A DNA stretch of 27,070 nt. It comes from a virus. Each line of letters opens with the position of its first letter. Position 1 is the stretch's first letter. The position numbers were made by a program, and so were the translations under genes. The DNA lies in the IMG/VR virus record IMGVR_UViG_3300020183_000382, positions 1-27,070 of that record. One strand, 5' to 3'. Under the pieces are notes generated by a model. That model made no database searches. It saw only the letters and a program-made list of their open reading frames with translations, and was not told where the DNA came from. Of the stretch, positions 1-27,070 are shown piece after piece.

Positions 1-236
1 CATTTAGTGGATCAATCGAAATGAATTATGATGAGAGTAATGCCCCACAGGAAACTTTATTATCAGGATCATCAATCAGTTTTGTATTATTACCTGAGGG
101 TAATGATTCTGGAGATCAAAAATTTACAGGTACAGGGATTATAACTGGAGTAACAATAGCAAACGCTATGGACGCAATAGTTTCAAGAACTGTTAATTTT
201 CAAGGCACAGGCTCATTAACAATTGGAACTGTCTAA
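1..236 (+). CDS. Major tail tube protein, C-terminal part (cut by window edge)
   Basis: The reading frame is open from base 3 to the stop at 234-236 and has no start inside the window that need be real, so this is the 3' end of a gene beginning before base 1. The visible 77 residues contain GNDSGDQKFTGTGIITGV and FQGTGSLTIGTV, a pattern I associate with tail tube subunits of long-tailed phages: polar beta-strands with a repeated F-x-GTG element. Such proteins polymerise into the tail tube around the tape measure. Position supports this: the tail assembly chaperone and tape measure genes follow at once, as in lambda (V-G-T-H). The family is inferred from pattern plus order; another tail structural protein is the main alternative. 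Confidence 0.7.
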   Translation, partial: FSGSIEMNYDESNAPQETLLSGSSISFVLLPEGNDSGDQKFTGTGIITGVTIANAMDAIVSRTVNFQGTGSLTIGTV

Positions 237-245
237 TTTTAATCT

Positions 246-599
246 ATGTCAGTTATTGACAGAGTAAAAAATCATTTTGAAGGTTTAAAGACTATTAAAA
301 TCGAAGTTCCAGAATGGAAAGATGAACATGGTCAACCAAGTATTTTTTTTAGTGAGCCTTTAACTTTAGAAGAAAAAAATATTATTTTTAAAAAATCAAA
401 TAACTTTCAAGATTTAACTGTCTTAGTTGATCTTTTAATTATGAAGTTGCAAATTAAAAATGATAAGGGTGAATTACAAAAAGCATTTAGCCCTGAAGAT
501 AAATTTGCATTACGAAAAAAAGCTGATTCAAATATTATATCAATTATTGCAAATCAAATTCTTTTAGATACAAATTACGAAGAAGCCCAATCAAAGTAA
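246..599 (+). CDS. Tail assembly chaperone, gpG-like
   Basis: This 117-residue acidic protein lies between the tail tube and tape measure genes, the fixed position of the gpG chaperone in lambda-type tails. It has no signal peptide or membrane segment. The N-terminal third contains VPEWKDEHGQPSIFFSEPLT, typical of these small chaperones, which coat the tape measure and recruit tail tube subunits during assembly. A second open frame follows directly in the -1 register (599-775), the usual gpG/gpGT arrangement. No clear Shine-Dalgarno precedes the ATG at 246. The call rests mainly on gene order and on the -1 extension. Confidence 0.75.
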   Translation: MSVIDRVKNHFEGLKTIKIEVPEWKDEHGQPSIFFSEPLTLEEKNIIFKKSNNFQDLTVLVDLLIMKLQIKNDKGELQKAFSPEDKFALRKKADSNIISIIANQILLDTNYEEAQSK

Positions 600-775
600 A
601 TAGCGATCCTGAAATAAGGTCGCTGTTAGTTGTTGCTGAACGATTACATTTAACAATTCAAGAAGTTTTAGATATGCCAGTTAGCCATTATAATTTATGG
701 TTAGCATACTTGTCAAAAGAACAAGAACAGTATAAAACAAATTTATCATTAGCTGAAGCAAAGAAATTAAAATAA
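599..775 (+). CDS. gpT-like extension of the tail assembly chaperone, in the -1 frame
   Basis: After the chaperone stop at 597-599 an open frame of 58 codons runs to TAA at 773-775 in the -1 register. Its protein has sensible composition (SDPEIRSLLVVAERLHL near the start, HYNLWLAYLSKEQEQY further on) and has no start codon at its beginning; the only in-frame ATG is internal, at 674. That is the hallmark of a gpGT fusion made by programmed -1 frameshifting. The -1 frame is open back to 527, so the shift must occur between 527 and 599. The end of the 0 frame reads TCA AAG TAA, so a single-tRNA slip on A-AAG at the stop is one candidate. The stop overlaps the tape measure start (TAATG). Confidence 0.7.
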   Translation, partial: NSDPEIRSLLVVAERLHLTIQEVLDMPVSHYNLWLAYLSKEQEQYKTNLSLAEAKKLK

Positions 776-2448
776 TGACAGATCAACTTAAAATAGACAT
801 TGTTGCAAAGGATAAATCAGTACAGGCATTTAATAGTCTTCAAAATAACGTTTCTAAAACTAAAAATAGCCTTTTAAATTTAAAAAATATTTTATTAGCA
901 GTTGCAAGTTCGGTAGTTGTTGGAAAATATTTTGAATTAAGTAGTGTATTTGAAAATTTACAAAATAAATTAAGACCAGTTTTAAAATCATCATCAGATT
1001 TAAAAAGTATTCAAAATGAATTATTTAATATTTCTCAAAAAACTAATTCAAGATTTACTGATACAGTAGAAACTTTTAGTTTACTTGCTCGTGAAACAGA
1101 TCATTTATCATTATCAAATAAAGATCTTTTACAATTAACAGAAAATGTAAATAAATTAGTTAGAAGTTCTGGTGTTAGTGCAGATAGAGCAAGTAACGCC
1201 ATATTCCAATTAGCACAGGCTTTTTCTTTAGGCGAATTACAAGCTAATGATTTCAAAATTCAAACAAAAGGTTTACCACGATTATTAGATATATTATCAG
1301 AATCTTTAGGAGTTACTAAAGAACAACTAAAAGAAATGTCTAAACAAGGCAAAATTACTGGTGAGATACTTTTACAAACTATATTGGGAAATACTGAAGC
1401 AATTAATCTATTAAATACTCAAGTAGAAGGAACATTATTGGAAGCAATTTCAAATATGAATAATAGTTTTTTAAATTTAGTTGGAAATATTAATGAAGTT
1501 ACTGGTGCAACTGGATTTTTAAAAAAAGAAATAAACGGTTTATCAAAAGCATTAGATGAAATGTCAAAAAAAGAAAATTTACCAATTACTACCTTTGAGT
1601 TATTTGGTGGTGTGAGAAATCCAATAATAGCTACATTAATGGCTTCACTAACAAAACAAAAAATAGATGCCAACACAAGATTAAAAATTTTAGAAAATCA
1701 TTTAAAGCGTAATCAAGAAATTAACAATCAAATTAATAAAATAACAAATAATATAAAAGATAACGAAAAAAAAATAGGAGCCTTTCAACCTAATAGATTA
1801 TTTCAATTACATCTTAATGAAGATATAAAAGTAATGAAAGCACTTCACATTGAAATTCTTGAAAAACTTAAATTACAAAATAAAGAATATTCTTTATCAA
1901 ATGAAATATTTAATTTAATAAATCTATCTGTTAGTTCTTTTTCTCGTAAATTTGCTGAAGCAGTAGTTTTAGGAAGAAGTTTAAATATTTCATTTAAAGA
2001 ATTTGCTCAAAGTATTATGGTAGATGTTTTAGCTAAAATGATTGAACGATTAGCATTGTTATCTATTGAAAAAATTTTAACAAAAGATTCAACTGATAAT
2101 GAAATCAAAAAATTAGATATAATTAAAGAACAAAATTCTCAACTTAAAAAACAATTATTATTTAAAACAGCATCAAGTTTTTTTCCTTTTAAAGCAAGTG
2201 GTGGAGCAGTTGGTGCGAATAAACCAGTAATTGTTGGAGAACGGGGTGCTGAATTATTTATTCCAAATAGCCCTGGTCAAATCACCCAATCTGCAAGAGG
2301 TTTAAATACTGGATCAACAAATATAAATTTTAACATTACTACAAATGATGCTAGTGGGTTTGAAGAACTTTTAATAAGATCAAGAGGCACAATTACTCAG
2401 TTAATAAATAATGCTGTAAATGAACGAGGAGTTAAAAATTTAATATAA
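775..2448 (+). CDS. Tail tape measure protein
   Basis: This 557-residue protein is the longest gene directly after the chaperones. The N-terminal 200 residues match the tape measure N-terminal domain in pattern: a hydrophobic stretch around residues 35-55, then SSGVSADRASNAIFQLAQAF and LQANDFKIQTKGLPRLLDIL around residues 130-175. The middle is helical and rich in K, N and Q. The C-terminus has the SGGAVGANKPVIVGERG element (about 476-492) often found at the end of these proteins. It sets tail length and passes into the cell at infection; at about 0.15 nm per residue it predicts a tail of roughly 80 nm, short for the type. ATG overlaps the preceding stop, indicating translational coupling. 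Confidence 0.9.
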   Translation: MTDQLKIDIVAKDKSVQAFNSLQNNVSKTKNSLLNLKNILLAVASSVVVGKYFELSSVFENLQNKLRPVLKSSSDLKSIQNELFNISQKTNSRFTDTVETFSLLARETDHLSLSNKDLLQLTENVNKLVRSSGVSADRASNAIFQLAQAFSLGELQANDFKIQTKGLPRLLDILSESLGVTKEQLKEMSKQGKITGEILLQTILGNTEAINLLNTQVEGTLLEAISNMNNSFLNLVGNINEVTGATGFLKKEINGLSKALDEMSKKENLPITTFELFGGVRNPIIATLMASLTKQKIDANTRLKILENHLKRNQEINNQINKITNNIKDNEKKIGAFQPNRLFQLHLNEDIKVMKALHIEILEKLKLQNKEYSLSNEIFNLINLSVSSFSRKFAEAVVLGRSLNISFKEFAQSIMVDVLAKMIERLALLSIEKILTKDSTDNEIKKLDIIKEQNSQLKKQLLFKTASSFFPFKASGGAVGANKPVIVGERGAELFIPNSPGQITQSARGLNTGSTNINFNITTNDASGFEELLIRSRGTITQLINNAVNERGVKNLI

Positions 2449-3069
2449 ATGTCAGGTACATTCCCTATAGCATCTGCAAAATTTTCTACTTTAGGAATTA
2501 AATCTTTACAAACAACTATTATTTCTAAATCATTATCAGGAAAAAAATTAGCTAGACAAATTGATAATCAAAGATGGATTTTTACTGTTAAAATTATAAC
2601 AGGAACTCGATCTTCAATTTATGGAGAATTAATTGCATTTATTTTGAAGCAAAGATCAGGTAAAGAAAATTTTACCATCACACCACCAGAAATTAAAGAT
2701 GCACGAGGACATGAGACTGGTACAATTTTAGTCAATGGTTCTCATAGTGTTGGTGATACTACTATTGACATAGATGGACACCACAATAATAGTCCAAATG
2801 CTTTTCGTTCTGGAGATTTTATTAAATTTGCTTCTCATTCTAAAGTTTATATGATTATCAATGATGTAAACCCAGTTTCTAATGCTTCAACAATTACAAT
2901 TGAACCGCCATTAATCTCTGCTTTGACAGATAATTCAATAGTTACTTATGATGATGTCCCTTTTAATGTTCATTTGACTACTGATCTTCAAGAATTTGGT
3001 GCAGCAAATCTTACTAGTGATGGAAAACTTTTATTCGAGTATCAATTTGACGTAGAAGAATCTCTATAA
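2449..3069 (+). CDS. Minor tail protein (distal tail region)
   Basis: This 206-residue protein follows the tape measure immediately, where lambda gpM or a distal tail protein would sit. The N-terminal 80 residues (QRWIFTVKIITGTRSSIYGE, then FILKQRSGKENFTITPPE) resemble the beta-rich ring domain of distal tail subunits. A middle insertion (about 92-165: GTILVNGSHSVGDTTIDIDG, FRSGDFIKFASHSKVYMI) looks like the beta-barrel insertion seen in many such proteins, and a final strand region closes the fold. It probably forms the ring joining tail tube to tail hub. The identification is by position and fold-like pattern, not by a diagnostic motif. Confidence 0.65.
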   Translation: MSGTFPIASAKFSTLGIKSLQTTIISKSLSGKKLARQIDNQRWIFTVKIITGTRSSIYGELIAFILKQRSGKENFTITPPEIKDARGHETGTILVNGSHSVGDTTIDIDGHHNNSPNAFRSGDFIKFASHSKVYMIINDVNPVSNASTITIEPPLISALTDNSIVTYDDVPFNVHLTTDLQEFGAANLTSDGKLLFEYQFDVEESL

Positions 3070-3278
3070 TGTCTAAATATTTAATTAGGCATTGGATTAG
3101 TGCAGATTTTATTGCTGAAAAAATAGTTGATGAATCAGAGATTGAATTTGAAAAAAATAATTTAAAATATAATTCAATACCTGATGGAACTTTTAGTTTT
3201 ACTATGGTAAAACAATCTAATTCAATAAATAGATCAACTTACGAATTATATGACACGAACATTAGAGACAGCAGTTAA
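3069..3278 (+). CDS. Small tail-module protein of unknown function
   Basis: A 69-residue protein whose ATG shares one base with the previous stop (TAATG) and whose last 29 bases overlap the next gene in another frame. No recognised domain, signal peptide or membrane segment. The composition is polar with many N, S, K and E residues, with RHWISADFIAEKIV near the start. The coupling on both sides shows it is translated as part of the tail tip block. It could be an assembly factor or a small tip component comparable in position to lambda gpL or gpK, but nothing in its sequence proves that. Confidence 0.6.
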   Translation: MSKYLIRHWISADFIAEKIVDESEIEFEKNNLKYNSIPDGTFSFTMVKQSNSINRSTYELYDTNIRDSS

Positions 3279-3816
3279 AAATGAACTCAGCAGTAATAAT
3301 ATTAGACCAGTTCATTTAATTTCATTAAATTTTTCTACTCCTGTTCACATAACCGATAATTCATTTGAATTGACCAGTAGTGTTTCTGGAACTTCAAGAA
3401 CTTATTCGGCTAGTAGTTTTATTCTAGGATTTTCAGAGTTTGTTGAACAAACAGATTTAAGTAAATCATCTTTAATAATTTCTTTATCTGGTGCTAATCA
3501 AACATTTATATCCTTATGTTTATCAGAGAATGTAACAAATATTAACGTTGATATTTATAGGGCTTTTTTAAATTCAAGTAATAGCATCATAAATAATCCT
3601 TTTTTATTATATAACGGTAAAATTGAAAGTTTTTCAATCGAAGAAAAAGAAACGTCATCTGTGGTAAATTTAAGTGTAGTAAGTCATTGGGCAGATTTTG
3701 AAAAAAAAAATGGTCGAAAGACCAATCCGACTTCTCAAAAACGTTTTTTTATAAATGATCTTGGTATGGATTTTGCTTCTCAAAATGTTTTAAATATTAA
3801 ATGGGGTAGAAATTAA
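3250..3816 (+). CDS. Minor tail protein, gpL/DUF2163-like
   Basis: This 188-residue protein lies directly upstream of the gpJ-like hub gene. The pattern fits tail tip proteins of the DUF2163/gpL type: an N-terminal RPVHLISLNFSTPVHITDN strand pair, a central SLSGANQTFISLCLSENV segment, then FLLYNGKIESFSIEEKETSS and SVVSHWADFEKKNGRKTN, and a WG near the C-terminus where relatives also end. In lambda-like tails this protein helps assemble the tip around the hub. No metal or catalytic motif is seen. ATG at 3250 gives a 29-base overlap with the preceding gene; the C-terminus is coupled to the hub gene by TAATG at 3814-3818. Confidence 0.6.
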   Translation: MTRTLETAVKNELSSNNIRPVHLISLNFSTPVHITDNSFELTSSVSGTSRTYSASSFILGFSEFVEQTDLSKSSLIISLSGANQTFISLCLSENVTNINVDIYRAFLNSSNSIINNPFLLYNGKIESFSIEEKETSSVVNLSVVSHWADFEKKNGRKTNPTSQKRFFINDLGMDFASQNVLNIKWGRN

Positions 3817-6674
3817 TGGGATTATTTAAAGGTTTAAGTCTAATAACTAAAGCAATAGGCTTCGTTAAAAATTTAAGTCCTATTTCCACTCTTGCCACAA
3901 CTTTATTTATATCTTGGGCTTTAAGACCAAAAGTAAAAGAACTTCCTGAATTTGGTAGCAATTCATTTGATAACTTTGAAAAAGGTTTACTTTTAAATAA
4001 GGAATCAAATGATGCCAATATTCCAATTATTTATGGCGAAAGGTTATGTGGTGGAATAAGAGTATTTATGGAAACCAGTTCAGATAATACTTATCTTTAT
4101 ATGGCGATTGTAATGGCAGAGGGTGAAATTTCTAATATTACTGAAATTAGAGTTAATGATAATGTTGTTACTTTTTCTGGTGCATTATCAGACAATGTTC
4201 AAAGAACTGTGTCAAGTTCAGATACAAATTTTTATAAAAATTCTACATCTCTAATTACTGTTGAACCTCATTATGGAACTGATGGACAAAGTACATCATC
4301 ACTTCTTGATGAATTAAGTTCTTGGGGTTCAAATCATAAACTTTCAGGTTTATGTTATTTAGCATTAAAATTTACATGGAATCAAGATGCTTTTACTGGA
4401 ATACCAAATGTTCAGGCGATCATTCAAGGTAAAAAAGTAGTTGCTTATGACAGTAATTTAAATTCTTTATCAGCAGCATTTAGTAAAAATCCTGCATGGT
4501 GTTTATTAGATTACTTAACAAACAGTAGATATGGAAAAGGTTTATTAGCTACAGAAATAAATAAACAAAGTTTTTATAATGCAAGTTTAGTTTGCGAAAC
4601 ACAAGTACAACCTTATGCTAGTGCTTCAAATATAAATATTTTTGATTGTAATTTTGCAGTTGATACTTCAAATACTATTTTAGAAAATGTAAAAGAATTT
4701 TTAAAAGGTTGTCGTGGTTATCTTCCATATTCTCAAGGACAATACAGTTTAATTATTGAAACAATTGGTAATTCTGTGATGAGTTTTAATGAAGATGATA
4801 TTGTGGGCGGATATTCTTTATCAATACCAAATAAAACTGAAAAGTATAATCGAGTCATAGCTTCTTTTATTAATCCAGATCGAAATTACCAAACAGATGA
4901 GGTGCAATTTCCCCCAGTTGATGATTCAGGATTAAGTGCATCTGACCAACACGCAACAATGAAAGCTGAAGATGGTGGAATTTTACTTGAAGGACGATTC
5001 GAATTTGGGAGTATAACTTCTCCTTATCAAGCTGAGGAGATGGCAGAAGTGATATTAAGAAGAAGTAGAGCAGCACTAAACCTAGGTTTGACAGTTTCAT
5101 TTAAAGCGTATGAATTAACTATTGGAGATATTGTTTCTGTTAGTTTAAATTCTTTAGGTTTTGTTTCAAAAAACTTTAGAGTGATTGGAATTACATACAA
5201 CAACGATTATTCAATCTCATTATCTCTCGTGGAATACCAAGCCTCTCATTACACTTGGGCATCAAAATTAGAACAAAGTTCAACTCCTGCCACAAATTTA
5301 CCAAATCCATTCTCGGTATCTGCACCAGCTTCAGTTACTTTAGATGACCAACTTATCGCATACAATGATGGAACTGTTATCGTTGCTCTGGATATTGAAA
5401 TAGGTGCTTCCCCTGATAGCTTTGTAGACTATTATCAAGTTGAATATAAAAAATCTGATGAAACAGATTTTAAAGTACACTCTACTGGTAAAGGATTATT
5501 TCAAAGAGTATTAAATGTTATAGATCAAGAAATCTACAATGTAAGAGTTAAAGCTGTAAATACTTTAGGAGTATCTTCTTCTTATACTTCTGCTTCAAGA
5601 ACAATTGTTGGTGCTATTGCACCACCTTCTGATGTTGAAGATTTTGCTTGTAACATTATTGGACAAGACGCACATTTAAGTTGGGAAGCTGTACCAGATT
5701 TAGATTTGGCTTATTACTCTATTAGATACTCAACACTTACTACTGGTGCTGATTGGCAAAACTCAGTTGCTCTTGTAGAAAAAATAGCAAGACCTGCAAC
5801 TTCAGTTACAGTTCCAGCTAGAGTAGGTTCTTACCTGATAAAAGCAATAGACAAATTAGGAAACTTTTCTTCTAATGAAGCTATCATTTCAACAACAGTT
5901 ACTTCTATTGGAAACTTTAATGCTGTTGCAACACAAACTGAATCTCCTACATTTTCAGGAACAAAAACTAATACAGTAGTATTAGATAATACATTACGAT
6001 TAGATTCATCTGAACTTTTTGATAGTGCTTCAGGAAATTTTGATTCTGCTACTGGTTTGTTTGATTCTGGTGTTACATCTGCCGATTTATATGCTGAAGG
6101 TTCTTATTTATTTTCATCTCCAATTGATATTGGTGCTACTTATACAGCTAGAGTAACTGCTTCTATAACTCAAACAGCAGATAATCTTGATGACTTATTT
6201 GACAGTAGAACTGGAGACTTTGATGATGCTTCTTCTAACTTTGATGGAGATACACCAGCTAACTGTAATGCTCATATTGAGATAGCTACTTCTGATGATG
6301 ATATAACTTATACTGAATTTAGAAATTTTGTAATTGGAAATTATCGTGCAAGATATTTTAAATTCAAAGTAGTTATGACATCTTCTGATTTATCTTCAAC
6401 TCCAGTTATTTCAGCTTTATCAGTTATAATTGATATGGAAGATAGAATATTTAGTGGAAACGATATTGTATCAGGAACTGGAACATACACAGTAACATTT
6501 ACAAATCCATTTTATTCTGCTAATTATGCTGTTGGTATTACTGCACAAGGTTTAGCAACTGGCGATTATTACTTATTAACTTCTAAAACAATTAATGGTT
6601 TTAATATTGCTTTTAAAAATAGTAGCAACTCAGGTGTTAGTAAAACTTTTGATTACCTTGCAAAAGGTTATTGA
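3816..6674 (+). CDS. Tail hub / host-specificity protein, gpJ-like
   Basis: A 952-residue protein at the end of the tail tip block. The N-terminus has a hydrophobic segment (about 18-36) followed by IPIIYGERLCGGIRVF, the start pattern of gpJ/central tail hub proteins. Residues about 200-480 contain NPAWCLLDYLTNSRYGKGL and KTEKYNRVIASFINPDRNYQ, characteristic of the hub domains. From about residue 510 to 695 two fibronectin-III-like modules are visible (YYQVEYKKSDETDF with RVKAVNTLGVSSSY; AYYSIRYSTLTTGADW). The C-terminal third carries two short blocks of 7-residue Phe-Asp repeats (F at 735, 742, 749 and 795, 802, 809) and a beta-rich end likely to face the host. It caps the tail and takes part in receptor binding. 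Confidence 0.85.
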   Translation: MGLFKGLSLITKAIGFVKNLSPISTLATTLFISWALRPKVKELPEFGSNSFDNFEKGLLLNKESNDANIPIIYGERLCGGIRVFMETSSDNTYLYMAIVMAEGEISNITEIRVNDNVVTFSGALSDNVQRTVSSSDTNFYKNSTSLITVEPHYGTDGQSTSSLLDELSSWGSNHKLSGLCYLALKFTWNQDAFTGIPNVQAIIQGKKVVAYDSNLNSLSAAFSKNPAWCLLDYLTNSRYGKGLLATEINKQSFYNASLVCETQVQPYASASNINIFDCNFAVDTSNTILENVKEFLKGCRGYLPYSQGQYSLIIETIGNSVMSFNEDDIVGGYSLSIPNKTEKYNRVIASFINPDRNYQTDEVQFPPVDDSGLSASDQHATMKAEDGGILLEGRFEFGSITSPYQAEEMAEVILRRSRAALNLGLTVSFKAYELTIGDIVSVSLNSLGFVSKNFRVIGITYNNDYSISLSLVEYQASHYTWASKLEQSSTPATNLPNPFSVSAPASVTLDDQLIAYNDGTVIVALDIEIGASPDSFVDYYQVEYKKSDETDFKVHSTGKGLFQRVLNVIDQEIYNVRVKAVNTLGVSSSYTSASRTIVGAIAPPSDVEDFACNIIGQDAHLSWEAVPDLDLAYYSIRYSTLTTGADWQNSVALVEKIARPATSVTVPARVGSYLIKAIDKLGNFSSNEAIISTTVTSIGNFNAVATQTESPTFSGTKTNTVVLDNTLRLDSSELFDSASGNFDSATGLFDSGVTSADLYAEGSYLFSSPIDIGATYTARVTASITQTADNLDDLFDSRTGDFDDASSNFDGDTPANCNAHIEIATSDDDITYTEFRNFVIGNYRARYFKFKVVMTSSDLSSTPVISALSVIIDMEDRIFSGNDIVSGTGTYTVTFTNPFYSANYAVGITAQGLATGDYYLLTSKTINGFNIAFKNSSNSGVSKTFDYLAKGY

Positions 6675-6693
6675 TTAATATATTATATAAATT

Positions 6694-8394
6694 ATGGCAC
6701 AACACGATTTTGTTATAAATAATCAGGGATTTCCTGCTTTTAGAAGCGACCTCAATGATTTTTTAAGTGCTGTTAAAACTACTCATTCAGGTACATCAAG
6801 ACCAAGCGGTGCGGCAGCTGGTACAATTTGGCTAGATACTACATCTGCAACTTCCCCTACTTTAAAGTATTATGATGGTGCTGATGACATATCTTTAGCT
6901 ACACTTGACCATAGTGCTAATACAGTAAACTGGTTAGACTCAACAGTATCAATTACTGGTCTATCAACTACTGCAACTGGCACAGTTTTAACACTTTCAG
7001 ATTCAGCTTCTACATCAACAGTAAATTTAATTTTAGATAATCAAAAAGAAGTTCGCTTTAGAGAGACAACAGCTAATGGAACTAACTATGTAGCATTAAA
7101 AGCACCAACTTCATTATCTACTGACACAACATTTATTTTACCAAGTGCTGATGGAACAAATGGACAAAGTCTTGTTACTAATGGCTCTGGTGTATTATCA
7201 TTTGCATCAACATCAGCAGATGGAACAGTAGATTGGGACACAACTGTTAAAACAACAGGATTTACTGCAACTGCGAATAAAGGATTTTTCTGTAATACAA
7301 CTTCATCTGCATTTACAGTTACATTACCAGCTTCACCTACTGCTGGAGATGAAATTGTAATTGTAGATTATGCAGGAACTTTTGCTACCAATAATATTAC
7401 ACTAGGTGCTAATGGAAATAAAATTGAAAGTGGAACATTAAATAAAAAACTCACAACAAATAGAGAAGCTACAAGAATAGTTTATATTGATAATACACAA
7501 GGTTGGATTTCTTATTCTGGTGCTAATGAAGGTTCACAAAATATTGACCCAATTACTTATTCAGTAGATTTTTTAGTAGTAGCTGGAGGTGGAGGTGGAG
7601 GTGGAGGAACAAAAGCTCATAATGGTGGTGGTGGTGCTGGAGGTTTTAGAACTTCTACTCAAACAGTTACTGCTGGAACAGTAATTACTGTAACAGTAGG
7701 AGATGGTGGTGCAGGTGGTACTTCAATTAATGGTACTCAAGGAAGTAGTAGCTCAATATCAGGAACAGGTTTAACAACAATAACTTCTGCTGGAGGAGGG
7801 TATGGTGCTGGAGATACTAGACCAAGTTCTCCTGGTGGTGCTGGTGGTTCTGGTGGTGGAGGTTCATTTTTTGATGCTCCAGGTTCAAGTCCAGGAGGAG
7901 CTGGTAACACTCCAAGCACATCACCAAGTCAAGGAAATAATGGTGGTACGGGTACAAGTGGTGGAAATGCTCCAAATTTTGGACAAGGTGGAGGAGGTGG
8001 TGCAGGAGGTGTAGGTGGTAATGGTACATCTACAGCTGGTGGTAATGGTGGTAATGGTTCAGCTTCTTCAATAACTGGTTCGTCAGTAACTTATGCTGGA
8101 GGGGGTGGATCAAACAGTTATGATGGAGGAACAGCTGGAACTGGAGGTACAGGAGGAGGTGGTAATGGTTCAAATGTAATTGGTACATCTGGTTCATCTG
8201 GAACAGTAAACAAAGGTGGTGGAGGTGGTGGTGGTTCAACCCCAGGTAATGGTGGTGCAGGTGGAAAAGGAGTTGTTATATTGAGTGTACCAACTGCTTC
8301 ATACTCTGGAACTACAAGTGGTTCACCAACAGTTACAACATCAGGTAGTAATACAATTTTACAATTTAATGGTTCAGGGAGTTACACAGCATAA
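6694..8394 (+). CDS. Tail fibre / receptor-binding protein with glycine-rich C-terminal domain
   Basis: A 566-residue protein. Residues 1-90 form an N-terminal module (ALNDF-like attachment region, then GAAAGTIWLDTTSATSPTLK), which I recognise from tail fibres of marine phages and which probably attaches the fibre to the virion. Residues about 100-285 are beta-rich, with ADGTNGQSLVTNGSGVLSF and a single trimer-like TNGSGVL element. From about residue 295 (VDFLVVAGGG) to about 530 the chain is dominated by Gly with N, S and T, the glycine-rich tail fibre domain thought to make polyglycine layers presenting variable receptor-binding loops. No Shine-Dalgarno is visible and the gap to the hub gene is 19 bases. 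Binding specificity cannot be deduced. Confidence 0.8.
   Translation: MAQHDFVINNQGFPAFRSDLNDFLSAVKTTHSGTSRPSGAAAGTIWLDTTSATSPTLKYYDGADDISLATLDHSANTVNWLDSTVSITGLSTTATGTVLTLSDSASTSTVNLILDNQKEVRFRETTANGTNYVALKAPTSLSTDTTFILPSADGTNGQSLVTNGSGVLSFASTSADGTVDWDTTVKTTGFTATANKGFFCNTTSSAFTVTLPASPTAGDEIVIVDYAGTFATNNITLGANGNKIESGTLNKKLTTNREATRIVYIDNTQGWISYSGANEGSQNIDPITYSVDFLVVAGGGGGGGGTKAHNGGGGAGGFRTSTQTVTAGTVITVTVGDGGAGGTSINGTQGSSSSISGTGLTTITSAGGGYGAGDTRPSSPGGAGGSGGGGSFFDAPGSSPGGAGNTPSTSPSQGNNGGTGTSGGNAPNFGQGGGGGAGGVGGNGTSTAGGNGGNGSASSITGSSVTYAGGGGSNSYDGGTAGTGGTGGGGNGSNVIGTSGSSGTVNKGGGGGGGSTPGNGGAGGKGVVILSVPTASYSGTTSGSPTVTTSGSNTILQFNGSGSYTA
7585..7608 (+). repeat. Perfect GGAGGT hexamer repeat in the tail fibre gene
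   Basis: Three exact GGAGGT units followed by GGAGGA encode an uninterrupted Gly run. Many further GGT and GGA codon runs follow up to about 8270. The repeat is explained by the protein but is a natural site for polymerase slippage in steps of 3 or 6 bases, which would lengthen or shorten glycine stretches without losing frame. Confidence 0.8.
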
Positions 8395-8783
8395 TGGCTA
8401 GTTTTGCAAAAATAGGTTTAAACAATAAAGTGATTGAGGTTCAATCAGTAGTAAATGAAGTTTTACATGACAGTAATGGAGTAGAACAAGAAAATATTGG
8501 AATAGATTTTCTAACTAAATTAACTGGCTGGGCTATCTGGAAACAAACATCTTATAATACTCATGGTGGAGTACATGATAATGGTGGAACACCCTTAAGA
8601 AAAAATCACGCAGGAATAGGTTATACTTATGATGAAGATAGAGATGCTTTTATTCCTAAAAAACCTTACAATAGTTGGATATTAAATGAGAATACTTGTT
8701 TATGGGAATCTCCAATACCTTATCCACAGGATAACAATAAATATAGTTGGAACGAACAAAATCAATCTTGGGATTTAGTATAA
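8394..8783 (+). CDS. Conserved marine-phage protein of unknown function
   Basis: A 129-residue Trp-, Tyr- and Asn-rich protein coupled to the tail fibre gene by TAATG at 8392-8396. It has the order FAKIGLNNKVIEV, GWAIWKQTSYNTHGG, KNHAGIGYTYDEDRDAF, PYNSWILNENTCLWE, PIPYPQDNNKYSWNE. I recognise this order from small proteins encoded near tail fibre genes of cyanophages and pelagiphages; their role is not established. The repeated W-x-x-x-x-x-W elements suggest a compact beta fold, perhaps a virion decoration or fibre accessory. No transmembrane segment, signal peptide or catalytic motif is visible. Confidence 0.7.
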   Translation: MASFAKIGLNNKVIEVQSVVNEVLHDSNGVEQENIGIDFLTKLTGWAIWKQTSYNTHGGVHDNGGTPLRKNHAGIGYTYDEDRDAFIPKKPYNSWILNENTCLWESPIPYPQDNNKYSWNEQNQSWDLV

Positions 8784-8801
8784 TAAAAACTACGAAGTAT
8801 A

Positions 8802-9410
8802 ATGGAAGCAATAATAAATGGAATATTTCCAACACCAGTCTATATTTCTAAATTAGATAGAAAACTTTCAAAACAAGAATTAGATTTAGTAAATAAATCT
8901 CAAAAAGATTTTTATAAAAACGAAGGAAATATAACCTCAAATAATAATTATATACTAGAAGAAAAATCATTTAAAACTCTTAAAAAAGATTTAATGTTAA
9001 GAGTACAAGATTATTTTGACAAAGTATTATCTGCTAAAAATGTAGAACCTTACATTACGCAATCTTGGTTAAATTATACTGAAACCAATCAATATCATCA
9101 TAAACACGCACACCCAAACTCTTTAGTATCAGGAGTATTTTATATTAGCTGTGATGATAAATTTGATAAAATTAAATTTTTTAATGAAGGATATAAAACA
9201 TTAAAGTTAGAGGTAAAAGAATGGAATTTATATAATTCTGAAAGCTGGTGGTTTACAGTTAAAACTGGAGATGTAATATTATTTCCATCATCATTAACTC
9301 ACATGGTAGAAACAAAAGAAGGAATAAATACAAGAATAAGTTTAGCTTTTAATGTTTTTGTAAAAGGTATTTTAGGTGATAATAAAAATTTAACTGAGCT
9401 TAAACTATAA
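8802..9410 (+). CDS. 2-oxoglutarate/Fe(II)-dependent oxygenase (TIGR02466 / 2OG-FeII_Oxy_5 type)
   Basis: A 202-residue protein with the family's layout. The N-terminus is FPTPVYISKLD. The core has NYTETNQYHHKHAHPNS followed by LVSGVFYIS (about 91-115), holding candidate iron ligands H102 and H104. The distal part is GDVILFPSSLTHMVE (about 156-170), with H167 as the last iron ligand, and TRISLAFNVF (about 177-186), whose Arg178 would bind 2-oxoglutarate. Enzymes of this fold hydroxylate a substrate using O2 and 2-oxoglutarate; the phage substrate is unknown, and a virion or host protein is more likely than DNA since the gene sits among tail genes. It is not of the TET/JBP type. It starts 18 bases after the previous gene, without a strong ribosome-binding site. 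Confidence 0.85.
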   Translation: MEAIINGIFPTPVYISKLDRKLSKQELDLVNKSQKDFYKNEGNITSNNNYILEEKSFKTLKKDLMLRVQDYFDKVLSAKNVEPYITQSWLNYTETNQYHHKHAHPNSLVSGVFYISCDDKFDKIKFFNEGYKTLKLEVKEWNLYNSESWWFTVKTGDVILFPSSLTHMVETKEGINTRISLAFNVFVKGILGDNKNLTELKL

Positions 9411-9661
9411 TGGTAAGAAAACTTTCTATTGAAAAAATAATAAAGTTATACACTAATGAAAATGGTTTTTCTTGGGGTATTAATACTGTTATGAAATCCT
9501 TAGTTCCTGAAGCTAGTTATGATTTAACATCTGCTGGGGACTTTATCATTGATAGATGGGATAGCATATATCCGCAACCCACATCTCAGGAAATAAGAGA
9601 TGAGTATATTAGACAACAAACTATTGCAGAATGTATAGAATATTTTAATGGAAGAAATTAA
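9410..9661 (+). CDS. Small phage protein of unknown function
   Basis: An 83-residue protein, ATG sharing a base with the stop of the oxygenase gene (TAATG) and its 3' end overlapping the lysozyme start by 14 bases. Visible elements are FIIDRWDSIYPQPTSQEIRDEY, here divided as a W-D region followed by a proline-bounded PTSQEI helix start. A W, then P, then PT-x-x-EI order is common in small phage proteins located between tail fibres and lysis genes (XkdW-like). No membrane segment or catalytic motif is visible. It is coupled on both sides, so it is made together with the fibre and lysis genes. Confidence 0.6.
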   Translation: MVRKLSIEKIIKLYTNENGFSWGINTVMKSLVPEASYDLTSAGDFIIDRWDSIYPQPTSQEIRDEYIRQQTIAECIEYFNGRN

Positions 9662-10070
9662 AAATCGCATTAAACAACATGAAGGATTTAGAAGTAGTAT
9701 TTATAAAGACAGTTTAGGATTTAAAACTATTGGTTATGGTCATTTAATTACCCCTAAAGATAATTTTTTAGAAAATCATGATTATAGTAAAGAAATTCTT
9801 GAAGAAATTTTTGAAAAAGATTTTGAAATAGCAAAACAAAGTGCCATTGATCTTTTAAAAAATATTGAACACAATGATAAAATTTTAGGGGTGATAATTG
9901 AAATGTGTTTTCAACTTGGAAAACCCAGAGTCATTAATTTTAAAAAAATGTTTTTAGCACTTAAAGAAAAAGATTATTGCAAAGCTAGTTCGGAAATGAT
10001 AAATAGTAAATGGTATTTGCAGACTCCTAAAAGATGTTTGCAACTTGCTGAAATTATTAAAAATAATTAA
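9648..10070 (+). CDS. Endolysin, T4-type lysozyme (glycoside hydrolase family 24)
   Basis: A 140-residue muramidase. The catalytic triad is in the exact T4 spacing: Glu12 in KQHEGF, Asp21 in YKDSLG and Thr27 in KTIGYGH, with the IGYGH signature at 28-32. The rest of the fold is visible through FQLGKPRVINFKKMF (about 89-103) and a final QTPKRCLQLA helix. It hydrolyses the MurNAc-GlcNAc bonds of peptidoglycan at the end of infection. There is no signal peptide or SAR segment, so it should wait in the cytoplasm for a holin; the candidates are the TM proteins encoded at 10164 and 11295. The start overlaps the previous gene by 14 bases. Confidence 0.93.
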   Translation: MEEIKNRIKQHEGFRSSIYKDSLGFKTIGYGHLITPKDNFLENHDYSKEILEEIFEKDFEIAKQSAIDLLKNIEHNDKILGVIIEMCFQLGKPRVINFKKMFLALKEKDYCKASSEMINSKWYLQTPKRCLQLAEIIKNN

Positions 10071-10083
10071 ATAAAGGAGATTT

Positions 10084-10167
10084 ATGCCAAAAGGTAGAGG
10101 AACCTATGGGTCAAAACGTGGTAGACCCAGAAAAAATAAAATGATGATGGCTAAGAAAAAAAGATGA
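10084..10167 (+). CDS. Tiny basic protein with AT-hook-like core (27 aa)
   Basis: This open frame encodes 27 residues, about half of them Lys or Arg, including KRGRPRK, which matches the AT-hook core (GRP flanked by basic residues) that binds the minor groove of A+T-rich DNA. A strong Shine-Dalgarno, AAAGGAGA at 10073-10080, precedes the ATG, one of few on the rightward strand in this part. The stop overlaps the next start (ATGA at 10164-10167). Similar short proteins beginning MPKG-x-G-x-YG are, from memory, frequent in marine phage genomes. DNA binding is inference; it could equally be a virion or RNA-binding peptide. Confidence 0.65.
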   Translation: MPKGRGTYGSKRGRPRKNKMMMAKKKR

Positions 10168-10355
10168 AGAACTTAGCATCTAGGTTAGATTCACATGAAA
10201 AGTTATGTAGATTGATGCAAAAACTGACACATGAAAAGATTAAATGTATTGACCAAAGAATTAAAAGATTAGAAAATATTTTGCTAATTTCTACTGGATC
10301 AATAATCTCTGCCATGAGTTATGTGATTTTTATTTTGCTAGATGCTAAATTATAA
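10164..10355 (+). CDS. Small coiled-coil plus membrane-segment protein, XhlA/holin-accessory-like
   Basis: A 63-residue protein: a charged helical N-terminus (about 1-38, SRLDSHEKLCRLMQKL and IDQRIKRLENI) followed by one hydrophobic segment (about 39-59, LLISTGSIISAMSYVIFILL) and a short tail. This is the layout of haemolysin XhlA-type proteins, which act with holins in some phages. It lies 93 bases after the lysozyme, coupled by ATGA to the AT-hook peptide. A role in timing membrane lesion formation is inferred; it might instead be a tail-chain membrane-anchored protein. The 3TM protein at 11295 is the stronger holin candidate. Confidence 0.6.
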   Translation: MKNLASRLDSHEKLCRLMQKLTHEKIKCIDQRIKRLENILLISTGSIISAMSYVIFILLDAKL

Positions 10356-10356
10356 G

Positions 10357-10375
10357 ATACAATTTTAAATTGTAT
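10357..10375. repeat. 19-base palindrome ending on the start codon of the phosphoesterase gene
   Basis: ATACAATTTTAAATTGTAT is a perfect 9+1+9 inverted repeat. Its last two bases are the first two of the ATG at 10374. No Shine-Dalgarno is present. In RNA it could form a hairpin of about 7 pairs that hides the start; in DNA it could be a small operator. Confidence 0.6.
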
Positions 10376-11075
10376 GAGTTATAAAAAAATTTTAGTAATT
10401 TCTGATCTTCATATACCTTACCATCATAAAGACTCTTTAAAATTTTTAACTGAAATAAATAAAGAATATAAACCAGATTTTGTTATAAATATTGGAGATT
10501 GTTTGGATTTTCATGCCATTTCTATGCACGATCATAACCCAGATTTATTTAGTGCTGGACATGAATTAAAAGAAGCAAAAAAATATATTAAAGAATTAGA
10601 AAATTTATTTCCTAAAGTAATTGAAGTAGATAGCAACCATTCAAGTTTAGTTTATAGACGTGCTTTAAAATATGGAATGTCCAGAGAATTTTTAAAAGAT
10701 TATGGCGAATTTTTAGGCACAAAAAAATGGAAATGGGTAGATGATCTTACTTTAATACTCTCAAATAAACAAAAGTGTTTTTTTACACATGGAAGGTCTT
10801 CTGATATTTTAAAAGTAAGTCAAACTATGGGTATGTCCGCAGTTCAAGGTCATTATCACACTAAGTTCTTAATTTCCTGGTGGGCAAACCCTGACAACTT
10901 ATTCTTTGCGATGAATGTAGGTTGTTTAATAGATCAGAAAAATATGGCTTTTTCTTATGCAAAGAACTTTAGAACACGATTCATTTTAGGTTGTGGTATA
11001 ATACTTGATGGTATTCCAAGGCTATTACCTATGGTTTTAGATTCTAAAAACAATTGGATTGGCAAAATTGTATAG
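10374..11075 (+). CDS. Calcineurin-like metallophosphoesterase
   Basis: A 233-residue protein with the metallophosphoesterase motifs in order: D11-x-H13 in ISDLHIP, G41-D42 in NIGDCLDFHA, N88-H89 in VDSNHSS (replacing the usual GNHE/D), H139-G140 in FFTHGR, and G159-H160-x-H162 in VQGHYHTKF. These residues hold a two-metal centre that hydrolyses phosphomono- or diesters. Phage members of this family are often of unknown substrate; nucleotides, nucleic acid ends or a protein are possible. Absence of a signal peptide points to the cytoplasm. The gene sits among lysis genes rather than replication genes, and its start is embedded in a palindrome, suggesting separate control. Confidence 0.85.
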   Translation: MSYKKILVISDLHIPYHHKDSLKFLTEINKEYKPDFVINIGDCLDFHAISMHDHNPDLFSAGHELKEAKKYIKELENLFPKVIEVDSNHSSLVYRRALKYGMSREFLKDYGEFLGTKKWKWVDDLTLILSNKQKCFFTHGRSSDILKVSQTMGMSAVQGHYHTKFLISWWANPDNLFFAMNVGCLIDQKNMAFSYAKNFRTRFILGCGIILDGIPRLLPMVLDSKNNWIGKIV

Positions 11076-11304
11076 TTTAAAGCGTCATAAAGCGATTTTA
11101 AAGGCTATTGATTATCAAATAGGTGGTAACCACTATAAAGGTAAAATACAACCCATAGAATTGATTATATCGCATAATTTAGATTTTATAGATGGCAATA
11201 TTGTAAAATATGCTGTGAGAAATAAAAAAGGTGAGAACCAAAAAGAAAAGTATGATAAAATTATACATTATTGTCAATTAGCAAAAGAATTAAAATGTGG
11301 ATAA
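11059..11304 (+). CDS. DUF3310 protein
   Basis: The DUF3310 signature is clear: IGGNHYKGKIQPIELI, then FIDGNIVKYAVRNKKGENQK and KIIHYCQLAKEL. The domain is small and common in phages, often near nucleotide metabolism genes; its biochemical role is not firmly established. No ATG exists upstream of the domain, so translation must begin at TTG 11059 or TTG 11068 or at another non-ATG codon; I give the longer option, which overlaps the phosphoesterase by 17 bases. At 81 residues it is about the domain alone. The 3' end overlaps the holin gene by 10 bases. Confidence 0.8.
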   Translation: MAKLYSLKRHKAILKAIDYQIGGNHYKGKIQPIELIISHNLDFIDGNIVKYAVRNKKGENQKEKYDKIIHYCQLAKELKCG

Positions 11305-11678
11305 ATTTATTACCTTCTATTTTTAAAACTGCAGCTGAAGTTTATAAAAATAAACAACAAACTAAAATTATTATTTCACAAGCGGAATTAGAACACGCAC
11401 AAAAAATGAAACGAGGTGAAATAGAATACACAGGAAAAATTTTTGAAAATCAAAGTAAAGATTGGAAAGATGAGTTTGTCTTATTAATATTATCTTCACC
11501 ATTATTAATTTTATTTTATGGAGTCTTTACTGATGATGAGAAGATACAAACAAAATTAGATTTATATTTTGAAAAATTACAAGCTATGCCATGGTGGATT
11601 ACTGGTTTGTGGATTAGTGTTGTTGCTGCAATATATGGAATCAAAGCTACCGAGATTATAAATCCAAATAAAAAATAA
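11295..11678 (+). CDS. Putative holin, GTA-type 3TM family
   Basis: A 127-residue protein from ATG 11295; a TTG eight codons upstream is possible, but the ATG gives the usual short overlap with the preceding gene. The N-terminal part has a short hydrophobic-amphipathic start (WINLLPSIFKTAAEVY), then a charged helix. SKDWKDEFVLLILSSPLLIL (about 52-71) and WWITGLWISVVAAIYGIKA (about 99-117) are membrane segments. The W-x-DE-x-x-x-L before the second segment is typical of the GTA_holin_3TM family encoded by phages of Alphaproteobacteria. It would permeabilise the inner membrane so the lysozyme reaches peptidoglycan. No antiholin start pair is obvious. Confidence 0.75.
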   Translation: MWINLLPSIFKTAAEVYKNKQQTKIIISQAELEHAQKMKRGEIEYTGKIFENQSKDWKDEFVLLILSSPLLILFYGVFTDDEKIQTKLDLYFEKLQAMPWWITGLWISVVAAIYGIKATEIINPNKK

Positions 11679-11713
11679 ATATAATTAATTTTTAAAATTT
11701 GATAATATCTGTT

Positions 11714-11950
11714 ATGCAAACAGATTTTGTAATTATCAACGCAGAGTTTCAAGTTGAAACAAAAAATAATCCTTATGGACATTATATTCTTTTTAGATTT
11801 ATAGATGTAAAACCTAGTAGACCTAAACTCTTGCAATTATTGACTGATATTTCTAAAAATGAAGATGTTGATTTAATTGATTATAATTATACCGAAAAGG
11901 AGATAGATTCAAAAACCAATTTAGATGGTTTGCATATTACACTTCATTAA
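11714..11950 (+). CDS. Small protein of unknown function at the end of the rightward tail-lysis block
   Basis: A 78-residue protein beginning at ATG 11714; a TTG at 11699 would add five residues. It has a beta-like pattern (DFVIINAEFQVET, HYILFRFIDVKP) followed by a helix (LLQLLTDISKNEDVDLIDYN) and a final GLHITLH strand. No signal, membrane segment or motif that I recognise. It is the last rightward gene: its TAA at 11948-11950 interlocks with the stop of the leftward gene at 11947-11949. The preceding 35 bases hold no clear promoter or ribosome-binding site. Confidence 0.6.
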   Translation: MQTDFVIINAEFQVETKNNPYGHYILFRFIDVKPSRPKLLQLLTDISKNEDVDLIDYNYTEKEIDSKTNLDGLHITLH

Positions 11951-12279
11951 GAAGGTTGTTTGAAAGTTAAATTTAAATCTCTTTTTAATTCTGATTGTTT
12001 TAAACTTAAATATTTATCAATATTATTATAATGGTATTTTGCTTTGATTAAATTTAATTCCGCTTCTGCATATTGCTCAACAATATTTTGATATTCAGAA
12101 TCTAATCTAGCTTTATATTCAGCTTCAATAATAGTTTTACAAGTCAGTTTATGTTTTAAAAAACATTTTGCAAAAATTGCTTTTTTTCCTTCATCAAGAA
12201 TAATAACTTTTTTATGCCACTCTGACCAATCTTTTGAGGCTTTTTCAAGTTCTTTATAAGAATTTTCACTTATTAACAT
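11947..12279 (-). CDS. Coiled-coil protein at the end of the recombination operon
   Basis: A 110-residue, almost wholly helical protein rich in K, E, A and Y. The pattern EAEYKARLDSEYQNIVEQYA then AEAELNLIKAKYHY and a terminal LKQSELKRDL resembles, from memory, small coiled-coil proteins next to phage exonuclease/recombinase genes. Two Cys (in AKCFLKHKLTCKT) could be structural. Its start overlaps the stop of the 29-residue membrane peptide gene (ATGTTAA arrangement at 12273-12279), so translation is coupled. Whether it takes part in recombination is not shown by the sequence; no enzyme motif is present. Confidence 0.65.
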   Translation of the reverse strand: MLISENSYKELEKASKDWSEWHKKVIILDEGKKAIFAKCFLKHKLTCKTIIEAEYKARLDSEYQNIVEQYAEAELNLIKAKYHYNNIDKYLSLKQSELKRDLNLTFKQPS

Positions 12280-12362
12280 ATTAAAAAAATAAGACTAATT
12301 AAAATTAATAAGATAATTATTTGCCAAATTTTTTTATGTATAGGGTAACCAAATATTATCAT
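12273..12362 (-). CDS. 29-residue single-span membrane peptide
   Basis: Reading leftward from ATG at 12362-12360, this frame gives 29 residues: a polar start with two Lys (YPIHKKIW) and then an unbroken hydrophobic helix (IIILLILISLIFLIC) to the C-terminus. ATG overlaps the stop of the upstream coiled-coil gene (ATGA), and its TAA overlaps the ATG of the downstream gene, which is strong evidence that it is translated and not accidental. The topology suggests an inner membrane miniprotein. Its function is unknown; small membrane peptides in phage early operons can modify host membrane proteins or exclude other phages, but nothing here decides that. Confidence 0.6.
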   Translation of the reverse strand: MIIFGYPIHKKIWQIIILLILISLIFLIC

Positions 12363-12529
12363 GGGTGTTCAAATAAATCTTTTATCTGTTGTTTCATAAC
12401 TATAATTTTATTATTTAATTTCTTTATTTTGTTTTGTAAGTTTATATTTTGTAAATTCATTATTTGAATTTCTTCTATTTTTAAAGCTAAATCTTTTTTT
12501 AGATTATAAATTTCTTCTTTAAATTTCAT
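12359..12529 (-). CDS. 56-residue coiled-coil protein
   Basis: The frame runs from ATG at 12529-12527 to TGA at 12361-12359. It has heptad-like spacing of I, L and M (EEIYNLKKDLALKIEEIQIM, NLQNINLQNKIKKLNNKIIV), predicting a continuous coiled coil and hence probably a dimer or a partner-binding helix. It starts 16 bases after the SSB-tip gene and its stop overlaps the next ATG by four bases. No known family is recognised. It resembles phage coiled-coil accessory proteins such as spanin stalks only in general shape; it has no membrane segment of its own, although the next gene does. Confidence 0.6.
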   Translation of the reverse strand: MKFKEEIYNLKKDLALKIEEIQIMNLQNINLQNKIKKLNNKIIVMKQQIKDLFEHP

Positions 12530-12545
12530 ATTGCATATTTAAATA

Positions 12546-13010
12546 TTAAAATGGAATTTCATCATCAAGATCGTTCATGTCTATTGGCACAGCATGATCT
12601 GGTGCAGCTGGTTGTGCTTCATTCATACTCACTTCTTTAAATGTTGATGGCATTTTTGCAGATATAGGTTTTATTCCATCAACATTTAAACTTGGATTAT
12701 AAGGTTTTATCATTACTAAACAAAAGATTTGCTCTAAATCTCCTTTTGAATATTTAATTGGATTTTGCATTTCTTGAGTTTTAGTCATATATTTTAAAAT
12801 ATAACCTGATTCAGTATATTTTCTAACCTGTGGTGTATTAAACCATTCAGAAATCTGACTTAAATTATATTTTCTTTTAGTTAATGAACAAATAAATTTG
12901 CATTTAGATGCTTCTCCAGAAAATTCAAATTTTGGGGAAGTATTGCCAGTTGGAAATAATTTCATTGTTAGCCCACAAAATGGCAAGTCGAATTTATTTT
13001 TTTGATACAT
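12546..13010 (-). CDS. Candidate ssDNA-binding/recombination protein with SSB-type C-terminal tip
   Basis: A 154-residue protein ending in DMNDLDDEIPF. An acidic stretch ending in IPF is the SSB C-terminal tip that recruits nucleases, helicases and other repair proteins to single-stranded DNA. It is preceded by a Pro/Ala-rich linker (NEAQPAAPDHAVPI), also as in SSB. The N-terminal 110 residues do not show a textbook SSB fold; they are beta-rich with basic patches (CSLTKRKYNL, TPQVRKYTESGYILKYM), compatible with an OB-like DNA-binding domain. It overlaps the exonuclease gene upstream by 17 bases, so the two are made together, a typical phage exonuclease plus ssDNA-binding pair. Annealase function is possible but not shown. 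Confidence 0.65.
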   Translation of the reverse strand: MYQKNKFDLPFCGLTMKLFPTGNTSPKFEFSGEASKCKFICSLTKRKYNLSQISEWFNTPQVRKYTESGYILKYMTKTQEMQNPIKYSKGDLEQIFCLVMIKPYNPSLNVDGIKPISAKMPSTFKEVSMNEAQPAAPDHAVPIDMNDLDDEIPF

Positions 13011-13767
13011 TGTTTTGTCCTTTTTTTAGTTGATTATATTTTCTTACTGATTCATTGAATAATATCTCAGCTTTATGGCAAGAGAGTAATCCAACGAAGG
13101 CTTTTAAGTGTTCCTTTTTATATAAAATATGCCTTGCTTCGAAATCATCAGAATCTTTTGGCAATCGAACCAAGTACATTTTATTTATTTTTTTTTTTGT
13201 TTGTTCTTCATAAGCGAGTTTATATCCATGAAGCTGTAAAATATGATTGAAAAATAAACCTTTAGAAGTTTTTATGTCTATGAGCCAAAGATTATTTAAG
13301 GGGTCTTTTGCAATTAAATCTAAAGTTCCACAATAACCTCTATCGGAGTATAAGATTTTTTCGCTTTCGACCAACTTCAACTTATTTTTTGACCAAAACT
13401 TTTTAAATTTATAAAAACAATTTTTAATTATGGGATCAGTTGGTTCAATAAATTTTTCTTTTTTAAGCCACATTTCACAAAATTTATGCACCATTGAACC
13501 AATATTTAAAATATTATCACCAGTCTTTTGAGCATTAATTTTTGCATTACTACAAATTTTTTGAATTTGATCTAATGAAATTCCTTCTTTTTCCATTTCT
13601 ATTTTAATAAAATTTATTTGTTGATTTATTTTCCAATTTTCTAGCATTGGTGAAGCCAATTTATTTAAAATTGTACTCATTCCCACAATATATTGATTAT
13701 TATGAATATAAACGTGCTTCTCTTTATTAAACTCTACTTTATAACCATGTTCTGTTGTAATTATCAT
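12994..13767 (-). CDS. PD-(D/E)XK exonuclease (RecB/Cas4-like fold)
   Basis: A 257-residue nuclease with the phage RecB-type motifs in order: H94 in IGSMVHKFCE, E134 in LVESEKIL, D150 in YCGTLDLIA, the D164-x-K166 pair in LIDIKTSKG, and Q178/Y182 in LQLHGYKLAYE. These form a metal-dependent site that resects double-stranded DNA ends. The N-terminus (VEFNKEKHVYIHNNQYIVGMS) is the usual lead-in of phage members. With the SSB-tip protein encoded next it would provide strand resection for recombination or end processing. A clear Shine-Dalgarno (AAGGAGAG) lies upstream of ATG 13767, so this gene can be translated independently. No four-Cys iron-sulfur cluster motif is seen. Confidence 0.85.
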   Translation of the reverse strand: MIITTEHGYKVEFNKEKHVYIHNNQYIVGMSTILNKLASPMLENWKINQQINFIKIEMEKEGISLDQIQKICSNAKINAQKTGDNILNIGSMVHKFCEMWLKKEKFIEPTDPIIKNCFYKFKKFWSKNKLKLVESEKILYSDRGYCGTLDLIAKDPLNNLWLIDIKTSKGLFFNHILQLHGYKLAYEEQTKKKINKMYLVRLPKDSDDFEARHILYKKEHLKAFVGLLSCHKAEILFNESVRKYNQLKKGQNNVSKK

Positions 13768-13813
13768 TGTCTCTCCTTTTTATATTTTTTTTTATTTGTA
13801 GCTTTGAATACGT

Positions 13814-14188
13814 TTATCTTGCCAAGTTTTCATTTTTATATTCATTGTTATCTCTCTTTTTTAAAAATGTTAAGTTTTGATTTTGTAATGGTTCAAACCA
13901 AAAGTCAATATTAACTTTAAAAAATTCACACAGTTTTTGAGCATTATTTAAAGAAATAGAATTTTTACCTTTTTCGTATTTTTGGATTTGTTGAAAAGTA
14001 ATATTTAATGCTTTTGCAACTTTTGTTTGAGACTTTTTTCTTAATAATCTAACTTTTCTTAATTGAAGACCAGCAATTTTTGTTGCAATTCTAAAATTGT
14101 CATGTTCAGATATATTCCATTGAGATACTAATTCTTTTATAGAATTATTTATTTCATCAATAGTTGTGTTAGCCCTTTTTTTTCTCAT
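13814..14188 (-). CDS. XRE-family (Cro/C1-type) transcriptional regulator
   Basis: From ATG 14188 this gives 124 residues. The N-terminal 35 residues are a polar helix region. The helix-turn-helix domain lies at about 40-98: LQLRKVRLLRKKSQTKVAKA, then NITFQQIQKYEKGKNSISL, then LCEFFKVNIDFWFEP. Q54 and the QQIQKYE recognition helix follow the pattern of alphaproteobacterial regulators. The DNA target is probably in the divergent region 15970-16298, though a host target is equally possible. The upstream frame extends to 14290, but that part only overlaps the previous gene; a GGGGG run just before the ATG favours 14188. No integrase is visible, so lysogeny control cannot be claimed. Confidence 0.85.
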   Translation of the reverse strand: MRKKRANTTIDEINNSIKELVSQWNISEHDNFRIATKIAGLQLRKVRLLRKKSQTKVAKALNITFQQIQKYEKGKNSISLNNAQKLCEFFKVNIDFWFEPLQNQNLTFLKKRDNNEYKNENLAR

Positions 14189-14378
14189 AAAACCCCCATT
14201 CTCTTTTTTTTTCAATTGGTAATAAATTAAAACTTTCTTTAAAACATTTATGACATAACAAACTATTATTAAAAGTTGTTTCATTTCCATAAAAAAAGGC
14301 TAATTTTTTTGGATTTTCATCAAAACATTTTGCACAAATGTAAGAAAAAAATTTTAATTTAGGTAATAATTTTTTCAT
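14169..14378 (-). CDS. Small two-CxxC zinc-binding-type protein
   Basis: A 69-residue basic protein containing CAKC (about 15-18) and CHKC (about 43-46), a spacing suited to a four-Cys zinc ribbon. Phe and Lys are abundant. No signal peptide. ATG 14378 shares its first base with the stop of the lipoprotein gene, and the last 20 bases overlap the regulator gene, so it is tightly coupled in the operon. Possible roles include a nucleic-acid- or protein-binding zinc ribbon acting with the regulator; the family is not recognised. Confidence 0.6.
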   Translation of the reverse strand: MKKLLPKLKFFSYICAKCFDENPKKLAFFYGNETTFNNSLLCHKCFKESFNLLPIEKKREWGFYEKKKG

Positions 14379-14653
14379 TAATTTAACAAAGAATGCCCTC
14401 TCCCGCTTAAACATTTACGATTGATTGCTTTATATTTTGTATCCATAGTTGGAGAAAATGTCCAATATACGATATTGCTTAATATATTTGAATTGTCTTT
14501 AGCAATCTTATCACAATGCTGTAAGTCATTGGTAATTTCTGTTGCTTTAGTTTCATCAAATGTTCCTGATCGTCCTGAAGTGTCGATGATAGGTTTATAA
14601 GAACAATTTTGTAAAAACATAAAAAAAATTATAGTAAATATTATTGTTTTCAT
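14378..14653 (-). CDS. Small lipoprotein
   Basis: A 91-residue protein with a signal peptide of the lipoprotein type: MKTIIFTIIFFMFLQNC, with Cys17 after a hydrophobic stretch, close to a lipobox (L-x-x-C, here FLQNC). After processing and lipidation about 75 residues would face the periplasm. The mature part has YKPIIDTSGRSGTFDETKAT and NDLQHCDKIAKD, a pattern I associate with small bacterial glycine-zipper-type lipoproteins, though the glycine zipper itself is missing. Two further Cys could form a disulphide. AAGGAAA precedes the ATG. Being encoded in an early-type operon, it could block superinfection or modify the envelope; a spanin is less likely because no inner-membrane partner is seen. 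Confidence 0.7.
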   Translation of the reverse strand: MKTIIFTIIFFMFLQNCSYKPIIDTSGRSGTFDETKATEITNDLQHCDKIAKDNSNILSNIVYWTFSPTMDTKYKAINRKCLSGRGHSLLN

Positions 14654-14696
14654 ATCTGTTTCCTTTTTTATAATTTAAATAACTGCTGTTGGATTT

Positions 14697-14990
14697 TTAA
14701 ATTGATATAGTTTCCAAGCTATTATTTTTTTTTTTTCCTTTATTGCAATCAGTTTTTTCAAAAGTTCTTGTTCTCTCAATATGAACTTGTCGTATTGAAT
14801 TTGCAATTTTGGAAATTTCTTGTCCATTTTTTATTTCCTCTAATTGACTTACTTTATTTTGTAAGTAAGTATCCGCAGAATTTACATTCTGCAAATTTTC
14901 TAATTCACCAAATGTTGTGTCTTGATGAAAAATTTTTTTAAACTGTTTAGATAATTCAATTCTAAAACTAGAATTTTTAGGTATTTTCAT
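14697..14990 (-). CDS. Small helical protein of unknown function
   Basis: A 97-residue, basic, mainly helical protein (ELSKQFKKIFHQDTTFGELE, then LQNKVSQLEEIKNGQEISKI and a Lys-rich end). No motif, membrane segment or signal peptide. The start overlaps the end of the 51-residue gene upstream by 14 bases in another frame, consistent with translational coupling in the operon. The last 15 residues (KKKNNSLETISI) follow a run of A bases. No family recognised. Confidence 0.5.
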   Translation of the reverse strand: MKIPKNSSFRIELSKQFKKIFHQDTTFGELENLQNVNSADTYLQNKVSQLEEIKNGQEISKIANSIRQVHIERTRTFEKTDCNKGKKKNNSLETISI

Positions 14991-15132
14991 TTTTTAATTT
15001 CCAACTTTCAATTATATTTTCGCCAGTAGTATTATCAAAATATATAACTAATTTTTTACCAATTGTTATATAGAAACAATCTTTTGCTCTAAAGTCTATC
15101 TCAATGTTATTAATTTTATATTTTTTTTTCAT
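14977..15132 (-). CDS. 51-residue protein of unknown function
   Basis: The frame runs from ATG at 15132-15130 to TAA at 14979-14977. It has a beta-like pattern (YKINNIEIDFRAKDCFYITI, KLVIYFDNTTGENIIESW), consistent with a small beta-sheet protein. It fills a gap that would otherwise be non-coding, and its end overlaps the next start by 14 bases as elsewhere in this operon. The first codons are in a poly-A run. No clear Shine-Dalgarno. Reality is supported by context and a sensible amino acid composition, not by homology. Confidence 0.5.
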   Translation of the reverse strand: MKKKYKINNIEIDFRAKDCFYITIGKKLVIYFDNTTGENIIESWKLKNENT

Positions 15133-15150
15133 TTTTGTTTTGGGTGGCTT

Positions 15151-15453
15151 TTACATTAATTTACTTCGTATACTTAACAAGAAATCTTCTTCAAAACCTT
15201 TAGGAAAAAAATTCTTATTTTTTCTAAGAGCCTTTAAATATTCGTAATAGTATTTAGTGTCTATTGTTCTACAACTATCAACCTTAGAAACTTCTAAACC
15301 TAATAATTCCCAAATATCTTTAAAACCTTGATGAACTAATCTTAAATTACTATAATTTTCATTTTCATCATTTAATTTTATTTTTGCTTCTATAAAAGAA
15401 CAAAGTTTTATTATTTTATCTTTTAAAACTTCGTTGTCATTTATTGTTGTCAT
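15151..15453 (-). CDS. Hypothetical early-operon protein
   Basis: A 100-residue acidic/basic mixed protein, mostly helical (NDNEVLKDKIIKLCSFIEAK; YYYEYLKALRKNKNFFPKGF). A strong Shine-Dalgarno, GGAGAGGAA, lies just before ATG 15453, so it is well expressed. No domain, membrane segment or metal motif recognised. The LVHQGFKDIWELLGLEV portion looks like a compact helical core. It is one of a row of small genes under the leftward promoter, where phages often keep host-takeover functions. Confidence 0.55.
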   Translation of the reverse strand: MTTINDNEVLKDKIIKLCSFIEAKIKLNDENENYSNLRLVHQGFKDIWELLGLEVSKVDSCRTIDTKYYYEYLKALRKNKNFFPKGFEEDFLLSIRSKLM

Positions 15454-15478
15454 ATTTCCTCTCCTTTTTTTTAGTTAA

Positions 15479-15757
15479 TTAAATTGTTTCCTTTGTTTTT
15501 TGATTATATAATCTTTGTGCTTCTAAAGATGCTTTAGATGGTTCATGCACTATTATATCATGAGCAATTAATGAACCTTTAGACCAACCTAAACACTTTC
15601 CATATCCACAACCAAAAAATTTTTTCTCTAGGTTTTCTTTTGCGTTGGCAATTAAATTTTTATGACTCATTTGTTTTAATAAATTTTCTATATAATTATT
15701 AAGTTGTTTTTCTTGTTTCTCTGATAACTGATAACTAATAGAATTATATATTTTCAT
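15479..15757 (-). CDS. Hypothetical early-operon protein
   Basis: A 92-residue protein with a helical N-terminus (SYQLSEKQEKQLNNYIENLL) and a central element KKFFGCGYGKCLGWSKGSLI, which holds two Cys four residues apart and several Gly, perhaps a metal-binding turn. The remainder is polar. GAGGGAAA precedes ATG 15757, and the gene starts four bases before the stop of the one upstream (15754-15757). I do not recognise the family. The start and ribosome-binding site make the coding call secure even though the function is unknown. Confidence 0.55.
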   Translation of the reverse strand: MKIYNSISYQLSEKQEKQLNNYIENLLKQMSHKNLIANAKENLEKKFFGCGYGKCLGWSKGSLIAHDIIVHEPSKASLEAQRLYNQKTKETI

Positions 15758-15969
15758 ATTTCCCTCATTTTGTTATTAGTTTTATAATATTCTATTCTTT
15801 CTTTTTCTACTGTTTCTTCCCAAAGATCAATAAAACGTTGTAACCAAAATCTTTGTTTTTCTGTTAAATCATCTCTAGATATTTCTTCTTTAGCACATGA
15901 CAAAGGTTGTAAATTTTCTTTATCACCCCAACGATTATAGATGTCAGATAATGTTCCTAAAGTTATCAT
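15754..15969 (-). CDS. First gene of the leftward operon, small phage protein
   Basis: A 71-residue protein: IYNRWGDKENLQPLSCAKEE, then DLTEKQRFWLQRFIDLWEET. The order of a polar N-terminus, SCAKEEI, then LTEKQRFWLQRF and LW is similar to small proteins seen in other marine phages, function unknown; the second half would form an amphipathic helix pair. A Shine-Dalgarno (AAAAGGAGAG) lies before ATG 15969. It is the promoter-proximal gene of the leftward operon, about 30 bases downstream of the proposed -10 element. Confidence 0.6.
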   Translation of the reverse strand: MITLGTLSDIYNRWGDKENLQPLSCAKEEISRDDLTEKQRFWLQRFIDLWEETVEKERIEYYKTNNKMREI

Positions 15970-16000
15970 ATTTTTTTCTCTCCTTTTTATTATAATAATA

Positions 16001-16029
16001 TATTTAAATATTTAGGTTGTAATTGTCAA
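16001..16029 (-). promoter_or_regulatory. Leftward promoter candidate with perfect -35
   Basis: On the minus strand TTGACA occupies 16029-16024, followed after 17 bases by TAAATA at 16006-16001 as a weak -10. It points into the first leftward gene (ATG 15969). The perfect -35 and spacing support a sigma-70 promoter; the -10 match is poor. Confidence 0.55.
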
Positions 16030-16183
16030 TAGCAAATTTACCGCATAAAATAAAGGTTTTTTAAAATTAATTTCACCTTTTATTTGAAAATTATTTATTA
16101 AAACGAATCAATAATTAAAAAATTTATTTGAATTTAATATATAAAAATATATTTAAAAATATATAATGACAAAGTCGAAAGAC

Positions 16184-16210
16184 AGTATTTTAGTTTTCAT
16201 ATCAAATACT
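16184..16210 (+). promoter_or_regulatory. Leader stem-loop 1 (7 bp)
   Basis: AGTATTT at 16184-16190 pairs with AAATACT at 16204-16210 around a 13-base loop. It is weak alone and is listed because two further inverted repeats follow in the same leader. Confidence 0.35.
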
Positions 16211-16214
16211 AATT

Positions 16215-16238
16215 TGAATTTAATTTTTTTTAAATTCA
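16215..16238 (+). promoter_or_regulatory. Leader stem-loop 2 (9 bp, A+T-only but one pair)
   Basis: TGAATTTAA at 16215-16223 is the exact inverse complement of TTAAATTCA at 16230-16238, with six T bases between. It overlaps the second copy of the 12-base direct repeat, so it may be a DNA operator rather than, or as well as, an RNA hairpin. Confidence 0.45.
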
Positions 16239-16241
16239 TAC

Positions 16242-16279
16242 GATCAGCTTTTAAGTTTCTCTCTACTTAAAAGCTGGTC
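16242..16279 (+). promoter_or_regulatory. Leader stem-loop 3 just upstream of the ribosome-binding site (14 bp)
   Basis: GATCAGCTTTTAAG (16242-16255) pairs with CTTAAAAGCTGGTC (16266-16279) around a 10-base loop TTTCTCTCTA. The only imperfect position is a U-G pair, which is allowed in RNA and not in DNA. Six bases later comes the Shine-Dalgarno GGGAGA (16286-16291). Loop bases UCUCUC can pair with GGGAGA (five Watson-Crick pairs and one U-G). It lacks a following T run, so it is not a standard terminator. Confidence 0.7.
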
Positions 16280-16298
16280 ATTAAAGGGAGACAATGAG

Positions 16299-16604
16299 AT
16301 GAAGCAATTAGATATTTTTGAAACTGATTATCAATCAGCAAATTATACTTCAACAAGTAAAGAATCTTTATTAAAAATAAAACCAAAAATAAAAACTAAG
16401 AGACAACAAGTATATGAATTTTTAAAATTAAAATCTAGCACCAATTATGAAATTTCAGAAGAACTTGATATGTTATTATCTAGTGTGTGTGGGAGAGTTA
16501 GAGAATTACAGATTTTAAATTTAATTGAAGACTCAGGTTTAAAAAAAAAAACACCACATGGCAAGACAGCAATAATTTGGCGAAAAAAAGAAAATACTTT
16601 ATGA
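16299..16604 (+). CDS. Winged-helix-type DNA-binding protein
   Basis: A 101-residue protein, first gene of the rightward early operon. Residues about 34-98 look like a winged helix: KTKRQQVYEFLKLKSSTNYE, then ISEELDMLLSSVCGRVRELQ (recognition helix region), then LNLIEDSGLKKKTPHGKTA and IIW as the wing. The VCGRVRELQ-x-x-x-LIED core is frequent in small phage winged-helix proteins. ATG 16299 lies seven bases after GGGAGA; an ATG five bases earlier would end after two codons and is rejected. It may act as a transcription factor or take part in replication; its target is unknown. Confidence 0.7.
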   Translation: MKQLDIFETDYQSANYTSTSKESLLKIKPKIKTKRQQVYEFLKLKSSTNYEISEELDMLLSSVCGRVRELQILNLIEDSGLKKKTPHGKTAIIWRKKENTL

Positions 16605-16918
16605 AAAAAAAATCAAAAACAAAAAAAGAAAAAGAACATTTAAGTAAAGTAGCTGCATTAGGTTGTTTAATTTGTCAAAGACCTGCAAATTGTCATCATA
16701 TTAGACCGATTGGTTTAGGTATAGGGAGAAGATCATCACATTTTGAAACAATACCATTATGTGTGGAGCATCATACAGGTGAATTTAGTATTCATAATTG
16801 CAAAAAAGAATTTGAATCTAGGTATGGTACAGAAGAACAATTATTGCAAAAAACTTTAAGAGAAATTAATAAACTTGAACAAGTTAATAATTTTTATAAT
16901 GTAGAAGATAATGACTGA
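16601..16918 (+). CDS. Ref-like HNH nuclease (RecA-dependent nuclease family)
   Basis: From ATG 16601 (ATGA overlap with the previous stop) this encodes 105 residues. The N-terminus is Lys-rich. The HNH-type zinc and catalytic residues are C22 and C25 in LGCLICQR, H32-H33 in CHHIRP, C54 in IPLCVEHH with H57-H58, and H65 in SIHNC, followed by RYGTEEQLL. This order matches phage P1 Ref-type proteins, which cut single-stranded DNA in RecA-made displacement loops and stimulate recombination. It may work with the exonuclease and SSB-tip protein of the leftward operon. A plain HNH endonuclease is the alternative. Confidence 0.8.
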   Translation: MKKKSKTKKEKEHLSKVAALGCLICQRPANCHHIRPIGLGIGRRSSHFETIPLCVEHHTGEFSIHNCKKEFESRYGTEEQLLQKTLREINKLEQVNNFYNVEDND

Positions 16919-17069
16919 GTTAAAAGAGTTACACTTTGAAGTTATTGATTCAAATAAACAAAAAAACTATAATAAAAAATTAAAAATAATTAAAGTTGTA
17001 AAAGAATTACTTGCTCTTTGTACTAAAGATGAAGCTATTGAAATAATAAATCAACAAAATTATAAATGA
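16911..17069 (+). CDS. 52-residue protein of unknown function
   Basis: The frame begins at ATG 16911, overlapping the nuclease gene by eight bases, and its TGA overlaps the next ATG (ATGA at 17066-17069). The protein is helical and charged: ELKELHFEVIDSNKQKNY, then KLKIIKVVKELLALC and DEAIEIINQ. No domain recognised. Chained overlap on both sides supports real translation. Confidence 0.6.
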   Translation: MTELKELHFEVIDSNKQKNYNKKLKIIKVVKELLALCTKDEAIEIINQQNYK

Positions 17070-18199
17070 AAAATTTATCTTTATTTGAAGATGTAAAAAC
17101 TTTTAATTGGCAAAATGAATGGTTTGGTATGCCTGAATATAACAACTCAGAACAACAAGGAGCAAAAATTAAATTAACTTTTAAATTTAAAAATAAAGAT
17201 GATTATGAATTTTTTAAAAAACAAGTTAAAAAATTTATTTATAATGGAGATAAATTTATTGATGGCAATCAGGGTAAATTTGAAAAACAATCTTGGTTTC
17301 CATTAATAGAAAAAGCTAGTAAATATTATTACAAAGGTAATAATAATCCCAGATTCCCTGTTTATATAATAAGTAAAGGAAGATTTAAAAAAAATCCAAC
17401 AGTACAAACTTTAAATCAATTAAAAGTTCCTTTTAAAATTGTTGTAGAAGAACAAGAATATAAAGAATATTTAAAGATAGTTAATAAAAATAATATTTTA
17501 ATTTTACCTTTTAAATATAAAAAAGAATACGATACATTTTGTAAAGATAATATTCAAATTACTGGTAGCGGAGCAGCTAGAAATTATGTTTGGGATCATG
17601 CCATTGAAAATCAAAGTAATTGGCATTGGATATTAGATGACAATATAGAATCATTTGAAAGATTTAATAATAATATGAAAGTTAAATTTATGTCTGGTGA
17701 TCCTTTTTATATTTTAGAAGATTTTGTTTTAAGATATGAAAATATAGCAGTAGCTGGTTTTGGATATGCTAATTTTGTTCATTGGCATGAATTTAGACCA
17801 CCAATTAATTTTAACACAAGAATTTATAGTTGTTTATTAATTAGAAATGACATTCCTTATCGTTGGAGAGGAAGATATAATGAAGATACAGATTTATGCG
17901 TTAGAGTTTTAAAAGATGGTTGGTGTACTGTTCAAACTAATATTTTTTTACAAGGAAAAATGGCTACACAAAAAATGAAGGGTGGAAATACTGATGAAAT
18001 ATATAAAGATGGAACTTTAAAAAAAAGCCAAATGATTGTTGATATGCACCCTGATATTGCAAGACTTACAAAAAAATTTAATCGTTGGCATCATCATATT
18101 AATTATAAAATATTTAATAAAAATATACCAATAAGAAAAAAAAATATAAACATTAATGCAGAAATTAATAACTATGGATTGCAAAGATTTAAAGTATAA
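17066..18199 (+). CDS. TET-associated-type glycosyltransferase (TAGT family) with extra N-terminal domain
   Basis: A 377-residue protein. Residues about 97-353 match the TAGT glycosyltransferase family: PVYIISKGRF, a GSGAARNYVWDHAI element (167-180), HWILDDNIESF (187-197) with the DDN resembling a GT-A metal site, NTRIYSCLLIRNDIP (250-264), RWRGRYNEDTDLCVR (266-280), KMKGGNTDEIY (303-313) and RWHHHINY (340-347). In other phages TAGT enzymes add sugars to hydroxymethylated bases made by TET/JBP oxygenases. Residues 1-90 are a separate module (WQNEWFGMPEYNNSE, then ISKxF-like beta elements) known from phage proteins but without assigned function. No TET oxygenase or DNA methyltransferase is visible in the window, so the acceptor is unknown. 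Confidence 0.8.
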   Translation: MKNLSLFEDVKTFNWQNEWFGMPEYNNSEQQGAKIKLTFKFKNKDDYEFFKKQVKKFIYNGDKFIDGNQGKFEKQSWFPLIEKASKYYYKGNNNPRFPVYIISKGRFKKNPTVQTLNQLKVPFKIVVEEQEYKEYLKIVNKNNILILPFKYKKEYDTFCKDNIQITGSGAARNYVWDHAIENQSNWHWILDDNIESFERFNNNMKVKFMSGDPFYILEDFVLRYENIAVAGFGYANFVHWHEFRPPINFNTRIYSCLLIRNDIPYRWRGRYNEDTDLCVRVLKDGWCTVQTNIFLQGKMATQKMKGGNTDEIYKDGTLKKSQMIVDMHPDIARLTKKFNRWHHHINYKIFNKNIPIRKKNININAEINNYGLQRFKV

Positions 18200-18274
18200 A
18201 TTTATTAAAGATTATGAAGGAATGTGTGGTGTTTAAATTAAGTTTACAAATAATTTTAATTAAAAAAACTTAAA

Positions 18275-18832
18275 ATGTCAAAAAGAAGCGGTTATTTTTT
18301 AGTCTATCGTGATATTTGGAAAAATCCTGTTTTTAAAAATTTACTTCAGGCTTCTTGTTGGATTTATTTTATAAGTTCTGCTTCACATAAAGATCGAACT
18401 TTAAAATTTTTAGATAATAAAATATTTGTAAAAAGAGGAGAGATGATTATGCCACTACGAATCACCGCTAAAAGATTTGGTATGACTTATTCGGAAATGA
18501 GATCGTTTATACTAAGGCTAGTACGTAAAAACATGATTACCACTAGGACTAACCACTTACAGCCCACTAAAAATCACTTGAACAGAAAAGTTACTCTAAT
18601 TAGCCTTGTAAATTATGACAAATTTCAATTTGTTTCTGACGAACAACCACTTACAAACCACTTACAGCAACAAGTACTAAATAATTATACTAATGAATTA
18701 TATAATAATACTAGGTCAAGCAAGGTTGTGGATAAAGTTATAGGAACTGAAGGAAATTATAATATTTTATTATTAAATGGCAAAAAATATCTAAAACATA
18801 AATTTAAACAAGAACCTCTTAAAGAATATTAA
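18275..18832 (+). CDS. Replication initiator, lambda O/DnaD-type N-terminal winged helix
   Basis: A 185-residue protein. The N-terminal domain follows the replication-initiator pattern: SGYFLVYRDIWKNPVFKNL, then CWIYFISSASHKD, FVKRGEMIMPLRITAKRFGM and TYSEMRSFILRLVRKNMITT (about 6-90). Residues about 91-132 contain repeated TNHLQ/KNHL elements encoded by DNA iterons, and the remainder is a polar linker with a short basic end. Such proteins bind the phage origin and load host helicase. At 185 residues it is shorter than lambda O, and no helicase loader follows. With no polymerase or primase in sight this gene is the central candidate for replication start. Confidence 0.75.
   Translation: MSKRSGYFLVYRDIWKNPVFKNLLQASCWIYFISSASHKDRTLKFLDNKIFVKRGEMIMPLRITAKRFGMTYSEMRSFILRLVRKNMITTRTNHLQPTKNHLNRKVTLISLVNYDKFQFVSDEQPLTNHLQQQVLNNYTNELYNNTRSSKVVDKVIGTEGNYNILLLNGKKYLKHKFKQEPLKEY
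18540..18667 (+). repeat. Origin-like iterons inside the replication initiator gene
   Basis: AACCACTTACA occurs exactly at 18551-18561, 18645-18655 and 18656-18666, the last two directly abutting. CCACT cores also occur at 18540 and 18564, and TCACT at 18574, giving core spacings of 13, 11 and 10 bases in the first cluster and 11 in the second. The exact copies are read in two reading frames (as NHLQ and as PLT), so the conserved unit is DNA rather than protein. An A+T-rich stretch follows at about 18676-18713. Confidence 0.8.
18668..18722. other. A+T-rich stretch next to the iterons, candidate unwinding element
   Basis: Between the last iteron and about 18716 nearly all bases are A or T, with short TAATTATA and ATTATATAATAATA runs. 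In lambda the unwinding region also lies beside the O iterons. The whole genome is A+T-rich, so this is only suggestive. Confidence 0.4.
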
Positions 18833-18966
18833 TGAAAATTATTTTAAGATTGTTTAAATATTGTCGTAAAAGAATTATTTTATTAAGTGTTAAAAATAGA
18901 CAACTGCAATTACAAGTTGAATATTTGAAAGCTATTTTACAATCTAAAAATAAAAAAAAACATTAA
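18832..18966 (+). CDS. 44-residue basic helical protein
   Basis: Translation starts in a TAATG overlap with the initiator stop and ends in another TAATG overlap at 18964-18968. The peptide is strongly basic and helical (KIILRLFKYCRKRIILL, then RQLQLQVEYLKAILQ and a Lys-rich end). The first half is amphipathic and could contact membrane or nucleic acid. Its position directly behind the initiator is where helicase loaders are found, but it is far too small for that. Coding is supported by both overlaps. Confidence 0.6.
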   Translation: MKIILRLFKYCRKRIILLSVKNRQLQLQVEYLKAILQSKNKKKH

Positions 18967-19250
18967 TGACCAAATATGCTAAATATAAACATTGTATAAT
19001 TAAAAAAAAAATTTATTATTTATGCCAAATAACTTGGTATGATATTTTAGGCGACACAGGGCATAGTTCTTTTGATGAGTTTTTTGAAATGAAACCTGCG
19101 ATTATTTGCACTAATGCTTATGTATTTTCTAAAAATAAAAAATTTTTAAAAACTTTCAGTTCTTATGATTTAAATCATGAGTTTTTTAGTGATAGAAATT
19201 GCATACCCATTGGTTGTGTAATTAATTTAAAAAAATTGTTAAATGCCTAG
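18966..19250 (+). CDS. Conserved marine-phage protein of unknown function
   Basis: A 94-residue protein. The sequence ITWYDILGDTGHSSFDEFFE, then PAIICTNAYVFSKNKKFL and NCIPIGCVINLKKLLN belongs to a type I remember from many marine phages, with a conserved W-x-D-x-x-GD motif and an IP-x-GC end; no function is assigned. Its acidic patch and Cys residues may bind a partner or metal. The last eight bases overlap the next gene. Confidence 0.6.
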   Translation: MTKYAKYKHCIIKKKIYYLCQITWYDILGDTGHSSFDEFFEMKPAIICTNAYVFSKNKKFLKTFSSYDLNHEFFSDRNCIPIGCVINLKKLLNA

Positions 19251-19413
19251 AAAAGTACCAAAAGACAAAAAAACTGGTTTACCAAAAAAATATTTATCCG
19301 GTCTTAAATCTGGCAAAAGAAGTTCAAGAGCAAGTTTAATAAAAAAAATGAGTAAAATATATAAATCTGGCGGTAGAATACCCCAATCATTATTTAAACA
19401 AAGAGTAAAATAA
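19243..19413 (+). CDS. 56-residue basic protein of a conserved phage type
   Basis: The frame runs from ATG 19243 to TAA 19411-19413. The product is very basic: MPRKVPKDKKTGLPKKYLSG, then SGKRSSRASLIKKMSKIYK and GGRIPQSLFKQRVK. The PKDKKTGLPKKYLSG start and RxSRASLI core recur in small proteins of cyanophages and other marine phages, in my recollection, sometimes next to the kind of protein encoded just downstream. It probably binds nucleic acid or is packaged. The stop overlaps the next ATG (TAATG). Confidence 0.65.
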   Translation: MPRKVPKDKKTGLPKKYLSGLKSGKRSSRASLIKKMSKIYKSGGRIPQSLFKQRVK

Positions 19414-19640
19414 TGGCATTATCTTCGCAAGTTATTAATTCATTAAGACTTAAAGCTAAAGGTAGAAAATCAGTAACTTTATCACAACTTAAAAAGGTTT
19501 ATTCAAGGGGTCAAGGTGCATGGTTAAGTTCAGGCTCAAGACCAAGAGTTTCTATGGCAGCTTGGGCTATGGCTCGTGTCAATTCTTTTATACGAGGTTC
19601 AAGAAAACATGATACCGATTTAAGAAGAAAAAGAAAATAA
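19413..19640 (+). CDS. Small basic phage protein, DUF5824-like
   Basis: A 75-residue basic protein. The core VTLSQLKKVYSRGQGAWLSS then SMAAWAMARVNSFIRGSRKHD and TDLRRKRK corresponds to a family common in marine and algal-virus genomes (DUF5824-type by my recollection of the pattern). Function unknown. Its location between replication and packaging genes, directly behind another basic protein, suggests DNA or capsid-interior contact. Translationally coupled to its upstream neighbour. Confidence 0.65.
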   Translation: MALSSQVINSLRLKAKGRKSVTLSQLKKVYSRGQGAWLSSGSRPRVSMAAWAMARVNSFIRGSRKHDTDLRRKRK

Positions 19641-19655
19641 ATTTTAGAATCAAAA

Positions 19656-20027
19656 ATGGACAAAATTCAAGATAATATCATAAGTGAAAAAAAATCAGTT
19701 GGTCGTCCTAAAATTATTATTGATGTAGAAATTCTTAAAAATCTTGCATCAATTGGGTGTCCTGATTATGAGATTGCTGCTGTTATGAATTTAAGTGCTA
19801 AAACTTTACGAAGAAATTATGCAGAAATTATTGACCAGTTTCGAGAAAAAGGCAAAGCATCTTTAAGAAAAAAGATGTGGGACAAGGCAATCAAGAAAGA
19901 CAATACGCATATGCAAATTTGGCTCAGCAAAAACTATCTAGGTATGAAGGATCGAACTATTACAGAAAATATTACTGAACCATTACCTTTAATTATTGAT
20001 CTTAAAGCTGAAGAAGTAAATGAATAG
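19656..20027 (+). CDS. Terminase small subunit (candidate)
   Basis: A 123-residue protein. After a VGRPK basic motif (about 15-19) comes a helix-turn-helix of the small-terminase type: EILKNLASIGCPDYEIAAVM, NLSAKTLRRNYAEIIDQFRE, followed by KASLRKKMWDKAIKKDNTHM and IWLSKNYLGMKDR, the last element being frequent in small terminases and related phage HTH proteins. The C-terminus is acidic (about 105-123). It would recognise the packaging site and activate the large subunit, whose gene begins 1.3 kb downstream. No ribosome-binding site is prominent. Confidence 0.75.
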   Translation: MDKIQDNIISEKKSVGRPKIIIDVEILKNLASIGCPDYEIAAVMNLSAKTLRRNYAEIIDQFREKGKASLRKKMWDKAIKKDNTHMQIWLSKNYLGMKDRTITENITEPLPLIIDLKAEEVNE

Positions 20028-20169
20028 GAAAGGGAATCTTTATGGTTCTAATTCTATTTCTCATAAAAATTATAAAAGAACTAACATTGGAAATGGTATT
20101 GTTAAAATGTCATCAATGAATAAAAATAAAAAAAGATCATATAAAAAATATAGAGGACAGGGGAAATGA
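20020..20169 (+). CDS. 49-residue basic Asn/Lys-rich protein
   Basis: The frame starts at ATG 20020, inside the end of the small terminase gene, and ends at TGA 20167-20169, which overlaps the next ATG. The product is polar and basic (NRKGNLYGSNSISHKNYKRT, then KMSSMNKNKKRSYKKYRGQG) with no acidic residue, so it probably contacts nucleic acid or lies disordered in the capsid. No family recognised. The double overlap is the evidence for coding. Confidence 0.55.
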   Translation: MNRKGNLYGSNSISHKNYKRTNIGNGIVKMSSMNKNKKRSYKKYRGQGK

Positions 20170-20390
20170 ATAATCTTACTGAAGAAAAAAAAAGACCAAA
20201 TTTTTATCCAAATGGGGAGATCATAGACTATAAATTACCTCAATCATTTTCAAAAACTAAAGGTAAAAATGCTTGTGGAAATTGTGGGCTATATTCAAAC
20301 CGAAGACAATACTGTGGCAAGTGGGACTCAAAATTTGTAAAAGATAATTACATTTGCCATGCTTGGCGTAAAAGATATTTTTTAAGATAA
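20166..20390 (+). CDS. Four-cysteine protein with HiPIP-like cysteine pattern
   Basis: A 74-residue protein. The cysteines C37 and C40 (NACGNCGLYS), C50 (QYCGKW) and C64 followed by HAW (YICHAW) have the order C-x2-C, then C after nine residues, then C after thirteen residues and an aromatic. This resembles high-potential iron-sulfur proteins (C-x2-C...C...C-x-x-aromatic) and small marine-phage proteins of the same plan. A zinc ribbon is the alternative. There is no export signal, unlike bacterial HiPIPs. Coupled by ATGA to the gene before and by TAATG to the gene after. Confidence 0.65.
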   Translation: MNNLTEEKKRPNFYPNGEIIDYKLPQSFSKTKGKNACGNCGLYSNRRQYCGKWDSKFVKDNYICHAWRKRYFLR

Positions 20391-20668
20391 TGGCAAAATA
20401 TAAAAACAGAAATGTCAAATTAAACGTACCATTTAGAGCATCAAATAGTTCTAAAAAATTTGCTGTATATGTAAGAGATTACAATTCTAATAAAATAAAA
20501 ATAGTAAGATTTGGAGCGAAAGGCATGAGTATCAAAAGGAATATTCCTAGTAGACAGAAATCATTTTTTGCAAGATTTAGACCTATTCTTGCAAATGTTA
20601 AAGGTCAAAAAAATTTATCTCCTGCGTATTGGGCAATTAAATCTTGGCAAAAGAATTTTAAAATTTAA
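20390..20668 (+). CDS. Conserved phage protein of unknown function
   Basis: A 92-residue basic protein with KLNVPFRASNSSKKFAVYVR, then IKIVRFGAKGMSIKRNIPSR and QKSFFARFRPILAN, and a tryptophan-bearing end (LSPAYWAIKSWQKNF). I recognise the KLN-x-P, YV+D, V+FG-x-KGMSIKR and R-F-x-ARF order from many cyanophages and pelagiphages, usually located near capsid genes. The function is not known; a structural or DNA-contacting role is likely. ATG overlaps the previous stop. Confidence 0.7.
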   Translation: MAKYKNRNVKLNVPFRASNSSKKFAVYVRDYNSNKIKIVRFGAKGMSIKRNIPSRQKSFFARFRPILANVKGQKNLSPAYWAIKSWQKNFKI

Positions 20669-20778
20669 TCTAAACAAAACATTTTTAATAGGATTACATC
20701 TATGATAATCTAATCAATTATCAAAATGTAAAAATTATTTAGTATAGAGTTTTTTATGAATTTTAAACCTGATTATAG

Positions 20779-20898
20779 ATGATTACTGAAAGTATTTTAA
20801 TTCTTAATTCAATTATTCCTTTAGAGATTAAAGTATTTATATTATTTATCTTTATTTATGTCATTCACCAAAAAATAAAAAAGTTTTTTGATTTATGA
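20779..20898 (+). CDS. 39-residue single-span membrane protein
   Basis: From ATG 20779 the frame gives a peptide with a long hydrophobic stretch (ESILILNSIIPLEIKVFILF, continuing IFIYVI) and a basic end (HQKIKKFFDL). Its TGA overlaps the next ATG (20895-20898). The 110 bases before it contain only an 8-codon frame and no convincing promoter. It could be a small inner-membrane protein; function unknown. The coupled end is the main evidence. Confidence 0.5.
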   Translation: MITESILILNSIIPLEIKVFILFIFIYVIHQKIKKFFDL

Positions 20899-21134
20899 AA
20901 TTTACTTTAACTTTGTATATATGTTCTTTAATAAACCAAACTTGTTACATTCCTACACAATTTCCTATTGAACAGGCAAGTTTTTATGATTGTATTAAAA
21001 ATGGAATCGGATTATCTTATGAAAATTTATTTTCTCAATCTAACTTTACTAGGCAACAAATTGAAGATAATCAATTATATGCAACATATACTTGTTTAGC
21101 TATTGAAAATAAGGTAAAAAAACCTGAAATTTAA
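20895..21134 (+). CDS. Cysteine-containing MKF-type protein, copy 1
   Basis: A 79-residue protein: MKFTLTLYICSLINQTCYIP, FPIEQASFYDCIKNGIGLSY, and a C-terminal ATYTCLAIENK. Four conserved Cys at about 10, 17, 32 and 69. It shares layout with the next gene's product: an MKF start, C-S-x-I-x-x-x-C, a central C after F-D/Y, and a C near the end. Such proteins recur in marine phages, without assigned role. The hydrophobic start may be a strand rather than a signal peptide. Coupled by ATGA to the membrane peptide before it. Confidence 0.65.
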   Translation: MKFTLTLYICSLINQTCYIPTQFPIEQASFYDCIKNGIGLSYENLFSQSNFTRQQIEDNQLYATYTCLAIENKVKKPEI

Positions 21135-21170
21135 TTAGATAAATGATTAAAAATAAGTATAGTTTATTTA

Positions 21171-21398
21171 ATGAAATTTGTAATAGTTTTTTCATTGTGT
21201 TCAGCTATAAGTAACTATTGTGGAAATCCAAGCGTGTATCCTAAAAAATTTGATTCGTGGACTGAATGTCATCAGTTTGCTGTTAAAAAGATGTATGAAA
21301 AATACAATGTAAGTCATAAAAAATTTAATGAAGAAAAATTGTTTTTAAAATATTTTTGTCATGAAAATCAGTCTGACAAAACCTCAGTTAAAAATTAG
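21171..21398 (+). CDS. Cysteine-containing MKF-type protein, copy 2
   Basis: A 75-residue paralogue of the gene 36 bases upstream: MKFVIVFSLCSAISNYCGNP, FDSWTECHQFAVKKMYEK, LFLKYFCHENQ. The Cys at about 10, 17, 32 and 63 align with copy 1. Its end overlaps the large terminase gene by 38 bases, an unusually long overlap for this genome. Tandem duplication followed by divergence is the simplest explanation. No function is known. Confidence 0.65.
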   Translation: MKFVIVFSLCSAISNYCGNPSVYPKKFDSWTECHQFAVKKMYEKYNVSHKKFNEEKLFLKYFCHENQSDKTSVKN

Positions 21399-22596
21399 TC
21401 AATCAAAAGCTAGATTTAGAATTTTAATATCAGGGCGAAGATTCGGTAAGACATATTTAGCGGTAACCGAAATGATGAAGTATGCTGCACAACCCAATAA
21501 AAAAGTTTGGTATGTTGCACCAACCTTTAAAATGGCTAAAGAAATAGTTTGGGGAACCTTAAAAGAAATGTTGAATAAATTTAATTGGATTGAAGATTTA
21601 AATGAAACTACTATGACAATAATATTAAAAAAATCTAATTCTTCTATTTCTTTAAAAGGTGCAGATAATTATGATAGTCTTCGAGGCACAGGCTTAGATT
21701 TTTTAATATTAGATGAATTTGCTGATATTGACAAACGTACATGGTATGAAGTTTTAAGGGCTAGTATTTCAGATACTTTAGGTCATGTCTTATTCTGTGG
21801 TACTCCCAAAGGATATGGAAATTGGTCTTATGAATTATATTTAAAAGGTAAACAAGATAAAGAATGGGAATCTTTTCAATTTACTACTTTAGATGGTCAA
21901 ATGGTTACTCTTAAAGAAATTGAACAAGCAAGACAAGATTTAGACATTAGAACTTTTAGGCAAGAATTTGAAGGTTCTTTTGAAAATTATTCGGGTGCAG
22001 TTTATTATAATTTTCACCCTGTGGATAGTGTAATAAAACGTGAAATAGATTGGCTAAAACCACTACATATAGGAATGGATTTTGGTATTGATCCAATGTC
22101 CGCTTGTGTTGGTCAAATTGAAAAAGAAAAAATATATATAGTTGATGAGATAATTATTTATGGTTCAAATACTGATGAAATGGTACAAGAAATAAGAGAC
22201 AGATATGGTTCTAAAATTCAAATTTTTATTTATCCTGATCCAGCTGCTAAGCAACGCAAAAGTTCTGCAGGTGGCAAAACTGATTTAAGTATTTTGCAAA
22301 ATGCTAATTTCAAAGTAAAAATCAAAAACAGTCATACTCCGATCAGAGATCGTATAAATAATGTCAATTCTATGTTTAAAGATTCTAATAACATAAGACA
22401 TATTTTTATTTCACAAACTTGCAAATCTTTGATAAAAGGATTACAAAGACAAATATACAAGGAAAATACAAATATTCCTGACAAAGAACAAGGATACGAC
22501 CACATGAATGATGCTTTAGGTTACATGATTGATTATATCAAACCTTTAAAATCTAATATTATATTTTCGAAACCAACCAGATGGGTGATGAAATAA
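21361..22596 (+). CDS. Terminase large subunit
   Basis: A 411-residue packaging motor. ATPase domain: Walker A SGRRFGKT (24-31), Walker B FLILDEFAD (114-122) with catalytic E119, and the coupling motif CGTPKG (146-151). Nuclease domain of the RNase H type: D240 in HIGMDFGID, D293 in IYPDPAAKQRK, and D380/D384 in GYDHMNDALGY. The GMDFGID and DHMNDA elements are typical of terminases of T4/PBSX-like type. It cuts concatemeric DNA and pumps it into the procapsid through the portal, whose gene follows with no gap. The small-subunit candidate lies upstream at 19656. Confidence 0.95.
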   Translation: MKISLTKPQLKISQSKARFRILISGRRFGKTYLAVTEMMKYAAQPNKKVWYVAPTFKMAKEIVWGTLKEMLNKFNWIEDLNETTMTIILKKSNSSISLKGADNYDSLRGTGLDFLILDEFADIDKRTWYEVLRASISDTLGHVLFCGTPKGYGNWSYELYLKGKQDKEWESFQFTTLDGQMVTLKEIEQARQDLDIRTFRQEFEGSFENYSGAVYYNFHPVDSVIKREIDWLKPLHIGMDFGIDPMSACVGQIEKEKIYIVDEIIIYGSNTDEMVQEIRDRYGSKIQIFIYPDPAAKQRKSSAGGKTDLSILQNANFKVKIKNSHTPIRDRINNVNSMFKDSNNIRHIFISQTCKSLIKGLQRQIYKENTNIPDKEQGYDHMNDALGYMIDYIKPLKSNIIFSKPTRWVMK

Positions 22597-24009
22597 ATGG
22601 CATATTCAAGAGAACAAGCATTAGACGTTCATAAAGACTATAAAGAAAATTTTATGAACTGGGAATATTATATAAGGTCATACAATGGTGGATATGATTA
22701 TAGTGTAGGTCAATACTTAAATAGGTATAATTTAGAGTTAGACAATGAATATACTCAAAGATTAAGAAACACGCCTTGCGATAATCATTGTAAAAATATA
22801 ATTCAAATTTATTCTAGTTTTTTATTCAGAGTAAAACCGACTAGAGAATTTGCTAGTTTGAGAGATGAAGCGTCCTTAGAATTTTTTTTAAAAGATGCTG
22901 ATTTAGAGGGTAACAATTTCAATTCAGTTATTAAACAAGCACAAAATTATGCTTCAATTTATGGTCAATGTTTTTTAATTTTAGATAAACCAAACATAAC
23001 AACTAACACAAGAGCCGAAGAATTAGAACAAGATATAAGACCATACTTAAGTATTGTTACCTCTGAAAATGTTTTAGATTGGAATTTTGAACGTCAAATC
23101 AATGGAAAGTATGAATTAAATTATTTAAAAATAAAAGAAGAAGTAGATCAATTTAAGGGTATGTATATTCGTATGTGGTACCTAGATCGAATTGATACTA
23201 TTTATTTACCACACCAATCAGAGCCTCAATTAATTGACAGCGTTGAAAATAAATTAGGTAAAATACCAGCAGTAATTCTGTATAATGCTAAATCTCATAA
23301 ACGAGCAATAGGTCATTCAGATTTAACTGATATAGCAGATTTACAGAAAAGTATTTATAACGAATATTCTGAAATGGAACAGTTAATCCGATTAACAAAT
23401 CACCCTTCATTAGTAAAAACTCCAAGTGTTAATGCTAGTGCAGGTGCGGGTGCAGTTATAGAAATGCCTGACGATATGGATTCTAATTTAAGACCTTATT
23501 TGTTACAACCTTCAGGAAGTTCTTTACAGTCAATAATGGATTCAATAAAAAATAAAGTAGAAAGTATAAATAGAATATCACACACAGGAGCAATCAGAAC
23601 AAGTAAAACTGGAGTGAGTTCAGGTGTTGCATTACAAACAGAGTTTGAATTATTAAATGCAAGATTATCAGAAAAAGCTGACAACCTTGAAATATGTGAA
23701 GAACAATTATTTAGATTGTATGCTTTATTCCAAGATACAATTTTTGATGGCGAAATAAATTATCCTGATTCATTTAATATTAGAGATTTTGCAAGTGATC
23801 TTACTTTCTTCCAACAAGCTAAAGCATTTGGTATTGCTTCACCTACTTTTGCAAAAGAAGTGGATAAAGAAATTGCAAGAGCAGTAATTGATGATGATGA
23901 AAAATTAGATAAAATTTTTGCGGAAATAGAATTTAAATCAGAAGTTGGAGAATTTACTCAAGAAGAAGTTCTAGTTCCTGACAAAGAAGTTGCTCAGGAA
24001 CAAATCTAA
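22597..24009 (+). CDS. Portal protein
   Basis: A 470-residue protein directly after the terminase, starting at the base after its stop. Portal-type features are the N-terminal WEYYIRSYNGGYDYSVGQYL, the middle LTDIADLQKSIYNEYSEMEQ and RLTNHPSLVKTPS, and RISHTGAIRTSKTGVSSGVAL (about 330-350) preceding a long helix. The C-terminal end is acidic and disordered (after about 450). It forms the 12-subunit ring through which DNA enters and leaves the head. Assignment is by order and pattern; it probably belongs to the DUF4055/SPP1-type group. Confidence 0.88.
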   Translation: MAYSREQALDVHKDYKENFMNWEYYIRSYNGGYDYSVGQYLNRYNLELDNEYTQRLRNTPCDNHCKNIIQIYSSFLFRVKPTREFASLRDEASLEFFLKDADLEGNNFNSVIKQAQNYASIYGQCFLILDKPNITTNTRAEELEQDIRPYLSIVTSENVLDWNFERQINGKYELNYLKIKEEVDQFKGMYIRMWYLDRIDTIYLPHQSEPQLIDSVENKLGKIPAVILYNAKSHKRAIGHSDLTDIADLQKSIYNEYSEMEQLIRLTNHPSLVKTPSVNASAGAGAVIEMPDDMDSNLRPYLLQPSGSSLQSIMDSIKNKVESINRISHTGAIRTSKTGVSSGVALQTEFELLNARLSEKADNLEICEEQLFRLYALFQDTIFDGEINYPDSFNIRDFASDLTFFQQAKAFGIASPTFAKEVDKEIARAVIDDDEKLDKIFAEIEFKSEVGEFTQEEVLVPDKEVAQEQI

Positions 24010-24012
24010 TAA

Positions 24013-25008
24013 ATGTCAGATATAGTTAAAGATGCAATTTTATACCGCATCAAACAGATAGATATTGCTGAAGCAAAATATTATGAAACTTTAATTAAAA
24101 CTTTAGACAATATTGAAAAACAAGTTGTTGATTCAGCTAGTAAGTTGCCTTTAACAGATGGTAAATTAATTGATCTTCAATCTGCTATTGCTATTAGACC
24201 TCAAATTAAATCTATATTAGAAAAAGAATATTTACTTTGGACAGATACTTTGGTGCGTGAGGGTTTTAATAAACAAGCTAAAAGAATTGAAAAAAGTTTT
24301 AAAGCAATAGGTAATATTCCAAAAGAGTTTCAAGAAATAACAAAAGGAGATTTGGCTCTTATTCAAAATTTAAAACAACAATATTTTATTCAGTTCAAAG
24401 ATGTCTCAAACACATTTACTCAAAAATTATCTGAAAAAGTTTATGAAAATACTTTATTAGGAACTGACTTTCCCACACTAGAAAAACAACTTAGACAAAC
24501 AATTAATGGTATCTATGCTAGTTCAGATGACAAAGAAATAAGTAAATTAGTAAATTTTATTAAAAATAACGAAAATAAAAAATCTGCATCAATACAAAAA
24601 CAAGTTAATGAATCTATACAAACCCTTCAATCAAAATTTGCAAGTGATCGAGTAGGTGAAAATATGAAAAGATATGCAGGACAAATTCTAAATGACTCAT
24701 TGAGGGATTTTGATGCGACTGTCAATTTTAACAAGGCACGGGACGCAGGGCTAGAATATCTTCAATATAATGGAGATATTATTCCTACTACAAGAGACCA
24801 TTGTAAAAATATTTTAAATGGTCTATATAGTAAAAGACCTGGGAATATCTTTACAATTGAAGAAGTTGAAGAAATATGGAACACCAAAAATTGGAAAGGT
24901 AAAAAATCAGGTAACCCTCTAATAGTTCGAGGGGGTTATAATTGTAGACACCATTGGAGTTATGTAAATTTAGATTGGTATAATAAAGATGGAGAACTTA
25001 TAATATAA
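24013..25008 (+). CDS. MuF-like head morphogenesis (minor head) protein
   Basis: A 331-residue protein. A long helical N-terminal half is followed by the MuF-type C-terminal domain: VNFNKARDAGLEYLQYNGDI, PTTRDHCKNILNGLYSKRP, EEVEEIWNT and IVRGGYNCRHHWSYVN (about 303-318). The tR-x-x-C and GG-x-NCRH motifs are diagnostic of SPP1 gp7/Mu gpF minor head proteins. A few copies associate with the portal in the procapsid. Its gene lies between portal and scaffold, as usual. Confidence 0.88.
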   Translation: MSDIVKDAILYRIKQIDIAEAKYYETLIKTLDNIEKQVVDSASKLPLTDGKLIDLQSAIAIRPQIKSILEKEYLLWTDTLVREGFNKQAKRIEKSFKAIGNIPKEFQEITKGDLALIQNLKQQYFIQFKDVSNTFTQKLSEKVYENTLLGTDFPTLEKQLRQTINGIYASSDDKEISKLVNFIKNNENKKSASIQKQVNESIQTLQSKFASDRVGENMKRYAGQILNDSLRDFDATVNFNKARDAGLEYLQYNGDIIPTTRDHCKNILNGLYSKRPGNIFTIEEVEEIWNTKNWKGKKSGNPLIVRGGYNCRHHWSYVNLDWYNKDGELII

Positions 25009-25024
25009 ACAAACAGGAGTCTTA

Positions 25025-25720
25025 ATGACGCAAGAAAAAGAGGTAGTTCAACCGAAAAATGAACAAACAAATGACACAGAAAATAAATCAGAAGTTAAAC
25101 AAATGACATTTACCCAAGAGCAACTTGATAAAATGATACAAGTTAGACTTGAGTCAGAAAAAAGAAAATATGAAAAAAAACTTCTTGAAGAAGAAAATAA
25201 ACAAGCTGAAATCATAAAACAAAAACAATTCCAAGAAGCTAAAACAAAATCTGATCTTGAAAAAATTATGCAAGAGAGATTACAAGAAAAAGAAAATGAG
25301 ATTATTAAATATAAAAGTCAAATTAAAAAAGACAAAATAGATAATACTATTTTAAGTTTTGCTTCTCAAAATAAAGCTATAAATCCACAACAAGTAGTTC
25401 TTTTATTAAAAGATCAAATAAAATATAATGATGATGGTAGAACAGAAATACTTGATAAAAATTCTAATATAAGATACAATCAAAAAGGTGAATTATTAAC
25501 TATTGAAGATTTAGTTAAAGAATTTCTAGATACTAACCAACATTTCCGACAAGCGTCTTTGTCTGGTTCAGGAAGCCAGAGTAGTATCGGTGGTAAGACT
25601 GTAAACCCAACTTTTAAAATTCAGGATTTAGATTTATCTCGACCAGAAGATCGTCAAGCGTATGCTGAATATAGAAAAAAACGTGATTCTAGTCCTGTAA
25701 AAATCAATTTAAATAAATAA
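25025..25720 (+). CDS. Capsid scaffolding protein
   Basis: A 231-residue, highly charged helical protein preceding the capsid gene. Residues about 28-110 form a coiled coil rich in E, K and Q (EEENKQAEIIKQKQFQEAKT). The C-terminal third contains GSGSQSSIGGKTVNP and a basic end suited to capsid contact. Scaffolds guide procapsid assembly and are then removed. AGGAG at 25015-25019 gives a good ribosome-binding site five bases before ATG, in contrast to most upstream genes, consistent with strong expression. No protease domain is seen, so release may be by exit or a host protease. Confidence 0.85.
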   Translation: MTQEKEVVQPKNEQTNDTENKSEVKQMTFTQEQLDKMIQVRLESEKRKYEKKLLEEENKQAEIIKQKQFQEAKTKSDLEKIMQERLQEKENEIIKYKSQIKKDKIDNTILSFASQNKAINPQQVVLLLKDQIKYNDDGRTEILDKNSNIRYNQKGELLTIEDLVKEFLDTNQHFRQASLSGSGSQSSIGGKTVNPTFKIQDLDLSRPEDRQAYAEYRKKRDSSPVKINLNK

Positions 25721-25738
25721 ACAATATAGGAAAAAAAA

Positions 25739-26584
25739 ATGGCAAATGAAACAACATCATCTACGCTTTCGGAATTATTTACCGAGATCGTAGCTGAAGC
25801 ACAATTTGTAGCTTCAGAAAAATCCATCATGAGAAACATAGTAAGAAATTACAGTATAATTGGTGGTGGTAAATCCGTTGAAGTTCCGATCTATGCTCAA
25901 GTATCCGCAGCAGCAGTAAACGAAGCAACTGATTTATCTAACACAGCAATCAACCCAACTAGTGTTACCATTACAGCTAGTGAAATCGGAATTATGACGA
26001 CTCTCACAGATTTAGCTAAAAATTCTGCACCAAGAAATGTAGCAGCAGATATTGGTAAATTATTTGGAGAAGCGATTGCAAGAAAACAAGACACAGACCT
26101 AACTGCATTATTTGATGGTTTTAGTACTGCACTTGGTGATGGAACAACAAATATAACCGCAGCAGTAATTTTCGATGCGTTATCCACACTTAGAGCAGCA
26201 GCATTACCAATCACAGAATGTCAGGTAGTATTGCACCCAAAAATTGCTTATGATCTTAAAGCGAACCTAACTAATACTTTCGCTAATAGTGCTTCAAATG
26301 ATTTAGCAAATGAAGCATTAAGAAATGGTTTCGTGGGTAAACTTGCAGGTTTAAATGTATTTGAAACTGCAAATTTAAGTAACACAGGAACAGCTGGCGA
26401 TTATAAAGGTGGGGCTTTCCATCGTGATGCTCTTGCTATGGCAATCATGCAAGATGTCAAGATTGAAACTCAACGAGATGCTTCTTTAAGAGCAGAAGAA
26501 ATTGTAGCAACTTCAGTTTATGGAGTAGCAGAAATAAATGATTCTTATGGTGTAGAATTACATCATGATTCATCTATTCAATAA
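25739..26584 (+). CDS. Major capsid protein (HK97 fold)
   Basis: A 281-residue protein after the scaffold, with composition typical of capsid proteins (Ala, Thr, Asn rich, higher G+C than its neighbours). Visible HK97-fold elements are an N-terminal arm (LSELFTEIVAEAQFVASEKS), an E-loop region (GGGKSVEVPIYAQVSAAAVN), a spine helix (NVAADIGKLFGEAIARKQDT), an A domain (ECQVVLHPKIAYDLKANLTN) and a final beta segment (IVATSVYGVAEINDSYGVEL). It forms the icosahedral shell. AGG at 25728-25730 lies before ATG in an A-rich leader. The stem-loop at 26601-26624 follows it. Confidence 0.92.
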   Translation: MANETTSSTLSELFTEIVAEAQFVASEKSIMRNIVRNYSIIGGGKSVEVPIYAQVSAAAVNEATDLSNTAINPTSVTITASEIGIMTTLTDLAKNSAPRNVAADIGKLFGEAIARKQDTDLTALFDGFSTALGDGTTNITAAVIFDALSTLRAAALPITECQVVLHPKIAYDLKANLTNTFANSASNDLANEALRNGFVGKLAGLNVFETANLSNTGTAGDYKGGAFHRDALAMAIMQDVKIETQRDASLRAEEIVATSVYGVAEINDSYGVELHHDSSIQ

Positions 26585-26600
26585 TCACAATGAATAATAT

Positions 26601-26624
26601 AAGAGGGCTAGAAATAGCCCTCTT
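26601..26624 (+). terminator. Perfect 10-bp stem-loop after the capsid gene
   Basis: AAGAGGGCTA (26601-26610), GAAA loop (26611-26614), TAGCCCTCTT (26615-26624). The stem is perfect, has six G-C pairs and a GNRA tetraloop, and lies 16 bases after the capsid stop. Only a short T run (TCTTGTT) follows, so it may be a leaky terminator or an RNA-stabilising 3' end rather than a full stop. Confidence 0.7.
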
Positions 26625-26648
26625 GTTAAACTTAAAGGATTATATAAA

Positions 26649-26855
26649 ATGAAAATAATAGAAAATATTAAAAAAGTTCAATTACAAAGAGGCAATAAAA
26701 CTATTTTTAGAAGTGAGGTAGACTACAAAACAAATTTAAAAATGTATAATTTTAGAGGATTTGAGCTTGTTGAAAATAATAAAAATCAAAATCCTGAAAT
26801 TAAAAAAGAAAATATTATTAAGTTAAATAAATCTAAACCAAAGAAAAAACTATGA
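26649..26855 (+). CDS. Small protein behind the capsid gene, function unknown
   Basis: A 68-residue basic protein (IENIKKVQLQRGNKTIFRSE, YKTNLKMYNFRGFELVEN, and a Lys-rich C-terminus). AAAGGA at 26634-26639 precedes ATG by nine bases. It sits just downstream of the capsid hairpin, in a zone where head decoration and head-tail joining genes are usual. The VQ-x-x-RGNK and FRGFELV elements are found in small phage proteins near the capsid; no function follows from this. Confidence 0.6.
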   Translation: MKIIENIKKVQLQRGNKTIFRSEVDYKTNLKMYNFRGFELVENNKNQNPEIKKENIIKLNKSKPKKKL

Positions 26856-26974
26856 ACCAATATCTAATATTTAAACTAAAAAAATGGAAAAAATATATCT
26901 GGATTAAAGCTAAAAATAACCCTTTTTATTCAATACCTTTAATTTGTTTATTAATTTATTTAATTTTTTTTTAG
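26852..26974 (+). CDS. 40-residue single-span membrane protein
   Basis: Start in ATGA overlap with the previous stop, end at TAG 26972-26974. The N-terminal half is basic and aromatic (FKLKKWKKYIWIKAKNNP) and the C-terminal half is a membrane helix (IPLICLLIYLIFF). The positive N-terminal half should remain in the cytoplasm. No family is recognised. Membrane peptides within head gene clusters occur in other marine phages, so it need not be an artefact. Confidence 0.5.
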   Translation: MNQYLIFKLKKWKKYIWIKAKNNPFYSIPLICLLIYLIFF

Positions 26975-26977
26975 ATT

Positions 26978-27070
26978 ATGCCAAACTTTACTGGTTCAAA
27001 TGTTATAGTAGCTGCTGATGTTTTAAAATATCAACCAGATGCTTATAGTTTTGGTCTATTAGCAGGAGAT
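26978..27070 (+). CDS. Start of a head or head-tail gene, cut by window edge
   Basis: From ATG 26978 the frame is open to the window end (31 codons: PNFTGSNVIVAADVLKYQPD, then SFGLLAGD). There is not enough sequence to name it. Its place after the capsid gene suggests a decoration, head completion or head-tail connector protein. Confidence 0.5.
   Translation, partial: MPNFTGSNVIVAADVLKYQPDAYSFGLLAGD

Follow-up and report, generated by a model that had tools for sequence, protein, structure and literature searches.

A candidate replication origin embedded in the DnaD-like initiator gene of a SAR11 phage

Why would the coding sequence of a replication initiator carry the same short DNA sequence in two different reading frames? 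The question is raised by the gene at 18275–18832 (plus strand, 185 aa) of a 27,070-base virus record from a phage of the marine SAR11 (Pelagibacter) group, the whole of which we refer to as the window. The original prediction saw in these repeats, and in the A+T-rich stretch beside them, an origin of the kind that lambda carries within gene O.

The initiator gene and its relatives

The gene product is assigned as a winged-helix DnaD-like replisome organizer by PHROG profiles and tblastn. In profile searches, phrog_27581 matches the protein at E 7.5e-38 and phrog_2514, ‘DnaD-like helicase loader,’ matches residues 5–148 at E 2e-15; SPP1 gp38 matches both families, and the N-terminal winged-helix domain is homologous to that of the SPP1 gp38/phrog_2514 type. 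By tblastn, direct orthologues annotated ‘DnaD domain protein’ are found in HTVC111P (68% identical), HTVC202P (66%) and HTVC026P (51%), while the distant matches include SPP1 gene 38 (E 4e-4) and other phage replication proteins. DnaD proper was rejected as the identity of the protein because its C-terminal DnaB_2 (DnaD) domain, PF07261, is absent in the Pfam search, which gave no DnaD_N match either; DnaB_2 is present in a Staphylococcus phage relative. The structure model of the initiator is poor (mean pLDDT 58), and the winged-helix call makes use of its helix-strand order. Fold comparison with this low-confidence model returned no match at E ≤ 0.001, the DnaD N-terminal domain 2v79 appearing at a weak rank with so poor a query, and a pelagiphage profile compared with solved structures gave nothing useful.

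The C-terminal half of the protein consists of a linker and a 35-residue beta domain, the latter seen only in pelagiphage relatives. These 35 residues (18725–18829) are modelled as a beta-rich mini-domain, a candidate contact for the host helicase. The phage collection contains no copy of the mini-domain outside this initiator, and elsewhere it was found only in HTVC111P and HTVC202P; as it is absent from other genes, we rejected the notion that it is a mobile module. One relative, with an initiator 67% identical to this one, lies on a contig that is catalogued under a Flavobacteriaceae MAG and is probably a binned phage contig.

A few other genes in the window deserve mention. The protein encoded at 12546–13010 (minus strand), adjoining an exonuclease gene (phrog_298, 12994–13767), has no Pfam or PHROG match and ends in DLDDEIPF, the kind of acidic tail that typifies single-strand DNA-binding proteins. 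Immediately before the initiator gene, on its upstream side, lies a glucosyltransferase-like gene (phrog_842, 17066–18199, plus strand), which is not annotated at that place in HTVC111P, and a 2OG-Fe(II) oxygenase-like gene (phrog_81) occupies 8802–9410 (plus strand).

Repeats in two reading frames and their concerted change

The 11-mer AACCACTTACA occurs exactly three times on the plus strand, at 18551–18561 (site 1), 18645–18655 (site 4) and 18656–18666 (site 5), with no further exact copy in the window. As predicted, sites 4 and 5 are in tandem, and the copies are read in two frames, sites 1 and 5 in frame 0 as NHLQ and site 4 in another frame as part of QPLT. The degenerate cores that had been pointed out alongside them, CCACT at 18540 and 18564 and TCACT at 18574, are all present; the relatives described below back the third strongly and the second partly, and give no backing to the first. 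We refer to them as site 0 (18538–18548), site 2 (18562–18572) and site 3 (18572–18582), all on the plus strand, site 0 being a possible, weak iteron suggested by its sequence and spacing only.

The codons for the wing strand and the NYDKFQ motif divide the array in two, the distance from the last upstream core to the first downstream core being 73 nt, close to seven helical turns. After the wing motif, the two tandem exact copies stand 11 nt apart, about one helical turn. A second cluster of iterons comparable to SPP1 oriR was not found in the window, where the other clusters were weak matches in Gly-rich codons at 7.8–8.3 kb.

Taken from the window alone, the significance of the iterons is moderate. 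When the initiator gene was shuffled among synonymous codons, a triple-copy 11-mer appeared in 0 of 20,000 shuffles, while 4% contained two 11-mers out of frame with each other; when codon order was shuffled, the corresponding figures were 1% and 12%. Copies with up to two mismatches number 16 window-wide against 10.4 ± 3.4, and since these near-matches are not significantly enriched, the weak cores could not be claimed from the window alone. One might then suppose that the repeats belong to a low-complexity linker peptide, or to chance, and have no function as DNA. The linker is indeed predicted to be disordered, and the pair frequency of 4–12% in shuffles of this one gene leaves some room for such a view, which we nevertheless find scarcely credible in the light of the comparative data, which already contradict it.

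It is the relatives that, judged from their sequences, make the iteron signal decisive. Codon alignments were made for 97 unique genes, used for covariation, and for a larger set of 116 genes. The core varies among relatives (CCACTTA, CCACCTA, CCACATA, CCAGTTA), the three isolate orthologues having the C-type iteron, CCACCTA, and copies within one phage mostly agree. In sites 1 and 5 the seventh base of the 11-mer is the first letter of its codon, and in site 4 it is the second (residue 126). Across the tandem pair of sites 4 and 5 the 116 genes have this base as CC (74 genes), TT (22), AA (12) or a mixture (8), so that the two sites are concordant in 108, and their spacing is 11 nt in 112. 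We ranked 408 variable nucleotide columns of the 97 genes by their mutual information with base 18651 of site 4. The counterpart positions in the other iterons came first: 18578–18580 in site 3, 18662 in site 5 and 18557 in site 1 scored 0.82–0.84, and 18568 in site 2 followed at 0.53, partial covariation, ahead of the next column at 0.45. Site 3 reads CC at the covarying bases in C-type phages and AA or TT in T-type phages; in this set the matching base of site 0 shows no covariation with the rest of the array.

These changes have happened repeatedly. On a tree of codons 1–85 of the 97 genes the site-4 base changed at least five times, and in the three supported independent pairs on that tree, a number too small for a formal sign test, sites 1, 3 and 5 all changed in the same direction; in the larger set the minimum number of changes is 10–18 per site. 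Codon choice follows the same division. Leucine at sites 1 and 5 is encoded by CTA in 130 of 142 cases in C-type genes, compared with 241 of 951 in the rest of their sequence, and by TTA or TTG in all 37 cases in T-type genes, compared with 157 of 329 elsewhere. Out-of-frame 11-mer repeats within 120 nt occur in 44 of the 116 initiator genes and in 4 of 204 control ORFs. Concerted change across frames that alters the amino acid at one site and leaves it unaltered at another speaks against a linker peptide or chance, as do the synonymous conservation and the family-wide repeats considered below, and it favours the predicted reading of the conserved DNA as probable protein-binding sites rather than a peptide repeat. 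Relatives that kept the peptide while losing the DNA repeats had been named as evidence that would tell against this reading; what we see is the reverse, residue 126 varying among P, L, H, V and R while the DNA repeats shift together. Both the concert and the conservation could be inflated by recombination, including recent exchanges, of an origin cassette.

Synonymous constraint and the A+T-rich tract

Higher synonymous conservation at the iterons had also been predicted, and it was found, most strongly in the adjoining A+T-rich tract (18668–18714, plus strand), a putative DNA unwinding element with TACTAA-type repeats at 18675 and 18688 and TACTAG at 18709. Relative to amino-acid-specific expectation, the observed/expected ratio of synonymous differences is 0.40 at codons 123–131 (18641–18667, sites 4 and 5) and 0.18, the lowest in the gene, at codons 132–146 (18668–18712); there is little depletion at codons 91–103 (sites 1–3, 0.90), and codons 104–122 stand at 1.05. 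None of 20,000 column permutations gave a 24-codon block as low (P < 5e-5). The tract carries most of this signal, and the iteron blocks alone (codons 91–103 and 123–132) are not significantly low (P 0.09). The A+T richness of the stretch is real but modest, the 40 nt from 18674 lying at the 95th percentile of the window, and the importance of the tract therefore rests on its synonymous conservation. In most relatives the tract holds TACTAA, TATCAA or TGTCAA repeats 13–14 nt apart. In one clade the copies of this second repeat family have gone from TACTAA to TGTCAA or TATCAA through non-synonymous changes, partly in concert.

Two other causes of the constraint were rejected, conserved RNA structure because zero pairs were found and an overlapping reading frame because there is no alternative open frame. 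Synonymous constraint and repeats by themselves leave the binder unspecified, and an embedded packaging or recombination signal, such as a pac/cos-like site or a recombination hotspot, might be imagined to produce both. We consider this very improbable. The terminase genes lie downstream, the small one by ~0.9 kb (19656) and the large one by ~2.6 kb (21361), and the position beside the wing-coding region is one shared with SPP1 oriL.

A second possibility is that the sites are operators, bound by the initiator or another phage regulator acting on the early operon, and that replication starts elsewhere. The phage does have HTH regulators, and tandem sites facing one side of the helix are what one might expect of an operator. 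GC skew also turns at the divergent promoter region instead of at the repeats: the turn predicted near 18.6 kb is absent, and the skew follows divergent transcription, with a local minimum in the window at ~16 kb. In HTVC111P and HTVC202P it turns at 4.04 kb and 3.80 kb, respectively, with the initiator gene starting at 5.0–5.3 kb. Because the turns in all three coincide with transcription divergence, GC skew is uninformative as an origin marker, and we rejected it as such. The sites, however, lie deep in the coding region, away from a promoter; a promoter within the tract was rejected, as its TATAAT-like hexamer is not conserved in relatives and a scan of the tract gave no plus-strand match. 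A constrained A+T-rich tract beside the sites fits an unwinding element better, and proven homologues use the same location as an origin. We regard the operator as an unlikely explanation.

The origin reading and known systems

Together with homology to an initiator that has a proven in-gene origin, the cross-frame constraint on the DNA, the concerted sites and the constrained tract, all read from sequence, make an origin with initiator-binding sites within the initiator gene the best-supported reading: 18551–18714 is very likely an initiator-bound replication origin of the SPP1/TP901-1 type. In our model, the winged-helix domain (residues ~1–115) would bind the 11-bp iteron array, composed of the strong tandem pair at 18645–18666, the strong site at 18551 and the degenerate sites at 18562 and 18572, roughly on one helical face. 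Binding would then strain the adjoining TACTAA-repeat tract, leading to its opening, after which host helicase, primase and polymerase would be brought in. We infer that the initiator binds these sites, that the tract melts, and that replication begins at this point with recruitment of host DnaB, perhaps directly or perhaps via a further partner. As the original prediction noted for helicase and polymerase, some of this machinery is not recognisable in the phage itself: neither the window nor the three complete isolates contains a DnaB helicase (DnaB_C), a family A polymerase or a DnaC/IstB-type loader, in searches where the control genomes (for all three), the SPP1 helicase and the Staphylococcus phage loader records all scored. 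No origin is annotated in the HTVC111P, HTVC202P or HTVC026P records.

SPP1 offers the closest comparison. Its oriL consists of direct repeats and an A+T-rich unwinding element within gene 38, bound by gp38 (PMC6316719). Besides the homologous N-terminal domain, gene 38 has direct repeats, out of frame and 11 nt apart, directly behind the NYxxYQ motif. An A+T-rich stretch of Asn codons comes next, as the tract adjoins the repeats here, and a further repeat copy lies in the wing-coding stretch. In contrast, gp38 has a C-terminal Phg_2220_C domain, which was not found in the window phage, and SPP1 encodes the helicase loader gp39 and the helicase gp40 (PMC6316719), neither recognisable in the window phage; a phage-encoded helicase and loader pair is likewise missing from the three isolates. 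The organizers of the lactococcal P335 phages TP901-1 (ORF13) and Tuc2009 (Rep2009) each bind repeats that lie within their own gene and act as the origin, and there are earlier descriptions both of origins inside genes and of initiators that lack a phage loader (PMC8965321); we liken these organizers to the present case by description, and they differ in belonging to Gram-positive temperate phages. Compared with the proven cases, the window phage has a split array, a C-terminal half made of linker and beta domain, and no recognisable helicase or loader.

The predicted likeness to lambda stands as far as iterons within an initiator gene are concerned, while the nearest proven relatives are SPP1 gp38/oriL, TP901-1 and Tuc2009 rather than lambda O. 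In lambda, iterons lie within initiator gene O at ori-lambda, as given in the record annotation and in PMC6022878. The lambda iterons are annotated as 18 nt long at ~20–24 nt spacing, and lambda has the loader P. No lambda record appears among the tblastn matches and the window protein has no O-like PHROG, so the likeness is an analogy only.

How widely is this arrangement shared? We examined the 130 nt after the NYxxYQ motif in 54 DnaD-like phage initiators with <80% mutual identity over the tested segment, leaving out 20 loci that the motif pattern failed to match. In 41 of the 54 there is an exact 8-mer repeat at lag 11 (synonymous-shuffle mean 14.9, maximum 20), and in 46 there is one at lag 11 or 22, at the same place as here. 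Behind the array there is usually an Asn-rich tract, its mean A+T being 0.82 compared with 0.61 in the array, and 9 of the 46, compared with 2 of 230 control segments, have an iteron copy in the wing-coding stretch. In the in-gene repeat test lambda O and SPP1 38 score positive; the HTVC026P gene has no exact 9-mer repeats in it, although its sites read as CCACCT variants. As 11 is not divisible by 3, three successive iterons give rise to an 11-residue peptide repeat in some members; one linker has such a repeat (EHRKDSEKTVK), consistent with three 11-bp iterons in three frames.

We tentatively raise the possibility, without leaning toward it, that DnaD-like winged-helix initiators share one design, in which out-of-frame 11-bp iterons after the wing are followed by an Asn-rich unwinding element, here the TACTAA repeats, so that the apparently disordered linker is a translated origin. 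The pelagiphage form would be a reduced one, its array split and its unique C-terminal domain of 35 residues in direct contact with the host replicative helicase. The signature of out-of-frame 11-bp repeats and an A+T-rich Asn tract by NYxxYQ could predict origins in many uncharacterised phages. For the present group of phages, which seems to depend on the host replication machinery, the segment described above offers a precise origin candidate.
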